From NCBI GenBank assembly GCA_029781045.1, contig JAKOXL010000053.1, positions 1 through 64,000 on the forward strand: a DNA stretch of 64,000 bases, in the 5' to 3' direction. A program made the position numbers and the translations under genes. The stretch comes from Bacillota bacterium (GTDB taxonomy: Bacteria > Bacillota > UBA994 > UBA5500). The notes under the pieces were generated by a model that was given only the letters and a program-made list of their open reading frames with translations, did not search any database and had not been told where the DNA came from. Shown here one piece after another: positions 1 to 64,000 of this stretch; the stretch's first letter is position 1; each line of letters starts with the position of its first letter.

Positions 1-2
1 CC

Positions 3-239
3 TGGTTCAGCCTCCCGGCTATTAGCGTGATGGGAGCTCTCTTTCACAATTTGGGCCAGCTACTGGTGGCAGCCCTGATTGTGAGAACTCTAGGCATTTT
101 TCTCTACCTGCCCCTGCTATTGCTGTCGGCCGGTCTAACAGGACTAGCGGTAGGATTCACTACCCTCGTCCTGCTACGAGCATTGTCTAAAACCAAACTG
201 ATCGCAATCCCCGAGCGTCTACGCTCCCTATTAGTTTGA
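3..239 (+). CDS. Gx-type transporter family protein (heptaprenyl diphosphate synthase component I-like), C-terminal part
   Basis: The reading frame is open to the left edge of the window, so only the last 78 codons are present. They encode two hydrophobic segments containing the stretch GALFHNLGQLLVAAL, which I recognise from the small membrane proteins of the Gx transporter / Hpre_diP_synt_I family. These genes usually sit directly before a polyprenyl diphosphate synthase, as here (29 bp gap to the next start), so one operon is likely. The transported substrate of the family is not established. A GTG and an ATG near base 27 are internal codons, not starts, because the homologous sequence continues upstream of them. 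Confidence 0.75.
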   Translation, partial: WFSLPAISVMGALFHNLGQLLVAALIVRTLGIFLYLPLLLLSAGLTGLAVGFTTLVLLRALSKTKLIAIPERLRSLLV

Positions 240-268
240 TGGCTAGCACGCGGTGAGGAGGATTCGGC

Positions 269-1222
269 ATGTCATTATTCCAATGGAGTCAGTTAATAGC
301 GGGGCTTAGAGAGGTCGAGAAGCTTATGCAACAGGCCCTGAGTTCTCGTCTAACCCTGCTGGAGGAGGCAGCCAAAGGGCTGGTGCTATCCGGTGGCAAA
401 CGGATTCGTCCTGCCTTAACTCTACTGGGAGCTGCTTTTGGCAGCAAGCAAGACCCAGCGGTAATTAGGACGGCCGCCGCCATCGAGCTGATCCATATGG
501 CCACCCTAGTGCATGACGACATAATTGACCGCTCGCCTCTCCGCCGCGGACAACCGACAGTTTATGCCCTTCACGGTCAGGAAGTAGCAGTTTTCACTGG
601 CGACTGGCTACTCGCTAAGGCATTGCTCTTACTGGCTGAGGCCAACGCTTCTCAGCGCATGGTGGAACTGGCGAAAGCCATGTTGCATATCTGCGAAGGG
701 GAGGTTGGGCAGTTTGCCAGCCGCTACAAAAGGATTAGCATCTACAACTATTTACGCCGCATTCATGGTAAGACTGCTGCCCTTTTCAGCCTAAGTATAG
801 CTGCAGGAGCTGAGCAAAACGGGGTGGCCGGAACAGTCTTACGAGCCTTAACCAGGTATGGCATCTTCTTTGGTATGGCCTTTCAAATCTACGATGACAT
901 ACAGGATTACACCACCGACTGTTCCCGGCTAGGTAAACCGGTGGGATCAGATATTAGCAGTGGTATTTATACATTGCCACTACTCTACGCGCTGGAGGAT
1001 GAGAAGGTGGCTACCCAACTACAATCACTCCTGACGCTTCCCGGAGACCAGCAACAGGTGGCAGCCATCGTTGATCTGGTTTGTAACAGTGACGGGCTGG
1101 CCCGCAGCCGCCAATTGCTGCAACGATACGTGGATAAGGCCCGCAGAGCGATTGTTGACCTGCCGGAAACGCCAGCCAAAACCGAACTGCTTTCCCTACC
1201 GGAACGATTGTTCTCTTATTAG
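269..1222 (+). CDS. hepT: Polyprenyl (heptaprenyl-type) diphosphate synthase
   Basis: A 317-residue trans-prenyltransferase that adds isopentenyl diphosphate units to an allylic primer, making the long chain used for menaquinone side chains. The GGKRIRP motif is at residues 42-48, the first Asp-rich motif DDIID at 83-87 and the second, DDIQD, at 209-213; these bind Mg2+ and diphosphate. Length fits the family. A GTGAGGAGG ribosome-binding site lies 9 bp before the ATG. It is probably co-transcribed with the Gx-type membrane gene upstream. Chain length cannot be read from sequence alone; heptaprenyl is inferred from the gene pairing known in Firmicutes, and octaprenyl is possible. Confidence 0.9.
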   Translation: MSLFQWSQLIAGLREVEKLMQQALSSRLTLLEEAAKGLVLSGGKRIRPALTLLGAAFGSKQDPAVIRTAAAIELIHMATLVHDDIIDRSPLRRGQPTVYALHGQEVAVFTGDWLLAKALLLLAEANASQRMVELAKAMLHICEGEVGQFASRYKRISIYNYLRRIHGKTAALFSLSIAAGAEQNGVAGTVLRALTRYGIFFGMAFQIYDDIQDYTTDCSRLGKPVGSDISSGIYTLPLLYALEDEKVATQLQSLLTLPGDQQQVAAIVDLVCNSDGLARSRQLLQRYVDKARRAIVDLPETPAKTELLSLPERLFSY

Positions 1223-1230
1223 AATGCAAA

Positions 1231-1260
1231 GGGCCGCAGCTCCCGTTGGAGCTGCGGCCC
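1231..1260. terminator. Bidirectional terminator hairpin
   Basis: A perfect 13-bp stem (1231-1243 with 1248-1260) closed by a 4-base loop lies between the convergent hepT and M20 peptidase genes. T-rich sequence follows on the plus strand, and a short T run (complement of 1228-1230) follows on the minus strand. Confidence 0.75.
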
Positions 1261-1272
1261 CGTCTATTTCCC

Positions 1273-2400
1273 CTAACTGAGCAGGGTCACAAGAAGGCTG
1301 GTGAGTTGGGCCATACCCTTGGGTATGGGGCGTATGTCCAACGACTCATCTAGACGATGAGCACCGCGGCCGTCGGTAATGCCAATACAAATGGCCGGCA
1401 ACCCTTGCCCCAATGGCACATTGGCATCGGTACTGCTGGGCCCACTGCTGGGGGTAATACCTAAAGCCGTTAAGATATCCTTCGCTACTTGCACTAAGTA
1501 ATGATCAGCAGCCAACGCTCCTCCCGGACGATCCCCTACTACTTCAATTCCCACCTGTACACCCTGGGTATGCCGGTGCAGTATTTCTCGCACCTGTTTC
1601 TCCAGTTGGGCCAAGCTGTTGCTACAGGTGGAACGCATGTCGATGTACATCTCCGCCTGCTGGGCGATGGTATTGACTGAGGTACCACCGGAGATGACCC
1701 CCACGTTATAGGTGGTGCGTGGTTGCTTAGGCACCTCCAACCGAGAAATGTCGGCAATCATACGGCCAAGGGCATGAATGGCGCTGGGCACGCCAAAATC
1801 GGCCCAACTATGGCCGCCGCCCGTCGTCACAATTACTCTGAGCCGACGACTAGCAATCCCCTCATGGATGACCGAGCCCAAGTTGCCGTCTACGGCCACA
1901 ACCATGTCCACCTCTTGCCCATAACGGGCCATGGCGGCTTTCATCCCCCGCAAATCGCCCAGACCCTCTTCGCCAGCGGTGCCCACCAGTATTAGCCGGC
2001 CGTTAAGAGTAAGTTCCAGTTCCCGCAAGCAGGCTACCAGCTGAATCAACGCAGCCACCGCCGTTGAGTTATCTCGTATGCCGGGGGCGTGCAGTTCATG
2101 ACCTTCTCGCCTAACCCGCACATCGGTTCCCGGAGGGAACACGGTGTCCAAATGGGCGGCTACTAGAACGGTGGGGCCTTCCTTCTGCCCTTGGACATGA
2201 GCATAGACGTTGGGAGTATCATCAACAAACACCTCGGTTAGACCCAACTCCCGCCAACGCTTAGCCACGTATTCAGCTCTTTCCCGTTCCTGGAAAGGAG
2301 GTGCCGCCACCTCACATACGGCGATGTTCTCCTGCACCATATCTTCTAAATGCTCTTGGTAGTAGTTCTCCAACTTCCGTAAAAGCCGTTCATCAAACAT
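1273..2400 (-). CDS. M20/M42-type metallopeptidase
   Basis: A 375-residue zinc aminopeptidase/amidase of the M20 group (peptidase T/ArgE/CPG2 relatives), presumably cytoplasmic as no signal peptide is seen. Metal-site residues are in the expected places: HLD at 83-85, the bridging Asp in IRDNS at 110, the catalytic Glu pair in AGEEG at 144-145, Asp 171 in AVDGN, and a late His in GAHRLDES. The lid/dimerisation domain is between them. AAGGAG lies 8 bp before the ATG. It appears monocistronic, closed by the shared hairpin with hepT. Whether it cleaves peptides, N-acyl amino acids or carbamoyl compounds cannot be decided from the sequence. Confidence 0.85.
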   Translation of the reverse strand: MFDERLLRKLENYYQEHLEDMVQENIAVCEVAAPPFQERERAEYVAKRWRELGLTEVFVDDTPNVYAHVQGQKEGPTVLVAAHLDTVFPPGTDVRVRREGHELHAPGIRDNSTAVAALIQLVACLRELELTLNGRLILVGTAGEEGLGDLRGMKAAMARYGQEVDMVVAVDGNLGSVIHEGIASRRLRVIVTTGGGHSWADFGVPSAIHALGRMIADISRLEVPKQPRTTYNVGVISGGTSVNTIAQQAEMYIDMRSTCSNSLAQLEKQVREILHRHTQGVQVGIEVVGDRPGGALAADHYLVQVAKDILTALGITPSSGPSSTDANVPLGQGLPAICIGITDGRGAHRLDESLDIRPIPKGMAQLTSLLVTLLS

Positions 2401-2509
2401 ATATCAGTCTCCTTCACTATATTGCTTGTAAGATACATTCAACATAACCCTTCAGACCCCTCTTATGTAAGCGCAAAGAGATGATAGAATGAATTTGGAG
2501 GTGTTAAGA

Positions 2510-3073
2510 ATGCAAATAGGCGTCCTGGTTTTTGACGGTGTGGAAGAGTTGGATTTTGTGGGTCCCTGGGAAGTCTTATCTTATGCTAATAAGCTGAGAC
2601 CGGGGAGTGTCACTATGCATCTTGTTGGTACCCATTCCCCCATCCAAGCCTTTAACAAACTGAAGGTGCTGCCCGACTGGACACTAGATAACTGCCCTCC
2701 CCTGGATATCTTGGTACTTCCGGGTGGAAAAGGCCGTCTTCGCGAAATGCACAACCCAGCGATTCTAGAGTTCGTACGACAACAGTATCCCAACCTGCGC
2801 TGGCTCACTTCTGTTTGCACCGGAGCCTTCTTCTTGGCGGAGGCGGGTTTCTTGCAAGGCAAGAGGGCTACTACCCATTTTTCCGCCCTGGAGGAACTGG
2901 CCGGCTATCCGGGAATCCAGGTGGAAAGAGAAAGGATTGTTCATGACGGCAACATCATCTCCGTTGCAGGTGTCGCCTCTGGGCTAGATCTAGGTTTCTA
3001 CTTGTTGAAACTGCTTTTCGGGGACGAGTTGGCTAATCAAGTGGCTACCAATATAGAGTACCATCGCATCTAG
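2510..3073 (+). CDS. DJ-1/PfpI family protein
   Basis: A 187-residue single-domain protein of the DJ-1/PfpI superfamily. It starts with the typical strand IGVLVFDGVEELDF, has the nucleophile-elbow Cys at 103 (TSVCTGAFFLA) and a His at 123 (ATTHF), a pattern seen in isonitrile hydratase-like and ThiJ-like members. An ATG 21 bp further upstream exists, but GGAGGTG at 2497-2503 lies inside that extension and is ideally spaced for 2510, so I choose 2510. The stop overlaps the end of the convergent PAP2 gene by 4 bp. The substrate is unknown; isonitrile hydratase is one possibility only. Confidence 0.8.
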   Translation: MQIGVLVFDGVEELDFVGPWEVLSYANKLRPGSVTMHLVGTHSPIQAFNKLKVLPDWTLDNCPPLDILVLPGGKGRLREMHNPAILEFVRQQYPNLRWLTSVCTGAFFLAEAGFLQGKRATTHFSALEELAGYPGIQVERERIVHDGNIISVAGVASGLDLGFYLLKLLFGDELANQVATNIEYHRI

Positions 3074-3738
3074 GGCTGCGGGCTCTGGTAATGGTGGATA
3101 ACATACAGGGCCATTATACAGCCCGTTAACCACACACCGCCGGCTGCGTAGCCGGCTATCACGTCGCTGGCGAAATGAACTCCCAAATAGATGCGGCTGA
3201 CACCGATGGTAACAGCCAACAGCCATGCGCAGACTGCCAACAGTCTCCAGGTATAAACAGAGTGTCGACCGTTGCGCCATAACAGGTAACCTAGTAGGCC
3301 ATAGAAGGCAAAGGAGATCATGGCATGACCACTGGGGAAGCTATACCCACTGGCCGCTACCAAGGCGGGATTCTCAGGTCTAGCCCGTTGAAAGAAAGCT
3401 TTTAAGGCTTCATTGGTGAGCCATGAACCGCTAAGGCAAAGGGCCAGCACCCGCGCCTCCACTCGAAACTTGGAGTAATGTAAACGGGTACTCAGTAGCA
3501 GTGAAAGGGATATGGCTATTGTAACTGCAGCCGAACCCAGATGGGTTATAAACGTCATAAGGAGTGTTAGCCAATCACTGCGGTAGCTCTGGATATACGC
3601 GGATGCTGCCTGATCAAAATCAGCCAGTTGCGGATACTGCCAGGCGATTAGCAGAAAAACGGTTAATAGTATAAAGGCGATTGCCAGACTAGCAAGCAAT
3701 GGCTTGCCAGCTGAAATTAGAACTGATCGGATTCTCAT
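3070..3738 (-). CDS. PAP2-family membrane phosphatase
   Basis: A 222-residue integral membrane protein of the type 2 phosphatidic acid phosphatase family. All three signature blocks are visible: K113 with RARP at 118-121, PSGH at 135-138 and SR at 181-182 followed by His 188 and Asp 192 in GVHFASD. About five to six hydrophobic segments surround them. Relatives dephosphorylate undecaprenyl diphosphate or phosphatidylglycerol phosphate at the outer membrane face; the lipid substrate here is not known. GGGAGGAG precedes the ATG. It is convergent with the DJ-1 gene, overlapping by 4 bp. Confidence 0.85.
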   Translation of the reverse strand: MRIRSVLISAGKPLLASLAIAFILLTVFLLIAWQYPQLADFDQAASAYIQSYRSDWLTLLMTFITHLGSAAVTIAISLSLLLSTRLHYSKFRVEARVLALCLSGSWLTNEALKAFFQRARPENPALVAASGYSFPSGHAMISFAFYGLLGYLLWRNGRHSVYTWRLLAVCAWLLAVTIGVSRIYLGVHFASDVIAGYAAGGVWLTGCIMALYVIHHYQSPQP

Positions 3739-3836
3739 GCTCTCCTCCCAACATTGGTAAGTAGGTCTTTAAGGGAAGGAAATCTACCATTCTTGCCGAA
3801 AGGTTACTGCAGAATAGAGTATGGAGGGATAAGTAG

Positions 3837-5825
3837 ATGCCAGACAACAAGCGACGAATAACTATTGCCGACCTGAAAGCAATGAACTGGGTCAGCGACC
3901 CTCAGATTTCCCCTGATGGTGAACGCATTGCCTACGTGGTCAAACAGGTTGACCCTAAAGACGATAAGAAGTACATCTCCCGCATTTGGCTGGCCAAATG
4001 GGATGGCAGCCAACCCAGGCAGATAACCGCTGGACCTAAGGTTGATAGCAACCCTCGCTGGTCGCCTGACGGCAAACACTTAGCCTTTACTTCCAACCGG
4101 GAAGGGAAAAACCAGATTTGGATTCTTCCCTTGGATGGTGGCGAAGCCCGTCAACTGACCAATCAAAAAGCAGGAGCGGGCGCCCCTATTTGGTCTCCTG
4201 ATGGCAAGAAAATCGCCTATGTGGCCCGCGTCAGCGCTAACTCCAATGAGGATGATAAAGAAGCCAGTGATGTTAAGGTCATTACTCGTCTCCACTATAA
4301 GATGAATGGCCTAGGCTTCTTAGGTGACCGCTACGCCCAAATCTTTGTGGTGGACGTAGCCACCGGCGAGGAAAAGCAGATCACCAGTGGCGATTACGAT
4401 TGCAGTGCACCGACTTGGTCGCCCTGTGGGACCAAGTTGGCTTTCAGCTCCAACCGGACAGAAGAACCTGACTATAACAATCAGAGCGATATCTGGGTAG
4501 TGGACGCTACTGGTGGCGAGCTAACCAGGGTAAGCCCCGGCACTGGCCCTTGCGCCAGCCCCAGCTGGTCTCCCTGTGGCCGCTACATCGCCTACCTAGG
4601 ACATTATAACGAGTACAAGAGCGCAACTCTATCCCGTGTCATGGTGGTTCCGGCCAGTGGCGGTGAGCCAGTAAACTTAACGGCCGATTTTGACCGCACC
4701 CCGGGTAATGCCTGCGGTTCCGACATGGTTAGCAGCGTCGATCCCGGCCTAGTCTGGTCCGCCGATAGTAAATACATCTATTTCCTTGCTACCGACGGCG
4801 CCCGCACCAAGGTTTACCGCGTTGAGAACGCTGAAGGGGCCCGAGTGGAACCGATCACCGATGACCGCGCGCAAGTGGTCTACGGTATGAGCATGGCGGG
4901 CAATAGGTTCGCTCTCGCCATCACCGATCCCTTGAACATCGGCGATGTATTCGCCCTCGAACTGGGCTCACAGCCCAGGCAGTTGACAGCCCACAACGAA
5001 AAACTGCTGGCTGAACTGGAGTTAACCTCCCCCGAACCTTTCACTTGTAAGAGCGACGGTCTGACCATTGAAGGCTGGGTCATGAAACCGGTAGGCTATA
5101 AGCCGGGCGTAAGATACCCTGCCATTCTGGAGATTCATGGTGGACCCCACGTAGCCTACGGCTACACCTTCATGCATGAGTTCCATTTGCTCTGTGCCGC
5201 CGGCTATGCTGTTATCTTCACCAATCCGCCAGGCAGCCAAGGCTATGGCCAAGAGTTCGTGATGAAGACCCATCACGACTGGGGCGGTGCCGATTATCGC
5301 GGCATTATGGCGGCGGTAGATCACGTCAGTCAGTATGATTTCATTGATCCGGAACGCCTCGGTGTCACCGGTGGTAGCTATGGCGGCTACATGACCAACT
5401 GGATTATCGGCCACGATCAACGGTTTAAGGCCGCAGTTACGCAGCGCAGCACCAGCAACCGCTATAGCATGTTTGGCACCAGTGACGTGGGCTTCATGAA
5501 TGGGCAGTTTGAGTTCAAAGAGAATCCATGGGACAATCCGGAATTCTACTTGGAGCGCTCCCCCATTACCTATGTTAATAATATCAAAACCCCGCTGTTA
5601 ATTTTACACAGCGAGGAGGATTTGCGCTGCCCCATTGAACAAGGGGAGCAGCTCTTCACCGCTCTCAAGTGGTTACGACGAGAAGTTGTCTTCGTGCGTT
5701 TCCCCAATGAGAATCATGAGCTCTCCCGCTCTGGCCAGCCCCGCCATCGAGTGGAGCGTTTAGAGCATATTATTAATTGGTTTAAGAAGTATATACCCAC
5801 CCGAGCAGAGGAATACAGCATGTAG
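3837..5825 (+). CDS. S9-family prolyl oligopeptidase-type peptidase
   Basis: A 662-residue serine peptidase of the acylaminoacyl-peptidase/dipeptidyl peptidase group. Residues 1 to about 390 form a beta-propeller with repeated WSPDG/WSPCG turns (20s, 75, 120, 195, 245), and residues 400-660 an alpha/beta-hydrolase. The triad is visible as Ser 514 in GGSYGGYM, Asp 595 in HSEEDLRCP and His 627 in NENHELSR. No signal peptide, so probably cytoplasmic and acting on short peptides that enter through the propeller. GGAGGG lies 8 bp before the ATG. It is followed by a clear terminator hairpin and looks monocistronic. Confidence 0.9.
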   Translation: MPDNKRRITIADLKAMNWVSDPQISPDGERIAYVVKQVDPKDDKKYISRIWLAKWDGSQPRQITAGPKVDSNPRWSPDGKHLAFTSNREGKNQIWILPLDGGEARQLTNQKAGAGAPIWSPDGKKIAYVARVSANSNEDDKEASDVKVITRLHYKMNGLGFLGDRYAQIFVVDVATGEEKQITSGDYDCSAPTWSPCGTKLAFSSNRTEEPDYNNQSDIWVVDATGGELTRVSPGTGPCASPSWSPCGRYIAYLGHYNEYKSATLSRVMVVPASGGEPVNLTADFDRTPGNACGSDMVSSVDPGLVWSADSKYIYFLATDGARTKVYRVENAEGARVEPITDDRAQVVYGMSMAGNRFALAITDPLNIGDVFALELGSQPRQLTAHNEKLLAELELTSPEPFTCKSDGLTIEGWVMKPVGYKPGVRYPAILEIHGGPHVAYGYTFMHEFHLLCAAGYAVIFTNPPGSQGYGQEFVMKTHHDWGGADYRGIMAAVDHVSQYDFIDPERLGVTGGSYGGYMTNWIIGHDQRFKAAVTQRSTSNRYSMFGTSDVGFMNGQFEFKENPWDNPEFYLERSPITYVNNIKTPLLILHSEEDLRCPIEQGEQLFTALKWLRREVVFVRFPNENHELSRSGQPRHRVERLEHIINWFKKYIPTRAEEYSM

Positions 5826-5839
5826 TTTGGAAACCGAAT

Positions 5840-5875
5840 GGGGTTGCCGTTGTTTCAGCCGGCAACCCCAATTCT
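5840..5875. terminator. Terminator hairpin after the S9 peptidase gene
   Basis: A 10-bp stem (5840-5849 with 5860-5869) is followed by a short A/T stretch on the plus strand. It sits between the stops of two convergent genes and may serve both, though the minus-strand T run is poor. Confidence 0.65.
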
Positions 5876-5876
5876 T

Positions 5877-6863
5877 CTAGGGCGATAGCTCCAACTTCAT
5901 AACAGTGAAGGGATCGTCAACCTCCTCCGGAGCCTCCAGATCAAAGACGCTAAAATACAGTGTCATACCGTCCGGCGCCCACAATGGCGAGATAGCTATA
6001 CTGCCGCTGGTAAGCGGCACGGGAGTGGCCCCTGGGCTAGAGACTAGCAGAAGATCATATTGCAGTTCTCCAGTCTGCTGTAGGATGGCCACTTCTTCCC
6101 CGTGCTGTGGACGGGGAGCGAAGGCCTGCACTTGTGAATCCACAATAGTGCGGGCACTAGAGCCATCGGCAGCATTCACAACCCACAACTTTCCCTGCGC
6201 AAAAGGGTCGATGAGATATAGTTGATCCCCTACCACTTTAAAGAACTCGGCGTCAGCCAAACGCTGCAGTTCTCCTCCGGCCAAGGCAATGCTACCTACA
6301 AAGGGAGCCCCCTCGGCTGGTAGACTGTTCAGGAACAGCCGCTCTTCACCGGAGGGCAATGCCACCCACTCCAGCTGCAAAACCGATTCGGGAGTAGGCG
6401 CCACCGTTCGCAACTCACCGTCTAAACTAACTACCCCTATATCATTCCCAGCCACTACCGCGATAGCATCCCCCTTAGGTGACCAGGCTATGGGGCCCAA
6501 ACCTCCTTCATGTTCCAGCAAGACTCTTTGTTCACTACCATCGGCTTTGGCCAACCACATTTTATCGGCGACCAGAGCTAAATGCTCACCGGTAGAAGAA
6601 AAGGCGGCATAAAAGGACGTGGATAAGAACTCAAAGATCTTGTTACTGGTAGAACCATCAGCGGCCACCAGCCAAACTTCGTTGTGGTCTTCCGCCGTTC
6701 GAACAACAAGTAGGGTCTTGCCATCAGGGGTAATTGCTTTTGGCTCCCCCACGCCCAGATTAGCGGCCTGAGGTAAGGGTGTTTCTTGAGGGACGGGCCT
6801 ACAAGCAGAAATGACCAAAACGACGATGACTAACAACCAGATTGGGTTATGTCTTTGTTTCAA
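5877..6863 (-). CDS. Lipoprotein with TolB/WD40-like beta-propeller
   Basis: I take a TTG start at 6863, because AAAGGAG lies 9 bp ahead of it and the resulting 328-residue product begins with a proper lipoprotein signal peptide (hydrophobic core LLVIVVLVI, lipobox ISAC at about residue 21). A longer frame upstream to 7088 has no ribosome-binding site and no sensible N-terminus. The rest is a series of PD40/TolB-type repeats (ITPDGKTL, IAWSPKGDA, SPLWAPDG), giving a six- or seven-bladed propeller anchored outside the membrane. Function unknown; such propellers usually bind peptides or other proteins. Confidence 0.7.
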   Translation of the reverse strand: MKQRHNPIWLLVIVVLVISACRPVPQETPLPQAANLGVGEPKAITPDGKTLLVVRTAEDHNEVWLVAADGSTSNKIFEFLSTSFYAAFSSTGEHLALVADKMWLAKADGSEQRVLLEHEGGLGPIAWSPKGDAIAVVAGNDIGVVSLDGELRTVAPTPESVLQLEWVALPSGEERLFLNSLPAEGAPFVGSIALAGGELQRLADAEFFKVVGDQLYLIDPFAQGKLWVVNAADGSSARTIVDSQVQAFAPRPQHGEEVAILQQTGELQYDLLLVSSPGATPVPLTSGSIAISPLWAPDGMTLYFSVFDLEAPEEVDDPFTVMKLELSP

Positions 6864-7030
6864 TTGCTGGCACTCCTTTTGCTCCAAGCCTTCCTCTGCT
6901 GTTAGTATGCCTCTTCTCCCGTAAGTAACACGCAATGCATATTCGCAGGCGCCACGGGGGAAATATAAGATAGCACCTCTGCTAATGATGAAGGAGATGC
7001 GAGCACAACTTATACCCCAAAACCCCAAGA

Positions 7031-7068
7031 AGAAGGTGGAGCTTGTTTGACAGGCTCCACCTTCTTTT
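7031..7068 (+). terminator. Orphan terminator-like hairpin
   Basis: A perfect 12-bp stem (7031-7042 with 7054-7065) followed by TTTT on the plus strand. It stands in the space between two divergent lipoprotein genes, so it ends no annotated gene. It could attenuate the plus-strand transcript toward the gene at 7136 or end a small RNA. A possible 17-codon frame (7012 to about 7050, preceded by AAGGAG-like bases) runs into the stem but I do not call it a gene. Confidence 0.5.
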
Positions 7069-7135
7069 GGCTGCGTAAGTTCAGGCAAAACACCACAACC
7101 TAACGATAGTTTATTGCGTTGTGGAGGTGTAACAG

Positions 7136-8254
7136 ATGAAGCAGCACCTACTCTGGCTATTGTCTTCTATCCTTCTGGCCAGTTGTTGCCTTGCTGCCTG
7201 TAGCAGCAACCAAGTTAGGATTCAGGAAATACAACTAGGGTTTACTAGAAGCGATTGGCAAGAAAGAGTAAGCTGGCAAGCTAGTGAAGATCTAAGGCAA
7301 CTGCAGCAAGAATGGAACCAGTGGCGGTCTCGTAGCGGCAGCCCTGCCAATCAGGAGCCCCCAAGTTATCGCTTGCAGGTGAAGTTTCTCGACCAAGAGC
7401 CACTAACTTTCTTCCTTACCCACGACTTGAGGCTTTTCAATGAAGAGCTGAACACTGAGTACTTGCCACCGTCCTATACACAGCAAATGCTGCAAGCTGT
7501 AGTAGAGCAATTAAGGCAACAACGTTTTGGCCAGCTCTTAAGTTGGAAAGAAGCCGATCGGCTGCTGCCCCGCTACAGCACGTTCCAGCTAATGGATCTA
7601 GACACGGGAATAACCTGGAGCGTACAAAGGCGAGCTGGTTCGGCCCACGCCGACATCCAACCTCTGACACGGCAGGATACCCAAAAGCTGAAAGCCGTTT
7701 ACGGCGGTCAGTGGAGTTGGGACCGGAGGGCAGTAGTCGTGCTGCTTGGTGACAGGCGCATCGCCGGTTCCATCAATGGTATGCCTCATGGTGCCGGCGC
7801 TTTGCAGAATGGGTTCCCAGGGCATCATTGTCTTCACTTTTGGCAAAGCACAACGCACACCAGGAGCAAGCCCGATCCGGCCCATCAGGTGATGGTACAT
7901 AAGGCAGCCGGCTCCCTGCTTCCCTATTTGCTGGGGTTAAACCCTGCCGACCTGCAGTTGACCATGTTAGAAATGGCGGGGCAAGGTGAAACCGATATAC
8001 TAAGGCTAGGTATTCGCAATCCCTCAGACTCCAATCCCAGTCAACTGGCGAAAGGCATTAGTAATATCAAAATCTGGGATAGCCGTTTGCTGGAAGAAAC
8101 AGCTGACCGCCTGTCCATTGAGTATAAGCTGAGCGTCTATTACGTGGACAACCCGAAAGAACACCGCAAGACTATTACCGTCACCAGCCGCTACCATGAA
8201 GAATGGAATAGGTGGCTAGTAGAACCTGACTTTCTGGAGCAGCTAGTTAGATAA
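7136..8254 (+). CDS. Lipoprotein with L,D-transpeptidase-like HG...HxCxH motif
   Basis: A 372-residue exported protein with lipobox LAAC (Cys 22). Residues about 145-260 form a block I recognise as a conserved but uncharacterised extracytoplasmic domain of Firmicutes: DTGITWSVQRR, then ADIQPLTRQDT, then WSWDRRAVVV, then NGMPHG (His 218) and GHHCLHF (Cys 232 flanked by His 230, 231, 234), then His 241 and His 250. The HG followed about a dozen residues later by a Cys in an HxCxH setting is like the YkuD L,D-transpeptidase active site, with the usual Arg replaced by His; this is my inference. GTGGAGGTG lies before the ATG. The end overlaps the convergent sirtuin gene by 12 bp. Confidence 0.7.
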   Translation: MKQHLLWLLSSILLASCCLAACSSNQVRIQEIQLGFTRSDWQERVSWQASEDLRQLQQEWNQWRSRSGSPANQEPPSYRLQVKFLDQEPLTFFLTHDLRLFNEELNTEYLPPSYTQQMLQAVVEQLRQQRFGQLLSWKEADRLLPRYSTFQLMDLDTGITWSVQRRAGSAHADIQPLTRQDTQKLKAVYGGQWSWDRRAVVVLLGDRRIAGSINGMPHGAGALQNGFPGHHCLHFWQSTTHTRSKPDPAHQVMVHKAAGSLLPYLLGLNPADLQLTMLEMAGQGETDILRLGIRNPSDSNPSQLAKGISNIKIWDSRLLEETADRLSIEYKLSVYYVDNPKEHRKTITVTSRYHEEWNRWLVEPDFLEQLVR

Positions 8255-8875
8255 GAGTCCCCGTTCCTTCAGCCAACGGGGCACATTGATTTCCGCCGCC
8301 TCATTGATAATATCTACGGGTATGCGCCAGCGGCGGGCAAACTGGGGTAAATAGCAGGCGGGGGCCACTTGCAGGCTGGTCCCCACTACTAGCAACCAAT
8401 CGGCTTTGGCTAGTAGCTCTAAGGCTTCCTCAAAACCATGGGGAGTTTCTTCAAACAAGACCACGTTGGGTTTGAGTATGTGCTGATCCGATGGGCAAAT
8501 GGGTATGCCCGGCACCGCCTGCCAGTCATCGGCTGGGTAAAAGGCACCACAATGCTCACAAACCAGTTCCTGTAGGTTCCCATGCAGCTCCAGCACCTGG
8601 CGGCTGCCAGCGGCCTGATGCAACCCGTCGATGTTTTGAGTTATTATGTAAGCTCCCGCCTCAGCCAAAGCACGGTGGGCCGCATTCGGTTTGGCTAGCC
8701 GCCAGGGCCGCAGTCCCGCCCAGTAATACTCATAGAACTCCTCCGGGTGACGCAGAAAGAAGGACTTGGTGAGTAACCGGCGCACTGGCTGCCCCTTCCA
8801 CATGGCATCACCAAAAGTGGGCAAGCCACTGGCCACACTTATACCGGCACCAGTTAGTGCCACAATGTGACTCAT
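8243..8875 (-). CDS. Sir2-family NAD-dependent protein deacylase
   Basis: A 210-residue sirtuin. Visible motifs are GAGIS at 9-13, TQNIDGLH at 79-86 and the catalytic His 98 in ELHGN. The zinc module is unusual: C106-x2-C109 is intact, but the second pair shows only C127, with Asp 130 where the fourth Cys should be; His 132 might substitute. The family removes acyl groups from lysines using NAD+; the target is unknown. The gene lies 51 bp downstream-to-upstream of korD on the same strand, so it may be read together with the kor operon. Starts with ATG after GGGAGGTG. Confidence 0.85.
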   Translation of the reverse strand: MSHIVALTGAGISVASGLPTFGDAMWKGQPVRRLLTKSFFLRHPEEFYEYYWAGLRPWRLAKPNAAHRALAEAGAYIITQNIDGLHQAAGSRQVLELHGNLQELVCEHCGAFYPADDWQAVPGIPICPSDQHILKPNVVLFEETPHGFEEALELLAKADWLLVVGTSLQVAPACYLPQFARRWRIPVDIINEAAEINVPRWLKERGLLSN

Positions 8876-8926
8876 TCTCTCACCTCCCGCCCTTATCTTA
8901 ACATGACTAGGGGCGGAGCACTTCCT

Positions 8927-9190
8927 CTACTTCTTTGCCTTGTCGACCTGGACATATATGGCCGCGTCAGGGCAGTGAAGCATACACTGGCGACAGACTA
9001 TGCAGCCGGAGGCATCAACGGTAACACGTAACGTGCCATAGTTAGCCGGCTTGTCCGACCAGGATATGACATGGGTAGGGCACTTTTCAATGCAGAGGCC
9101 ACAACCCTTGCATAGTTCAGGGTAAATGGTCCAAGTACCCCTGGGAGCTCGATGACGCTCGCCCTGATAGGACTTCTCTTCTTCACTCAT
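8927..9190 (-). CDS. korD: 2-oxoacid:ferredoxin oxidoreductase, delta (ferredoxin) subunit
   Basis: An 87-residue dicluster ferredoxin. Two complete motifs are present, CKGCGLCIEKCP and CIVCRQCMLHCP, each binding a [4Fe-4S] cluster. It is the electron-relay subunit of the four-part enzyme encoded here and passes electrons from the thiamine/Fe-S core to free ferredoxin. Its ATG overlaps the stop of korC (9187-9190), which indicates translational coupling. Last gene of the kor set in transcription order. Confidence 0.88.
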   Translation of the reverse strand: MSEEEKSYQGERHRAPRGTWTIYPELCKGCGLCIEKCPTHVISWSDKPANYGTLRVTVDASGCIVCRQCMLHCPDAAIYVQVDKAKK

Positions 9191-9879
9191 GGCCTTCCCT
9201 CCCCTTGCCAGCGTTCCTGCACAAAAGTGGCACCGCGTGCCAATGCCCGCAAGTTCAGCTCCCGTAACTCCAGATACTGCTGCAACTTGTCTCCCAGCTT
9301 AGCCAGCAGGGTCTCTTCTACCACTGACAACGGTAGCACCCTGCTGGCGGTTACAATAGCACCCAAGATAATCATGTTGAAAACTCGGGGCTTGAGCTCT
9401 TCCCGCGCAATGGAGGATGCTGGGATACCTACAATCCAGCGGGGCCTTACTCCTTCATTGACTGGGGGCCTGCCGGGTTCCTGGGGTTCAGTACCGACCG
9501 CTAGGCTAAAGGCCTCCGGCGCCACCGTATCCCAACCGTAAATGCCGATAACCTCGTCCCAAACATGAGGAGGTTCTATATCGGAGTTATCATAAATATA
9601 TATGGTGTCGCTGTGGATATACCTTTTGGTGCGTTCCATAGCCCGCCGGCTGAGGGGAACTAAGACATCCGCTTTCTCAAACTTGGGCGCTGCAATAGGC
9701 CCATTCGCTATTTGCACCATAGCGATAGAGACTCCACCCCGTTGCTCCACCCCAAAATTGGGGATGTAGAGGGCCTCTTTGCCAGCTCGGTAGGCCGACT
9801 CCGCCAAGATCTCACCAATCAGTTGCACACCTTGCCCGCCTTCGCCCGCCACTACTATCCGCCAATACTGCCGCCTCAC
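9187..9879 (-). CDS. korC: 2-oxoacid:ferredoxin oxidoreductase, gamma subunit
   Basis: A 230-residue protein of the pyruvate/2-ketoisovalerate ferredoxin oxidoreductase gamma family, beginning with the typical RIVVAGEGGQGVQLIGEIL. This subunit forms part of the dimer interface and helps bind coenzyme A. It overlaps both neighbours by 4 bp (korB stop at its start, korD start at its stop), consistent with a tightly coupled operon. It is longer than many gamma subunits (about 180-190 residues); the extra length is within the middle and C-terminus and shows no extra motif. Confidence 0.88.
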   Translation of the reverse strand: MRRQYWRIVVAGEGGQGVQLIGEILAESAYRAGKEALYIPNFGVEQRGGVSIAMVQIANGPIAAPKFEKADVLVPLSRRAMERTKRYIHSDTIYIYDNSDIEPPHVWDEVIGIYGWDTVAPEAFSLAVGTEPQEPGRPPVNEGVRPRWIVGIPASSIAREELKPRVFNMIILGAIVTASRVLPLSVVEETLLAKLGDKLQQYLELRELNLRALARGATFVQERWQGEGRP

Positions 9880-10646
9880 TGCTGCTCCTCCTCGCTCACC
9901 TTCGGCACTTTGATCTCACCCAAGGGGAAGTATTTGGTCATCTCATCATCCAGATAGCTCCAGGTTTGCTTGGCATTGGTGCGCCAGTTGGTGGGACAGC
10001 CAGACAAAGCTTCCACAAAGGAAAAGCCTCTACCCGCCAGCTGGTTTTCTATGGCCTGTTTTACATAGCGTTTTAAGCGGGGGAAGTTGGCCACTGTACC
10101 GCGAGCCACATAAGCCCGGTCACTGGTAATGGCTGCCACCATCTCGGGACCTAAAGTAGGTTGCCCGGTGGCTTCCGGATCTCTTCCATAGGGGGTTGTG
10201 CCCGTCTTTTGCCCCGGCAAGGTGGTGGGGGCCATCTGTCCTCCTGTCATGGCGTAAACCGAGTTGTTAGCCAACAACACGGTAATCTGCTCGTTCCGCA
10301 GGGCCGCATTAACCAGATGTTGCGCTCCGATGGCGTAGCCGCCCCCGTCTCCCATATAAGCCACCACGATGAGTTCCGGGTTTGCTCGCTTTGCCCCCGC
10401 CACTACCGGAATTGTTCGGCCATGGTGGGTCTGTACACTATCCACATTGAAGAAATCCCAAGCCAGTAAGGAGCAACCGATGTCGCAGCCAAAAACGGTG
10501 CGCTCAGCAATACCTAGTTCGTCAATCACCTCTCCCAAGGCTTTTAAGAAGATGCCGTGACCGCAACCAGGACAGAAACGATGGGGCTTACTGTCTCTGT
10601 TCCATGATTTGGGCATGGCTGGATTACGATCATGAATGATTTGCAC
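9876..10646 (-). CDS. korB: 2-oxoacid:ferredoxin oxidoreductase, beta (thiamine diphosphate) subunit
   Basis: A 256-residue thiamine diphosphate-binding subunit. FCPGCGHG near the N-terminus and the GDGGGYAIG stretch with a following NNSVYAMTGGQ match the cofactor site of KorB/VorB/PorB. I choose a GTG start at 10646, preceded by AAGGGGG; it overlaps the korA stop by 17 bp. A longer open frame to 10757 lies wholly inside korA and lacks homologous sequence. With korA it forms the catalytic core that decarboxylates a 2-oxoacid and transfers the acyl group to CoA. Confidence 0.88.
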   Translation of the reverse strand: MQIIHDRNPAMPKSWNRDSKPHRFCPGCGHGIFLKALGEVIDELGIAERTVFGCDIGCSLLAWDFFNVDSVQTHHGRTIPVVAGAKRANPELIVVAYMGDGGGYAIGAQHLVNAALRNEQITVLLANNSVYAMTGGQMAPTTLPGQKTGTTPYGRDPEATGQPTLGPEMVAAITSDRAYVARGTVANFPRLKRYVKQAIENQLAGRGFSFVEALSGCPTNWRTNAKQTWSYLDDEMTKYFPLGEIKVPKVSEEEQQ

Positions 10647-11730
10647 CTGAGTACCCCCTTTTGGGCAATAACTCTTCCGCTTGCCGTATGACTTGTTCCG
10701 CGGTGATACCGAGGCCGGGCCGCAGCAGGCCGTGAACCGGAGCACAACTGCAACCATAGAGAGCGTCTCTTACCAGAGACATGAGCTGCCCGTGGGCCGA
10801 TTCTACCACCAGTATTTGCTGGCTCTTGCCCGCTATCTCCTGCAAAGCCGTAATGGGGAAGGGGCGTAGCGTTATGGGACGGAAATGCCCAACTCGGTAA
10901 CCCTTCTCCCGCAACTGCTTACTGGCAGCCATGGTGGCTCGGGAAACCACACCGTGGGCTACAAGCAACAGGTCAGGCTCCTCATCTCCGCTCACCGACC
11001 ACTCCACCACTTCACGAGCCATCTGCTGCCATTCTGCTAAATGCTTCGATAGGGTCTCGTACAGTTCTTCTTCAATGTTAAAGGTGTTACGGTGATGCTG
11101 AACCTTTCCCTTCACGCCCAACATAGGGCTGGTGGACTGCAACTGAGTTCCCCGTGTTTGGGGGTCATACAGAGTCAAGGCCTCCCGCATTTTGGCCTGA
11201 TAACCATCTCCTAGCACAAAAGTAGGAAAACGATAACGCCAGGCATGATTAAAGGCCTTAAGGGTATAGTCGAAAATCTCCTGATGAGTAGCCGTTGAGT
11301 AGACCAAACGCAGGCCCTCACCATTGCCGCCAAAGCAGGTGAGCCTCGTTTCCTGTTGGGAGTAGATGACCGTGGCCGTGGAAGGGCCTCCCCGCTGCTG
11401 TATGAACCAGACGGCCGGTATGCGCATCATTTCCGCCATGGAAATGGGTTCTTGCATCAGCACATTTCCGGGTCCGGCGGTGGCACAAAAGGCCTTTTTC
11501 CCAGCCATTACCCCCCCTAGAGTGGCAAAACCTGCTGATAACTCATCTTCCGTTTGCAGAAAACCCCTGCCATACTTGGGAGCGAGACGGGTCCAGTAGT
11601 GCATAATCTCATTCTGAGGAGTAATGGGATAGCCATACATAATATCCGCACCGGCTGCTAACGCAGCCCAAGCAATCACCTCGTTACCCGTCATAAATGC
11701 TCGTTGCTCTTTTATAAAAATGGTGTCCAC
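10630..11730 (-). CDS. korA: 2-oxoacid:ferredoxin oxidoreductase, alpha subunit
   Basis: A 366-residue alpha subunit with the pyrimidine-binding region GYPITPQNEIMHYW, EDELSAGFATLGGVMAG and the ATAGPGNVLMQEPISMAEM stretch. The C-terminal third is the transketolase-like domain. The domain split into four genes alpha-beta-gamma-delta resembles 2-oxoglutarate (Kor) and branched-chain 2-oxoacid (Vor) enzymes; I cannot tell these apart here, so kor is a working name. GTG start with GGAGGAGG 7 bp ahead. In an anaerobe the enzyme either yields reduced ferredoxin or carboxylates acyl-CoA with it. Confidence 0.88.
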   Translation of the reverse strand: MDTIFIKEQRAFMTGNEVIAWAALAAGADIMYGYPITPQNEIMHYWTRLAPKYGRGFLQTEDELSAGFATLGGVMAGKKAFCATAGPGNVLMQEPISMAEMMRIPAVWFIQQRGGPSTATVIYSQQETRLTCFGGNGEGLRLVYSTATHQEIFDYTLKAFNHAWRYRFPTFVLGDGYQAKMREALTLYDPQTRGTQLQSTSPMLGVKGKVQHHRNTFNIEEELYETLSKHLAEWQQMAREVVEWSVSGDEEPDLLLVAHGVVSRATMAASKQLREKGYRVGHFRPITLRPFPITALQEIAGKSQQILVVESAHGQLMSLVRDALYGCSCAPVHGLLRPGLGITAEQVIRQAEELLPKRGYSGANHS

Positions 11731-11760
11731 AAGACTACCTCCTCCCGCTATGGTTACTCA

Positions 11761-12426
11761 CTACCAAAAGGCTAAAGGCATGTATCGCTTTAACGGCCAC
11801 ACTGGGTTTCCACACACATCCCACTTGCCCATCTGCTCAGCTACTTCTACCAGAGCAGCGGTGGCAACCACGGGCAAATGCAGGCGTTGGGCCGCGGCCT
11901 GCACCACCCGAGCCCCCTGTTGTACTAGCTCCACCGTGGTCTCTGCGCCCAAATGGGTATTGTTGATCAGGCCGTGCAATGGTCGAAAGCGCTGAGCTTC
12001 CACCACAATCTGCTCCTCGTCCCGGGTTAGGGGACGGCAGGTGTTGACCACTAGGTAGACAGACAGACGGGGAAAATCCAACAGCCCCTCCACTAGAGCC
12101 AAGACTTCACTGCCGTACACACCATAGCCCACGTCGCACACCACATATCCGCTATGCCGCAGGAGGACCCCTTTCACCTGAGGATGTAGCTGCATGCCGG
12201 CCTCACCTAAGCCTAGGGTCTGTTTTGTCTCCCAGGCGATGACGTCAAGTCCTTCTTCCCGTAACCGACCCTGCAATGGACGCAAGGTATAAGTGGGCTC
12301 AACCAAGTCAAGATCCACCAGTGCAACTGGCAGCCCCTCTTGCCTCAAGGCTAACGCCCGGGTGATGGCTATTTCACTCTTGCCCGCTGCGTGCTCACCA
12401 ACAAAGGCCTCAACCCGTCTTAACAC
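11761..12426 (-). CDS. P-loop NTPase of unknown role, first gene of the kor operon
   Basis: A 221-residue protein with a Walker A motif GEHAAGKS at residues 10-17 and a MinD/CobB-like layout: ALVDLDLVEPTYTLRP gives the Asp-rich Switch I region, VVCDVGYGVYG the Walker B area, and LVVNTCRPLT a nucleotide-base loop. It probably binds ATP or GTP. It lies 30 bp upstream of korA on the same strand and is likely co-transcribed. An accessory role for the oxidoreductase (maturation, CoA or cofactor handling, regulation) is a guess from position. GTG start after GGGGGTG. Confidence 0.7.
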   Translation of the reverse strand: MLRRVEAFVGEHAAGKSEIAITRALALRQEGLPVALVDLDLVEPTYTLRPLQGRLREEGLDVIAWETKQTLGLGEAGMQLHPQVKGVLLRHSGYVVCDVGYGVYGSEVLALVEGLLDFPRLSVYLVVNTCRPLTRDEEQIVVEAQRFRPLHGLINNTHLGAETTVELVQQGARVVQAAAQRLHLPVVATAALVEVAEQMGKWDVCGNPVWPLKRYMPLAFW

Positions 12427-12464
12427 ACCCCCACCCCCTGTCTCTTGTAGCTTACCCCGGGCAC

Positions 12465-12495
12465 AAAAAAAGGTTACCTCTTGCGAAGTAACCTT
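12465..12495 (-). terminator. Intrinsic terminator after lepB
   Basis: On the minus strand an 8-bp stem (AAGGTTAC with GTAACCTT, 12488-12495 with 12470-12477) is followed by a run of seven T. It ends the trpS-lepB transcript and separates it from the kor operon. Confidence 0.9.
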
Positions 12496-12511
12496 AGTCC
12501 CACTATAGGAG

Positions 12512-13042
12512 TTATCTAACTAGGCGCATTGCCGGCAAAGGCCAAAACACGAAGATGGCCTGCCCCTTAATCTGACTGCGGTGAACAAAGCCGATGGATA
12601 GGCTACGGCTATCTCGGCTATTGCCACGATTATCCCCCATAACAAAATAGTAATCCTCTGGTATTTCAACTGGCCCATAAATATCAAGGGTAGCCTGAGT
12701 AAGATAGGGTTCGGCTAAGCGCTGGCCCTCAATATAGACAGAGCCGTCCCTAATCTCAATGGTTTCCCCCGGTAAGCCGATCACACGCTTGATAATAGTG
12801 ATGTCTTCATTGGGGAGTTCCACAATGGCCACCTCACCCCGTTGCGGCTGACGTAAACGGTAGACCAAGCGGTTAATAAACAAGCGTTCCGAATCGTACA
12901 AACTGGTCTCCATCGACGCCCCCTCCACCCGGTAGGGCTCAATCACAAAGGTACGCAACACAAGGGCCAGAACCAGAGCAACAATCAAAGCTCTAACCCA
13001 TTCTTGCATTTCCCGTCGAACAGCCTCTTCCAAGCCATTCAC
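12512..13042 (-). CDS. lepB: Signal peptidase I
   Basis: A type I signal peptidase of the Gram-positive kind, 176 residues from the chosen start. One N-terminal membrane anchor (ALIVALVLALVLRTFVI), the catalytic Ser 43 in EGASMETSL, the general-base Lys 85 in IIKRVIGLPGE and the box-E motif GDNRGNSRDSR are all present. It cleaves signal peptides outside the membrane. The start is uncertain: GTG at 13042 has GGAG 6 bp ahead, TTG at 13033 has AGGAG 8 bp ahead, and the frame is open to 13087. Co-transcribed with trpS (62 bp gap from this start) and ended by a strong terminator. Confidence 0.9.
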   Translation of the reverse strand: MNGLEEAVRREMQEWVRALIVALVLALVLRTFVIEPYRVEGASMETSLYDSERLFINRLVYRLRQPQRGEVAIVELPNEDITIIKRVIGLPGETIEIRDGSVYIEGQRLAEPYLTQATLDIYGPVEIPEDYYFVMGDNRGNSRDSRSLSIGFVHRSQIKGQAIFVFWPLPAMRLVR

Positions 13043-13104
13043 TCCTAACTCCACAACCAGCATTTCCCTACTATTGTAGCATACCAAGGAAGAGTTGCCC
13101 GCAA

Positions 13105-14082
13105 CTAAAGGTTCAAGCCCATGACCTCTTTTACCCTCTTCAACGTGGGCGCCGCAGCTTCCCTAGCCTTAGCAGCACCAGCTGCCAGTATGTCATAGAT
13201 TTCATCGCTGGCCATCAGCTGGCGGTAGCGGGCTTGTATCGGCTCCAGTACGGCTAACACCGCTTCAAGAGTACCTTTCTTGAGAGCGCCATAGCCTTGA
13301 CCTTGGTAACGCTCCTCTAAGGCAGCTACAGACTCACCGGAACAGAGAGCATGAATAACCAATAGGTTGCTGACCCCCGGCTTGTTTTCCGGATCGTAGC
13401 GGACCACCGCCTCACTATCGGTAACAGCCCGGTTGATTTTCTTTTTGATCACATTGGGTTCATCCAGCAGATGAATGTCGCCCATGGAATTGGAGCTCTT
13501 GCTCATTTTCTTATGGGGCTCGGAAAGGGACATAATACGGGCCCCAATGCTGGGTATTAGCGGCTCAGGTACTTTGAAAACCTCTCCGAAACGATTGTTA
13601 AAGCGGATCGCAATGTCTCGAGTTAGCTCCACGTGTTGCTTCTGGTCCTCCCCTACCGGAACCACGTCGGTCTGATAGAGAAGGATGTCGGCCGCCATTA
13701 AAGCTGGATAGGTAAACAAACCAACGGTGACGCTTTCCTGCTCACGCGCCTTATCTTTATACTGGGTCATTCGGCCAAGTTCGCCCATATAGCTCATGCA
13801 CTGTAACAGCCAACCCAGTTCAGCATGGGCTGGAACTTGCGACTGAATAAACAAAGTTGACTTCTTAGGATCAATACCCACTGCCAAATAGAGGGCCGCC
13901 AGACTAATGGCTTGCTGGCGCAATTCCTCCGGCTCTTGCGGCACCGTTAAGGCATGGAGGTCAACTACCGAGTAAAAGCATTCATAATCGTCCTGCATGG
14001 CCACAAAATGCCGCATTGCTCCCAAGTAGTTGCCCAAGGTAAGATTCCCACTCGGTTTGACACCAGAGAAAACTCGTTTCAT
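13105..14082 (-). CDS. trpS: Tryptophanyl-tRNA synthetase
   Basis: A class I aminoacyl-tRNA synthetase of about 325 residues, charging tRNA-Trp. The HIGH-equivalent is in SGNLTLGNYLGA and the KMSKS loop is in KKMSKSSNS. Length is normal for bacterial TrpRS. Three consecutive ATG codons occur (14088, 14085, 14082); AGGGGG is best spaced (7 bp) for the third, so I use 14082. Expression is controlled by the T-box leader directly upstream. lepB follows on the same strand. Confidence 0.95.
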   Translation of the reverse strand: MKRVFSGVKPSGNLTLGNYLGAMRHFVAMQDDYECFYSVVDLHALTVPQEPEELRQQAISLAALYLAVGIDPKKSTLFIQSQVPAHAELGWLLQCMSYMGELGRMTQYKDKAREQESVTVGLFTYPALMAADILLYQTDVVPVGEDQKQHVELTRDIAIRFNNRFGEVFKVPEPLIPSIGARIMSLSEPHKKMSKSSNSMGDIHLLDEPNVIKKKINRAVTDSEAVVRYDPENKPGVSNLLVIHALCSGESVAALEERYQGQGYGALKKGTLEAVLAVLEPIQARYRQLMASDEIYDILAAGAAKAREAAAPTLKRVKEVMGLNL

Positions 14083-14100
14083 CATCATTCCCCCTTATAA

Positions 14101-14345
14101 AAGATAACAACTCCGCCCCAAGCTCGGGACGGAGTTAATCCGCGGTACCACCCGAGTTCACCACCACTAGTGGTGCCCTCATTCTTGCAGCCAGAGGCTG
14201 CCTCTGCCCTCTAACGGGGGCAAAACGCCATATAATCAGGAACACTCCGGGGCCCATTCACCGCTCCTTGTCACCGATCCTTCCACCCAACGTCGGCTCG
14301 CTAAAGACTAAGGGGCTGCGGTTACTATCTCCCATCATAGTGCTG
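14101..14345 (-). promoter_or_regulatory. T-box leader (tryptophan) upstream of trpS
   Basis: On the minus strand the conserved T-box GGGTGGTACCGCG is at 14153-14141, followed by a strong terminator stem (AACTCCGTCCC with GGGGCGGAGTT, 14136-14109) and a T-rich tail. Upstream is Stem I, including an AGTA-type motif near 14325. The candidate specifier codon is TGG (14256-14254) in the context GTGAATGG, that is Trp, which agrees with the gene it controls. Uncharged tRNA-Trp should pair with TGG and with the TGGT bulge and allow read-through. The 5' boundary is approximate. Confidence 0.93.
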
Positions 14346-14384
14346 ATTATCATAAATTTAACCCCAAGTTCAGCCAAAGTCAAG

Positions 14385-16513
14385 TTATAAGCCCTTTAGA
14401 GATAAGGAAATACGCTGGCGCCGCAAGTCCACATCAAGTACGCGCACCATCACCTGCTGCCCCACTTGTAAGACCTCCGATGGGTGCTTAATGAAGTGGT
14501 CACTGACTTCTGAAATATGGACTAATCCGTCCTGTTTAACACCTATATCAACGAAGGCGCCGAAATCCACCACATTGCGCACTACTCCAGGCAGAACCAT
14601 CTCCTCGCGTAGGTCTTCCAGTTTCAACACATCCCGACGGAAAATGGGGCCGGGAAGGTCTTCCCTTGGATCTCGGCCCGGCCGCAGCAAAGCCGCATAT
14701 ATGTCCCGCAAAGTTGGCAGACCCGCCCCCAGCTGGCGGGCAAGTGCTGCCAAGTCATCTTCCGACAGAGTCGGCTGCACCTGCATGCGCTGCCACAGGT
14801 GTTCGGCCAACCCATAAGACTCGGGATGTACTGGTGTATTATCCAGAGGATTGCTGGCTCCTGGTATACGGCAGAACCCGGCACACTGCAAGAAGGTACT
14901 CGGCCCTAGCCGAGGCACCTGGAGTAGTTGCTGCCGGGAGCTGAAGGGACCATTCTCCTCTCGGAAGGCAACTATATTCCTGGCCACCGTTTTACTCACG
15001 CCAGCCACATGGGTCAACAGCGCTGGAGAAGCTGTATTAAGATCAACACCTACCCGGTTTACCACATCTTCTACAACACCCTGCAGTGTTTCCGCAAGCC
15101 GTTTCTGATTGACATCATGCTGATATTGCCCCACGCCGATAGACTTAGGATCAATCTTGACTAGCTCAGCCAGCGGGTCCTGCAGCCTCCGCCCAATGGA
15201 GACGGCACCTCGTAAGGTTACATCCATTCCCGGTAATTCCTCTGCCGCCAGAGGAGAGGCGGAATAGACCGATGCTCCCGCCTCATTAACAATAGTGTAA
15301 GTCACTGGTAGACTCTCATCATTGATAAGAGCCGCCACCACTTCCTCCGTTTCCCGTGACCCGGTACCATTACCAATAGCCACTATGTTGACGCCATATT
15401 GCCGGATCAGGCGTAGCAAGAGAGAACGTCCTTGCGCCAAGTCGTTTTGTGGGGGCGTAATATAGGCTACACCCGTAGCCAGCACCTTGCCTTGCGGATT
15501 CAACACGGCCAGCTTACACCCAGTGCGATAGGCGGGATCGACGGCCAGAACGACGGCCCTTTTACCGGAGCCTGCAAAAGCAGGTTACGCAAGTTTTCGG
15601 CAAAGACCTTAATGGCCTGCTCTTCCGCCCCCTCCGTCAGGTAACTACGTAGCTCTCGTTCAACCGCCGGGAACAGAAGGCGTTTACAACCGTCGATAAT
15701 CGCTGCCTGCAAGAACTTAGGAGGTTCCTTGGGCTTTGCAAAGAAAAGGAAAATGCGGGCAAACAGTTGCTCTTGAGGTAGGCTAAACTCGACCTTAAGA
15801 AAGCCCTCCTTCTCACCTCTGTTAATAGCTAAGACGCGGTGGGGAGGGATGCGCCGGATGGTTTCTTTGTAATCATAATACATTTCAAATACGGAAGAGG
15901 CCTGACTATCGCTGGCCTTGACCACCAACTCACCATATGTACGGAAAAAGTTGCGCGTTAGCTCGCGCACATTGTAATCTTCGCTAACCAGCTCGGCAAT
16001 AATGTCTTGTGCCCCCGCTAGTGCCTCTTCAACAGAATTAACTCCCTTATCTGGGTCAACAAAGGGGCTACAGATCTCTGCAGCCGACTCATCGGTCACG
16101 CTAGGGTCTAGCAATTGCTCCGCTAGTGGTTCCAGTCCCTTCTCTTTAGCCACCGTTGCCCGGGTTCGTCGTTTGGGACGATAAGGCAAATAAATATCTT
16201 CTACCTGCTGCAACGTGGTTGTACTGTCAATCAACTGAGCTAGCTCGTCGGTCAACCGGTTCTGCTCGGCGATAAGCCTTTTTACTTCTTGTTGTCTTTG
16301 AGCCAGAGCTCGCAGATAGGTCAGTCGCTCCTGTAACCTTCTTAGTGCCGTTTCGTCCATCTCGCCGGTGACTTCTTTGCGATAGCGGGCAATAAAGGGT
16401 ATGGTGTTACCCTGATCTAGGAGTTCAATTGTAGCCGGCACTCTGCGGGCATCCATGTTCAGCTCCTGAGCTAAACGGACAGCCATGTCCACAGGCAAGT
16501 CCTCCTCTGTCAT
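14385..16513 (-). pseudogene. tex: tex, S1 RNA-binding transcription accessory protein, split by a frameshift
   Basis: Two adjacent frames together make one Tex protein of about 709 residues. The first (15500-16513) carries the N-terminal Tex helical domain with NTIPFIARYRKEVTGEMDE. The second carries the YqgF-like RNase H fold, the helix-hairpin-helix (LLTHVAGVSKTVARNIVAF) and a C-terminal S1 domain (VVDFGAFVDIGVKQDG). The frame changes at AAAAGGG (15563-15557 on the minus strand): one extra base would restore a continuous QAPVKG...AVVLAVDPAYRTGCK sequence. Either a real loss of function, programmed slippage, or a homopolymer error in the sequence. The start overlaps the stop of the amidohydrolase by 4 bp (ATGA). 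Confidence 0.85.
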
Positions 16514-17697
16514 TCCCTAAATAGCTCATGTTCTATGAGTTGGCAAAAGAGAGCAACGCCTAAGGGTAAGGCGCCCTCGTCGATATCAAAACTGGGATGA
16601 TGGGCAGGGTATTGCTTTTCGCCATTAGACAAACGGGCTCCTAACCAGAAAAAAGCCCCTGGCACACGCTCTAGGAAATGGGCAAAATCCTCGCCCGTGA
16701 GAGAAGGCTGTTGCAGCAGGCGAACCGAACCAGGACCAAAGGTAACTTCAGCCGCTTCTATTACCTTCTCCACTTGCTCCGGATGGTTGGAGGCGGGAGG
16801 ATAACCGGGTGTATATCGCAGTTCATACCTGGCCCCCATGGCCCTAGTAACGCCATCCACAATCTGTTCAATCCGCTCCTGCATCAGCTGCCGTGTTAAA
16901 TTGTCAACAGTGCGCACCGTACAATCAAGTAGAGCCGAGTCGGCTATGACATTGTAGCGGTAACCGGCCCGTAGCACCCCGATACTCAGGACCGCCGGTA
17001 CATGGGGTGACGTGTTACGGGAGACAATGCTCTGTAGTGCTACCACCACGTGGGCGGCTACTAGAACAGCATCTACCGCTTGCTGGGGAGCCGAACCGTG
17101 CCCCCCCGAGCCCAGAATTTTTATCTCCACTCGATCGCTGGCAGCCATGGCCAGTCCCTTGGCCACTCCCAGCTTACCCACTGGCAAATCGGGTGTAACA
17201 TGGAGAGCATAAATGGCATCCACTCTTGGGTCTTCCAAAACCCCATCCTCGATCATAGGCAATACCCCACCTAAAGGGGGGCACTCTTCTGCTGACTGGA
17301 AAATGCACTTCACCGTGCCAGCAATTTGCCTGCTATGCTGCTGCAACAGTATGGCCGTACCTGCTAGAATGGCACTATGGGCATCATGGCCACAGGCATG
17401 GCTCACACCGGCAATGCTGGAGGCATAAGGTTTGCCGGTCTTCTCATGTATAGGAAGGGCATCCATATCGGCCCGTAGGGCAATGGTACGGCCAGGCGCT
17501 GCTCCCACAATGGTGGCTACTATACCAGTTCTACCCACGTTTTCTCGCACATCAATGCCCTCGCTGCGCAGTATGTCAGCCAAGTACTTGGCAGTATTGA
17601 TCTCCTTATAGCCCAACTCAGGATACTTGTGAATATGTCGTCGCATCTGGATAAGCCGATCCCTTATTGCTGCGGCCTGCTGTCTCCAATAGTTCAT
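16510..17697 (-). CDS. M20-family amidohydrolase (N-acyl amino acid / IAA-amino acid hydrolase type)
   Basis: A 395-residue metal-dependent amidohydrolase. Typical motifs of the M20D group are IHKYPELGYKE, ALRADMDALPIHE, SHACGHDAH, SAEECPPLGG and a late GAFFWLGA. These enzymes remove acyl groups from amino acids or peptides in the cytoplasm. ATG at 17697 has AAGGAGG about 12 bp ahead, slightly long; the open frame continues to 17790 but the extra residues do not fit the family. Stop overlaps the tex start by 4 bp, so the two genes are translationally coupled. Confidence 0.88.
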   Translation of the reverse strand: MNYWRQQAAAIRDRLIQMRRHIHKYPELGYKEINTAKYLADILRSEGIDVRENVGRTGIVATIVGAAPGRTIALRADMDALPIHEKTGKPYASSIAGVSHACGHDAHSAILAGTAILLQQHSRQIAGTVKCIFQSAEECPPLGGVLPMIEDGVLEDPRVDAIYALHVTPDLPVGKLGVAKGLAMAASDRVEIKILGSGGHGSAPQQAVDAVLVAAHVVVALQSIVSRNTSPHVPAVLSIGVLRAGYRYNVIADSALLDCTVRTVDNLTRQLMQERIEQIVDGVTRAMGARYELRYTPGYPPASNHPEQVEKVIEAAEVTFGPGSVRLLQQPSLTGEDFAHFLERVPGAFFWLGARLSNGEKQYPAHHPSFDIDEGALPLGVALFCQLIEHELFRE

Positions 17698-17795
17698 TAG
17701 TTCTAAAGGCCTCCTTACTCTAGTTCCAGAGCCTACTAGTCCCGCTAGGACTATTATTCGTGACGCAGGCACATAATCCCTGTTCCCCAAAGAAA

Positions 17796-18122
17796 TTAGT
17801 TGGTATGAGGGCGCTTATTGGTCAGCAGCCACAGGACGGCCGTCAAGATCAGCAACACCAGCACGCCTCGTAGTAAGGAGGGTTGCCAAGAAGCTGCTGA
17901 TTCTCCGCTGGGAGGTTCGCCGGGCTCTGCCCAACCAATATCGGCTTCCACTCGTACCACCACGTACCAGGTATCCGTTTCAGCCTGCCAATAGTAGTCG
18001 CCCACGTGGGGTTGAAACTCGGTATAGGCAATGATCTGTCCATCAGCGAGCATCAACCGGTACACGGGTTCACCGGCAATGAGCAGAGCGAGAACTAATA
18101 GGCAACTGAGCCATTTTACCAT
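17796..18122 (-). CDS. Small membrane protein of unknown function
   Basis: A 108-residue protein with a hydrophobic N-terminal segment (LSCLLVLALLIAG), an external region of about 60 residues rich in aromatic and acidic residues, and a second hydrophobic segment near the C-terminus (GVLVLLILTAVLWLL) followed by a short basic tail. Likely two membrane passes with the loop outside. ATG at 18122 is preceded by AAGGGTG at 6 bp; a GTG 9 bp upstream is an alternative. It lies upstream of the amidohydrolase on the same strand. I do not recognise a family. Confidence 0.55.
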   Translation of the reverse strand: MVKWLSCLLVLALLIAGEPVYRLMLADGQIIAYTEFQPHVGDYYWQAETDTWYVVVRVEADIGWAEPGEPPSGESAASWQPSLLRGVLVLLILTAVLWLLTNKRPHTN

Positions 18123-18165
18123 ACCTATCACCCTTGTTTAGGAAATGTTTAGAAGGCGTAACTAG

Positions 18166-18195
18166 TTCCTACATTTGGGCGGCATAATCTATAAT
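18166..18195 (+). promoter_or_regulatory. Candidate promoter of the YitT gene
   Basis: A perfect -10 TATAAT at 18190-18195 with a weak -35 (TTCCTA, 18166-18171). It overlaps the first possible ATG of the YitT frame (18199), which argues for the GTG start at 18238. Confidence 0.45.
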
Positions 18196-18237
18196 GATAT
18201 GGACACAGGCGATAAATCTAGAGAAAGGTTTGAGAGA

Positions 18238-19098
18238 GTGAAGAAAGTAGTCGGTACCTATTTGCGCTCTTTTGTGCTTATCTTACTGGGAACCAGTCTC
18301 TCGGCTTTGGCTTACACCCAGTTGATTATTCCCAATCGCATGCTCTCCGGCGGGGTTGGCGGCTTGAGCTTATTGATCAATCGCCTTACCGGTTGGCCCA
18401 CAGGCATCTTGGTTCTATTAATTAACATTCCTATTTTGATACTGGGATATCGCAAAATAGGGGGCAAGTTTATCGGCTTAACCATAATGGCCGTTCTTAG
18501 CTTCTCCCTTTTACTGGACCTTTTCCCTACTGCCATCACGGTGAACGACCAGCTCTTAGCCGCTGTCTTCGGTGGCGCCCTCAACGGGTTAGGTTTAGCA
18601 CTTGTCCTCAAGGCTGGCGGTTCCACTGGCGGCACCGACGTGATCGGCGTGATTCTCAACCGCCGCTATTCGCTATCCATGGGCGAGGTAATGCTGGCAT
18701 TTAACGGCCTCATTGTCGCCGCCTCGGCCTTGATTTTCGACCTGACCAGCGCTCTATATACTCTGATCACCATGTTTGTCACTTCCCGGGCTGTCGATGC
18801 CCTCCAGCATACCAGAGATAGAAAGACGGCGCTTATCATAACGGAAGAGTCGGATAAGATAGCCGCAGCCATCCATGAAGAGCTGCACAGAGGGGTTACT
18901 TTCCTACAAGGTGAAGGGGCGTACCAGCACGGCCAGCGTAAAGTGATTATGTGCGTCTTAACCCGTTTTGAAATAGCCCAGCTGAAGGAAATCGTATTAA
19001 GGGAAGATCCTCAGGCCTTTATGACCATCTCGGATACCAACGAAGTGATAGGTCGCTTCCAAGGCTATAGCCCCTTCAAGAGAATAATCGGCCAGTAA
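18238..19098 (+). CDS. YitT family membrane protein (DUF161/DUF2179)
   Basis: About 286 residues. The N-terminal two thirds hold five to six membrane segments with the family pattern LIIPNRMLSGGVGGLSLLIN and a Gly-rich GGSTGGTDVIG loop; the last about 80 residues form the soluble DUF2179 domain (ALIITEESDKI...VTFLQGEGAY). Role in transport is suspected for the family but no substrate is known. GTG at 18238 is chosen because a TATAAT lies just before it; ATG at 18199 is the alternative and would add 13 residues. Confidence 0.85.
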   Translation: MKKVVGTYLRSFVLILLGTSLSALAYTQLIIPNRMLSGGVGGLSLLINRLTGWPTGILVLLINIPILILGYRKIGGKFIGLTIMAVLSFSLLLDLFPTAITVNDQLLAAVFGGALNGLGLALVLKAGGSTGGTDVIGVILNRRYSLSMGEVMLAFNGLIVAASALIFDLTSALYTLITMFVTSRAVDALQHTRDRKTALIITEESDKIAAAIHEELHRGVTFLQGEGAYQHGQRKVIMCVLTRFEIAQLKEIVLREDPQAFMTISDTNEVIGRFQGYSPFKRIIGQ

Positions 19099-19106
19099 AA
19101 GACAAG

Positions 19107-19134
19107 TTGCACCTTTGCCTCCTTTGCATATAAT
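19107..19134 (+). promoter_or_regulatory. Candidate promoter of the LysM-propeller gene
   Basis: TATAAT at 19129-19134 with TTG-starting hexamer TTGCAC at 19107-19112, spacer 16 bp. It lies upstream of the hairpin at 19176, so the hairpin would be in the leader of the next gene. Confidence 0.45.
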
Positions 19135-19175
19135 GTAGCAAGCTAGGGCGTAGGGCTCCCCCTGGCTTAGAAGCA

Positions 19176-19219
19176 GCATAGCCTCCTTGCTGCCGTTAAC
19201 CTGGTGGCTATGCCTTTTT
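19176..19219 (+). terminator. Terminator/attenuator hairpin before the LysM-propeller gene
   Basis: GCATAGCC (19176-19183) pairs with GGCTATGC (19206-19213), followed by CTTTTT. It can end the YitT transcript, but since a promoter-like element lies before it, it may also act as an attenuator of the gene starting 20 bp downstream. Confidence 0.55.
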
Positions 19220-19239
19220 GTGTAAAGGGGGTGTTTTTG

Positions 19240-20487
19240 TTGCTCATTTATACAGTACAACCCGGTGATACGGTTTTTCGTATCGCTATGCGGCTAGGTA
19301 GTACTGTAGCTCTCATCATGGCAGCAAATCGCTTGGTGAATCCGGATCAAATAGTCCCCGGACAGAAGCTGCTGGTCCCCTTACTCACTGGTACGGTTGC
19401 CCGCGTGCAACCGGGAGATTCCCTCTTTCAGATCGCACGGCGGTTCGACCTGCCGGTAGAAGTTATTGCTGCTGCCAATAACCTGTCACCACCCTATGAA
19501 ATAAGGCCAGGGCAAATACTGCAGATACCTGTGGTTTTCGTCAATACTAGTGGCTGTATGGCCTTTCAGTCTACCCGCGCCAACGGGGGTTGGGATACTT
19601 GGTTGCGCAGCCCCAACCGGGCTAACGGGTCCCGTCTAACCTTCAACTTGGGCGGACCAGCTACGGTACCCCAATGGTCACCGGATGGCAACCTTGTTGG
19701 GCTAGTCAGCCCCGGTGGTACGTTGTATGTGGTTGATGTGGCTAGTGGACAGAGCCGCATGCTCTTAGGGGGATTGAGTGAGTTCGCCAATTTCTCTTGG
19801 TCGCCCGACAGCCAAAGCATCGCTGTAGAAGTGCAGAACCAGATCATACTAGTTGATGTGACTACTGATGCTACACGATTCCTTACCAATGGCGAAGCTC
19901 CGGCCTTCCTTCCTGACGGGGCAAGCCTCGTCTTCGCCCGCAGTGCAAGCAATGGTCAACAGATTCTCACCATAAACGTGGATGGTACCGAGCAACGTTC
20001 GGTGACGACGCTCAGCGGAGCAGACCCGGTGTCTGAAATCCAGGTGGATCCCAGCGGACAGTTAATCGCTCTGATGCAAAGCGGACCCGAAAGGTCCACC
20101 ATACTGATCGTGGAACTAGCCAGCGGACGGATACTGCCAACGCCCCTCACCGCCATCAATCGAGATTTCTTCCCCCGCTGGTCGCCCGATGGGCAGACCT
20201 TAGCCTATAACTCCACTTTGGTGCAAGATACAGGCCTAACCGGGCAGATCCGTTTAGTGGACCGCCAAGGAAACCTGCTAGCGGATTTGACTGACACGGC
20301 TTGTCTAGGAGAGCGTATTGCGTGGACCCCTGATGGGCAGTATATCAGCTACCCCAACTGTCTAAGCCGCTTGCCGCAGATTACTTTGGTCGGATTACAT
20401 AGGAGCCCTGTGCAGATAACTGCTCATGGCATTAACGTGCACCCCAACTGGCGTAGCCAACCCTGCCCACTTGACAGTGCACCATAG
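19240..20487 (+). CDS. Two LysM domains fused to a TolB-like beta-propeller
   Basis: About 415 residues. Two LysM repeats open the protein almost at residue 1 (YTVQPGDTVFRIAMRLG... and RVQPGDSLFQIARRFD..., each about 45 residues), followed by about 310 residues of PD40-type repeats (WSPDGNLVG, WSPDSQSIA, WSPDGQTLA, WTPDGQYIS). There is no signal peptide or anchor. LysM binds N-acetylglucosamine polymers. TTG at 19240 (or 19237) follows AAGGGGGTG. A protein with wall-binding domains but no export signal in a sporulating bacterium suggests a spore coat/cortex protein made in the mother cell; this is inference. Confidence 0.8.
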   Translation: MLIYTVQPGDTVFRIAMRLGSTVALIMAANRLVNPDQIVPGQKLLVPLLTGTVARVQPGDSLFQIARRFDLPVEVIAAANNLSPPYEIRPGQILQIPVVFVNTSGCMAFQSTRANGGWDTWLRSPNRANGSRLTFNLGGPATVPQWSPDGNLVGLVSPGGTLYVVDVASGQSRMLLGGLSEFANFSWSPDSQSIAVEVQNQIILVDVTTDATRFLTNGEAPAFLPDGASLVFARSASNGQQILTINVDGTEQRSVTTLSGADPVSEIQVDPSGQLIALMQSGPERSTILIVELASGRILPTPLTAINRDFFPRWSPDGQTLAYNSTLVQDTGLTGQIRLVDRQGNLLADLTDTACLGERIAWTPDGQYISYPNCLSRLPQITLVGLHRSPVQITAHGINVHPNWRSQPCPLDSAP

Positions 20488-20494
20488 GAAACTC

Positions 20495-20529
20495 ACAGTC
20501 CGGCCACTTGTGGAAGTAGGCCGGACTGT
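20495..20529. terminator. Bidirectional hairpin between convergent genes
   Basis: A perfect 11-bp stem (20495-20505 with 20519-20529) between the LysM-propeller gene and the peptidoglycan-binding gene. T runs are weak on both sides. Confidence 0.65.
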
Positions 20530-20534
20530 AATAT

Positions 20535-21305
20535 CTAGTAGCCTCTTTCCAAACCTAGGCGCCAATACTCCAAGGCTGTAAAACGTCCGGTAACCGGCAG
20601 CCCCCTCTCCCGCTGCCAGACGGAGAGAGCCTGCTTAAGCTGGGTATCGAAGATGCCACTGAGTTCCACCGGGTAACCCATGGCCAACAGCAGTTCCTGT
20701 AGAGACAAAACATCTAAACCACGGTCACCTACCTGTAACTCGCGTCCACCAAAGATAGTGCGATCCCAGACAGCCAAAAAGGTATCGGCAAATACATGGC
20801 CGGTTACCCGCAAGCGGGGAAAAAGGGGCTGGCTCTCTCGCTGGAAAACCCGAACCATACGGGCCGTGCGCAAATCATAGATACCGTCGGGAACCCGCCC
20901 CAAGATCAAGGCCAGCCTTCGGTTAGCGCCCACAAGACGGTTTTGTAATACCCAGACATCGTGCCCTTCGTCACCGGGTACTAAGGGCCTAGCTCCAAAG
21001 GCATTTCCTGCGGACAAAAAACGTCCACTAAGCTGGCCGAAGATTGAATAGGAGATATCACAGATCTGCCATGGTTGCCAGAGCATTAGGTACTTGGCCA
21101 GCCGCCTAATTCCCTGTAGTACCCTGTTATTCAACACCCCGTCCTCAGGAACTGGCTCCAGATACCAACTTCCCTGCAAACTAGATACACGATTCAGCCA
21201 GCGCTGAAGCAACCAAATATCGGTACCTCTACTCATAGGTAAAGAGAGGCTCAGGCAACGGCTGCCAAAGGGATAAAAATCCAGTTCCAGGTAACGATCA
21301 TCCAC
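20535..21305 (-). CDS. Protein with three peptidoglycan-binding (PGBD_1-like) repeats
   Basis: 256 residues. Three repeats of the PG_binding_1 type are visible: a degenerate one (RGTDIWLLQRWLNRV), a second (GDEGHDVWVLQNRLVG...DGIYDLRTARMVRVFQ) and a third (GDRGLDVLSLQELLLAMG...GIFDTQLKQALSVWQRERG). No signal peptide. GTG at 21305 has AGGGAGGTG 6 bp ahead; the frame is open to 21332 without a site. It faces the LysM-propeller gene. As with that gene, wall-binding repeats without export signal point to a spore-associated protein, or to an unrecognised export route. Confidence 0.75.
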   Translation of the reverse strand: MDDRYLELDFYPFGSRCLSLSLPMSRGTDIWLLQRWLNRVSSLQGSWYLEPVPEDGVLNNRVLQGIRRLAKYLMLWQPWQICDISYSIFGQLSGRFLSAGNAFGARPLVPGDEGHDVWVLQNRLVGANRRLALILGRVPDGIYDLRTARMVRVFQRESQPLFPRLRVTGHVFADTFLAVWDRTIFGGRELQVGDRGLDVLSLQELLLAMGYPVELSGIFDTQLKQALSVWQRERGLPVTGRFTALEYWRLGLERGY

Positions 21306-21489
21306 GTCGGTCACCTCCCTGTCTAATTGCAAGGTATGCAGGGAGGAATAACCAAGTGCTTATCAGCCCCGCGGAAGCAGGAAAGCAGGAAAGGCGTAGA
21401 GAAGAAAGAGAGTAGTTGTATTGGGCAAAGCAGGAGGCAACTCTGCTAGCCTTTCACCATACTCTATGGGTAAAGGAGGAGATTTTCAG

Positions 21490-21861
21490 GTGAAACAGGT
21501 ACAGGTATGTGTGGATCTGGGAACCAAGGCAACCTTTTTTGGCCTCGGGCTCTTGGCTTCGAAAAAGATGCGACCCTACGCTAAGTATTTTATTATTGGC
21601 GGTCTAGCCCTCTCTGCTGCGCCAGTCATTGTGCAGTTGGTGGAGAAGAGCAAGCAAAAACGGGGCGAGCCGGAGCAACAGGTTGATGAAGTGATCGTAA
21701 TGGAAGACAACGGAACCTGCTGCTGCCAAGAGCAACAAGTAGACGGCGAAGAGGCCTGCTGCGAGGAGAAAGAAGAGTGCACCGAAGAGAAGGAATGCGA
21801 ATGCTGCGTAAGTGAATGCGACAGTGAGGAAGAGGAGTGCGAGACTCCATCCGGAGTGTAA
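21490..21861 (+). CDS. Small protein with one membrane-like segment and acidic Cys-rich tail
   Basis: 123 residues from GTG 21490, which has GGAGGAG 8 bp ahead (the frame is open to 21421 but without a site). Residues about 10-45 hold a hydrophobic, Gly-rich part (KATFFGLGLLASKKM...FIIGGLALSAAPVIVQLV), then a basic linker, then about 60 residues made almost only of Glu, Asp, Lys and 11 Cys, arranged as CCC, CC and single Cys separated by acidic residues. The tail looks suited to binding metal or an Fe-S/thiol cofactor, or to disulfide cross-linking. I recognise no family. Ended by a strong terminator. Confidence 0.7.
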   Translation: MKQVQVCVDLGTKATFFGLGLLASKKMRPYAKYFIIGGLALSAAPVIVQLVEKSKQKRGEPEQQVDEVIVMEDNGTCCCQEQQVDGEEACCEEKEECTEEKECECCVSECDSEEEECETPSGV

Positions 21862-21873
21862 CCAACATAACGA

Positions 21874-21907
21874 GAGGGCTATCCCCTAATGCTAAGGGAT
21901 AGCCCTC
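21874..21907. terminator. Bidirectional terminator
   Basis: A perfect 12-bp stem (21874-21885 with 21896-21907) followed by CTTCTT on the plus strand, between the Cys-rich protein gene and a convergent gene whose stop is 5 bp away. Confidence 0.8.
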
Positions 21908-21911
21908 CTTC

Positions 21912-22697
21912 TTAGTTTTCATCCCAACCCAGAAAACGAAGGCTTTGCATGGCGGCGGAATAACTGCTGACCTCCAGCACGTACCATGGGACTAGGCCAC
22001 ACTTGGAGATGGACTGGAGCAAAGCAGCAAAGTCTATTTCCCCTTCTCCTAAAGCCAAATGCTCATCCCATTGGCCTCGGTTATCGGAAAGGTGTACATA
22101 AATCAGTTTATCAGCCAGCACCTCGGGCCACCGACTTAGGGGCACCTCACTATACAGATGGGCGTGAGCCACATCAAGGCAGCTGCACAAACGGGGATTA
22201 TCAACGGCAGCCAGTAGGGATGCAATATGGTCAGGTCGAGGGTCCCACATATTCTCTAACAGAACTGTAACACTGCTAGCTTCAGTTTCCTCTAGCAAAT
22301 CACTCCAGAAGCGAGTATTAGCAGTCAGCCAGCGGGAAAGGTAGGCCGGCTCGCGGACATTGGGATTAAACTGGGTATGGAAGACTATATGACTAGCTTG
22401 CAATTGGCTGGCTATGTAAAGGGCCCGACGGTAGCGATGTAGAGTGAGCTCCCTTAGTCCAGGATCGGGACTGGCAGGGCTGAGATCAAGGAAAGGGCCA
22501 TGCAGAGTAATGGGGCCAGCCCATTGTTGACGCCAAACCACCATCTGAGCCAGCAACTGTTCCCAGTTGCCCGCCAGCAACGCTGGCCGAGCGAAGTCCA
22601 GTATTTCTAAACCAAAATGACCTTGCATGAGTAGAGCTTGGGCTTGTTCTAGTTCCGCACCTTGCAACTGTAACAAAACCTGTGGTCTGTTAGCCAT
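21912..22697 (-). CDS. Sugar phosphate isomerase/epimerase-type TIM barrel protein
   Basis: 261 residues of the xylose isomerase-like TIM barrel superfamily (AP endonuclease 2 group). Strand-end residues typical for a divalent metal site are seen in LHGPFLDL, VFHTQFNP, VLLENMWDP, SCLDVAHAH and VHLSDNRGQWDEHLALGEGEIDF. The last motif, HLSDN...EH...GEGxIDF, is highly typical. It could be an epimerase, isomerase or an endonuclease-IV-like enzyme; the substrate is unknown. Single gene, 68 bp after the next minus-strand gene. Confidence 0.82.
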   Translation of the reverse strand: MANRPQVLLQLQGAELEQAQALLMQGHFGLEILDFARPALLAGNWEQLLAQMVVWRQQWAGPITLHGPFLDLSPASPDPGLRELTLHRYRRALYIASQLQASHIVFHTQFNPNVREPAYLSRWLTANTRFWSDLLEETEASSVTVLLENMWDPRPDHIASLLAAVDNPRLCSCLDVAHAHLYSEVPLSRWPEVLADKLIYVHLSDNRGQWDEHLALGEGEIDFAALLQSISKCGLVPWYVLEVSSYSAAMQSLRFLGWDEN

Positions 22698-22765
22698 TGA
22701 GATTCTCCTTTTTACCGTAGAAAACTGGTCCTGCTCTGCTATTCGCCTCTGAGTGCTGTAATCCT

Positions 22766-23869
22766 CTAATTGGATCTAGCCAACTCGAGGATCTCCTCCA
22801 ATATCTGTTGCCGACGCCGCTCGATACCGTTAAAGTCCATCTGAGGTGTGTAGAGTGTTTCTATGTAGACATGTATTTCTTTGGCCCGTCGGATCAGGTC
22901 TATAGCCCTCGCAAACATCTCCTGATAACTGCTATGCAGGCGCTCTAGGTCACTGCTAAAGGGAGCTAGGCGGCTTTCATCCAAATAGTCTTCCGTATTC
23001 ACTATCCGATCGCCATTGCCCAAGACTAGGTCATACGGCTCACTGGCGTTACACACCGCCATCCCCAACTGAGGGATAATAACATGGTCAATACGCTTAG
23101 GATCTAAAGGACAATGATACACTTCTGTATAGTACCCTCTGAGCTGGGCAGCCTGCAGCACAGCGTTGATAATGAGACTACAGTTTACGCCGTTTGCACC
23201 ACGCACCCATACCCGTCGGTGCATTCCATCCACCAAGGTGGGCAGATGATTAACTACCCCTTCAGGCGTAATTGCGCTGGCAAACAGATGCCGCTCTCGA
23301 GGGGGGCGCCCGGTGGAGATACCATTGGGGAACAGATCTTGAGTAAGCTGCAGAGCCAATCGATTGAGGCCTGCCTTATCCAGAGCCCCAGTTTCCTCCA
23401 CGTAGGCTTCTATTTCGGCACGAATCTGCTTAGCCAGAGCTAGATAACCGTAGGCACGGCGGAAAAGGATGCTTTTGTGGTGCACCGCCTGACGCATCTC
23501 CTCCCGTTTTGTTCGCAGTACCGCATCGTTCCAATAGGCAGAAAGCTCGATGACCGACTGAATTATCCCGGGATGCTGGGGGTCAATTACATGAGGAGCA
23601 GTACCGTCCACCAGGGCAACGCCGAGGCTGGGGATGTGTACACCATCTAAGGAGTTACAATCCGATGAGCAGTGAAACTCCTCTACCTCATAGCCCCGCT
23701 CCCACATCTGTTGGCCTATGTAGCGCATGAAGCTGGATTTTCCTGTGCCCGGTCCGCCCTTAAGGACATATGTCCTGACGTTTTCGCCACTGTTGAGCTG
23801 CTCGTAGAATGAGTAGAAGCCACACCCTGTGTTACCGCCTAAGAACATTTTTCGCACCCTTTTGCTCAT
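22766..23869 (-). CDS. Two-domain P-loop ATPase of the PRK06851 type
   Basis: 367 residues. The first half has a proper Walker A GGPGTGKSS (residues 38-46) and then EFHCSSDCNSLDGVHIPSLGVALVDGTAPH. The second half repeats the same plan (VYHCPLDPKRIDHVIIPQLGMAVCNASEPY), but its Walker A position reads GANGVNCS, without the Lys, so this site is probably inactive. Thus an internal duplication with one live ATPase site. ATG 23869 with GGAGG 8 bp ahead. The family is found in Firmicutes and its role is unknown. Confidence 0.75.
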   Translation of the reverse strand: MSKRVRKMFLGGNTGCGFYSFYEQLNSGENVRTYVLKGGPGTGKSSFMRYIGQQMWERGYEVEEFHCSSDCNSLDGVHIPSLGVALVDGTAPHVIDPQHPGIIQSVIELSAYWNDAVLRTKREEMRQAVHHKSILFRRAYGYLALAKQIRAEIEAYVEETGALDKAGLNRLALQLTQDLFPNGISTGRPPRERHLFASAITPEGVVNHLPTLVDGMHRRVWVRGANGVNCSLIINAVLQAAQLRGYYTEVYHCPLDPKRIDHVIIPQLGMAVCNASEPYDLVLGNGDRIVNTEDYLDESRLAPFSSDLERLHSSYQEMFARAIDLIRRAKEIHVYIETLYTPQMDFNGIERRRQQILEEILELARSN

Positions 23870-24005
23870 TTGACCTTCCTCCAATCCAAAAGCAAATTAC
23901 TTTACATGCTATGCCCGTGAGGCCGCAAACGCCACACCCGATTTGCTAGAATGGATTTGGCAGGTTAGACTATACAATGATAACCAGCTGGGCAGGAGGA
24001 ACTAG

Positions 24006-24287
24006 ATGATAGTTGGAGTCTGTCAATTCACGCTACGTTTACATACAACCCATTCCCTCAAGGAGAAACGCTCCCTCATCAAGGGACTGTTGGCACGACT
24101 ACGCAATCAGATTAATGCAGGAGTAGCAGAACTGGACGCCCATGATATCTGGGGCAAAGCTGTGATTGGCTTGAGCACTATAAACAATAGTGAAGCGGTA
24201 ATACGGGGCATTTTCCGCGAGGCCGAAAGCCTAGTCAACAACTGCCCTGGCGTTGAAATTGTGGACATATCCGTGTCCCTACTATGA
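24006..24287 (+). CDS. DUF503 (YlxP-like) protein
   Basis: 93 residues, full length for the family, with the typical start MIVGVCQFTLRLHTTHSLKEKRS. YlxP-like proteins in Firmicutes often lie next to translation genes (infB, rbfA) and are suspected of a role in ribosome assembly; here it is instead followed by a methyltransferase gene (23 bp gap). AGGAGG lies 7 bp before the ATG. Confidence 0.88.
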   Translation: MIVGVCQFTLRLHTTHSLKEKRSLIKGLLARLRNQINAGVAELDAHDIWGKAVIGLSTINNSEAVIRGIFREAESLVNNCPGVEIVDISVSLL

Positions 24288-24310
24288 ACAAGCAATATGG
24301 GTGATTTATA

Positions 24311-25477
24311 ATGCACAAAGTCATTGAACTCATAACCGAATTACTAGGGGTTGAATCCCTGTTGGCGGCTACTCTAAGCCGCCCCCAAGACAAAAGGAAC
24401 CCTGTAACTCGGGTGCATATTCGGCCCATCGAGTTACAGGGGCAACTCCACTACCAGTTCGCCTACTATGAGGCAGAAAAGGTCAAACACCGTAACCTGA
24501 CAAAGGCTGAAAGCCGGGAAGAACTGGTGTATCTACTGAGCAAGGATTATCGCCAAGCACTGCTGTGCTCACCTGAAGCCGATTACCAGCTCTTGATTAA
24601 CCCTGGTGGCAAAGCTAAAATCCTTAAACGACCTCCAAGCAAGAAGGACGTTAACTTAAGCCACAATCGCAGCAAGAACTACATAATCCCCAACAACCAG
24701 CCGTGTCCATTCCTTGCCCGGTTAGGTGTGATGAACCAGCAGGGGCAGGTACTGCCTTCGCGCATGAACAAGTTCAAGCAGATCAATCGTTTCTTGGAAA
24801 TGGTGGAGGACGTAATAGAGTTTCTACCCCAAGAACGCAAAATCAGGGTACTTGATTTTGGCTGTGGCAAATCCTATCTTACCTTTGCCCTCTACCATTA
24901 TCTTTACGAACGCAAGGGGCTAGACGTGGAGATAATCGGCCTCGATTTAAAAGAGGACATGGTTCGTCATTGCAATCAAGTGGCTCAAGATTTGCAATGG
25001 ACACCACGGCTGGGCTTTTGGGTGGGTGACGTTAGAGACTACCAGCGTACCGAACAGGTGGATATGGTGGTCAGCCTGCATGCCTGCGACACGGCTACCG
25101 ATGTTGCCCTCGCTAAAGCCGTGGCTTGGCAGAGTCAAGTCATACTATCGGTTCCCTGTTGTCAGCACGAACTCTTCGACAAGATAGAAAACCCCCTAAT
25201 GCGCCCTCTGACCAAACATGGGATTTTGAAAGAACGTTTAGCCTCTTTGGTAACCGATGCCTTGAGGGCAAGCGCTCTGGAAATCGCGGGCTACAATGTC
25301 CAAGTACTGGAGTTCATCGCTACTGAACACACGCCCAAGAACTTGCTGATCCGAGCAGTGCGCAGCCAAAATAGAGGGTCTAGCCAGCAACTAAAGGAAG
25401 AATATCGCAACTTCCGAGACGCCTGGTCTCTAAAGGATCCATTTATAGAAACCCTCTTTGGCGATCTCTTGAGGTAG
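24311..25477 (+). CDS. SAM-dependent methyltransferase (Methyltransf_32 type)
   Basis: 388 residues. The N-terminal about 150 residues carry no motif known to me; the C-terminal part is a class I Rossmann methyltransferase with motif I VLDFGCGKSYLTFAL, acidic motif IIGLDLKED and VSLHACDTATDVALAKA plus SVPCCQHELF, characteristic of the Methyltransf_32 group, whose members act on nucleic acids or proteins. The Cys-Cys-Gln-His stretch is conserved there. It lies in a run with DUF503 upstream and the competence-like hydrolase 7 bp downstream, so probably one operon. Confidence 0.8.
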   Translation: MHKVIELITELLGVESLLAATLSRPQDKRNPVTRVHIRPIELQGQLHYQFAYYEAEKVKHRNLTKAESREELVYLLSKDYRQALLCSPEADYQLLINPGGKAKILKRPPSKKDVNLSHNRSKNYIIPNNQPCPFLARLGVMNQQGQVLPSRMNKFKQINRFLEMVEDVIEFLPQERKIRVLDFGCGKSYLTFALYHYLYERKGLDVEIIGLDLKEDMVRHCNQVAQDLQWTPRLGFWVGDVRDYQRTEQVDMVVSLHACDTATDVALAKAVAWQSQVILSVPCCQHELFDKIENPLMRPLTKHGILKERLASLVTDALRASALEIAGYNVQVLEFIATEHTPKNLLIRAVRSQNRGSSQQLKEEYRNFRDAWSLKDPFIETLFGDLLR

Positions 25478-25484
25478 TACGACT

Positions 25485-26654
25485 ATGAAATTGAAAGTTA
25501 GGATTCTATACTGCTCTCTAATACTGGTTGCTCTCTTGGTCGCCAACTCGGGTTGCCAGCCGACCATGCCGGCAGGCCCAGCCCACGACCAACTGATTGT
25601 GCATTTCATTGATGTGGGACAAGGCGACTCTATCCTCATCCAGTTTCCTACGGGGGTAAACATGCTAATCGATGCGGGCAGCGATGAGTACGCTGCAGTG
25701 GTAATAGATTATCTACAAGCCCAAGGGGTAAAGAAACTAGACTATTGCATCGGCACCCACCCCCATGAGGACCACATAGGGGCTCTTGATGATGTCATTC
25801 TGGCCTTTCCAGTGACTCATGTCTATCTCCCCAAGGTTGAGCATACAACCCGCACCTTCGAAAATCTGATAACGGCTATTAGCGAGAAGGGATTAAGAAT
25901 AAGGGAGGCTAAGGCTGGAGTCACCATTGATGTGGGGCCCCTAGTGTCAGCTCTAATAGTGGCACCCAACAGCAGCGGATACCAAGACCTGAACGATTGG
26001 AGTGTGGTGCTGAAAGTCACCTATGGAAAAACATCTGCTGTCTTCACTGGGGATGTCGATAGGGTCTCGGAACAGGAAATGGTAGAAGCAGACTTCGACC
26101 TACAGGCGGATCTGTTAAAGGTGGCCCATCATGGTAGCCGCACTTCCAGTAGCATTGAGTTTCTAGCGCTGACCCATCCTCGCTATGCCGTCATCTCGGT
26201 GGGTTCCGGTAATACCTACGGCCATCCTCATCCGGAAACCATAGGGCGACTGGTGGACCTGGGAGCCAGCATTTATCGCACAGATCTAATGGGATCAATC
26301 GTCTTCCGTAGTGATGGGCAAAGCTTTTCTTGTGATTACAACCTTGATAACACAGGGGACATAGAAATGACGGTTGATCGCAGAGCAGAAGTAGTCACTA
26401 TCAGTAATAGAGGGAAAGAAGCTGTTGATCTCAGTGGCTGGGTTCTGATCAGTGAAGTGGGCGATCAGCGTTTTATCTTCCCCTCCCCTACTATTCTACA
26501 GCCGGGGACGGAAATTCAAGTGGTGGCTGGACCTAGCGCGGAGCCAGCTCCCAACAGGCTAGTCTGGAGCAACAACTACATCTGGAACAATGACCACGAC
26601 CCAGCCTCCCTCTATACAGTACACGGTATCATGGTAAAAAGAGTTGTACGCTAG
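25485..26654 (+). CDS. Lipoprotein: ComEC-like metallo-beta-lactamase domain plus lamin-tail domain
   Basis: 389 residues. Lipobox ANSGC (Cys 24) after a hydrophobic signal. Residues about 35-270 are the ComEC/Rec2-type metallo-beta-lactamase fold: HFIDVGQGDSILI, the metal motif THPHEDHIG and LKVAHHGSRTSSS. Residues about 295-385 look like a lamin-tail (LTD) domain (VVTISNRGKEAVDLSGWVLISEVG). ComEC relatives degrade one DNA strand during uptake; a lipid-anchored hydrolase of this type may be an extracellular nuclease or phosphodiesterase. Followed 26 bp later by a DUF3006 gene, a frequent partner. Confidence 0.85.
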   Translation: MKLKVRILYCSLILVALLVANSGCQPTMPAGPAHDQLIVHFIDVGQGDSILIQFPTGVNMLIDAGSDEYAAVVIDYLQAQGVKKLDYCIGTHPHEDHIGALDDVILAFPVTHVYLPKVEHTTRTFENLITAISEKGLRIREAKAGVTIDVGPLVSALIVAPNSSGYQDLNDWSVVLKVTYGKTSAVFTGDVDRVSEQEMVEADFDLQADLLKVAHHGSRTSSSIEFLALTHPRYAVISVGSGNTYGHPHPETIGRLVDLGASIYRTDLMGSIVFRSDGQSFSCDYNLDNTGDIEMTVDRRAEVVTISNRGKEAVDLSGWVLISEVGDQRFIFPSPTILQPGTEIQVVAGPSAEPAPNRLVWSNNYIWNNDHDPASLYTVHGIMVKRVVR

Positions 26655-26680
26655 CTCAGGCCAAAAGGAGGCTATCTGCT

Positions 26681-26884
26681 ATGCTGATTGTAGATCGTTT
26701 TGAAGGGGATATGGCTGTAATTGAATACGCGGGTGAGACTTTACAGTTACCTCGCACCCTGCTCCCTGCTGACCTGAAGCCGGGCGATGTAATCCGCCTA
26801 TTAGTAGAAATCGATCGGGAAGAGACTGAAAAACGGCGCAGGCGAATGAGGACTCTACTCGATAGTCTTTGGGAAGAAAGCTAG
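26681..26884 (+). CDS. DUF3006 domain protein
   Basis: 67 residues with the typical start LIVDRFEGDMAVIEY and PADLKPGDVIRL, then a basic helix. Genes of this small domain commonly follow ComEC-like hydrolase lipoproteins in Firmicutes, as here. Role unknown. AAAGGAGG precedes the ATG. Confidence 0.85.
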   Translation: MLIVDRFEGDMAVIEYAGETLQLPRTLLPADLKPGDVIRLLVEIDREETEKRRRRMRTLLDSLWEES

Positions 26885-26993
26885 CCGACAAGGGCAGCAG
26901 CCGTGCACGTTTCTTGAGGGAGGCATCACCGGCAGGATTTTTCCTCTTTGGACGCGAAGCTATACCCTAAGCCCTTCCCAAGAAAGTGGTGAT

Positions 26994-28133
26994 ATGGACA
27001 TGAAAGCATTACTTAAGAGCCCCAATACCCTGCTTATTGCTCTCAGCGTTATCTTAGGGCAGTTGACTTGGCCCCTAACCGGGTTACCTGTTTTACTGGG
27101 CCCCACCCTCCTGCTTGGTGCGGAACCTCTAATTACACTTTCCCTTAGTCAGTACCTTCTAGCTGCGATTATCAGCGCCAGCTTGAGCACTCTGCTTACG
27201 AACTCTTGGCTGGGCCTTATCATCCTACTGCAGTTTCTTCTCTGGTACTTCGCTCATGGCAAACGGAACATCCATTGGTGGCTACTAACTACCTTATTAC
27301 CCATTGGACTATTGGCGGCTCTGCAAACAGAGAAGACCTATCTCGTCTATCTGTCGGCTCTTGGTAGTGCAATCTGCCAAACCCTGCTCTACCGGGGTCT
27401 GATGGCTGTAGCTAAACACAGAATCAAGCAACTAAAAGAACAGCATCGCCATCGTCAAGGAGCCGACCGCCTCTCGGCGGCAATAAGCCAAGCGCATCAG
27501 CTGGAAAAACTGCCTGGACTGACTCAGGCCCTCAATGAGAATATGGAGCAAACCTATGAGGTTTATCAGGACTTGGAATTATTGGCTCGCGCGACCCCAA
27601 GAATACCACAGCCACTGATTCAAAACCTGCTCTCGGCGGCCCAGCGCACACACCAACTCAGGCTGCAACTGCAAGATTGGTACCATCAACAGGGACAACT
27701 GTTGGCTGACTGGGTTGGCTACGATACCATGTCACTGAAAGCTCTTTTCACTTGGGTATCACTACTGGTGAGAGATCTGGCGGAGAAAGGTGGGCAACAG
27801 CTGGAAACCTTCATTGACTTGGAAGAAGATGCCTGGCTGACCAAGACTCAGCAATTACCCTTAGGCATCTTGTTGCTCTACATTTGTCGCCAGGGTCTGG
27901 GCAAGCTCACCGAATCTCAACTCCAGCTACGCTTTAGTGGCTATGTGGCCAGCGAAGGTCTGCGCCTGATTATTACAATGGCTCCCAACCTGCAGACGGT
28001 GAGTGGGGAATGGCCCCGGCTCCACCCCTATGACCTCAGCCCAGTGGAGGAATATGTCCAAAAGCTAAATGCCATTTGCTTGACCGGGGTTACTACACTA
28101 GGCGAACAGATTTACACTCTCGAGCTTACTTGA
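26994..28133 (+). CDS. Membrane protein with degenerate histidine-kinase-like C-terminus
   Basis: 379 residues. Residues 1 to about 145 form five to six membrane segments without charged loops. Then comes a basic coiled-coil linker (HRIKQLKEQHRHRQG) and about 220 residues with the helical layout of a sensor kinase or Spo0B-like protein, including paired helices (PLIQNLLSAAQRTHQLRLQLQDW) and a part where an ATPase N-box would lie (LPLGILLLYICRQGLGKL) but lacks the Asn and the G boxes. I infer a kinase-like sensor without ATPase activity; this is uncertain. The start has only a weak ribosome-binding site. Confidence 0.55.
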   Translation: MDMKALLKSPNTLLIALSVILGQLTWPLTGLPVLLGPTLLLGAEPLITLSLSQYLLAAIISASLSTLLTNSWLGLIILLQFLLWYFAHGKRNIHWWLLTTLLPIGLLAALQTEKTYLVYLSALGSAICQTLLYRGLMAVAKHRIKQLKEQHRHRQGADRLSAAISQAHQLEKLPGLTQALNENMEQTYEVYQDLELLARATPRIPQPLIQNLLSAAQRTHQLRLQLQDWYHQQGQLLADWVGYDTMSLKALFTWVSLLVRDLAEKGGQQLETFIDLEEDAWLTKTQQLPLGILLLYICRQGLGKLTESQLQLRFSGYVASEGLRLIITMAPNLQTVSGEWPRLHPYDLSPVEEYVQKLNAICLTGVTTLGEQIYTLELT

Positions 28134-28135
28134 TT

Positions 28136-28363
28136 CTACCGTAGACCTGCTAATGTAAGTATTTCTGCCACCAACTGCTCCGCCGACTCGGCAACAACCA
28201 ACTGTCCGTTAAGCCGAGCAATATAATGGGTGGCACATTCACTACAAGCCACAATACATTTGACTTCCTGAATGCGCAGGCTATCGCTGGCCTGCGCCTT
28301 TAATTGTTCCAGTGCCTGGCGGCCCTTCAAAGTCAGGTTTTCACGACAAAAGAGTACTTCCAC
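28136..28363 (-). CDS. Small DUF1450-like protein
   Basis: 75 residues from GTG 28363 (AGGAGG 9 bp ahead; the frame remains open to 28459 but lacks a site and overlaps the divergent promoter). It begins EVLFCRENLT and contains CIVACSECATHYIARLNGQLVVAESAEQLVAEIL, a thioredoxin-like small fold resembling DUF1450/YuzB, with Cys near the start and a CxxxCxxC group that could hold a metal or an Fe-S cluster. Function unknown. Its stop nearly meets the stop of the convergent membrane protein gene. Confidence 0.6.
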   Translation of the reverse strand: MEVLFCRENLTLKGRQALEQLKAQASDSLRIQEVKCIVACSECATHYIARLNGQLVVAESAEQLVAEILTLAGLR

Positions 28364-28405
28364 AGAGCTTAACCTCCTATGTTTCCGGCAGAACGGTACT
28401 AGTGT

Positions 28406-28413
28406 GGTATAAT
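28406..28413 (+). promoter_or_regulatory. Extended -10 promoter for the PPOX-type gene
   Basis: TGGTATAAT, a TG-extended -10 element, 37 bp before the start codon of the gene at 28451. No good -35 is seen, as is normal for this class. Confidence 0.6.
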
Positions 28414-28450
28414 AACATACAGTGTTAGCTAAGTAAAAAGAGGTGTTCTT

Positions 28451-28942
28451 ATGCTGCAACAGTACGAACTACGGCGCCAAGACCGCGCCATATCCCTAGA
28501 AGAGAGCTGGCAACTCCTTTCAGAGGCGGAGGTGGGCCGTCTGGCCATGGCCACACCACAAGGCCACCCTTATATAGTACCCCTTAACTACGTGGTTTTG
28601 AATAAGGAGATCTATTTTCATTGCGCCCGCGAGGGGCGCAAACTCGATATTCTGCGGCAAAACCCGCAGGTATGCTTTGAAGTAGATTCCCTCCTTGGCA
28701 TCAAAGCTAGTTCCAAGGCTTGCGAATTTGGCGCTTATTACAAGAGCGTCCTTGCCTTTGGCCAGGCCCACGAGGTGACTGATGCGGCCCGGAAGGTAGA
28801 AATACTAAACGCCTTAACGGCAAAATACGCCCCGGTGGGGCATAGCTTTGAATCAGTGACGGAAAGGGAAGGAGCGCAAGTTACCGTAGTTGGCATTAGG
28901 GTTAACATGCTTACTGGTAAAGCACGTATCAAAGAAGCATAA
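28451..28942 (+). CDS. Pyridoxamine 5'-phosphate oxidase-like flavoprotein (NimA-type)
   Basis: 163 residues with the split-barrel flavin-binding fold: EVGRLAMATPQGHPYIVPLNYV, YFHCAREGRKLDILRQNPQVCFEVD, YKSVLAFGQAHEV. These patterns match the nitroimidazole resistance/PPOX-like family, which binds FMN, F420 or haem depending on the member. Cofactor and substrate are not clear here. It lies 14 bp before the cysteine desulfidase-like gene, so co-transcription from the promoter at 28408 is likely. Confidence 0.85.
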   Translation: MLQQYELRRQDRAISLEESWQLLSEAEVGRLAMATPQGHPYIVPLNYVVLNKEIYFHCAREGRKLDILRQNPQVCFEVDSLLGIKASSKACEFGAYYKSVLAFGQAHEVTDAARKVEILNALTAKYAPVGHSFESVTEREGAQVTVVGIRVNMLTGKARIKEA

Positions 28943-28956
28943 GGAGATATAGCGCG

Positions 28957-30246
28957 ATGAAATTAGACTTGTATGCCCTTCTGCGGCAGGAAATCCGCCC
29001 CGCTTTAGGATGCACCGAACCGGCGGCAGTTGCATTAGCTTGCGCCACTGCGGCCAGTTATTTGAACTCTGCACCGCAAAGAGTAGTAGTAGAAACAGAC
29101 CCTAATGTGTTCAAAAATGGAATGGGGGTTTTCATTCCCGGCACTAAGCGGACAGGACTGCATCTGGCCTCGGCACTGGGAGCTCTCGCTGGCAAGCCTC
29201 AGCTGGAATTGGAGGTGTTAAGTGGATGTGAGCGCTATGTGAGCGCGGCAGAGATGATGGTGCAGAACCAGCAAGTAAGCGTTACGCCCTCGCGACCTTG
29301 GGGCACCATCTCTATTCTGGCACGGGTTAGCAGTGGTGACGAGGAGGTCACAGCACTGATCGAAGGCTCCCATACCCATTTGGCTTTAGTTACCAAGAAC
29401 AAAGAAGTGATCTATGAAGACCCCTATCGAGCAGGAGCAACTGAAGATAGCAATAGTAGTTGCCTACTTCACTACTCCGTTAGAGAACTGGTCACCGCCT
29501 GTGAGTCCTTACCAGACAAAGCCTATGACTTCTTGCTGTCTTGCGCTCGCAGCAATCAAGAGGTTTCCCGCGCGGGGATTGCACAGCAATTAGGGTTAGG
29601 ACTGGGCTACCGATATCAACAGCTGATGGAAGTACAGAAAACATGTGGGGACTTGGCCAACTTAGTATTAGCTGCTACTGCGGGAGCTGCTGACGCACGC
29701 ATGAGTGGATACAACATGCCAGTTTTCAGCACCAACGGTAGTGGCAATCAAGGGATAACTGCATCCCTACCCGTACTAACAGTAGGTGAGAAACTGGGAA
29801 AAGGCGACAAGCAGATCGCTATCGCTTTAGCCATCAGCCAGATTATAACTATTTATGTTAAACAACATATCGGTAAACTCTCGGCTCTCTGTGCTTGCGC
29901 TGTAGCTGCTGCCATCGGCGCCAGTTGCGGCATCGTCTACTTGCTTGATGCTCCTTATACGACAATGGAAGAAACAATCAAGCTAATGGTGGCCAATCTT
30001 ACAGGGATGATCTGCGACGGGGCCAAGGTCTCCTGCAGCTTAAAGCTGGCTACAGCAGCGCAGACGGCCGTACAGACGGCGCTCTTAGCTAAAGAGGGCC
30101 TGACGGCTCCTGTGGGCGATGGCATTGTCGCTGCTACGGTAGAAGATACTATCCGCAACTTGGGCTCTGTCAGCAATCCGGGCATGATAGAGACTGACAA
30201 TGTGATTCTTAATGTGATGACACAGGAGACGGCAAGCAATAGATAA
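28957..30246 (+). CDS. L-cysteine desulfidase / L-serine dehydratase-like protein (UPF0597, CyuA type)
   Basis: 429 residues. The start RQEIRPALGCTEPAAVALA (Cys 19), the FKNGMGVFIPGT and NGSGNQGITASLPV stretches and late MICDGAKVSC (two Cys seven apart) with an earlier CACAVAAAIGASCG are the hallmarks of the UPF0597/L-cysteine desulfidase family, whose founding archaeal member uses a [4Fe-4S] cluster held by three Cys and a fourth N-terminal Cys as base. Proposed reaction: L-cysteine to pyruvate, ammonia and sulfide. Ended by a strong terminator. Confidence 0.85.
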   Translation: MKLDLYALLRQEIRPALGCTEPAAVALACATAASYLNSAPQRVVVETDPNVFKNGMGVFIPGTKRTGLHLASALGALAGKPQLELEVLSGCERYVSAAEMMVQNQQVSVTPSRPWGTISILARVSSGDEEVTALIEGSHTHLALVTKNKEVIYEDPYRAGATEDSNSSCLLHYSVRELVTACESLPDKAYDFLLSCARSNQEVSRAGIAQQLGLGLGYRYQQLMEVQKTCGDLANLVLAATAGAADARMSGYNMPVFSTNGSGNQGITASLPVLTVGEKLGKGDKQIAIALAISQIITIYVKQHIGKLSALCACAVAAAIGASCGIVYLLDAPYTTMEETIKLMVANLTGMICDGAKVSCSLKLATAAQTAVQTALLAKEGLTAPVGDGIVAATVEDTIRNLGSVSNPGMIETDNVILNVMTQETASNR

Positions 30247-30260
30247 GAAAAAGTAAGCAA

Positions 30261-30290
30261 ACCCTCGGCCATAGTTGGCCGAGGGTTTTG
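30261..30290 (+). terminator. Terminator after the cysteine desulfidase-like gene
   Basis: A perfect 10-bp stem (30261-30270 with 30277-30286) followed by TTTT. Confidence 0.88.
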
Positions 30291-30325
30291 ACTGTCGTTT
30301 CGCATGTCGAATTTCCTGGGAAATC

Positions 30326-30349
30326 AAAAACCGCAGGATCTCCTGCGGT
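30326..30349 (-). terminator. Terminator of tRNA-Ala
   Basis: On the minus strand ACCGCAGGA pairs with TCCTGCGGT around a 2-base gap, followed by TTTTT (complement of 30326-30330), nine bases after the tRNA 3' end. Confidence 0.85.
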
Positions 30350-30357
30350 GAAATCTC

Positions 30358-30433
<76 letters not shown>

Positions 30434-30452
30434 GATTTGACTGCCAGCAATC

Positions 30453-30481
30453 ATTATACCTGATTGCTGACGTTCTTGCAA
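30453..30481 (-). promoter_or_regulatory. Promoter of tRNA-Ala
   Basis: On the minus strand TTGCAA (30481-30476), a 17-bp spacer and a perfect TATAAT (30458-30453), about 20 bp before the tRNA 5' end. Confidence 0.85.
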
Positions 30482-30592
30482 ATGGTTTTGGGAAATGGTT
30501 GGCAATTGCATGTAAGCCATCTCCCGAACCACAAGTCACATTTTACTCCGCCAGCCTGTCCCTGTCAAGTACAATTAATACCAAATATGCTC

Positions 30593-31351
30593 CTAGGATT
30601 TGCGTCTGGCGACGTACTGCAATCTTTCCGTGTTAGCAATAGGTTCTCCTGCCATGCCTCCCCAGGGATAGATCCCTTCTAGAGCAAATTCCTGAGTAGC
30701 TAAAGCTCTTTCAATAACATCGGGGCTGAAATAGTGTTGTTGGTGAACTTCCTGAAAACGACGCCATAGGTCGCCCTTCTCTTGCACAAAAAGGGTTAGC
30801 TCGTGCAGTGCATTACCACTGGCCTCATCATATTCGGAAGACCAAATGCAATAACCCGACTCGGATTCTTGCACAAAGGGTCCATTGGTAAACACTTGGC
30901 TCATTTTATACTCGGTGTGCACATCGAAGAGAAGCAAGCCTTCGGGACAAAGAACCCGTTGCAGTTGGGAGAAAACAGTCTCCAACTCCTGTTCATTACG
31001 TAAATAGTTGAAGCCATCACAGGCACAGATTGCGATGTCAAAACTGGCTGTTGGGAACAGTAGCGAGCGCATGTCCATACAGAGCCAGATATCAATGCCA
31101 AGACCGACTGCTAGACCCTTGTTTGCCGCAATGGCCAACATCTCCGAGGAAAAATCAATGCCTATCGGGGAGTACCCCTTTTGCTGTAAGGCTATAGTAA
31201 GCGTACCAGTACCGCAGCCCAAATCTAGGAGGCGCCGCCCTGGCGCCCCAAATTGTTCAACAAGTGCATGTAAATAATCGGCCCAAGCCTGGTAATCAAC
31301 CCCGGCCATCAGATCATCATAGAGCTGAGCTAACTTACTGTATGAGGTCAT
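30593..31351 (-). CDS. Class I SAM-dependent methyltransferase
   Basis: 252 residues from ATG 31351. Motif I is RRLLDLGCGTGTLTIAL, followed by IGIDFSSEML, DMRSLLFPTASFDIAICACDGFNYL and VLCPEGLLLFDVHTEYK. The C-terminal half has beta-strand-rich sequence typical for small-molecule methyltransferases of the Methyltransf_11/25 group. Its start overlaps the rsfS stop by 17 bp, so it is translated from the same message. Substrate unknown. The open frame extends 21 bp further upstream but the chosen start fits the family. Confidence 0.82.
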   Translation of the reverse strand: MTSYSKLAQLYDDLMAGVDYQAWADYLHALVEQFGAPGRRLLDLGCGTGTLTIALQQKGYSPIGIDFSSEMLAIAANKGLAVGLGIDIWLCMDMRSLLFPTASFDIAICACDGFNYLRNEQELETVFSQLQRVLCPEGLLLFDVHTEYKMSQVFTNGPFVQESESGYCIWSSEYDEASGNALHELTLFVQEKGDLWRRFQEVHQQHYFSPDVIERALATQEFALEGIYPWGGMAGEPIANTERLQYVARRKS

Positions 31352-31688
31352 CCACAGGCACCCGCTTTGCATCGTTCCACAAGCGATCGAGGCTGTAGAA
31401 TAACCTGGTCTGCTGCTGGAAAATATGCACTACCACTGAACCATAGTCTAAAAGCAGCCATTGTGCCCCTTGATCAACTTCGGTCTGCTCCGGGCGAACG
31501 CCGAGTTTGCCCAGTTCCTCCTTGATGTAGTCGGCTATTGCCAGCACATGGGGGCGCGATGTTCCTGTTAACAACACAAAGTAGTCGGTTACTATAGTCA
31601 AATGGCGCAAATCAAGCACCAGCGGATCTTGTGCCTTACGCTCATTGGCTAGGGCCACGATCCGTCGCGCTAATTCCAAACTCTGCAT
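31335..31688 (-). CDS. rsfS: Ribosome silencing factor RsfS
   Basis: 117 residues of the RsfS/Iojap family: LVLDLRHLTIVTDYFVLLTGTSRPHVLAIADYI and WLLLDYGSVVVHIFQQQTRLFYSLDRLW. It binds uL14 and blocks subunit joining when nutrients are low. In many Firmicutes the gene follows nadD and yqeK; here two LCP genes lie between nadD and rsfS, and yqeK is absent from the locus. Confidence 0.93.
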   Translation of the reverse strand: MQSLELARRIVALANERKAQDPLVLDLRHLTIVTDYFVLLTGTSRPHVLAIADYIKEELGKLGVRPEQTEVDQGAQWLLLDYGSVVVHIFQQQTRLFYSLDRLWNDAKRVPVDDLIQ

Positions 31689-31713
31689 TGATTCACCTCA
31701 TTTATGGATTAGG

Positions 31714-31747
31714 ATAAAAAAGACATGCGCTTAGGGCAGCATGTCTT
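31714..31747 (-). terminator. Terminator overlapping the 3' end of the LCP gene
   Basis: On the minus strand AAGACATG (31747-31740, inside the last codons of the LCP gene) pairs with CATGTCTT (31727-31720), followed by TTTTT. It should stop most transcripts before rsfS. Confidence 0.75.
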
Positions 31748-32903
31748 TGCCTACTACGACAATCACATCAGCTACAGCGTCAGATCTTACATCGAGCAAA
31801 ACCTCTTGCACCGACAACACTTCTGCCACCGCTAGGGCACTTTGCGACTCCCGTCTTGTACTAACCACCTGAGAAATCAGCTGTTCGTCACCCTTGTCCT
31901 GCTCGGTGATACCAACAATACGAAAACCGTGTTTCTGTAACAGTTCGGCTATCTGTTCACCATTGTTGCGTTTACCTTTGGCCACAAGGATTTCCACTCC
32001 AGTGGCCTGATTGGCACTAAGATTAACGTGGGAATAGAAGTGGTTTTCTATCAGCTCTTTTAGTTTAGCCATATCGGCCTCATAATAGTAGATACCGTTA
32101 TCCCAGGCGTCTGTTCCCTCAATGGTATAGCTGGTAATCTTGTCATCCTGCAGAGATTTGATCATGGGCAGATAACGGATTCCCACACTGAGCGGGATAT
32201 TAGTCTTAACCGTTTCTGTGGCGATCTTAAACAGCTGGTCAATCTTCAACAGGTTAGACGGCTTCAAGAGCTGTTTAATTGCGGCCTTGATAAACTTCTG
32301 TTGTCGCTGGGTGCGGGCAAAATCGCTATCTGAATAACGGTAGCGCACATAACCCTCCGCTTGCTCACCGTTAAGCACTTGATAGCCCTTCTTTAAGTTG
32401 ATGTAGAGACCGCCCGCCTTATCGGTATACTTCATATCTTTCTCTACCTCAATAGGCACCCCACCAATGGCATCCACCAACTTGCGGAAGCCACTGGTAT
32501 CAATCTGCACATAGTAGCGGAGAGGTATACCCAGGAACTGGCGTACAGTTTGCAATGTCAATTCCACCCCACCATAGGCAAAAGCATGGTTTATTTTATC
32601 CCTCTGCTTCCTACCGGGAATTGACACCCGCGTATCTCGCGGAATAGATAAGAGGCCTATTTCCCCTGTCTTAGGATCAAAGCTGGCCACCATAAGGGTA
32701 TCGCTACGTCCCCTAACCTTCTGACCGGGAGCAACCAGCCCCTCATCTTCACCTACTATTAGTACATAAAGCTTACCATCGGTCGGTAAGACCTGATCAT
32801 CTTCTGTAGTTCGGCCGGCTGTATAACCAAAGAAACAAGTGCTCGCCACAGTCATCACAATGAAGAAAACGGCCAAAAGCAAAACCTTTCTTTTGCGAGC
32901 CAT
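31731..32903 (-). CDS. LytR-CpsA-Psr (LCP) cell wall ligase, copy 1
   Basis: 390 residues: short cytoplasmic part, one membrane anchor (LLLAVFFIVMTVASTCFFGY), then the LCP domain with RSDTLMVASF, LSIPRDTRV, KINHAFAYGG and YVRYRYSDSDFARTQRQQ, and a C-terminal LytR_C domain (VEILVAKGKRNNGEQIAELLQKHGF). LCP enzymes attach wall polymers from undecaprenyl diphosphate to peptidoglycan outside the cell; the Arg and Asp residues above bind the diphosphate. It is a close paralogue of the next gene, with the same order of domains and near-identical motifs. Confidence 0.9.
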   Translation of the reverse strand: MARKRKVLLLAVFFIVMTVASTCFFGYTAGRTTEDDQVLPTDGKLYVLIVGEDEGLVAPGQKVRGRSDTLMVASFDPKTGEIGLLSIPRDTRVSIPGRKQRDKINHAFAYGGVELTLQTVRQFLGIPLRYYVQIDTSGFRKLVDAIGGVPIEVEKDMKYTDKAGGLYINLKKGYQVLNGEQAEGYVRYRYSDSDFARTQRQQKFIKAAIKQLLKPSNLLKIDQLFKIATETVKTNIPLSVGIRYLPMIKSLQDDKITSYTIEGTDAWDNGIYYYEADMAKLKELIENHFYSHVNLSANQATGVEILVAKGKRNNGEQIAELLQKHGFRIVGITEQDKGDEQLISQVVSTRRESQSALAVAEVLSVQEVLLDVRSDAVADVIVVVGKDMLP

Positions 32904-32952
32904 TTAGTATAATCCCCCTATGCACTCTTGGCTATAGCATAAGCTTCTCTTT

Positions 32953-32959
32953 TTCGACA
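32953..32959 (-). promoter_or_regulatory. Candidate Spo0A box upstream of LCP copy 1
   Basis: TGTCGAA on the minus strand, an exact match to the core Spo0A box, 14 bp downstream of the -10 of the candidate LCP promoter. One 7-base match is weak evidence; the presence of a spo0B-like gene makes it worth noting. Confidence 0.3.
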
Positions 32960-32972
32960 AGAATCTCCTTTT

Positions 32973-33001
32973 ACTATAACAAAGCCAGAAAGTGCATACA
33001 A
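32973..33001 (-). promoter_or_regulatory. Candidate promoter of LCP copy 1
   Basis: On the minus strand TTGTAT (33001-32996), 17-bp spacer, TATAGT (32978-32973), about 70 bp before the start codon. It lies in the 120-bp gap between the two LCP genes, so copy 1 may be expressed separately. Confidence 0.5.
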
Positions 33002-33023
33002 GGATTTATTCCCTAAACCCTAA

Positions 33024-34199
33024 TTAAGGTAATATGTCCTTCCCTAGGGTTACCACCACATCACTGGAGCTATCCATCTGGGGTTCCACCAAGACCTCGT
33101 GCAAAACTAGGACCTGTGCGACAGCTAAGGCCTTCTCTTTACTATCGCTCACCACCTGAGAAACCAGGTAGTCATCGCGCTCGTCTATTTCCAAGCCCAG
33201 TACCCTAAACCCATGCTTGCGTAGCAATTGGGCCACCTGTTCCCCGCTGGCTGAGTCTCCATTAGCTACTACTATGGACACAGCTATTTGCTGATTAGCC
33301 TGTTTATCAATATCGGAATAGAAATAGGTCTCTATCAATTGCTCTAGCTTTTGGCGATCCGGTTCGAAGTAGTTGATTCCGTTTATCCAGACATCGCTAT
33401 TGCCTTCGATAGTATAGCTAGTTACATTGCTGTTTTTCAACGACTCAAACAAGGACAAGTATCGTAGGGCCACACTGATGGGTATGTTGGTCTTGACCGA
33501 CTCAAACGCAATCCTAAGTAGTTGGTTGAGCTTAAGGAGGTTGGTAGGCTTCAAAACCTGTTTTAACGCGGCCGCAAGAAACTTCTGCTGTCTTTCAACT
33601 CGTTTCAAGTCACTGTCGCCACGGTAGCGGATATAACCCTCTGCCTGTTCCCCATTTAACACATGTTCTCCCTGTGTCAAGTTGATATAGAGACCACCGG
33701 CCCGATCTGTATAGCGCATATCCCGCTCTACGTAGATGGGAACCCCATCGATGGCATCCACCAGCCGCTTAAAACCATCGGTCTGAACATGGATATAGTA
33801 GCGCAGGGGAATACCCAAAAACTGACTGACAGTGCGCATAGTGAGCTCTACGCCCCCGAAGGCCAAAGCATGGTTAATCTTATCCATGCCTTTTCTTCCT
33901 GGAATCTCAACCAGTGTGTCACGAGGTATGGAAAGCAAGCTGATTTCCCCTGATTCCGGGTCGTAACTGGCAACCATTAGCGTATCACTTCTGCCAGTTA
34001 CCCGTTTACCGTTGCTGTTGGCACCATTATCTTCTCCGATAATCAACACTAGCAGTCGCCCGTCGGCCCGATAGGGCTCACCGTCACCATCAACAAGGGG
34101 CGGTTCCGGGCTATTGTTGCTCCGAAAGAACCAAGCACTCATGGCACTGACGACTACAAAAACTACTGCCAGCAGAACAGCGGTCTTTCTCCGACTCAA
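33024..34199 (-). CDS. LytR-CpsA-Psr (LCP) cell wall ligase, copy 2
   Basis: 391 residues with the same architecture as copy 1: anchor (AVLLAVVFVVVSAMSAWFF), LCP domain (RSDTLMVASYDP, LSIPRDTLVEIPG, KINHALAFGG, YIRYRGDSDLKRVERQQ) and C-terminal LytR_C domain ending VVVTLGKDILP, matching VIVVVGKDMLP in copy 1. A tandem duplication. It follows nadD by 15 bp and is probably read with it. Which polymer it transfers (teichoic acid, capsule or other glycan) is unknown. Confidence 0.9.
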   Translation of the reverse strand: MSRRKTAVLLAVVFVVVSAMSAWFFRSNNSPEPPLVDGDGEPYRADGRLLVLIIGEDNGANSNGKRVTGRSDTLMVASYDPESGEISLLSIPRDTLVEIPGRKGMDKINHALAFGGVELTMRTVSQFLGIPLRYYIHVQTDGFKRLVDAIDGVPIYVERDMRYTDRAGGLYINLTQGEHVLNGEQAEGYIRYRGDSDLKRVERQQKFLAAALKQVLKPTNLLKLNQLLRIAFESVKTNIPISVALRYLSLFESLKNSNVTSYTIEGNSDVWINGINYFEPDRQKLEQLIETYFYSDIDKQANQQIAVSIVVANGDSASGEQVAQLLRKHGFRVLGLEIDERDDYLVSQVVSDSKEKALAVAQVLVLHEVLVEPQMDSSSDVVVTLGKDILP

Positions 34200-34214
34200 T
34201 GGCTTCCCTCCTAG

Positions 34215-34814
34215 CTAGCTGGAGTGGGTGCCCAAATATAAGCCATGCTTACAGATGTAATCCTCTACCGCGCTAGGCACCAAATATCTAATTGGCCTCC
34301 CCATCTGTACTCTCCTCCTAATGTCGGTTGAGGATACTTCCAGAAGAGGGACCTCGAGATACTTAAGACATTGAACTTCCTCAGAGGTCAGATTGTAGGT
34401 GTTGTGAAGGCAAAAACCCGGTCGAGTAACCACCACAAACTGACAAGAGCGTAGGAGCTCCTGATAGCGATACCATTTATGTAGTTCAGGCAGAACATCG
34501 GCACCAGTGATGAAATAGAGCTCCCCCTGTCTAAACTCCTCCAAAAAGGACTGCACCGTATCGTAGGTATAGGAAGGTCCGGAACGATCCAGTTCCACAC
34601 GGGAAACTAGAAACTGGGGATTATCTATCGTAGCTAACAAGGTCATACGATAACGATGTTCTGCCGCCGTAACACCGGTTTTGTGCGGCGGTTGCCCGGA
34701 AGGAATGAAATATATCTTATCTAAACGGAACTCATAAAGTGCAGTCTGGGCAATGACCAAATGCCCCAGATGAATGGGATCAAACGTCCCGCCTATGATA
34801 CCGTACCTCTGCAT
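34215..34814 (-). CDS. nadD: Nicotinate-nucleotide adenylyltransferase
   Basis: 199 residues converting nicotinate mononucleotide and ATP to deamido-NAD. The nucleotidyltransferase start GIIGGTFDPIHLGHLVIAQ contains the HxGH signature, and the late VSSTDIRRRVQMGRPIRYLVP has the ISSTxIR motif. Length normal. The obg gene ends about 120 bp upstream, with a terminator between, so nadD starts a new unit that includes the LCP genes. Confidence 0.95.
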   Translation of the reverse strand: MQRYGIIGGTFDPIHLGHLVIAQTALYEFRLDKIYFIPSGQPPHKTGVTAAEHRYRMTLLATIDNPQFLVSRVELDRSGPSYTYDTVQSFLEEFRQGELYFITGADVLPELHKWYRYQELLRSCQFVVVTRPGFCLHNTYNLTSEEVQCLKYLEVPLLEVSSTDIRRRVQMGRPIRYLVPSAVEDYICKHGLYLGTHSS

Positions 34815-34896
34815 ATGAGACTCTCCTTTACTCTTGTAAGCAATCTACTGGTATTCTATCAGATAATAGGCGTACTGACTAATAATTATAAACATG

Positions 34897-34923
34897 AAAA
34901 AACTGTCCCTATAATCAGGACAG
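34897..34923 (-). terminator. Terminator after obg
   Basis: On the minus strand CTGTCC pairs with GGACAG around a 9-base loop and is followed by TTTTTT. The reverse strand also has a T run, so it may act both ways. Confidence 0.75.
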
Positions 34924-34935
34924 CTTTTTCCAACT

Positions 34936-36216
34936 CTATTCTTCTTTCTCCCATGGCTCGGGAATATATTCAAATTCCAGCTCGCCAATGCGCACCGTAT
35001 CACCCTCTTGCACACCAGCCTCTTGCAAGGCCGCAAAAACCCCAAAGCGGCGGAAGGCATGCTGCAATCGCAGAAGGGCTTCTTCGTTTTCCAAATTAGT
35101 CATTGCCACCCGCTTTTCCACTTGCCGGCCTCTGACAACAAAAACGCCATCTTCCACCTGGACCTGCAAGCCGGGATCACTGGTCTCTACTACGTCCGGG
35201 ATTTCAACGGCTGGCGGTGGCGGGGCCGTTGCCAACAGGTCTACGGTAGCCCGCAAGAGCGGTAGGACGTTCTCTCCCGTGGCGGCAGAGATTGGGAATA
35301 CTTTGTGCCCCATAGATTCCAACTCACGCGTAAGAGTGGCGGCTCGCTCGCGGGCTTGTGGTAGATCCATCTTGTTAAGGGCCACTATCTGAGGGCGTTC
35401 CGCCAGCTCCGGAGCGTACTGGGCCAGTTCGAAATTAATAGTGTGGAAGTCCTCCAAGGGATCACGGCCATCCCAGCCGGACGCATCAATCATGTGGATA
35501 ATAACCCGGGTACGTTCGATGTGTCGCAAAAACTCATGCCCCAACCCCTGACCTTGATGAGCCCCTTCTATTAGGCCCGGAATGTCGGCCATGACAAAGG
35601 TTTGATCATCGACCTTGACCACACCCAAGTTGGGAGTAAGAGTAGTAAAAGGATAATCGGCGATTTTCGGCCGCGCCGCCGAAACCTGCGCCAAAAGGGT
35701 AGACTTACCGGCATTAGGGAAGCCTACCAGCCCCACATCGGCCAGTAGCTTCAACTCGAGGCGTAAGTTGCGTTCTTCACCTGGTTCGCCTTGCTCCGCA
35801 AAAGTGGGGGCCTGATTTGTAGACGTGGCAAAGCGAGCGTTTCCTCTGCCACCACGACCACCCCTCGCCACCACAAATGTCTGTTCCAGTTCCGTCAAGT
35901 CAGCCAAGGGTTGACCCGTATCATCATCATAGACAACGGTTCCTGGAGGAACCAGGATCACCAGATCTCGACCGGCTCGCCCATGCATATTGTTGGGGCC
36001 TCCATTTTCTCCTCTCTCAGCCCTATAATGCTTGCGATAGCGCAGATCCAACAAAGTGTTGACGTGGGGGCTTACAACAAGCAGTACATCACCGCCTCGG
36101 CCGCCATCGCCGCCGGAGGGACCTCCATGGGGAACGTATTTCTCCCGCCGAAAGGTGGCCATCCCATTACCACCATCCCCCGCCTTGACATAGATCTTTA
36201 CTCGGTCAATGAACAC
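34936..36216 (-). CDS. obgE: GTPase Obg/CgtA
   Basis: 426 residues: Gly-rich Obg fold (residues 1-158, KAGDGGNGMATFRREKYVPHGGPSGG), G domain with GFPNAGKST, DIPGL and NKMD, and the C-terminal OCT domain (about 350-420). It takes part in 50S assembly and stress signalling and in Bacillus links to sporulation phosphorelay. Lies directly after the spo0B-like gene with an 11-bp overlap, as in Bacillus subtilis. Confidence 0.97.
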   Translation of the reverse strand: MFIDRVKIYVKAGDGGNGMATFRREKYVPHGGPSGGDGGRGGDVLLVVSPHVNTLLDLRYRKHYRAERGENGGPNNMHGRAGRDLVILVPPGTVVYDDDTGQPLADLTELEQTFVVARGGRGGRGNARFATSTNQAPTFAEQGEPGEERNLRLELKLLADVGLVGFPNAGKSTLLAQVSAARPKIADYPFTTLTPNLGVVKVDDQTFVMADIPGLIEGAHQGQGLGHEFLRHIERTRVIIHMIDASGWDGRDPLEDFHTINFELAQYAPELAERPQIVALNKMDLPQARERAATLTRELESMGHKVFPISAATGENVLPLLRATVDLLATAPPPPAVEIPDVVETSDPGLQVQVEDGVFVVRGRQVEKRVAMTNLENEEALLRLQHAFRRFGVFAALQEAGVQEGDTVRIGELEFEYIPEPWEKEE

Positions 36217-36721
36217 TCCAGTACCTCCAATCCGTATCGGCTCTTTCTACTAGCCATCCCAGATCTCTTGCCAGCCTTACTGTGCTTGAATCATCAAGCA
36301 GGGGAGAGGCTTTCAGCAAAAAGCGAGGGCTGGCAGCAGAAACTTTCACATAGAAAAACCGCTGGTTGGATTCTAAATGGCTAAGCTCACTTAGTATGTT
36401 CTGCCCCACCTGTTGCAGCGAGGCCCGTGTCTTCTCATCAATCGGCTCTGGTAGAGGATTTACCTCCACCCGCCATTCTATATCGTGCAAACTGGCATAG
36501 CGTTGCCATTGCCATAACAGGGTGGCCAGTTCGTCATCTTGACAGGCAAAAAGGGAGCCAACTGTTTGGATCTGGTCAACTACTTTCTGTACATCTCTAT
36601 AGATAACTTCACTACTTCGCCCCAGTTGTATGTGCCCTAGTAGCAATTGTAAATCATTTAGTAGATCATGGCGAAAATGCCGCAGCAACTGATAGATGTT
36701 GGGCCGAGCAAACTCTTCCAT
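36206..36721 (-). CDS. spo0B: Spo0B-like sporulation phosphotransferase
   Basis: 171 residues. The N-terminal helix contains HFRHDLLNDLQLLLGHIQLG (His 18), matching the phosphorylated His box of Spo0B (HDxxNxLQ). The rest is a degenerate kinase-like ATPase domain without ATP-binding motifs, as in Spo0B. Its place between rpmA and obg is exactly that of spo0B in Bacillus. In the phosphorelay it moves phosphate from Spo0F to Spo0A. ATG 36721 with AAGGGGGG ahead; the frame is open to 36763 without a site. Sequence similarity alone is weak; motif and position together are convincing. Confidence 0.8.
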   Translation of the reverse strand: MEEFARPNIYQLLRHFRHDLLNDLQLLLGHIQLGRSSEVIYRDVQKVVDQIQTVGSLFACQDDELATLLWQWQRYASLHDIEWRVEVNPLPEPIDEKTRASLQQVGQNILSELSHLESNQRFFYVKVSAASPRFLLKASPLLDDSSTVRLARDLGWLVERADTDWRYWSVH

Positions 36722-36790
36722 ACCTTGGCACCCCCCTTTTGATTTGTCATTATCATAACACATTTGTCCACAAAGTTATTGGTCGAAACA

Positions 36791-36819
36791 AAAAGGCTGT
36801 CCGCAAATCAGGACAGCCT
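36791..36819 (-). terminator. Terminator after rpmA
   Basis: On the minus strand a perfect 9-bp stem (AGGCTGTCC with GGACAGCCT) followed by TTTTTG. It separates the ribosomal protein genes from spo0B-obg. Confidence 0.88.
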
Positions 36820-36833
36820 AGACAAAGGCGTCT

Positions 36834-37133
36834 TTAGTTAGCAACCTCTTCCGTAACCTGATATACACTAACCTGCTTCTTGTTCTTGCCCTTACGCTCG
36901 AAAGCTACAACACCGTTAATGAGGGCAAACAAGGTATCATCCTTACCTAAGCCAACATTCTTACCAGGGTGAATCTTGGTGCCACGTTGACGAACCAAGA
37001 TGGAGCCGGCAGTGACGAACTGGCCAGCCTGGCGCTTAACACCAAGGCGTTTAGCTTCACTGTCGCGTCCGTTACGGGAGCTACCTACACCCTTCTTAGA
37101 TGCAAACAGTTGGAGATCCAACTTCAATAGCAT
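36834..37133 (-). CDS. rpmA: Ribosomal protein bL27
   Basis: 99 residues. The N-terminus [19 protein letters not shown] shows the Firmicutes extension ending in LQLF, which is cut off by the protease Prp to expose the ASKKG tail that reaches toward the peptidyl transferase centre. Prp is encoded 3 bp upstream. The remainder ([36 protein letters not shown]) is standard L27. Confidence 0.98.
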
Positions 37134-37136
37134 ACC

Positions 37137-37469
37137 TTACACCTCCTTTGGATCTTCTACCTGGACATAACCAGCATATGAAGAGGCGATCGCCGTTAAT
37201 CCCAAGAGCATCGTCTCTAATATGGCATCTGCTTGGCCTCGCAACACTGGTGCCAGAGGTGGTAAACTACAAACAACTAACCCTTCCCTTTGGCTGCCGG
37301 CCAAATCAATGCCAAGGAATTCCTGTAGACCGAGAATTGCTGTTTGCACTATAGCTGAAACCCCAGCGCATACTATATCGCGACCTCGCTCCTCGTAGTT
37401 GGCATGACCAGACACCGAGAAGCCTTTAATACAGCCGTCCCGATCCCGCTGAACAGAAACAATAATCAT
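37137..37469 (-). CDS. prp: Ribosomal-processing cysteine protease Prp
   Basis: 110 residues with catalytic His 22 (SGHANYEERG) and Cys 34 (DIVCAGVSAI), the same numbers as in the characterised Staphylococcus enzyme. It cleaves the N-terminal extension of L27. Sits between rplU and rpmA with gaps of 3 bp each, the usual Firmicutes arrangement. Confidence 0.95.
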   Translation of the reverse strand: MIIVSVQRDRDGCIKGFSVSGHANYEERGRDIVCAGVSAIVQTAILGLQEFLGIDLAGSQREGLVVCSLPPLAPVLRGQADAILETMLLGLTAIASSYAGYVQVEDPKEV

Positions 37470-37472
37470 AAA

Positions 37473-37784
37473 CTATAGGTTAATGCTTTCAATCTTTACG
37501 CTGGTAAAAGGCTGCCGATGGCCCCGCGTTACCCGCACTCTTTTTCTACGCTTATAGCGGAAAGAAACTACTTTCGGCCCTTTGCCCTGACCTAACACGG
37601 TCCCGGTGACAACCGCTCCCGCTACCGTTGGTTGGCCAACCTTAACCCCATCAGCTGCACTTACCATAAGCACTTGGTCAAAGCTGACGGTGTCACCTAC
37701 TTGTGCAGATAATTTCTCAACTTGGATTACTTGGCCTGGTTCAACCTTGAGCTGTTTACCACCTGTTGCAATAATGGCGTACAT
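37473..37784 (-). CDS. rplU: Ribosomal protein bL21
   Basis: 103 residues: MYAIIATGGKQLKVEPGQ, VGDTVSFDQVLMV and the basic end FRYKRRKRVRVTRGHRQPFT typical for L21. First gene of rplU-prp-rpmA. AAGGAGGTG precedes the ATG. Confidence 0.98.
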   Translation of the reverse strand: MYAIIATGGKQLKVEPGQVIQVEKLSAQVGDTVSFDQVLMVSAADGVKVGQPTVAGAVVTGTVLGQGKGPKVVSFRYKRRKRVRVTRGHRQPFTSVKIESINL

Positions 37785-37901
37785 TGCGCCACCTCCTTAA
37801 TTTACTCGCCGAATACAAGGTGCAAGTTAGCTTGTCTTATAACCCGTTTCGAGCGGTTTCCGCAGTGTTAGTATGAGCCTAACACTACTTCCAAGTGTCA
37901 A
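37785..37901 (-). promoter_or_regulatory. rplU leader with promoter-like element and two hairpins
   Basis: On the minus strand TTGACA (37901-37896) stands just after the rng stop, with only weak -10 candidates. Next come an 8-bp inverted repeat AGTGTTAG/CTAACACT (37886-37864) and a small GCGG/CCGC stem, then about 50 bases before the ribosome-binding site. Position and length fit an L21 autoregulatory leader; I cannot confirm the consensus fold by eye. Confidence 0.45.
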
Positions 37902-37912
37902 TACTACCACAG

Positions 37913-39631
37913 CTAGTTGTTGACGTCAATAAAATCTCCCGATAGGCGACCCTTAGCATAGGTTCTAAAGGTGCGCGTGATCTCAACCAACACCTTTTGC
38001 CCCACGAAGCGGGCCGCCTGATCCACCTGAATTACGAAACCATCTTTGCGACCGATGGCATCATTTGGCTTGCTATGATGCACACTTTCTAAACGTAGAG
38101 ACAATATGTCGCCAACCTCTACTGGTAAAGCCACCTTTTCTACCATCTCGGTGTTGCCAGCCAGCACAATAGCCCAATCCTCTAGGCTTCTGTCCGAGTT
38201 TCCTCTTACATATATATGGCGTCCCGTCTCTGCTTCCAGACGCTCCAGATTGCTACCACCGGTGCCGATCAAGACAGCCGCTACCGTGGGGTTAACATCC
38301 AGCAAAACAGCTTCTTCCTGGTGGTGACGGAAATAGTGTTTGAGCTCCATCTCTATGCGGTTACCAATAACCTCTTCATGTAGTACGTAGCCTGTACCGT
38401 CACAACTAGGACAGGGCTTTTGCAAAACTTCACCTAAAGCTTGGCGTACCTTCTGCCTTGTCATCTCTACTAGACCCAGTTGGGTGAGGCCCAATACCGT
38501 TGATTTGGCCTTGTCGGCTTTAACCGCCTCTTCCAACTGTTTAAGCACTTGGCGCTGATGTTCAGGTTTAGCCATATCAATAAAATCAATAATAATGATG
38601 CCGCCAATGTTGCGTAGGCGCAACTGGTGGGCGATCTCAACAGCCGCCTCCAAGTTGATTTTCAACACCGTATCGGCCAGGTTGGTGCTACCTACGTACT
38701 TGCCCGTATTGACATCGATGGCGGTTAGAGCCTCCGTCTGATCAATTACTAGGTAGCCCCCACTCTTTAACCAGACTCGCCGCTTCAGGGCCTTTTCTAG
38801 CTCGACTTCCAGACCGAAAGTCTCAAAAATGGGCCTTTGTTGCTGAAAGAGAAACACTCTTTCACGGAACTCGGGAGCAGTGGCATCCAGCAACTCCAGG
38901 ACCGCCTGATACTGGTCCATACTGTCCACAATCAAGCGCTCCACATTATCGTCTAGCAGATCGCGAATAACCCGACCTACCAGATCCAAATCCCGATGGA
39001 TAAGGGTTGGGGCCTTGGCTTTGCGGCTGCGACGGCGAATACTCTCCCAGAGCCTAGCCAAGAAATCGATGTCCTGCTTAATCTCCTCTGCCGTACAGCC
39101 AGTAGCGACGGTACGTACAATCACTCCCATTTGCTTGGGCTTAACCTGCAAGGCGATCTGACGCAACCGCTCCCGTTCATCTTCATCCACGATGCGACGA
39201 GAAACTCCCACATGGTTTACGGTAGGCATGAGAACCACGTAGCGTCCGGGCAAAGTGATCTGTCTGGTCACTCTTGCCCCCTTATTGCCAAAGGGCTCCT
39301 TCGTAACCTGTACCAGAATCTCCTTACCACTTTGCACCAGATCGCGAATGGTGGCTCGCCGCTTACGGACCTTAATTGCACTTTCCGGTTCTTCATCTAG
39401 TCCAGGAATGGCATCAGCCACATAGAGAAATGTATTGCGTTCCAATCCCACATTTACAAAGGCGGCCTGCATTCCGGGCAATACATTCTCTACCACGCCT
39501 TTATAGATGTTCCCCACCACTCGTCGCTCCAACGGCCGCTCTAGATACATCTCCACCAGCTGACCATTTTCGATTACGGCAACCCGGGTTTCTCGACCCA
39601 AACAGTTTACAACTATCTCTTTCTTACCCAT
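37913..39631 (-). CDS. rng: Ribonuclease E/G family protein
   Basis: 572 residues. Begins with the RNase G-like ERRVVGNIYKGVVENVLPGMQAAFVNVGLERNTFLYVAD S1 region; the catalytic DNase-like domain has AIDVNTGKYVGS and IIIIDFIDM (Asp residues binding Mg2+); the zinc-link is CPSCDGTG near residue 430; a further C-terminal about 130 residues end in a TRAM-like strand region. It processes rRNA and turns over mRNA. GGAGTTACGG-like context aside, it follows the TIGR03936 gene by 17 bp and is likely in its operon. Confidence 0.95.
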   Translation of the reverse strand: MGKKEIVVNCLGRETRVAVIENGQLVEMYLERPLERRVVGNIYKGVVENVLPGMQAAFVNVGLERNTFLYVADAIPGLDEEPESAIKVRKRRATIRDLVQSGKEILVQVTKEPFGNKGARVTRQITLPGRYVVLMPTVNHVGVSRRIVDEDERERLRQIALQVKPKQMGVIVRTVATGCTAEEIKQDIDFLARLWESIRRRSRKAKAPTLIHRDLDLVGRVIRDLLDDNVERLIVDSMDQYQAVLELLDATAPEFRERVFLFQQQRPIFETFGLEVELEKALKRRVWLKSGGYLVIDQTEALTAIDVNTGKYVGSTNLADTVLKINLEAAVEIAHQLRLRNIGGIIIIDFIDMAKPEHQRQVLKQLEEAVKADKAKSTVLGLTQLGLVEMTRQKVRQALGEVLQKPCPSCDGTGYVLHEEVIGNRIEMELKHYFRHHQEEAVLLDVNPTVAAVLIGTGGSNLERLEAETGRHIYVRGNSDRSLEDWAIVLAGNTEMVEKVALPVEVGDILSLRLESVHHSKPNDAIGRKDGFVIQVDQAARFVGQKVLVEITRTFRTYAKGRLSGDFIDVNN

Positions 39632-39648
39632 CAGGAATCCTCTTTTCC

Positions 39649-40320
39649 TTACCGACTATACGAACAGGTGATGTACTCAAAAGGAGTAAACAACTGCCCC
39701 TCTTTCTCCAGATATAATTCTCGCCGACTAATAGTGAGATTGGCGTGCGCCAGCGAGAACTGGTTCAAGAAATCCTCCACCCGCAGATTGGCCGTACTGC
39801 CTGTGGCCAGCCGCAGCTGCAATGCCCCATCCTCTAGCCTAGCGCTGGCAACTAGGGGCCGGATGTTTATCGTACTTGCTCCCCCTTTGCGTTTCACTTC
39901 CTGTAGGACAACTTCTTTGTCCAAAAAGCTGGACAGCTGCTGTTCTAGGCATGTCCACTGCTCCGGACCAAGATCTTCCACCTTGTAATCAGCATAGCGA
40001 ATCAGCCCCATTAACGCTTTCACATCCGTTGGAACTCGTACCGCCCCCAGCACTTCCATTCCTTGTGGGAGAGCAGGTGTCACCATCTTTGTCAGGGCTG
40101 GCACTTCCTCTCTCGTTTCTAACTCCAAATACTCGGCATAGCTAGACATACCAACCGGTAAAGGAGCCGCCAGAGATAACAAAGGGCGAGGCGAAAAACC
40201 TTGGGAGAAGGTTAAGGGGATTCCAGCCCTCCGCAGAATACGCTCCCATGTCTGTAGCATGTCTAGATGCCCCACAAAGCGCATTAACCCGCTCTTGCTA
40301 TATCGCAACCAATACTTCAC
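39649..40320 (-). CDS. Radical-SAM-associated protein (TIGR03936/DUF2344)
   Basis: 223 residues beginning KYWLRYSKSGLMRFVGHLDMLQTWERILRRAGIPLTFSQGFSPRPLLSLAAPLPVG, a strong family mark. No catalytic motif of its own. The family always pairs with the radical SAM gene that lies directly upstream (5-bp gap) and often with rng, as here, suggesting a role in RNA or ribosome modification; exact reaction unknown. GTG 40320 has GGAG 8 bp ahead; a longer frame lies inside the upstream gene. Confidence 0.88.
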   Translation of the reverse strand: MKYWLRYSKSGLMRFVGHLDMLQTWERILRRAGIPLTFSQGFSPRPLLSLAAPLPVGMSSYAEYLELETREEVPALTKMVTPALPQGMEVLGAVRVPTDVKALMGLIRYADYKVEDLGPEQWTCLEQQLSSFLDKEVVLQEVKRKGGASTINIRPLVASARLEDGALQLRLATGSTANLRVEDFLNQFSLAHANLTISRRELYLEKEGQLFTPFEYITCSYSR

Positions 40321-40325
40321 TCTTG

Positions 40326-42155
40326 TTACTCCTTTGCCAATTGAATTTGGGTCGGCAGCTGCTGACAAACCCCACATACACTGCAATAGGTTGGCCGACA
40401 ATCGACGGTGGTGTCCTGCCGCCATGCCGCTTCCCTTTCCTGCCAAAGCCATTCTTTGTCTACCCCTGGAGAGAGATGATCCCAAGGGAAAACCTCCTCC
40501 CGCCGCCTGTGCCGATTGGCGTAGAAGGTAGGGTCAACTTCGGCGTCGGCAAAAGCTTGCATCCACTTGGCAAAGGAAAAATGCTCACTCCAGCCATCAA
40601 AACGGCAACCACGCCGATGGGCAGCCAGCAAGACAGCTCCCAAGCGCCGATCACCACGGGCGAATATGGCTTCCAAGAAACTCAGTTCTGCCCCGTGATA
40701 GTTCAGCTTCAACCGACGTTCGCGGGAAAACAGGTTGCGTAAAAGGCGCTGCTTTTCTTCCAGAAGATACATGGAGTCTTGAGGTTCCCATTGGAAGGGG
40801 GTCCAGGCTTTGGGAACAAAGGCAGCGGCACTAACTGTTACATTGAGGGGCTTACCTTGAACTCCCAGATAACGGTGGGCCCACGCAGCCTTGCGAGCCA
40901 ACTCGTAGATGCCTTCCAGATCCTCATTGGTTTCAGTAGGTAAGCCAATCATAAAGTATAGTTTCACACTCTGCCAACCTTCAGCTTGAGCGCTGGCCAC
41001 TGCCCGCAGCAGGTCGTCTTCTGTCACCTGCTTGTTGATTACATTCCTCAGCCGCTGGCTACCCGCCTCAGGAGCTAAGGTAAGACCACCGCGGCGACTC
41101 TGTTGCACCTTCATGGCCTGCTCAACGGAGAAGGAGTCAGCGCGCAAGGAAGGTAGCGAGAGTCTAATATGGTCACAGGAAAAACGGTCCAAGAATTCAT
41201 CCAGCAGATTGCTCAAATCGCTATAATCCATGGTACTAAGCGACATTAACGAGACTTCATTATGTCCGCTGGCCTTAAGGGCCGCTTGGGCCAACGCCAG
41301 CAAGTCTTGCCGATTACGCTCCCGTACGGGCCTATAAATCATTCCGGCTTGGCAAAAGCGGCAGCCGCGAGTACACCCACGAAATATCTCCAGCATTAAG
41401 CGGTCATGCACCGTTCCTAAGAAGGGTACTACCGGCTCTGTGGGATAAAACTGGGGGTCAAGATCCGCTAACACCCGCTTATAGACAACGGGAGGCACAT
41501 CACCTATGGGCTCTACCCCAGCTATGGTACCATCGCCGTTATAATGCACCTGGTAGAAAGAAGGCACATAAACACCCGGCACACGGCTAAGAGCCAGAAG
41601 GGTATTGTAACGGTCTAACCCTTGTGCCTTTGCTTCCGCGTAGACCTCAATCACATCAGAAAGTGCTTGTTCCGCCTCACCTAGAACCACGAAATCCAGA
41701 AAGTCGGCCAAAGGTTCCGGATTATAAGCGCATGGACCGCCGGCCATGACGAGTGGATCATCCTCTCCCCTGTCTTTGGCTAGCAAGGGGATCTGGGCCA
41801 GGTCCAGCATGTTGATTATGTTACTAAAACTCATCTCGTATTGCAGTGTAAAGCCTAACAAATCAAACTCGCGGACTGGCCGCTGGCTTTCCAAAGCAAA
41901 TAGCGGGATGTTTCTCTGCCGCATTTGCTCCTCCATATCAGTCCAAGGAGCATAAACCCGTTCCGCGACTGTATCATCCCGTTGGTTTGCCACGTGATAT
42001 AGGATTTGTAAGCCTAAGTGCGACATGCCAATCTCATATACATCTGGAAAAGCCAGCGCAATAGTGACCCTACCCTCATGATCCTTATGCACTGCATTCC
42101 ATTCATTACCAAGATAGCGAGCTGGTTTTTCCACCAGTCTTAGAATCTCCTGCAA
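40326..42155 (-). CDS. B12-binding-type radical SAM protein (TIGR03960)
   Basis: 609 residues. N-terminal about 210 residues resemble a cobalamin-binding-like domain (YEIGMSHLGLQILYHV...); the radical SAM domain has the cluster motif RGCTRGCRFCQAG (Cys-x3-Cys-x2-Cys) and GLTLAPEAGSQRLRNVINK; the C-terminal region ends in a Cys-rich CRPTYCSVCGVC that may hold another cluster. Partner of the following gene. TTG 42155 is chosen for GAGGAGG 7 bp ahead. Function unknown; the pair is conserved next to rng/rplU in Firmicutes. Confidence 0.88.
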   Translation of the reverse strand: MQEILRLVEKPARYLGNEWNAVHKDHEGRVTIALAFPDVYEIGMSHLGLQILYHVANQRDDTVAERVYAPWTDMEEQMRQRNIPLFALESQRPVREFDLLGFTLQYEMSFSNIINMLDLAQIPLLAKDRGEDDPLVMAGGPCAYNPEPLADFLDFVVLGEAEQALSDVIEVYAEAKAQGLDRYNTLLALSRVPGVYVPSFYQVHYNGDGTIAGVEPIGDVPPVVYKRVLADLDPQFYPTEPVVPFLGTVHDRLMLEIFRGCTRGCRFCQAGMIYRPVRERNRQDLLALAQAALKASGHNEVSLMSLSTMDYSDLSNLLDEFLDRFSCDHIRLSLPSLRADSFSVEQAMKVQQSRRGGLTLAPEAGSQRLRNVINKQVTEDDLLRAVASAQAEGWQSVKLYFMIGLPTETNEDLEGIYELARKAAWAHRYLGVQGKPLNVTVSAAAFVPKAWTPFQWEPQDSMYLLEEKQRLLRNLFSRERRLKLNYHGAELSFLEAIFARGDRRLGAVLLAAHRRGCRFDGWSEHFSFAKWMQAFADAEVDPTFYANRHRRREEVFPWDHLSPGVDKEWLWQEREAAWRQDTTVDCRPTYCSVCGVCQQLPTQIQLAKE

Positions 42156-42207
42156 AATATGTCCTCCTCGTGGGGCTACAAGCCAGATTAGCATACTTAT
42201 TTATTAC

Positions 42208-42235
42208 ATTATAACCAAAAAGCCTGAGCGGCCAA
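42208..42235 (-). promoter_or_regulatory. Promoter of the radical SAM - rng genes
   Basis: On the minus strand TTGGCC (42235-42230), 16-bp spacer, TATAAT (42213-42208), 52 bp before the TTG start. It lies just after the spoIVFB-like gene and gives the downstream genes their own transcription. Confidence 0.6.
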
Positions 42236-42237
42236 AG

Positions 42238-43107
42238 CTATTTGAGTAGCCGCATCAGGCGCGTGTTGAGGCCCTGATCAAAAACAGCCTTAAGTACCTG
42301 CTCTTCACTTACCACTCCTAACACATGACCGGCAGAATCCAGAACATAGATCAAATGATACTTCTTCGGAACAAAGTAATCTAGTAGATCTCCCACTTCG
42401 CAGTCGTTGGCCACCGCCAAGACTGTTGTCGGCATAGTCCCTGCTTTCGCCAGCTCCCGTTGCTTGCCACTCAGATAGGCAAGGAGCTGCAAACTGCTCT
42501 CAGTCAAGATGCGGCGAGCACTAAAGTAGAGAAAGCCAGCTATAATAAGCAAGTTTAGAGCAATGGGGCTGAACAACATAAGAACTAGTCCCATAATAAG
42601 GGCAAATACACTGCAAAAGTGGCTGGCCCGTACTGCCCTTATGGTTCCCGCTCGAAAACCCTGTTCCGCCACCAGATAAGCCCGAAAGACCCGGCCACCA
42701 TCTAACGGCAAGGCTGGCAAGAGATTAAAGAGCACCAGGGTAATATTGACCTGCAAGAACTGCTCGAACAACTCCTCCGTTGGGAATAGGGGGCGCAGAA
42801 TAACGCCAGCTCCAATTAACAAAAGGCTGGTCCAAGGTCCCGCTAAGGCCACCCGCATTTCAGACCGGGGATCAAGTCCCAGACTCTCCTGCAGGCTCGC
42901 CACCCCACCAAAGGGCAACAACTGTACTTCTTTAGGGGTGAAGCCCAGTTGCTTTGCCACCACCAGATGACCAAACTCATGCACTAAAACAGACAGAAAG
43001 GATACGAGGCCTGGCAGAAGGTGTCCGGTGGCTGCCCAAAGCAAGAGCGGTAACAAAAAAAGATAGTGAACCCGTAGGTTCACTCCCCAAACCCGTCCCA
43101 GATACAT
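42238..43107 (-). CDS. spoIVFB: SpoIVFB-like intramembrane metalloprotease (M50)
   Basis: 289 residues. Zinc motif HEFGH at 43-47 in the second membrane segment and the second ligand in NLLPALPLDGGR (Asp 136). About six membrane segments, then a CBS-like cytosolic domain (DLLDYFVPKKYHLIYVLDSAGHVLGVVSEEQVLKAV), the arrangement of SpoIVFB. In Bacillus this enzyme cuts pro-sigma-K in the mother cell. Upstream gene is spoIVFA-like, 13 bp away, which supports the assignment; other M50 roles remain possible. Confidence 0.85.
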   Translation of the reverse strand: MYLGRVWGVNLRVHYLFLLPLLLWAATGHLLPGLVSFLSVLVHEFGHLVVAKQLGFTPKEVQLLPFGGVASLQESLGLDPRSEMRVALAGPWTSLLLIGAGVILRPLFPTEELFEQFLQVNITLVLFNLLPALPLDGGRVFRAYLVAEQGFRAGTIRAVRASHFCSVFALIMGLVLMLFSPIALNLLIIAGFLYFSARRILTESSLQLLAYLSGKQRELAKAGTMPTTVLAVANDCEVGDLLDYFVPKKYHLIYVLDSAGHVLGVVSEEQVLKAVFDQGLNTRLMRLLK

Positions 43108-43120
43108 TGGTTTCCTCTTC

Positions 43121-43816
43121 CTAACGAGACAAGACTGTCAGCGGGTCCACGGGTTGCCCATCAACGATAACTTCAAAATGCAGGTGGATATCATTGGTTA
43201 GTCCAGAGCTGCCCATTTTTCCAATCTGCTGTCCCTTGGTCACTTGAGCACCCGGTTCAACTACGGCTTCCGACAGATGAGCATAGCGAGTAACGACGCC
43301 CTCCCCATGGTCAATGGTCACATAGAGGCCTAACACCTGCTCCTCCGCCACTTCTCTAACTTGCCCGGAAGCGGCAGCTAGCACAGGTGTGCCCTCAAAA
43401 CCTTGAATATCTATGCCGTAGTGCATCTCCACCTGACCGGTAACGGGATGGTGTCGCCATGCATAGGACGAGATGATCTGGCCGGTGCAAGGATAGACAA
43501 ATCCTTCATCAGTTTCCCCACCTATTATGCGTTGCCACACGGCCACCAGCATACTATCATCCGCTTGCCAATCGGCCCATGCCGCCCAGGCTGTTCCAGC
43601 TGCAGCCCCCGGCTGAAAACAATAGGCCAAGTACGTTTTGCAGGTAGACGCCCATTGGAAAGGTAAGAAGTTGAGGGCAGTAACCGCCAGCATTACCAAT
43701 GCGCAAAAAAACCAACGGCGAATGGCTGCATTGTCCGGCAGTGGTTGTCGCAGGGGATAACGTCGGTAGTAGCCCGTGCGGCGGGATGGTATTCGCTTCT
43801 TTGACCAGAAAGGCAT
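43121..43816 (-). CDS. spoIVFA: SpoIVFA-like M23 (LytM) domain protein
   Basis: 231 residues: basic cytosolic N-terminus, one membrane segment (FFCALVMLAVTALNFLPFQW), then an external LytM/M23 domain. The metal ligands appear intact (HYGIDIQ, YAHL, HLHFEV), so it may be an active endopeptidase, unlike what is generally thought of SpoIVFA, which acts as a regulator holding SpoIVFB. ATG 43816 with GAGGTGG ahead; the GTG at 43825 overlaps that site. Gene order minE-rodA-spoIVFA-spoIVFB matches the Firmicutes cluster. Confidence 0.78.
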   Translation of the reverse strand: MPFWSKKRIPSRRTGYYRRYPLRQPLPDNAAIRRWFFCALVMLAVTALNFLPFQWASTCKTYLAYCFQPGAAAGTAWAAWADWQADDSMLVAVWQRIIGGETDEGFVYPCTGQIISSYAWRHHPVTGQVEMHYGIDIQGFEGTPVLAAASGQVREVAEEQVLGLYVTIDHGEGVVTRYAHLSEAVVEPGAQVTKGQQIGKMGSSGLTNDIHLHFEVIVDGQPVDPLTVLSR

Positions 43817-43876
43817 AGCTGCCACCTCTCTACTCGTTTCTACTCCATATATATGGACGAGTCTAGATGGATATAC

Positions 43877-44965
43877 CTAGAACAATATCTTCTGCCTGCG
43901 CATCCCCACGTTGAGGACCAGAGCCATCGCCATACAGTAAGATAGGTAGGCACTACCACCCGATGTAAGCAGTGGCAGAGGAATACCAGTAATTGGCATG
44001 ATGGAAATGGTCATGCCGATGTTGATGAATAATTGAAATAAAGTCAGCACAAAAACCCCAATAACCATCATGCTGCCAAAGAGGTCCTTAGCATTCAGAG
44101 CAATATGCAGCATACGGTACATCATAAATACGAAGAGGCCTATCAACACTAGGGCACCTATAAAGCCAAACTCCTCCGCCAGGACCGAGAAGATAAAGTC
44201 GGTATGTTGGGCTGGCAAGAAGTTGCGCCCTGCTTGGGTACCTTGCAAATAGCCCCGGCCCAAGAGGCGCCCTGAGCCGACGGCGATTAAGGACTGAGTC
44301 AGCTGGTAACCACCCACACTGCGGTATTGAGGGGCTTCCGGATTCAAGAAAACCAGTAACCGCATACGCTGGTAATCCTTCATAACGAATTTCCACATAA
44401 AGGGGATTGACAGTATCCCTAAGCCTACTAGACCGGCCAGAAACTTTAGTTCTGTACCTACCGCATAGAGCATCCCAAAGAAAATGGCCACAAAGACTAA
44501 AGCGGTGCCCAGATCGGGCTGAACCAGAACCAGAAGTGCTGGAAAACCAACTACAACCCCAGCCTTAAAAATATCTTTCCAATTGGTAAACTTACTATAG
44601 TTTTCCAGGTAGTAGGCAAAGGCAATGATAACAAATATCTTCCCAAACTCCGAAGGCTGTAATTGGAAACCGGCTAGGGAGACCCAGCGCTGAGCACCGC
44701 CGCCTTCTTCACCAAAGATTAACACTGCCAGGAGCAAAGCCACATTAACCGCGTAGATAGGTTTGATTAGTTTAGTCAAAGAGCGATAGTCAAAATAGAG
44801 AGAAACAGCAATAAGAACATTGCCCAAAACTATCCACTTGATCTGTCTTTTCATATGGTAGGCACTAGCACTATATAACACAACGAGGCCAATAGCGGAG
44901 ATCAGTAGCATTGTCAACCACAACTGCCAGTCCAGATTCTTTAACAGCTTACGATCAAAGCGCAC
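43877..44965 (-). CDS. rodA: RodA/FtsW/SpoVE-family peptidoglycan polymerase
   Basis: 362 residues, about ten membrane segments. Family marks: VLYSASAYHM, LQPSEFGKIFVIIAFAYYL, LLVLVQPDLGTALVFVAIFFGMLYAVG, FIFSVLAEEFGFIGAL and MPITGIPLPLLTSGGSAYL. SEDS proteins polymerise lipid II with a partner class B PBP, here probably the PBP2 at 46935. It is placed between minE and the spoIVF genes, which makes rodA rather than ftsW or spoVE the likely identity. Confidence 0.92.
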   Translation of the reverse strand: MRFDRKLLKNLDWQLWLTMLLISAIGLVVLYSASAYHMKRQIKWIVLGNVLIAVSLYFDYRSLTKLIKPIYAVNVALLLAVLIFGEEGGGAQRWVSLAGFQLQPSEFGKIFVIIAFAYYLENYSKFTNWKDIFKAGVVVGFPALLVLVQPDLGTALVFVAIFFGMLYAVGTELKFLAGLVGLGILSIPFMWKFVMKDYQRMRLLVFLNPEAPQYRSVGGYQLTQSLIAVGSGRLLGRGYLQGTQAGRNFLPAQHTDFIFSVLAEEFGFIGALVLIGLFVFMMYRMLHIALNAKDLFGSMMVIGVFVLTLFQLFINIGMTISIMPITGIPLPLLTSGGSAYLSYCMAMALVLNVGMRRQKILF

Positions 44966-45030
44966 CCTCTCACCCCCTTTACGTTAAATAGTTTACCATA
45001 ATGATAAAGGCACTTTACAGTGGAAGAAGC

Positions 45031-45068
45031 AAAAAGGGCTTACGCAAGCGAAAGTCTTACGTAACCCC
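45031..45068 (-). terminator. Terminator after minE
   Basis: On the minus strand GGG(G)TTACG pairs with CGTAA(G)CCC with one mismatch, followed by TTTTTG. It closes the minC-D-E transcript before rodA. Confidence 0.7.
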
Positions 45069-45090
45069 CAGACAAAGGCAAAGACGGCCG

Positions 45091-45357
45091 CTAAGCTCGC
45101 ACGTTGCGGCGAACAGCTTTGATTGGGATGTTTGTAATCAGGGCAGAAGTCTCTTCCGTCTGCTCTAGGTCAATAGCAAGGCCCTGCTCATCGATTTCTA
45201 CAAACTCGTTTAGAACGCTGAGAATGCGTTGTTTAATCAGATCTAAGAGTTCGGGGGACAAGCTGGAGCGATCGTGGATCAGTATGAGTTGCAATCTCTC
45301 TTTTGCTTGCTCTCTACTTCCCCTTTTCCCTCCCCATAGGCGTCTAAGATCAAACAT
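45091..45357 (-). CDS. minE: Cell division topological factor MinE
   Basis: 88 residues: N-terminal amphipathic stretch, then ERLQLILIHDRSSLSPELLDLIKQRILSVLNEFVEID, the MinD-binding and dimerisation region. It drives pole-to-pole oscillation of MinD. MinE together with MinCD is known in part of the Clostridia, whereas Bacillus uses DivIVA/MinJ. Confidence 0.92.
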   Translation of the reverse strand: MFDLRRLWGGKRGSREQAKERLQLILIHDRSSLSPELLDLIKQRILSVLNEFVEIDEQGLAIDLEQTEETSALITNIPIKAVRRNVRA

Positions 45358-45368
45358 AGGCAGCCTCC

Positions 45369-46163
45369 TTACTCCATCCCAAAGAGCTTCTTTAACCGAC
45401 CGAAGAAGGTATCGTTATCATGCCACTCCACAAAAGGCACCTCTTCTCCTAATAGGCGGCGGCTAATGTTCTGAAAGGCTAAACCTGCCTTAGCCGATTG
45501 GGTAAGGGCGATGGGTTCGCCTCGGTTAGAAGAAATCACTATTCCCTCATCCTCTGGCACTACACCTATCAGCTTCACGGCTAAGAGATCAACTATATCC
45601 TTAATAGCCAGCATTTCGCCCCGCTTCACCATACTTGGTCTTAGGCGATTGACTATTAACTTGATATCGCTAATCCCGTCTGCCTCCAGCAAACCGATTA
45701 CCCGATCGGCATCTCGTACCGAAGAAACCTCGGGGTTAACTACCATAAGGGCCTGATCGGCTCCAGCTATGGCATTCTTGAAACCCCGCTCGATGCCCGC
45801 CGGGCAATCGACAAGCACAAAGTCAAACTCCTGTTTCATCTCAGTAACCAGTTCTTTCATCTGCTCCGGTGTGACCGAGTCTTTATCTCGTACCTGCGCC
45901 GAAGGCAACAATACCAGATTCTCAAAGCGCTTATCTCTAATAATCGCCTTCTTCCAGCTGGCCCTGCCCTCAACGACATCAACCAGATGATATACCACCC
46001 GGTTCTCAAGCCCCATGAACAGATCTAAGTTGCGCAAACCAATATCGGCGTCGATTAAGGCAACCTGTTGTCCCAGGGCAGCCAACCCCGCTCCAATATT
46101 GGCGGTAGTAGTGGTCTTACCAACGCCGCCTTTTCCCGATGTTATAACTATTGCTTTGCCCAT
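45369..46163 (-). CDS. minD: Septum site-determining ATPase MinD
   Basis: 264 residues. Deviant Walker A GKGGVGKTTTTANIG, ALIDADIGLRNLDLFMGLENRVVYHLVDVVEG, and DFVLVDCPAGIERGF, with the C-terminal amphipathic helix (NDTFFGRLKKLFG) for membrane binding. It recruits MinC to block division away from midcell. 11 bp before minE. Confidence 0.96.
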   Translation of the reverse strand: MGKAIVITSGKGGVGKTTTTANIGAGLAALGQQVALIDADIGLRNLDLFMGLENRVVYHLVDVVEGRASWKKAIIRDKRFENLVLLPSAQVRDKDSVTPEQMKELVTEMKQEFDFVLVDCPAGIERGFKNAIAGADQALMVVNPEVSSVRDADRVIGLLEADGISDIKLIVNRLRPSMVKRGEMLAIKDIVDLLAVKLIGVVPEDEGIVISSNRGEPIALTQSAKAGLAFQNISRRLLGEEVPFVEWHDNDTFFGRLKKLFGME

Positions 46164-46185
46164 ACTTCTCCCTCACTTTCCACAT

Positions 46186-46809
46186 CTACTCATAACTACC
46201 CTGATGGCAGGGCTCAATGATGATCTGGTCGTCCTTCAAACGGGCTATCTCTGGCTCCAATTTGGCCTGCATAGTATCCCCATCGGGCCGGCGGGCCAAG
46301 ATACCAGCTATACTTACCTGGGAAGGCATCATCACATTAGCAACTACAAAAGCCGATCGATTTCCGGCATAGCCAGCATGAGCGGTACCTCGTAGAGCCC
46401 CCATCACCACAATATTGCCTTCGGCCACTACTTCCGCACCGGGATTCACATCCCCGATGATAATGACATGGCCTGGGTGATATATCTGCTGTCCCGAGCG
46501 GACCGGCTTCTCAACAATAAGAGCAGTCATTTCGCGGTTTTCTTGGGCTGTGGCAGCTCTGCTCTGCTCCAGACGCACCAACTGCACTCCCTCATATTTG
46601 TTAAGAATACTGGAAACAGCCGCCATCTGATCGGCTGTAAGAGTACGTCGGCCAGTGTTGATGACTACTCGTGCCCCTTGAAAGAAGTTGCGACTGGTAG
46701 CCAACCGCTGCTCCAGGGAACTAATGACCCTGGGAAACTCAACTTCATCGTTCAGGTATATGTGAATTCCTTCCCGCGTTCCTCTGAACAATACGGCTTC
46801 TTCTGGCAA
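46186..46809 (-). CDS. minC: Septum site-determining protein MinC
   Basis: 207 residues. N-terminal FtsZ-inhibiting domain (FRGTREGIHIYLNDE...), then the right-handed beta-helix C-terminal domain (VRSGQQIYHPGHVIIIGDVNPGAEVVAEGNIVVMGALRGTAHAG). TTG 46809 is chosen: GGAGGGG lies 6 bp ahead; an upstream TTG at 46824 overlaps that site. First gene of minCDE. Confidence 0.92.
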   Translation of the reverse strand: MPEEAVLFRGTREGIHIYLNDEVEFPRVISSLEQRLATSRNFFQGARVVINTGRRTLTADQMAAVSSILNKYEGVQLVRLEQSRAATAQENREMTALIVEKPVRSGQQIYHPGHVIIIGDVNPGAEVVAEGNIVVMGALRGTAHAGYAGNRSAFVVANVMMPSQVSIAGILARRPDGDTMQAKLEPEIARLKDDQIIIEPCHQGSYE

Positions 46810-46892
46810 CTCTAGCCCCTCCAATAGAATGCTTATCGTGTAATTGTTTCGCTCTAAAACGAGCAGTTCCTTCTTTTCTCGACAAAAAGGGC

Positions 46893-46928
46893 AAAAATTG
46901 GCCCTCCAGCATTTACCTGCCAGAGGGC
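46893..46928 (-). terminator. Terminator after the PBP2 gene
   Basis: On the minus strand GCCCTC pairs with GAGGGC around an inner CAG/CTG stem and is followed by AATTTTT. Confidence 0.7.
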
Positions 46929-46934
46929 TTTCAC

Positions 46935-48827
46935 TTATGGCAACACCTTTTCTCCTGGTGTATAGGTGGTTTCTTCAAAATAGGTTTTAATCACGGCATG
47001 GGCCACGGGGACTGCAGCAGTAGCGCCCCAACGTCCATGCTCCACGAAAACCGCGATTGCAATCTCTGGATCTTCAAAGGGAGCGTAACCTATAAACCAA
47101 CTATGTGGGGAAATGCCCGGCCCTACTTCGGCCGACCCGGTCTTAGCAGCAACTTCCACTTTTTGTCCATTACGCATCACCGGATCATAGGTGAACAGAT
47201 AATAGGCAGAACCGGCCCCAGGCCCCCCCGGTCGGCCAGGCAAGGTTACTTCATGCATGCCTTTGCGCACAATCGCTAGAGCACTCTCGTCCAAATCCAC
47301 CTTTGCCAGCAACTGCGGCTCAGCTTGAAAGTTAATCTCTCCCGCAGGGCTCAGTATCTGCTCCACAATATAGGGCTGATAATGGTAGCCACCGTTGGCA
47401 AGCATGGAAACATAGGAAACCATCTGCAAGGGGGTGAATTCCATTATCCCTTGACCAATGGCCACATCCCATACTTCTCCCGGATAGGGAGTGTAGTTAT
47501 AGATACGGCGGAAGTTTTCAGCGGTGGGAATAATGCCTGGAGCCCGCAAGTAGCCGGGAGCGAAGCTGAGCGGAACTTCCGTGCCAAACTGCATCATCTT
47601 CACCATATCGCCGATCTTGTCCATGGCTCCGGCCCGCCCATACTTCACCACCAGGCGTTGAGCAATATTATAATAGACCACATTGCAGGACACCTTAATA
47701 CCTTCTTCTAAGGTTAGGTATCCATGACCACTGCGATTGGCGCAGTGTTTGCGAGTTGCGCCCACCTGCAGATAACCCGGACAATAGAACTTCTCGGTGG
47801 GGCTGGCAACACCATCGGTTAGAGCCAGCAAAGAAATCAAGGGCTTGATAGTAGAACCAACCGGGAAAGCGTTTAGTGGGATATTACCTGTCCATAGCTC
47901 GGGGGTCTTGGCCCATCTACCTGGGTCAAAGTTAGGATAGGAAGCCCAGGCCAGAATCGCCCCCGTTTTCACATTGAGAACTATGACGGCCCCCTTGCTT
48001 GGTTTCTGCTTATAGCGCTGATCTGTGTCGTTTAGGCGCGCCACAATGTCGGCCAAGGCCTGCTCAGCTACGGCTTGCAGTTCAAAGTCTATTGTTAACA
48101 CCATGGAGTTCCCAGCGACTGGAGGGGTTTCGCCGACAGCGGATATTAGCCGCCCCCAGCTGTCCACCTCCACCAAGCGATAACCATCCTGCCCCCGCAA
48201 ACTCAGTTCCGGAGCCACGTTCTCAAAGGCATTTTCTAACCCGAAAATACCAACAGTAGCATCTCGGCGATAGCCAGCTGCTAGATATTCCTTCTCCTTA
48301 TTCTCGGTGATGGCACCCAAGCCACCAATCAGATAACTGGCCAAATTGCCATAGCGGTAATCGCGCACCGCCTGTCGCTCCACGATTACTCCCGGCAGTT
48401 CCATCCGCCTTTCATCAATTTGCAATACCGTCTCTTCTGCCACATCCACCGCTAAACGGATGGGCCGATAACTGAAACCCCTGTTGCGTTCGATAGCTTG
48501 GTTTATGGTCTCCTCTGTGACCCCGTAGTCGGCCAAAATCTCAGCTAAGAGTGGTATAACCTGCTCCCGCTGTTCCTTGGTGGAAGGCACTAAGTAAGAA
48601 ACCACATAGGCAGGTCGACTAGAGACTATAGTCACGCCATCAGAGGTAACAATGTCGCCGCGAGGAGCATCAACAACTATCTGTCTACTACTGTTTAGTT
48701 CAGCTCTGGCCAGGTAGTAATCTCCCCGCACCAACTGCACATAGAACAGGCGACCAATCAGTAGGAGAGCGAGGAAGAACACCACCTGATGCAAATAGTT
48801 AATACGCTTTTCAAAAAGCTCATCCAT
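46935..48827 (-). CDS. mrdA: Penicillin-binding protein 2 (class B transpeptidase)
   Basis: 630 residues. One N-terminal anchor (QVVFFLALLLIGRLFYVQLV), a PBP dimer domain, and a transpeptidase with catalytic Ser 325 in STIK (325-328), SCN at 380-382 and KTGSAE at 562. It cross-links peptidoglycan during elongation with RodA. The position after mreBCD and before minC is the common clostridial arrangement. 5-bp gap from mreD. Confidence 0.95.
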   Translation of the reverse strand: MDELFEKRINYLHQVVFFLALLLIGRLFYVQLVRGDYYLARAELNSSRQIVVDAPRGDIVTSDGVTIVSSRPAYVVSYLVPSTKEQREQVIPLLAEILADYGVTEETINQAIERNRGFSYRPIRLAVDVAEETVLQIDERRMELPGVIVERQAVRDYRYGNLASYLIGGLGAITENKEKEYLAAGYRRDATVGIFGLENAFENVAPELSLRGQDGYRLVEVDSWGRLISAVGETPPVAGNSMVLTIDFELQAVAEQALADIVARLNDTDQRYKQKPSKGAVIVLNVKTGAILAWASYPNFDPGRWAKTPELWTGNIPLNAFPVGSTIKPLISLLALTDGVASPTEKFYCPGYLQVGATRKHCANRSGHGYLTLEEGIKVSCNVVYYNIAQRLVVKYGRAGAMDKIGDMVKMMQFGTEVPLSFAPGYLRAPGIIPTAENFRRIYNYTPYPGEVWDVAIGQGIMEFTPLQMVSYVSMLANGGYHYQPYIVEQILSPAGEINFQAEPQLLAKVDLDESALAIVRKGMHEVTLPGRPGGPGAGSAYYLFTYDPVMRNGQKVEVAAKTGSAEVGPGISPHSWFIGYAPFEDPEIAIAVFVEHGRWGATAAVPVAHAVIKTYFEETTYTPGEKVLP

Positions 48828-48832
48828 TCCCC

Positions 48833-49333
48833 CTACCCCCTCCCTCTGGCGACTTCTTGCTGCTGGTGCTTATATAGCAAGGCGTACATCAAGGCGACTA
48901 ACACACTATTGAGCAAGACTGAGACAGGCAGGCCCAGCCAATAGCCTGTTCCAATCCAAAAACCATACAAACCACCAACCATGACCGTCATCAGCAACCA
49001 ATAGCAGGCGGTTGAAACCAGACCAACCACCCATGGGACTAGCATGGACTTGCGATACATCAGCTGACTAAACTGCCCCACGGAATAGCCAATTACATAG
49101 AGCACCACAGCATAAAGGCCTAGCGTGGGACCACTAGCAATGGCCCGCAAGAACCCGGCTGTCATCCCGAAAACAGCTCCCCTACTGGGCCCTGCTAACA
49201 GCGCATAGGCCACCGTTAGGACGAGAATCAGGTCGATCTGACCCCAGAAATTACCCATCCGAGGAACAAGGGTAGTCTGCAAAACTAGGAGCAACAAGAG
49301 CAAAAGGCAGAAGAATAAGTGACGTCTAAGCAT
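48833..49333 (-). CDS. mreD: Rod shape-determining protein MreD
   Basis: 166 residues with about five membrane segments and the family start LQTTLVPRMGNFWGQIDLILVLTVAYALLAGPSRGAVFG. Part of the elongation complex with MreB and MreC. It starts 1 bp after mreC ends. Confidence 0.92.
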   Translation of the reverse strand: MLRRHLFFCLLLLLLLVLQTTLVPRMGNFWGQIDLILVLTVAYALLAGPSRGAVFGMTAGFLRAIASGPTLGLYAVVLYVIGYSVGQFSQLMYRKSMLVPWVVGLVSTACYWLLMTVMVGGLYGFWIGTGYWLGLPVSVLLNSVLVALMYALLYKHQQQEVARGRG

Positions 49334-50173
49334 CTAATGCTCCTCCGAACTGAGAACCAGGAGCACGTCCTCCAGAGAATCAAAGTTGACAGCAGGACGA
49401 ACACTAGCCTCCAACTGCAAACCGTCGGGGGTAGGCGTCACCGCCTCCACATAACCCACCAAAATACCTTTTGGTAAATTGAGGGCACCTGTGCCAGCGG
49501 TAACAATAGCGTCTCCTGGCCGTATGGCTGCTTCCCTAGCAAGCCGGATCATTCTCAACATACCCGGGTTATTGGGATCGGCCTCCAGAGTTCCTCTCAC
49601 CCTCGTTTCTTGCACCTGAGCAGCTATGGGGCCACGGGCATCAATCACCAGCACAACTTTGGCGGTGGTAGGATGCACCTCATAAACCCGGCCGACAAAG
49701 CCCTGATGGGTTATGACTGCCGTATTGACCTTCACACCATGTTGGCTACCCTGGTCAATAATCACATCCTGCTGCCAAGGGTTCTGACCAATGCTAATAA
49801 TCTTAGCCAGCTTGAGATCTAAAGCCGGATTGGCTTCTTGGTACTTCAGTAGTTGACGAAGACGCTGATTCTCTCTCTCTGCCTCCACTAGCAGGTTCAT
49901 GCGCAGGCGCAAAGCAGCCAGTTCGGCTTCCAACTCATAGTTCCGTGCCCGCAGAGAGAGTAAGCCTTTCACATCATTAAGAAAGGTGTTAATTCGTTGC
50001 ACCACAAGAGAACTCGCCCGCGAAAAGGGGGCTAAGCCTCGCAGGATAAGCTCTTCTAAAGGGGAAGGGGGAGCCTGCTGCTGACTAGCTTTATGACTGG
50101 CGAGTCCTATAAGAACGACCAATATTAAACTGAAGACAATGAATCCCCGGTTTCTTCTCCAGAAGGACAGCAC
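49334..50173 (-). CDS. mreC: Rod shape-determining protein MreC
   Basis: 279 residues: N-terminal anchor (GFIVFSLILVVLIGLAS), a coiled coil (SLRARNYELEAELAALRLRMNLLVEAERENQRLRQLL) and the two-barrel beta domain (IIDQGSQHGVKVNTAVITHQGFVGRV, AAIRPGDAIVTAGTGA). It links MreB to wall synthases. GTG start; AAGG ahead. Confidence 0.94.
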   Translation of the reverse strand: MLSFWRRNRGFIVFSLILVVLIGLASHKASQQQAPPSPLEELILRGLAPFSRASSLVVQRINTFLNDVKGLLSLRARNYELEAELAALRLRMNLLVEAERENQRLRQLLKYQEANPALDLKLAKIISIGQNPWQQDVIIDQGSQHGVKVNTAVITHQGFVGRVYEVHPTTAKVVLVIDARGPIAAQVQETRVRGTLEADPNNPGMLRMIRLAREAAIRPGDAIVTAGTGALNLPKGILVGYVEAVTPTPDGLQLEASVRPAVNFDSLEDVLLVLSSEEH

Positions 50174-50199
50174 ACTATCGCCCTTCTTTCCGTTACTTT

Positions 50200-51231
50200 C
50201 TATCTACGTCGAGAGGCAGCAACGAGTCTTTGCAGATTAGGATTCTCCAATATCTTGCCAGTTCCTATGGCCACGCAGGCCAGTGGTTCCTCTGCAATGT
50301 GCACAGGCATACCAGTCTCTTCACTGATGAGTTTATCTAGTCCTCTGAGCAAAGAACCGCCGCCTGTCATCATAATACCCCGATCCATCACATCGGCAGC
50401 CAATTCGGGCGGAGTGCGCTCTAGGGTAGACTTGACCGCATCTATTATGGCTCTTACCGGCTCGGCTAATGCTTCACGTACCTCAGTGGAAGTGATTGTC
50501 AATGTTTTCGGCAAACCGGTAACTAAGTCGCGTCCACGCACATCCATAGTTTTCTCTTCTCCCAGGATGTAGGCAGAACCTATGCTCATCTTGGTCTCTT
50601 CTGCCGTTCGTTCACCGATCATCAGGTTATAATGACGCTTAATATAAGCCATGATGGCCTCATCCATTTCGTCGCCACCAACTCGGATGGAGCGGTGAGT
50701 AACAATTCCGCCCAGCGAGATGATAGCTACTTCAGTAGTTCCGCCACCAATGTCAACAATCATATTGCCGGTAGGCTCTTCTACCGGTAATCCCGCACCA
50801 ATAGCAGCTGCCATCGGCTCTTCAACGATTATGGCATCACGGGCTCCAGCCGATTTGGTGGCATCATAAACTGCCCGTTTCTCTACCTCGGTTACTCCAG
50901 AAGGAACGCAAACCACAACTAGGGGAGAGATAATGGCTCGCCCTTTTATAGCAGTAGAAATAAACTTATGCAGCATCTTCTGCGTGGTATCAAAGTCGGC
51001 AATCACGCCGTCCTTCAGAGGCCGAATGGCAACGATGTTGCCGGGAGTTCGGCCAACCATACGCTTAGCCGCTTCTCCTACTTCCAGAACCTCGCCCGAA
51101 TCTCGCTTAATCGCCACCACCGATGGCTCATTAAGAACAATACCCTTACCTTTGACGTAAACCAAAGAGTTAGCAGTTCCCAGGTCGATACCTAGATCCT
51201 TGGAAAATGCCTTCTGGAAAATATTTGCCAT
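50200..51231 (-). CDS. mreB: Rod shape-determining actin homologue MreB
   Basis: 343 residues. Actin-fold motifs: [66 protein letters not shown] and [11 protein letters not shown]. Forms membrane-bound filaments guiding wall growth. ATG 51231 has GGAGGG ahead; the frame is open 21 bp more without a site. First gene of mreBCD-mrdA. Confidence 0.97.
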
Positions 51232-51251
51232 TTCTGATTGCCCTCCTGCCA

Positions 51252-51935
51252 CTAGACTATACCCTTTTCTTTCATACTTACAGTTTTACCATCACCAAAA
51301 ACCACATGATCTAAAACCTCTATGCCAACAATCTTTCCTGCCTCCACCAAACGGCGAGTGACATCGATATCTTCCCTGCTGGGTGTGGGATCACCGCTTG
51401 GGTGATTATGGGCAACCACCACAGCAGCGGCACTATGCCGAATGGCATACTTGAAAACCTCGCGGGGATGAACAATGGAGGCGTTGAGGCTACCACGAAA
51501 AACAGTTCTGCGCGAGATGACCTTATTCTTGGTATCTAATAAGACCACGACGAACTCTTCTTGCGTCAACTGCCGGAAATAGGGCATGAGTAGCGCCGCC
51601 AAGTCATCGGGCTGGCGAATGCTAGCCCCAGGTAGACGACTTTCCGCGATCCGCACCGCAAACTCAGAAATCGCTGCCAATTGGCAGGCTTTAGCAACGC
51701 CAATCCCCGGCTCTCTCTGCAACTCCTCAGTGGATAGTTCTAGTAGACCGCGTACATCACCAAAACGAGTTAGTAAACGATCGGCCAAATGCAGAGCCGA
51801 CTCTCCTCGCACACCAGTACCCAAGATGATGGCCAACAACTCCGCGTTGCTCAAGGCCTTAGGGCCCAGTCGCAGCATGCGCTCTCTTGGCCTTTCTTGT
51901 TCTGCCATCTCTTTGATCAGTAGCGGTTTCGGCAT
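51252..51935 (-). CDS. radC: RadC/JAB-domain protein
   Basis: 227 residues: helix-hairpin-helix-like N-terminus ([20 protein letters not shown]...[17 protein letters not shown]) and C-terminal JAB/MPN metal domain with [22 protein letters not shown], the HxHxxxS...D zinc motif. Function still unclear despite the name. Lies before mreB as in many Firmicutes (maf-radC-mreB). Confidence 0.95.
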
Positions 51936-51983
51936 ATCCAGTTACCTCCATCTTCTGTTGCAATGGGGGCAAATGAATCTATC

Positions 51984-52556
51984 TTAACATCCAGCAGTCT
52001 CCAACTTCTGCTTAAGCTCTGCCAGCTTGCTAAGCGGTAGGCCAACTACATTGAAGTAACAACCATCTATCCGGTCAATAAACATGGCAGCCCGGCCCTG
52101 AATACCATAGGCACCGGCTTTATCATAGGGTTCGTCAGTGTCCAAATACCATTCCAATTCACAAGAGGTGATCACCCGCATATGCACCCGTGTGCGCACT
52201 ACATCACTTACTTCGCGGCCACTAACACAGTCAATCAGTGCCACCGCTGTATACACCTCGTGCCAGTCACCGGAGAGAGAACTCAACATGGAGGCAGCAT
52301 CCTCCCTATCTTTGGGCTTACCCAGTAATTTGCCAGCGTGCACCACAATGGTGTCAGCACCCAGTACAATACCCGCAGAATAATGCTTGGCTACCTCCCT
52401 AGCCTTCCCTAAGGCATTATATAATACAAAGGCTTGCGGGTCAGTGGCAGCAACTGCTTCCCTAAAATTGCTAGGCCTAATGTGATGTTGCCAACCGATT
52501 TGCCGCAATAATTCGCTTCTTCTCGGTGAGGCCGAGGCCAATATGATCTCTTTCAT
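51984..52556 (-). CDS. maf: Maf nucleotide pyrophosphatase
   Basis: 190 residues. Start IILASASPRRSELLRQIGW is the substrate-binding loop SxSPRR; VLGADTIVVHAG and GKPKDREDAASMLSSLSG follow. Hydrolyses dTTP/UTP and related modified nucleotides. Start overlaps the DUF4321 stop by 4 bp. Confidence 0.95.
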   Translation of the reverse strand: MKEIILASASPRRSELLRQIGWQHHIRPSNFREAVAATDPQAFVLYNALGKAREVAKHYSAGIVLGADTIVVHAGKLLGKPKDREDAASMLSSLSGDWHEVYTAVALIDCVSGREVSDVVRTRVHMRVITSCELEWYLDTDEPYDKAGAYGIQGRAAMFIDRIDGCYFNVVGLPLSKLAELKQKLETAGC

Positions 52557-52804
52557 ATCCGTTTATAAAGAAGGAAAGCTAGGATGAGGCCCAACACCCC
52601 AGCTACGGTTAGGCGCACAGAAAACCCAAATGTTAACGAGAACATGTCCAGGCTCAGAACAAGGGGGGGATTAATACCGTACGGTTGGCTTGCTATATTG
52701 AGCCAAGGAGCAATCCCTCCTAGAGCTTGTCCTAGTAAGCTGCCTAAGAAGGACCCCAATATGAGAAAGAATACCAGTAACCAGCCGTTTTTTCCCCGGC
52801 GCAT
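52553..52804 (-). CDS. DUF4321 small membrane protein
   Basis: 83 residues with two membrane segments (LLVFFLILGSFLGSLLGQALGG and VAGVLGLILAFLLYKRI) and the central LSLDMFSLTFGFSVRL typical for the family. It precedes maf in many Clostridia. Function unknown. Confidence 0.85.
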   Translation of the reverse strand: MRRGKNGWLLVFFLILGSFLGSLLGQALGGIAPWLNIASQPYGINPPLVLSLDMFSLTFGFSVRLTVAGVLGLILAFLLYKRI

Positions 52805-52917
52805 AAGGACCTCCCCTTTTCCACAAAATGTTCACCTTCTATTTTAACACAGCCCATGGAATAAGACGCAACAGAATAGAAAGGTGTTATGGATCGCTTC
52901 AGAAAGGACCAATATGC

Positions 52918-52951
52918 AAGGGCCGTCGCCCCATATGTAGCGACGGCCCTT
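52918..52951 (-). terminator. Hairpin terminator after rnfB
   Basis: A perfect 12-bp stem (52918-52929 with 52940-52951). The T run on the minus strand is weak (TTGCATATT), but the stem is very stable and lies 11 bp after the rnfB stop. Confidence 0.7.
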
Positions 52952-52962
52952 CAATTAGCCGT

Positions 52963-53934
52963 TTACTGCATCGTAATAGTTTTCTTAGGACACTTTTCCA
53001 CACAGAGTTTACAGCTTACACACTTATCCGGGTCTACCACGTGTTTTGCCTTCAGCTCTCCGCTAATCGCGCCCACCGGGCAAGCCTTCTTACATACGGT
53101 GCAGCCGACGCAGTCATCGCCAATAACGGCCTTAGGCCTGGTTCCCAGCTGCTCTACTATCACCTTGGTGGGACACTTGGACACACAAAGCCCACAGTTG
53201 CGGCACTTGCTGTAATCGATGCTGGCCAGGTTGTTATGGACATGAATCGCATCGAAGGGGCAAGCCTTCTCGCAAAGACCACAGCCGATACAACCGGCAC
53301 TACAGATGGCCCGTACATCTCTACCCTTTGCCTCCGACAGGCACCGCACCTGTACTAGAGCACTGGCAGGTCGCATACCTATGATATTCCTCGGACAAGC
53401 CAATACACACCGCTTACAGCCAGTGCATTTATCCTCATCAATCACCGGCAGTCCATTCTCATCCATGTGGATCGCATCGAAGGTGCAAGCGCGGAAACAG
53501 TCGCCATAGCCCAAACATCCATAGGTGCAGAGCTTATCACCACCACCCACTGCTTGCGCAGCTTTACAAGTAGGAATCCCATCATACTGAAAACGAGTGC
53601 CACATTCGGCTTTACCACCGCGGCAATAGACTGTCGCTACCTGTCGCTCCATGGTGTCAGCCGCTACTCCCATGATCTCAGCTACCTTTGCTGCCACACT
53701 CGCGCCGCCTACAGGACAAAGGTTAGTAGGAGCACCTTGCGCAATAGCAGCCGCATAACCGCTACAACCGGGATAGCCACAAGCACCACAATTGGCGCCA
53801 GGCAGTACACCCAGTAATTGATCCACCCGCGGGTCAGTCTCTACCGCAAACCTCTTGGCGGCGTAGGCTAGGAGGGCACCGAAGAGAGCGCCAATGCCAC
53901 CCAATATGCTAATAGCAGTAATAACTCGTATCAC
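52963..53934 (-). CDS. rnfB: Rnf complex subunit B
   Basis: 323 residues. N-terminal membrane helix (AISILGGIGALFGALLAYAA), the Fe-S domain CGACGYPGCSGYAAAI...LCPVGG, then a series of ferredoxin-type motifs: CLGYGDCFRAC, CTGCKRCVLACP, CIGCGLCEKACP, CRNCGLCVSKCP, CVGCTVCKKACP and CVSCKLCVEKCP. Thus about six C-terminal clusters, long for RnfB but of the clostridial type. It accepts electrons from reduced ferredoxin. GTG start with GGGAGGTG 5 bp ahead. Confidence 0.94.
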   Translation of the reverse strand: MIRVITAISILGGIGALFGALLAYAAKRFAVETDPRVDQLLGVLPGANCGACGYPGCSGYAAAIAQGAPTNLCPVGGASVAAKVAEIMGVAADTMERQVATVYCRGGKAECGTRFQYDGIPTCKAAQAVGGGDKLCTYGCLGYGDCFRACTFDAIHMDENGLPVIDEDKCTGCKRCVLACPRNIIGMRPASALVQVRCLSEAKGRDVRAICSAGCIGCGLCEKACPFDAIHVHNNLASIDYSKCRNCGLCVSKCPTKVIVEQLGTRPKAVIGDDCVGCTVCKKACPVGAISGELKAKHVVDPDKCVSCKLCVEKCPKKTITMQ

Positions 53935-53949
53935 TCTGTCACCTCCCGC

Positions 53950-54522
53950 CTAGAGCAAGCCTTGGAACCCAAGGAAAGCAATCGAAAGCAGGCTTGCCGT
54001 AATCAATGCTATAGGAAAACCTTCAAATGGTTTGGGAATGTCAGCTAAAGCTAAACGCTCCCGGATACCTGCAAAGATAACTATAGCCAAGGTGAATCCC
54101 AAAGCTGCCGCAAAGCCATGTACCATTGATTCCAGTAAGTTATACTTGCTATCGATGTTGAGAATAGTAACGCCTAATACGGCGCAGTTGGTAGTGATCA
54201 AGGGCAGATAGACGCCTAGCGCCTGATAGAGGGTTGGACTCGACTTCAAAATGACCATTTCCACGAACTGCACTAGGGCGGCGATAACTAAAATAAAGGC
54301 TACCGTCTGTAGATACACTAGGCCAAAACGCTCCAGCACATAGGTCTGAACCACCCAGGTAACAGCAGAAGCCACGGTCATAACAAATGTAACTGCCAGA
54401 CCCATGCCCGTAGCCGTTTCCACCTGCTTGGAGACTCCCAAAAAGGGGCAAATACCAATAGTTCTACTAAGAACGAAGTTGTTTATCAGAATTGCTCCTA
54501 TAAAGATAATTAGTAGATTCAT
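53950..54522 (-). CDS. rnfA: Rnf complex subunit A
   Basis: 190 residues, six membrane segments with [18 protein letters not shown] and [12 protein letters not shown], the two places where one Cys each from RnfA and RnfE hold a membrane-embedded [2Fe-2S] cluster. ATG 54522 with AAGGGGG 8 bp ahead. 13 bp after rnfE. Confidence 0.94.
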
Positions 54523-54535
54523 ACCCACTGCCCCC

Positions 54536-55132
54536 TTACGCTGTGCGCCGCATGCGCAGATAGTTGAGCAGAGCAATCAGCAATCCAAGTGTCATGAGCC
54601 CACCAGGTGTTAAGATCATGATCAACATCGGTTGAAATCCTTCCCCGAACAGCTTAATGCCGAAAAGGCTGCCCGCACCAAGGATCTCTCTGATGCCGCC
54701 CAAAAGAGTTAGGGCGCCGGTGAAGCCCAAACCCATGCCTAAACCATCGGCAATGGAATCCAAAATGCCGTTCTGGGAGGCAAAGGCCTCTGCTCTCTGC
54801 AGAATAATACAGTTAACAACGATTAAGGGAATAAATAGCCCTAGTACTTGATGTAGATCTGGAACGAAGGCCTCCATTACCATGTCCACAATGGTAACAA
54901 AAGTGGCGATTACGACCACATATATGGGAATACGAATCTTATTGGGAACAACGTTACGGATGATGGAGATCAGCAGGTTAGATGCGGTTAGAACGGCTGC
55001 CGTAGCTAAACCCATACCTAGACCATTGACGGCGGCTGTAGTTACGGCCAGAGTGGGGCACATGCCCAGCAAAAGGCCGAAGGTCGGGTTTTCCTTAATC
55101 AATCCCTTGCTGAATTCCTTAATGAAGTTCAC
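54536..55132 (-). CDS. rnfE: Rnf complex subunit E
   Basis: 198 residues, six membrane segments: [24 protein letters not shown] and [16 protein letters not shown] hold the conserved Cys residues. Start is GTG 55132, spaced 8 bp from AAGGAGG; earlier GTG codons overlap that site. It follows rnfD directly, where rnfG is normally found in between; no rnfG is present. Confidence 0.93.
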
Positions 55133-55162
55133 CACTGGCACCTCCTTGACTTAGCAGTTGCT

Positions 55163-56071
55163 TCATTTTCTGGCTGCCCCAAACCTAACCGGTCGTACAT
55201 AACGATCAATAAGTGGTGTAAATGCATTCATGATCAAAATGGCATAGGTAACACCTTCCGGATAGCCACCCCAGAGGCGGATAATGGCGGTTATCAGGCC
55301 ACAGCCTACACCCATAATCAACCGCCCCCAGCTTGTCATGGGAGAAGTAACCGGATCGGTGGCCATAAAGAAAGCTCCTAATAACAGACTACCGGCTAGA
55401 ACATGAAATAGAGGGTCACCACCGAAAACAGCAGAGAAGACTGCTACGGTGCCGACAAAGCCGACAGGAATACGCCAGTCAATTATTCCGCGCCAAATGA
55501 GATATAACCCACCAACAAGGAGAGCCAAGGCCGACGTTTCGCCCAAACTACCAGGCACAGCGCCTAAGAACAAGGTGCTGTAGGCCGGCCTAGCACCTCC
55601 CCCTAAAGGTGTGGCAGAAGTTAGAAAGGTGAAGGGTGCCACCCAAGTGGTCATCTGAGCCGGCCAAGATGCCAGTAACACAGCTCGTCCCACCAGTGCT
55701 GGGTTGAAAGGGTTATTGCCTAGGCCACCAAATACTTGTTTACCAATGGCAATCGCAATAGCAGCTCCAATAGCCACTATCCACAAAGGTAAGCCGGCCG
55801 GCACACCAAAAGCTACGAGCAAGCCTGTCACTGCCGCACTATAATCCCGTATCGTCACGGGCCTACCACTTAGTTTTTGCAGCAGTGCCTCAGTGGCGAC
55901 GGCTGCTACTACCGCCACCAGCATGAGCCCTAATGCTCGCAGGCCAAAAAAGAAGACGGCCAGCGTGGCTGCCGGCACCAACGCCATTAGAACTTCGAGC
56001 ATGATTCTACTAGTATTCTCACGGGCGTGCTGGTGAGGAGATGAAGACATCCTTAATTTGCTCTGTTCCAT
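55163..56071 (-). CDS. rnfD: Rnf complex subunit D
   Basis: 302 residues with eight to nine membrane segments. The flavin attachment motif is TSATPLGGG (after FTFL), where FMN is bound to the Thr in other Rnf/Nqr complexes; GLGNNPFNPALVGRAVLL is a second family mark. Covalent flavinylation needs the ApbE transferase, not encoded here. ATG 56071 with GGGGGGAG ahead. Confidence 0.93.
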   Translation of the reverse strand: MEQSKLRMSSSPHQHARENTSRIMLEVLMALVPAATLAVFFFGLRALGLMLVAVVAAVATEALLQKLSGRPVTIRDYSAAVTGLLVAFGVPAGLPLWIVAIGAAIAIAIGKQVFGGLGNNPFNPALVGRAVLLASWPAQMTTWVAPFTFLTSATPLGGGARPAYSTLFLGAVPGSLGETSALALLVGGLYLIWRGIIDWRIPVGFVGTVAVFSAVFGGDPLFHVLAGSLLLGAFFMATDPVTSPMTSWGRLIMGVGCGLITAIIRLWGGYPEGVTYAILIMNAFTPLIDRYVRPVRFGAARK

Positions 56072-56082
56072 TTCTCTCCCCC

Positions 56083-57402
56083 CTATTTTCTCCGCTTGGC
56101 TAATATGGCGCTCTTGGCCAAACGGATATTTTGCACCAATGGCCTCCTTGCAGGACATATATACGAGCAACAGCCACATTCTCTACAATCGGTGGCATTA
56201 TAGGCCTCCGCCTGCTCCAGCATTCCGCGTTCAACAAACTGGGCTATGAAAACTGGCTGCAAACGCATGGGGCAGACATCGACACAACGACCACAGCGAA
56301 TGCAAGGGCTTATCTCTAACGGTTCTGCTTCCTCGGGCGAAAGAGCCAAGAGGCCACAGGTTGTCTTGATTACAGGAACGTCTAGGTTAGCCAGAGTAAC
56401 ACCCATCATGGGCCCACCCTTAATTACTTTTCCTGGCTGGCCCTTCAAACCACACTGTTCCAGCAAAGCGCCAACCGGCGTCCCCAGACGCACTCTTAGG
56501 TTCTGAGGCCGCTCAACCATGGAGCCCGATACGGTCACAACTCTCTCTACCAATGGCTTCCCAGTAGTTACGGCGTTAGCTACCGCCACTGCCGTCGCCA
56601 CATTATTCACAATAACCCCCAGTTCGGCCGGTAGTCTCCCCACAGGCAACTCTTTCCCCGTAATGGCTCGTATCAGCATAAATTCCGAGCCTTGAGGATA
56701 TTTGACTTGTAACGGGATAACCTCAATATCAGGGAAGGCCTCCCTTGCTTGCTTGAGAGCTGCTATGGCTTCTGACTTGTCTTCCTCTACACCGATGCAG
56801 CCCTTATCTGCACCAAGTGCCTTCATCAAGAGTCTTAGTCCTAAGACTACCTGCTCTGACTCTTCCATCATTAGACGGTAATCGGCGGTTAGATAGGGCT
56901 CACATTCTGCTCCGTTAAGAACTACCATCTCTACCTTAGTGCCTGCGGGCGGGACCATTTTGTAATGGGTGGGGAATCCCGCTCCGCCCATGCCAACAAT
57001 ACCCGCCTCCCTCACTATTCTTACGATTTCATCGGCGGGGACATTCTCAATACTCGTGCCCGTGCTTGCGGGTACTGCTTCCTCATCCAGGCCATCGTTA
57101 CTAACAACAATTGCCATCGTGTCCTGGCCCGAGCAATGAGGGCGCTTTTCAATAGCGACTACCTGCCCCGAAACCGATGAATGAATCGGTGCGGAAATGG
57201 GAGCATCGGAATCCGCTATCTTTTGGCCCTTTAAAACCCTTTCCCCCACTTTCACCAGCGGCTGGCACGGCGCTCCAATATGCTGGCTCAAGGGAAAAAC
57301 CAGTTCTTTGGGGACTACCGCATCCACTATCGGGAGATTGAGAGTTCGCTCCTTGTTATAGCGTGGATGGATTCCCCCACCAAAGGTTTTTGCTTTAGTC
57401 AC
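56083..57402 (-). CDS. rnfC: Rnf complex subunit C
   Basis: 439 residues: N-terminal barrel (PLSQHIGAPCQPLVKVGERVLKGQKIAD), NuoF-like NADH/FMN domain with VGMGGAGFPTHYK, a SLBB-like part and two [4Fe-4S] motifs CIRCGRCVDVCP and CRECGCCSYICP. It is the NADH side of the ferredoxin:NAD+ oxidoreductase. First gene of the rnfCDEAB operon; 12 bp before rnfD. Confidence 0.94.
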   Translation of the reverse strand: MTKAKTFGGGIHPRYNKERTLNLPIVDAVVPKELVFPLSQHIGAPCQPLVKVGERVLKGQKIADSDAPISAPIHSSVSGQVVAIEKRPHCSGQDTMAIVVSNDGLDEEAVPASTGTSIENVPADEIVRIVREAGIVGMGGAGFPTHYKMVPPAGTKVEMVVLNGAECEPYLTADYRLMMEESEQVVLGLRLLMKALGADKGCIGVEEDKSEAIAALKQAREAFPDIEVIPLQVKYPQGSEFMLIRAITGKELPVGRLPAELGVIVNNVATAVAVANAVTTGKPLVERVVTVSGSMVERPQNLRVRLGTPVGALLEQCGLKGQPGKVIKGGPMMGVTLANLDVPVIKTTCGLLALSPEEAEPLEISPCIRCGRCVDVCPMRLQPVFIAQFVERGMLEQAEAYNATDCRECGCCSYICPARRPLVQNIRLAKSAILAKRRK

Positions 57403-57424
57403 TTACTTCACCTCTCATGTCGCT

Positions 57425-57442
57425 TTGTGACCAACGTAACAA
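57425..57442 (-). promoter_or_regulatory. Rex-like operator in the rnfC leader
   Basis: TTGTGA-N6-TAACAA, arms matching a TTGTGA/TCACAA palindrome at 11 of 12 positions, located about 25 bp before rnfC. Candidate site for the NADH/NAD+ sensing repressor Rex. Confidence 0.4.
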
Positions 57443-57554
57443 ACTTAAGCGCATACCAAAAGGCGAGCATTTGCCCGCCTTCTGTCTGTCAAGAACTGCT
57501 TTGAGATGATGGGATTGTAGTTAACTGAGCAGATACCTATTTGTCTACCATGCT

Positions 57555-57583
57555 ATTGTAACTTTTTTTCTCAAAGGTCACAA
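57555..57583 (-). promoter_or_regulatory. Candidate promoter of rnfCDEAB
   Basis: On the minus strand TTGTGA (57583-57578), 17-bp spacer, TACAAT (57560-57555). The untranslated leader would be about 145 bases and includes the palindrome at 57425 and a small hairpin at 57460-57482. Confidence 0.55.
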
Positions 57584-57622
57584 GTACTAACGGTCACTTA
57601 AGGACTGAATTCTTGCGCCTAA

Positions 57623-57640
57623 TTGTGACATTTTGCAAAA
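57623..57640. promoter_or_regulatory. Second Rex-like palindrome
   Basis: TTGTGACATTTTGCAAAA fits TTGTGAAATATTTCACAA at 14 of 18 positions. It is 40 bp upstream of the rnf -35 and overlaps the T run of the hydA terminator, so function there is uncertain. Confidence 0.35.
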
Positions 57641-57670
57641 AACAGAAGGAGCTGTCGCAAGACAGCTCCT
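57637..57670 (-). terminator. Terminator of the hydrogenase operon
   Basis: A perfect 10-bp stem with tetraloop (57647-57656 with 57661-57670), followed on the minus strand by TCTGTTTTTTG. It lies about 260 bp after the hydA stop. Confidence 0.88.
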
Positions 57671-57928
57671 GCATTCTTTTGTTGGAATGAGCTCACCTCT
57701 AGGCAGCGACGGGCCCCTCAGATTAAGTTATTGTAGTCTCAAAGTGAATCCAAATTGGGGCCTTTTGCGCCCTTTGTGCTACCAGCTCCCCAGCCAATCA
57801 GGCCCAACGCGCCGTGCGTGGACCGCGCCCTGTAGCAAGGGCTGTTCTGGGATCCTAGCGGCAACAGCCGAGGATGCCATTGGTAAGGCCTGCAACTGCG
57901 ATGGCAGCCTCATTCCACTCGCTGTCGT
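57671..57928. other. 258-bp stretch between hydA and its terminator
   Basis: No gene is called here. On the minus strand the hydA frame continues open for 49 codons after its TAA (to a TAG at 57781-57779), without a start signal or recognisable motif. A plus-strand frame also spans it but lacks a ribosome-binding site. It could be a 3' untranslated region or a decayed gene end. Confidence 0.4.
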
Positions 57929-59689
57929 TTAGTGTTGTCTAATGGTGCGTAGATACTTACCGCGAACTGTGTAATTGGTATGCAGCAGGTGATGGGCCCG
58001 CTCGCCACCAATTTCGCCCAAATAGGTGTCATAAAGCTCCTTTACGGCAGGGTTTTCATGGGACTTGCGCAGTGGCAGGTCTCGGTCTGCTCGGTAGACC
58101 CCTTTTATACGTTGCTCTCGTAAGGCGTTGAACTCGTTTACATCAGCTGGCCGCGGTTGGCCACCACCGCTAATACAACCTCCAGGGCAAGCCATAATTT
58201 CAATGAAATGATAATCGGCCTTTCCCGTTCGGATTTTGTCAAGAAGTTGACGAGCGTTGGCAAGGCCGTGGGCCACTGCCACCCTCAAGGTGATGTCTGT
58301 CCCGGGCAACTTTACCTCCGCTTCTTTCACGCCGCTGAGACCACGCACTGCTTCCAGCTCTACATTGGTCAAGGCCTCCCCACTCACCCACTCATAGGCC
58401 GTGCGGAGAGCCGCCTCCATTACGCCACCGGTGGCACCAAAGATGACGCCTGCTCCTGTCGACAGCCCTAAAGGACTGTCAAAATCAGAATCGGGCAGTT
58501 GGGGTAGATCAATACCAGCTACTTTGATCATACGAGCCAGCTCCCGCGTGGTGAGCACAATGTCCACATCAGGTAGGCCACTTTCCCCTACCATTTCAGG
58601 ACGAGCCCGTTCGAATTTCTTGGCAGTACAGGGCATCACCGACACCAAGAAGATGTCTTCCGGACTTACTCCTATTTTCTCCGCATAGTAGGTCTTGGCT
58701 AAAGCACCCAACATCTGTTGCGGCGACTTACAGGTGGATAAATGCTCAATCAGGTCAGGGTAATAATGCTCGATAAACTTGATCCATCCGGGGCTGCAGG
58801 AAGTTATCATGGGAAGAGTGCCCCCGTTGTTAAGCCGCTCCAGCAGTTCGTTGGCTTCCTCCCAGATGGTCAGGTCGGCAGCGAAGTCGGTATCAAAAAC
58901 CGCTTGGAAGCCTAGCCGACGCAGAGCTGATACCATCTTCCCGGTGACTATCGTGCCAGGTGGGTAACCAAACTCTTCACCTATGGCCACCCGCACGGCC
59001 GGCGCGGTCTGAACAATAACGTGTTTTGATTTGTCATTCAGGGCTGCAAAGACTTCTTCCGTGTTATCTACTTCCGCGAGAGCCCCTGTCGGACAAACCA
59101 TCACACATTGGCCGCACAAGACACACGCCACGTCGTGCAAGAGGCAACCGCCTTCAGGGGCCACAATAGTATCGAAACCCCGCTCCACGGCACCTAAAAC
59201 GCCGACTCCTTGGACTTGTTTGCAGACGGCCACACAGCGTCTACACAATACACATTTGTTGGGGTCTCGCATAATCGATAACGTGCTGTGGTCCAATGGA
59301 TATGCACTCTTTTCACCCTCAAAACGCTGTCTACGAATTCCCATTTCTTCAGCTAGAGACTGTAACTCACATTGCCCGTTGCGGACGCAGATGAGACAGT
59401 CCTGCGGGTGGTCTGATAGAAGTAATTCTAAGTTGGTACGGCGCGCTTCCCTTACAGCCGGCGTATTGGTATAAACCTCCATGCCGTCGCTGGCCTGCAA
59501 GGTACAGGCTGCCAACAGGCCCCGCATTCCCTTAACCTCTACAAGGCAGAGGCGACAGGCACCTATTTCGTTATATTTCTCCATATAACATAGGGTTGGA
59601 ATACGAATACCGGCCGCTTTTGCTGCCGCTAGAACATCAGTGCCTTCGGGAACAGCAACAGTTACACCATCAATGGTTAACTTGATCAT
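57929..59689 (-). CDS. hydA: [FeFe] hydrogenase catalytic subunit, NAD(P)-linked
   Basis: 586 residues. N-terminal [2Fe-2S] domain (Cys 34, 45, 48, 62), His-ligated cluster region HPQDCLICVRNGQCEL (94-109), two [4Fe-4S] motifs CVLCRRCVAVC (146-156) and CVLCGQCVMVC (189-199), then the H-cluster domain with TSCSPGW (296-302), MPCTAKKFE (352-360) and EIMACPGGCISGGGQP (497-512). The first H-cluster motif has Ser in place of the second Cys of the usual TSCCP. With NuoF- and NuoE-like partners it forms an NAD(P)-dependent, possibly electron-bifurcating enzyme making or using H2. Last gene of the operon. Confidence 0.93.
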   Translation of the reverse strand: MIKLTIDGVTVAVPEGTDVLAAAKAAGIRIPTLCYMEKYNEIGACRLCLVEVKGMRGLLAACTLQASDGMEVYTNTPAVREARRTNLELLLSDHPQDCLICVRNGQCELQSLAEEMGIRRQRFEGEKSAYPLDHSTLSIMRDPNKCVLCRRCVAVCKQVQGVGVLGAVERGFDTIVAPEGGCLLHDVACVLCGQCVMVCPTGALAEVDNTEEVFAALNDKSKHVIVQTAPAVRVAIGEEFGYPPGTIVTGKMVSALRRLGFQAVFDTDFAADLTIWEEANELLERLNNGGTLPMITSCSPGWIKFIEHYYPDLIEHLSTCKSPQQMLGALAKTYYAEKIGVSPEDIFLVSVMPCTAKKFERARPEMVGESGLPDVDIVLTTRELARMIKVAGIDLPQLPDSDFDSPLGLSTGAGVIFGATGGVMEAALRTAYEWVSGEALTNVELEAVRGLSGVKEAEVKLPGTDITLRVAVAHGLANARQLLDKIRTGKADYHFIEIMACPGGCISGGGQPRPADVNEFNALREQRIKGVYRADRDLPLRKSHENPAVKELYDTYLGEIGGERAHHLLHTNYTVRGKYLRTIRQH

Positions 59690-59717
59690 CCTTCCGTCTC
59701 ACTCTCCTTAACATGCC

Positions 59718-61511
59718 CTAGTGCTTAGCGATGGCATCAAACGGGCATTTTTCTCGACACAGACCGCATTTGATGCACTTCTCGCTATTGATTTCATAAG
59801 GCGATCTTGGCTGGCCGGAAACCGCTTCCACTGGACAAACACGGGCGCAAACTCCACAGCCGCGGCAGCGATCAGGCTGGATAGCATAGACAATGAGTGC
59901 TTGGCACGCGCCAGCAGGACATCTTTTTTCCCTAATATGAGCTTCATATTCAGATCGGAAATAACGTAACGTGCTCAGAACCGGGTTGGGTGCCGACTGC
60001 CCCAGACCGCAGAGTGAGGACTTCTTGATGTTTTCGGCTAACGCCTCTAGAGCTTCAATGTCGCCCTCTTTACCTTCACCACGAGTTATACGGTTGAGGA
60101 TCTCTAACATACGCTTAGTTCCAATGCGACAGGGAGTGCACTTGCCGCAGGACTCATCCTGAGTAAAATCCAGAAAGAAACGGGCAATATCTACCATGCA
60201 AGTATCCTCGTCCATGATGATTAACCCGCCAGATCCCATCATACTACCTAAGCTAACCAAACTATCGTACTCCATAGGCACGTCTAAATGGTCCGCAGTT
60301 AGGCAGCCACCAGAAGGGCCTCCTGTCTGCGCTGCTTTGAACTGCTTGCCACCCGGGATTCCACCGCAGACATCATAGATGATCTCCCGCAAAGTCATGC
60401 CCATGGGCACTTCCACTAAGCCAGTATTGTTGATCTTGCCGGCTACGGCAAAAACTTTGGTCCCTTTGCTCTTTTCCGTTCCAATCTGCCTGAACCACTC
60501 GGACCCTTGCAGAATGATGGGGGGGATGTTGGCCAACGTCTCCACATTGTTTATGAGGGTCGGCTTACCCCAGAGGCCCGAATTGCTAGGATAGGGTGGC
60601 TTCGGTCTCGGCTCACCCCGGTTACCTTCAATCGAAGCTATGAGAGCTGTTTCCTCGCCACAGACGAAGGCACCTGCACCAACTCGAATCTCCAGATCAA
60701 AGTCGAATCCGGTACCAAAAATATCTTTACCCAGCAAATTATACTGGCGAGCTTGCTCAATGGCCCGTTGCATGTTAGCCACAGCCAGCGGATATTCGGC
60801 CCGGACGTAAATGTAGCCTTGGGATGACCCGATGGCGTAACCTGCTATAGCCATGGCTTCAATAATTGAGTGGGGATCTCCTTCCAAGATACTTCTGTCC
60901 ATGAAAGCACCCGGGTCGCCCTCATCCGCATTGCAGACAACATACTTCTCATCCCCAGGGGCCTGGGCAGTAAGACGCCATTTTAATCCGGTGCTAAAAC
61001 CTGCTCCTCCTCGACCCCGCAAGCCCGATCGTGAGATCTCGTCAATGACTTGCTCTGGACTCATCTCCGTCAAAACCTTACCCAAAGCCGCATAACCGTC
61101 GCGGGCGATATACTCTTCAATAACACTAGGGTCAATGACTCCCGTATTGCGTAGAGCAACCCGTGTTTGGCCGGCAAAGAAGCTGATTTTGGTGTATTCG
61201 GGTATCGTTTTCTCCGTTAAAGGATCCTTATATAGCAGGCGGGATACAATCCTACCTTTTACTAAGTGCTCTTCCACGATGGTGTGAACGTCTTCTGGTT
61301 TCACCTTCTGATAGAAGGTGCCATCGGGATAGACGACTAAGACAGGGCCCAGCTCACAGGTACCGATACAGCCGGTTTCTATTACCTTAACTTCTTCATC
61401 AATGCCTGCCTTGTTAATCTCGTGAATTAGGGCTTGTTGCACGGCTTTACATCCCGAGGAAATACACCCGGCGCCGCCGCACACGAGAACTTGAGCCCGG
61501 TAAAAAGCCAT
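59718..61511 (-). CDS. hydB: NuoF-like NAD(P)H/FMN subunit of the hydrogenase (HydB/HndC)
   Basis: 597 residues: N-terminal thioredoxin-like [2Fe-2S] domain (CGGAGCISSGC and ETGCIGTCELGP), the NADH/FMN core with GLRGRGGAGFSTGLKW and ICNADEGDPGAFMDRSILEG-like residues, SLBB part, the CGKCTPCRIGTKRM [4Fe-4S] site, and a C-terminal two-cluster ferredoxin (CRGCGVCARVCP, CIKCGLCREKCP). In bifurcating enzymes this subunit holds the flavin that splits electrons between NAD+ and ferredoxin. 28 bp before hydA. Confidence 0.94.
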   Translation of the reverse strand: MAFYRAQVLVCGGAGCISSGCKAVQQALIHEINKAGIDEEVKVIETGCIGTCELGPVLVVYPDGTFYQKVKPEDVHTIVEEHLVKGRIVSRLLYKDPLTEKTIPEYTKISFFAGQTRVALRNTGVIDPSVIEEYIARDGYAALGKVLTEMSPEQVIDEISRSGLRGRGGAGFSTGLKWRLTAQAPGDEKYVVCNADEGDPGAFMDRSILEGDPHSIIEAMAIAGYAIGSSQGYIYVRAEYPLAVANMQRAIEQARQYNLLGKDIFGTGFDFDLEIRVGAGAFVCGEETALIASIEGNRGEPRPKPPYPSNSGLWGKPTLINNVETLANIPPIILQGSEWFRQIGTEKSKGTKVFAVAGKINNTGLVEVPMGMTLREIIYDVCGGIPGGKQFKAAQTGGPSGGCLTADHLDVPMEYDSLVSLGSMMGSGGLIIMDEDTCMVDIARFFLDFTQDESCGKCTPCRIGTKRMLEILNRITRGEGKEGDIEALEALAENIKKSSLCGLGQSAPNPVLSTLRYFRSEYEAHIREKRCPAGACQALIVYAIQPDRCRGCGVCARVCPVEAVSGQPRSPYEINSEKCIKCGLCREKCPFDAIAKH

Positions 61512-61562
61512 ACGTCCAATACCTCCTTGTTTTCCTCCCAGTAATAGCGCCCATGCGCCTCG

Positions 61563-61922
61563 TTACCTCTCAATCACCCACTGCTCAATCACGCGCCCAT
61601 TTACCACATGCTCATCAATTATCCTGCGAGCCCGTTCACCATCCACTTTGGCGTAGGTTACTCGTGGCTGGCCCGGCAGAATAACATCTACCAGCGGCTC
61701 CTTATCGCAGAATCCGGCGCAACCGGTCTGGGTAACCACCACATCGTAGAGATGCAACCGTTCCAGTTCCTGCATTACGGCTGCCAACGTTTCCCGAGCT
61801 CCAGCCGCAATACCACAGGTGCCCATTCCGATTACAATGCGGACAGAATCTCCGCCCTCCCTCAGGTGCATCATTTGACGTGCTGAATCCCTCAGCTTCT
61901 TGAGATCTTCCAATGATTTCAC
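61563..61922 (-). CDS. HndB-like [2Fe-2S] thioredoxin-fold protein
   Basis: 119 residues. Similar to HndB of the NADP-reducing hydrogenase: IVIGMGTCGIAAGARETLAAVMQEL and VTQTGCAGFCDKEPLVDVILPG give the four Cys that hold a [2Fe-2S] cluster. It is a relay or accessory subunit. GTG start with GGAGGTG 6 bp ahead; its start nearly touches the HATPase stop. Confidence 0.88.
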   Translation of the reverse strand: MKSLEDLKKLRDSARQMMHLREGGDSVRIVIGMGTCGIAAGARETLAAVMQELERLHLYDVVVTQTGCAGFCDKEPLVDVILPGQPRVTYAKVDGERARRIIDEHVVNGRVIEQWVIER

Positions 61923-61925
61923 CCA

Positions 61926-62468
61926 CTACACCTCCAGTGATTTTTCCTGCTCCCGTACATACTCCCGCAGCCAAGCGGTAATCTGCGGATGGTCTAGTGG
62001 TAACCCCTCCAGCTCCTGCCTCAGTTCTGCGCTGCTAATGGCAAATTCCCTCTTTCCTCGACGATGCCGATAGGTGAACTGGCACTCTTCATTAAGGGCT
62101 ATAATGCTCATCAAGGTTAATGACATGTCGCCTATGGGAGCCCGATCCAGATGATCGTGCTGAAAAGTGGCCGTCACCGTTGTACCAAGGCCCAACTGGG
62201 ATTGGATCTGTAGTTGACCACCCGCTCTTTCCGCTGCTGCTTTTATTAGAGGAAGTCCTAAGCCCACTTTACGCGTCGTCCTAGTAGTATAGAAGGGATC
62301 TAGCGCCGCTGCACACTGCTCCTTGGACATACCCCTACCGTTATCACGGACACAGAGAGTGAGGAGATTGCGATCCAAATCTTCATCAATTGTAATTTCA
62401 ATTTCCGTCGCCTGAGCTGCCAGTGAGTTCTGCACTAGATCCAGTACATGTAGGGATAGGTCTCGCAT
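61926..62468 (-). CDS. Stand-alone HATPase (GHKL ATP-binding) protein
   Basis: 180 residues. N box HVLDLVQNSLAAQA, G1 box RDNGRGMS, F/G2 part PFYTTRTTRKVGLGLPLIKAAAERAGGQL: a complete GHKL ATP-binding domain without a histidine phosphoacceptor domain, as in anti-sigma factor kinases. C-terminal about 60 residues are not recognised. Genes of this kind recur in clostridial hydrogenase operons; the role is unknown. It starts 2 bp after the nuoE-like stop with no good ribosome-binding site, so coupling is likely. Confidence 0.85.
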   Translation of the reverse strand: MRDLSLHVLDLVQNSLAAQATEIEITIDEDLDRNLLTLCVRDNGRGMSKEQCAAALDPFYTTRTTRKVGLGLPLIKAAAERAGGQLQIQSQLGLGTTVTATFQHDHLDRAPIGDMSLTLMSIIALNEECQFTYRHRRGKREFAISSAELRQELEGLPLDHPQITAWLREYVREQEKSLEV

Positions 62469-62470
62469 TG

Positions 62471-62965
62471 TTAATATCTAGCCAAAATCTCTTTGATCTT
62501 CTCGGGTGTCAGCCGCCCAAAAACGTCTTCGTCCACGGTCATCACGGGAGAGAGACCGCAGGCACCAATGCAGCGGGTAATTTCCAAAGTGAACTTGCCG
62601 TCGGCCGTGGTATCATTCACCCTAATACCCAACTGTTTTTCCAACTCAGCCAGAATGGCTCCAGCTCCGCGCACATAACAGGCGGTGCCTAAGCAAACAC
62701 CTATTTTATGCTTGCCCCTTGGCTTGAGCGAGAACAGGGAATAGAAGGTGGCAACCCCATAGACTTCACTCAAGGGAATGCCTAGCCCGTCGGCAACCCG
62801 CCGTTGCACCTCCTCCGGCAAATAGCCGAATATTTCTTGGGCTTCGTGCAGCAGAGGAACTAGGGCCCCCTTCTTATCCTGATAGCTCTTGATCAACTCG
62901 TCTAGCTGCTCATAGCGAGGGTCCCGCATCTGCTGGCAACCTTGACACTGTTTGGCCTCCATCAT
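62471..62965 (-). CDS. hydC: NuoE-like [2Fe-2S] subunit of the hydrogenase (HydC/HndA)
   Basis: 164 residues. Helical N-terminus with ALVPLLHEAQEIFGYLPEEVQRRVADGLGIPLSEVYGVATFYSLF and a thioredoxin-like part with CLGTACYVRGA and CIGACGLSPV, four Cys for one [2Fe-2S] cluster. It carries electrons within the hydrogenase. ATG 62965 has GGAGG 6 bp ahead. An extra Cys-rich start CQGCQQ is seen. First of the core hydrogenase genes. Confidence 0.93.
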   Translation of the reverse strand: MMEAKQCQGCQQMRDPRYEQLDELIKSYQDKKGALVPLLHEAQEIFGYLPEEVQRRVADGLGIPLSEVYGVATFYSLFSLKPRGKHKIGVCLGTACYVRGAGAILAELEKQLGIRVNDTTADGKFTLEITRCIGACGLSPVMTVDEDVFGRLTPEKIKEILARY

Positions 62966-62985
62966 CACTTGCCTCCATTCCGTCT

Positions 62986-63016
62986 ATTTTATTTGTGAAC
63001 GTGAAATCATTCACAT
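62986..63016 (-). promoter_or_regulatory. Promoter -10 with overlapping Rex-like palindrome before hydC
   Basis: GTGAA-N4-TTCAC is a perfect palindrome at 63001-63014 (extended TGTGAA...TTCACG), with a further TTGTGAA at 62993-62999 on the plus strand. The minus-strand -10 TAAAAT is at 62991-62986, so the palindrome covers the -35 region, a position suited to repression. Similar to Rex or CRP/FNR-type sites. Confidence 0.5.
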
Positions 63017-63125
63017 TCTTCGGACAAGCAAACAGCCAAGCCCTTTTACGAAGGCCTGGCCACTTGGCTGCATTGACGAACAGCCTCTAACTAATGACTA
63101 TTCTAATTGTCTAGGAACCTTTCCC

Positions 63126-63863
63126 CTAAAAATCCAACACGAAAGTCTTCACCAACTGCCTATCTGGATTCTTCAACCAGTGCCAGATGCTATCTATTGA
63201 ATCTAAACTGGGATGCAAACATGTATGCCCCAACATAACCATCTGCTCTAACGAATGGGCGTCGGATGAGGTGATAACACCAGCATACCTGCCGCTACCC
63301 GCCAGCTCCTGGGCCCGCCGCAGAGTTCCCTCCACCGTCCTAACTGGCAAACCGGGAGGCACAAACCCCAACTGACCCAACAAACCAAAGGCGGGTCTGT
63401 CTAGATGAGCTGGCACACAGCATGCTCCATAATTCTCCGCCAAGTGCCAAATTTCCTCCATTGTTAGTGGAACTGATTGATGTAAAAACAATTCCTTTTT
63501 TCCAATCACTCTATCATTTTCATCAAATATCAGTTGTGCCCCGATGGATGGCACTCTCTGATCTAGCAAGGAGAGAATATGATTGGTAAACTCCAATAGG
63601 GGTTCGGGAGCAGTAAAGTAGCAGAGCAGGTGCACCTCCTCTCGGGTTTGAACCTCAATTCCCGGGAGACAGATTATGCCCTTACGTTTTGCCAAATTGT
63701 AGACAGGCAGAACGTTATCGGCAGCATGGTGATCGGTAATAGCTATGACATCTAAGCCGATTATTTCTGCCATATTCACTATATTATTGGGAGTCATTTC
63801 TGGTAACGCACAGGGAGAAAGAGCACTATGGATATGCAGGTCAATCTTTAACCATCTACGCAT
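63126..63863 (-). CDS. PHP-domain protein (putative phosphoesterase)
   Basis: 245 residues with the PHP metal motifs: DLHIHSALSPCA, VIAITDHHAAD, LLPGIEVQTREEVHLLCYF and TSSDAHS, which bind three metal ions. Related to histidinol phosphatase and the PolC exonuclease domain. It is part of the accessory set of the hydrogenase operon; substrate unknown. Its start overlaps the DRTGG gene end by 16 bp. A 160-bp gap with a promoter follows before hydC. Confidence 0.88.
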   Translation of the reverse strand: MRRWLKIDLHIHSALSPCALPEMTPNNIVNMAEIIGLDVIAITDHHAADNVLPVYNLAKRKGIICLPGIEVQTREEVHLLCYFTAPEPLLEFTNHILSLLDQRVPSIGAQLIFDENDRVIGKKELFLHQSVPLTMEEIWHLAENYGACCVPAHLDRPAFGLLGQLGFVPPGLPVRTVEGTLRRAQELAGSGRYAGVITSSDAHSLEQMVMLGHTCLHPSLDSIDSIWHWLKNPDRQLVKTFVLDF

Positions 63864-64000
63864 GAGTCCACATTACCCCGAATGCCCAGTTGATATAAAC
63901 GACCAACTATCTCAAAGGCGGGTAGCTGGGTAGATAACACCGGAACAGAGGCTTCACGTGCCCGTTCGAGGGTAGCATCATCCGGAATAATGCCTCCAAC
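63848..64000 (-). CDS. DRTGG-domain protein, C-terminal part
   Basis: Only the last 50 codons are present; the frame runs off the right edge. GGIIPDDATLERAREASVPVLSTQLPAFEIVGRLYQLGIRG is typical for the small DRTGG domain found in hydrogenase operons and in HPr kinase-like or phosphotransacetylase-like proteins. Its function is unknown. Stop TAA at 63850-63848 lies inside the PHP gene start, so they are coupled. Confidence 0.75.
   Translation of the reverse strand, partial: VGGIIPDDATLERAREASVPVLSTQLPAFEIVGRLYQLGIRGNVDSCVDG

Follow-up and report, generated by a model that had tools for sequence, protein, structure and literature searches.

The stretch of DNA analysed here (the window) comprises 64,000 nucleotides of contig JAKOXL010000053.1 from a Bacillota bacterium (assembly GCA_029781045.1), and positions 7136-8254 of its plus strand hold an open reading frame that starts with ATG, with GGAGGTG six bases upstream. 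No other plus-strand gene was recognised between its two minus-strand neighbours, one lipoprotein-like and the other of Sir2 type, and the same pair flanks the homologue of Firmicutes bacterium UBA5500 (L001), a member of the same genus. Around the gene, neither a sigma-70-type promoter nor a terminator was recognised by the rules of the scan. Between the minus-strand gene and 7136-8254, a perfect inverted repeat (arms of 13 bases, loop of 11), then TTTG, occupies positions 7030-7066 and is perhaps a terminator; a 403-residue minus-strand reading frame with a TTG start would cross this repeat, and its true start is therefore likely to lie further in. A minus-strand cluster at 8927-11730 resembles, by eye, a 2-oxoacid:ferredoxin oxidoreductase. 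The gene and its parts are listed below.

7136..8254 (stop included), plus strand: coding sequence of a 372-residue predicted lipoprotein, seen as an open reading frame and from a same-genus homologue with 57% identity
7190..7201, plus strand: lipobox-like LAAC with Cys22 expected to be lipidated, assigned by eye and not by a signal-peptide program
7220..7525, plus strand: N-terminal domain, residues ~29-130, from the secondary structure of the model and the architectures of members
7526..7915, plus strand: conserved core domain, residues ~131-260, from the alignment, with no credible library match
7646..7654, plus strand: H171-A172-D173 (His in 157/157 and Asp in 156/157 cores)
7775..7792, plus strand: N214-G-M-P-H218-G219 (NGMPHG), with H218 in 156/157 cores and 214 the column most associated with 232
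7820..7840, plus strand: G229-H230-H-C232-L-H234-F235 (GHHCLHF), with Cys 126, Asp 30 and Gly 1 at 232 (n=157)
7847..7858, plus strand: S238-T-T-H241 (H241 in 153/157 cores)
7883..7885, plus strand: H250 (157/157 cores)
7937..8251, plus strand: C-terminal NTF2-like domain, residues 268-372, from a fold match to 8f3n (Z 10.7, rmsd 2.4, 100 residues aligned)

The preliminary description had placed NGMPHG (residues 214-219, including His218) and GHHCLHF (residues 229-235, including Cys232) in this plus-strand frame, where both are present, and had called the product a lipoprotein, which agrees with a hydrophobic N-terminus, LLASCCLAAC22, ending by eye in the Cys of what we take to be a lipobox.

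The window protein gave no match in Pfam, in NCBIfam or, by sequence, in the PDB. When 26 cores were compared with Pfam, PHROGs and NCBIfam, no credible family was found, and a profile of these cores retrieved no PDB sequence. The Gloverin entry PF10793 matched four of the 26 members (5.3e-5 at best) and was judged a chance match; the remaining Pfam, PHROG and NCBIfam names were each met in one or two of the 26, at 0.02 or worse. No description of the core domain was found in the literature searched. The protein is of a kind already known, a wall protein of spore-formers and probably an enzyme; the domain is uncatalogued in the libraries scanned.

Of the 398 genomes sampled from the phylum of the window, 139 carry the core, and they cover 100 of 266 genera. 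A scan of named genomes returned UBA5500 and two Paenibacillus, a plasmid collection supplied further members in Cytobacillus spongiae and Tepidibacter aestuarii, and a search for relatives gave matches in 38 of 101 genomes, the window's own included. The statement of the preliminary description that the block is shared by other Firmicutes proteins with no assigned function was borne out by the two Paenibacillus, by the Cytobacillus protein, annotated as 'hypothetical protein', and by the 139 genomes. In the window genome itself, a genome search found a single copy of the family, with one match to YkuD and two to VanW.

What members have in common in the alignment is the core (residues ~131-260), and the N- and C-terminal parts of the window protein recur, by eye, in some of them. 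Other members have LysM (one, two or four modules), PG_binding_1 or both N-terminal to the core, as in six of the nine bacterial members scanned, and their N-terminal parts differ from residues ~29-130 of the window protein. In a divergent subgroup (L086, L090 and L095-L100), the N- and C-terminal parts resemble those of the window protein. Another set (L087-L089, L091, L092 and L094) consists of Asp types with an insertion of ~20 residues between the PH and GHFD motifs and, by eye, LysM-like modules.

The motif block exceeds what chance would give, and many polar residues of the core are invariant. In an alignment of 30 sequences, which included the window's own and left out a near-duplicate with masked parts and one fragment, H171, A172, D173, P176, D181, W195, S212, P217, H218, N225, G229 and H250 were kept in all 30, and C232 and H234 in 29 each. 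A larger set of 157 distinct cores was obtained from 213 aligned stretches, 12 of which were dropped for at least 30 gaps, the other losses being duplicates. In this set H171 was found in 157, D173 in 156, H218 in 156, H230 in 144, H241 in 153 and H250 in 157 cores. Cys232, the supposed catalytic thiol, proved common and not invariant: 31 of the 157 cores have another residue there, and in 30 of them it is Asp. The preliminary description had itself named a lack of conservation at Cys232 as grounds for giving up its reading. Among the dropped stretches, Asp was seen by eye at 232 in L095-L097 and L099, and Ser in L098.

The exchange at 232 leaves most of the conserved histidines in place and goes with changes at other residues. 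The 30 Asp types keep H171 (30), D173 (29), H218 (29), H230 (25), H241 (28) and H250 (30), whereas N214, G219 and H234, which are present in 114, 118 and 125 of the 126 Cys types, occur in 0, 9 and 16 of the Asp types; residue 214 is instead Ala (17), Ser (12) or Thr (1). Position 214 is the column most informative on 232 (mutual information 0.57, next 0.36), and on average 2.9 of 3 independent pairs show the two switching together, too few for significance. Cys to Asp is an exchange that needs two base changes. In a 74-row tree of 45 chosen Cys and 29 Asp rows, built with positions 214, 219, 232 and 234 excluded and with the long-branched L032, L041 and L093 omitted, six changes at 232 were counted (bootstrap range 6-7), three of them forced by starred branches, and a single change was obtained in 0% of 200 bootstrap trees. 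A 157-row FastTree tree gave nine changes, and the Cys rows L025 and L205 were nested among Asp rows. Asp types also occur alone, since 11 of the 27 genomes that carry one show no other copy; in 13 multi-copy genomes picked by hand, the Asp type is found alongside a Cys type.

The preliminary description had read the two motifs as a variant YkuD-type L,D-transpeptidase site, and there is indeed a likeness: an HG is followed by a Cys ~15 residues on, some YkuD domains also have a His two residues before the Cys, and the distance from H218 to C232 is 14 residues, close to the 16 of two YkuD domains from this phylum. One report describes wall-binding modules and lipoprotein forms among YkuD proteins (PMC12729407), as seen in the present family. 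The core nevertheless differs from YkuD in profile and in motif. None of the 26 members matched the YkuD HMM (PF03734) at E up to 10, and hhalign between the 157 cores and 30 YkuD domains from the phylum gave a probability of 0.2%, with the HG and Cys motifs out of register. In place of HG...[ST]-x-G-C-x-[RN], most cores have HG followed by G-H-F-C-[ILV]-H, and the Cys is Asp in 30 of 157 cores and Cys in 126, and is thus not conserved as in YkuD. By fold, no YkuD chain was among the 50 matches listed for the core by either Foldseek or VIA-align, an absence that does not exclude the fold, and the whole-protein search placed the YkuD protein Pgp2 (6xj7) at rank 34 (E 0.026, rmsd 19). The assignment to YkuD is therefore not supported.

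Two further wall-related families were compared in the same way. For VanW (PF04294), 0 of 26 members matched the HMM and hhalign against 31 VanW domains gave 0.2%. Both VanW and the present family are found in Gram-positives, and in Paenibacillus alkaliterrae the family gene has a divergent neighbour for a VanW-PG_binding_4 protein at a distance of 184 bases (L002:2485-3417); in VanW the Cys precedes the His, whereas in the core it follows. One source reports a Cys/His site in VanW and treats it as an unrelated fold capable of L,D-transpeptidase chemistry (PMC12729407). For Amidase_2 (PF01510), again 0 of 26 members matched and hhalign against 26 domains gave 0.2%. Two papers describe a zinc site of His/His/Cys in the Ts2631 endolysin and T7 lysozyme and of His/His/Asp in AmpD and AmiE (PMC6361986, PMC7404271), so that in Amidase_2 one ligand is Cys in some enzymes and Asp in others, with use by phages and bacteria alike. 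The residue pattern of the core could fit an Amidase_2-like zinc site of His/His/(Cys or Asp); Amidase_2, however, is reported to have a mixed alpha/beta sheet, whereas the core model has six strands and few helices. As to the scale of these hhalign values, VanW and Amidase_2 themselves showed just as little relation to YkuD (0.2% and 0.6%), and the positive control, Asp types with the insertion against phage types, gave 99.9%, a weak control since its rows were cut from one profile alignment.

The whole protein was modelled by AlphaFold2 from 11 sequences with a pLDDT of 84.5, and the core (residues 127-261) with a pLDDT of 92.1 and a pTM of 0.87. The core is predicted to have six strands in two groups of three, with one helix before, one between and one after them; we take it to be a six-stranded barrel, since the folds that it weakly resembles are barrels. 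Foldseek against the PDB gave 517 matches at E up to 10, none of them under 0.001 and the best being PilZ (E 0.063); VIA-align reached a Z of 6.5, such as chance or common barrels also give, and the best match in BFVD had an E of 0.099. Among the matches listed, none was a clear fold match of the core to a zinc amidase or peptidase, and the core is without the metal signatures HxH, HExxH or HxxxD. Residues 268-372 have an NTF2-like fold (Z 10.7 to the PBP5 N-terminal domain), and of the 11 blocks that begin at residue 271 or later, 7 have a pLDDT of at least 90, the lowest value, 65, being at 291-300. PBP5 and PBP2a share this fold in a domain, presumably the one named MecA_N, that lies on their N-terminal side; in the window protein, by contrast, it follows the presumed catalytic domain. 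A match of the whole protein to RsgI9 S1C-NTF2 (E 7.4e-5, rmsd 16) was ascribed mainly to the NTF2 part.

The distribution of the core is associated with spore formation. SpoIVA (PF09547) was found in 336 of 398 genomes, apparently the same sample as the core census, and occurred in 135 of 139 carriers of the core and in 201 of the 259 genomes without the core (Fisher p 2.9e-8, with related species not independent); the four carriers without SpoIVA are genomes that are 72, 75, 61 and 90% complete. Among the neighbourhoods, 9 of the 14 fetched being listed, two CotE-family genes that pass the cut-off lie beside the family gene in L245; in L251 the family gene is surrounded by a LysM-Hydrolase_2 protein and by CotE-like proteins that fall short of the cut-off (E 1e-4 to 3e-3); and in L246 a Gate-domain protein, taken by eye for YlbJ, lies near it. 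In seven of the nine no CotE-type gene was recognised, and six show no theme. That the window protein acts on the wall and is linked to sporulation is well supported, the spore link being a correlation.

The core is also encoded on nine distinct viral contigs of IMG/VR, and PG_binding_1 lies N-terminal to it in six of the seven phage proteins scanned. The family gene adjoins terminase genes in L048 and lies a few genes past a tail-protein gene and ahead of tRNA genes in L042; in L045 the preceding gene, whose main match is of unknown function, aligns by its end with that of an amidase PHROG (E 3e-7). That the phage copies are lysins is at most a fair guess. The window protein found no match among INPHARED phages; a phage member used as query matched 32 records through its PG_binding_1 part, and one match (H9) extends ~36 residues into the core. 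In a 168,960-base contig (IMGVR_UViG_3300031992_000016; L047 at ~5989-6672, also L035), the domain gene has three in-frame TAG codons and a final TAA, and the locus carries 20 tRNA genes, one of them with anticodon CTA (labelled tRNA-Pyl by ARAGORN), as L042 likewise does; the in-frame codons together with this tRNA gene suggest that TAG is read through in these large phages.

By analogy, we tentatively favour, at close to even confidence, the reading that the core is a metal-dependent peptidoglycan hydrolase. The core would be a small, mainly beta hydrolase, an amidase or a peptidase, within a lipoprotein of the spore-forming programme, and would coordinate a metal, zinc being the most likely one, with a subset of H171, D173, H218, H230, H241, H250 and the Cys or Asp at 232. 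The N-terminal lipid would anchor it at the outer face of a membrane, and the NTF2-like domain would serve in binding or positioning; in paralogues LysM or PG_binding_1 modules precede the core instead, and in phages PG_binding_1 with the same core would perhaps form a lysin. A metal ligand at 232 is preferred to a catalytic thiol because this position has gone repeatedly to Asp, together with a partner residue, while most histidines stay, whereas the loss of a catalytic Cys would be expected to lead to drift to many residues. A hydrolase is the first choice because amidases of the Amidase_2 type show the same Cys/Asp exchange, a matter of analogy and not of descent. The wall modules of relatives, the association with SpoIVA and the near-constant H171, D173, H218, H241 and H250 also favour this reading. 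Against it stand the lack of a sequence match or, among the matches listed, a clear fold match to a zinc amidase or peptidase, the absence of the usual metal signatures, and the relaxation of N214, G219 and H234 in Asp types; in addition, H230 is not constant, and the divergent subgroup persists without much of the motif, HAD being kept in nearly all of its members and H-x-C/D...H mostly lost; from their sequences, these may possibly be pseudoenzymes.

The best-surviving alternative, though rather unlikely, is a thiol enzyme outside YkuD, similar to an L,D-transpeptidase or carboxypeptidase, in which Cys232 would attack the donor stem, H218 would be the base and N214 and H234 would assist, the Asp-type paralogues being pseudoenzymes or binders. 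The retention of N214, G219 and H234 with Cys, and their relaxation with Asp, would be in keeping with a thiol site that pseudoenzymes have lost, as would the Cys types beside Asp types in the hand-picked multi-copy genomes; the near-YkuD spacing points the same way, and VanW is a precedent for such chemistry on an unrelated fold (PMC12729407). Against this, non-Cys cores went to Asp in 30 of 31 cases and not to Ser, Ala or Gly, and did so through several switches; Cys rows sit within Asp rows, H218 is retained in 29 of 30 Asp types, 11 of 27 Asp-type genomes have no other copy, and the Cys lies in a motif other than that of YkuD. Phages, moreover, seldom need a transpeptidase. Of the lipid-anchored wall thiol enzyme first proposed, the lipoprotein N-terminus and the wall setting, given the wall modules of relatives, have held; the thiol is weakened by Asp in 30 of 157 cores, and it could still operate in Cys types, where N214, G219 and H234 are kept.

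It is also unlikely that the core is a non-catalytic domain which binds peptidoglycan or metal in spore envelope assembly, alone or with LysM or PG_binding_1. The persistence of copies with broken motifs (e.g., L086, L098 and L100), the members with four LysM modules and the CotE neighbours in L245 would agree with binding, but the invariant polar residues exceed what is expected of a plain binding surface, and PG_binding_1 would make a binding core redundant in the phage copies. Glycan cleavage by a lytic transglycosylase or muramidase, with Asp232 as the acid and the Cys types altered, is very improbable: GHFDL of the Asp types resembles what we take to be the HFD motif of GH45/expansin barrels and the core model has six strands, but the Cys of the majority (126/157) could hardly serve as an acid, and no such enzyme was among the core fold matches listed.

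The metal-dependent hydrolase remains our preferred reading. The more comprehensive proposal, a new class of catalytic peptidoglycan enzyme with a fold absent from the PDB, tied to endospores, used as a phage lysin and toggling between Cys and Asp at 232 together with 214, is possible but doubtful. Roughly one in three genomes sampled from this phylum, in which spore-formers abound, carries a domain that is missing from the family libraries scanned and to which no solved structure is related by sequence. Should the domain prove to be a wall enzyme, it would be an overlooked part of spore envelope remodelling as well as a new phage lysin module, and the natural toggle between Cys and Asp offers a ready-made test of the mechanism of its site.
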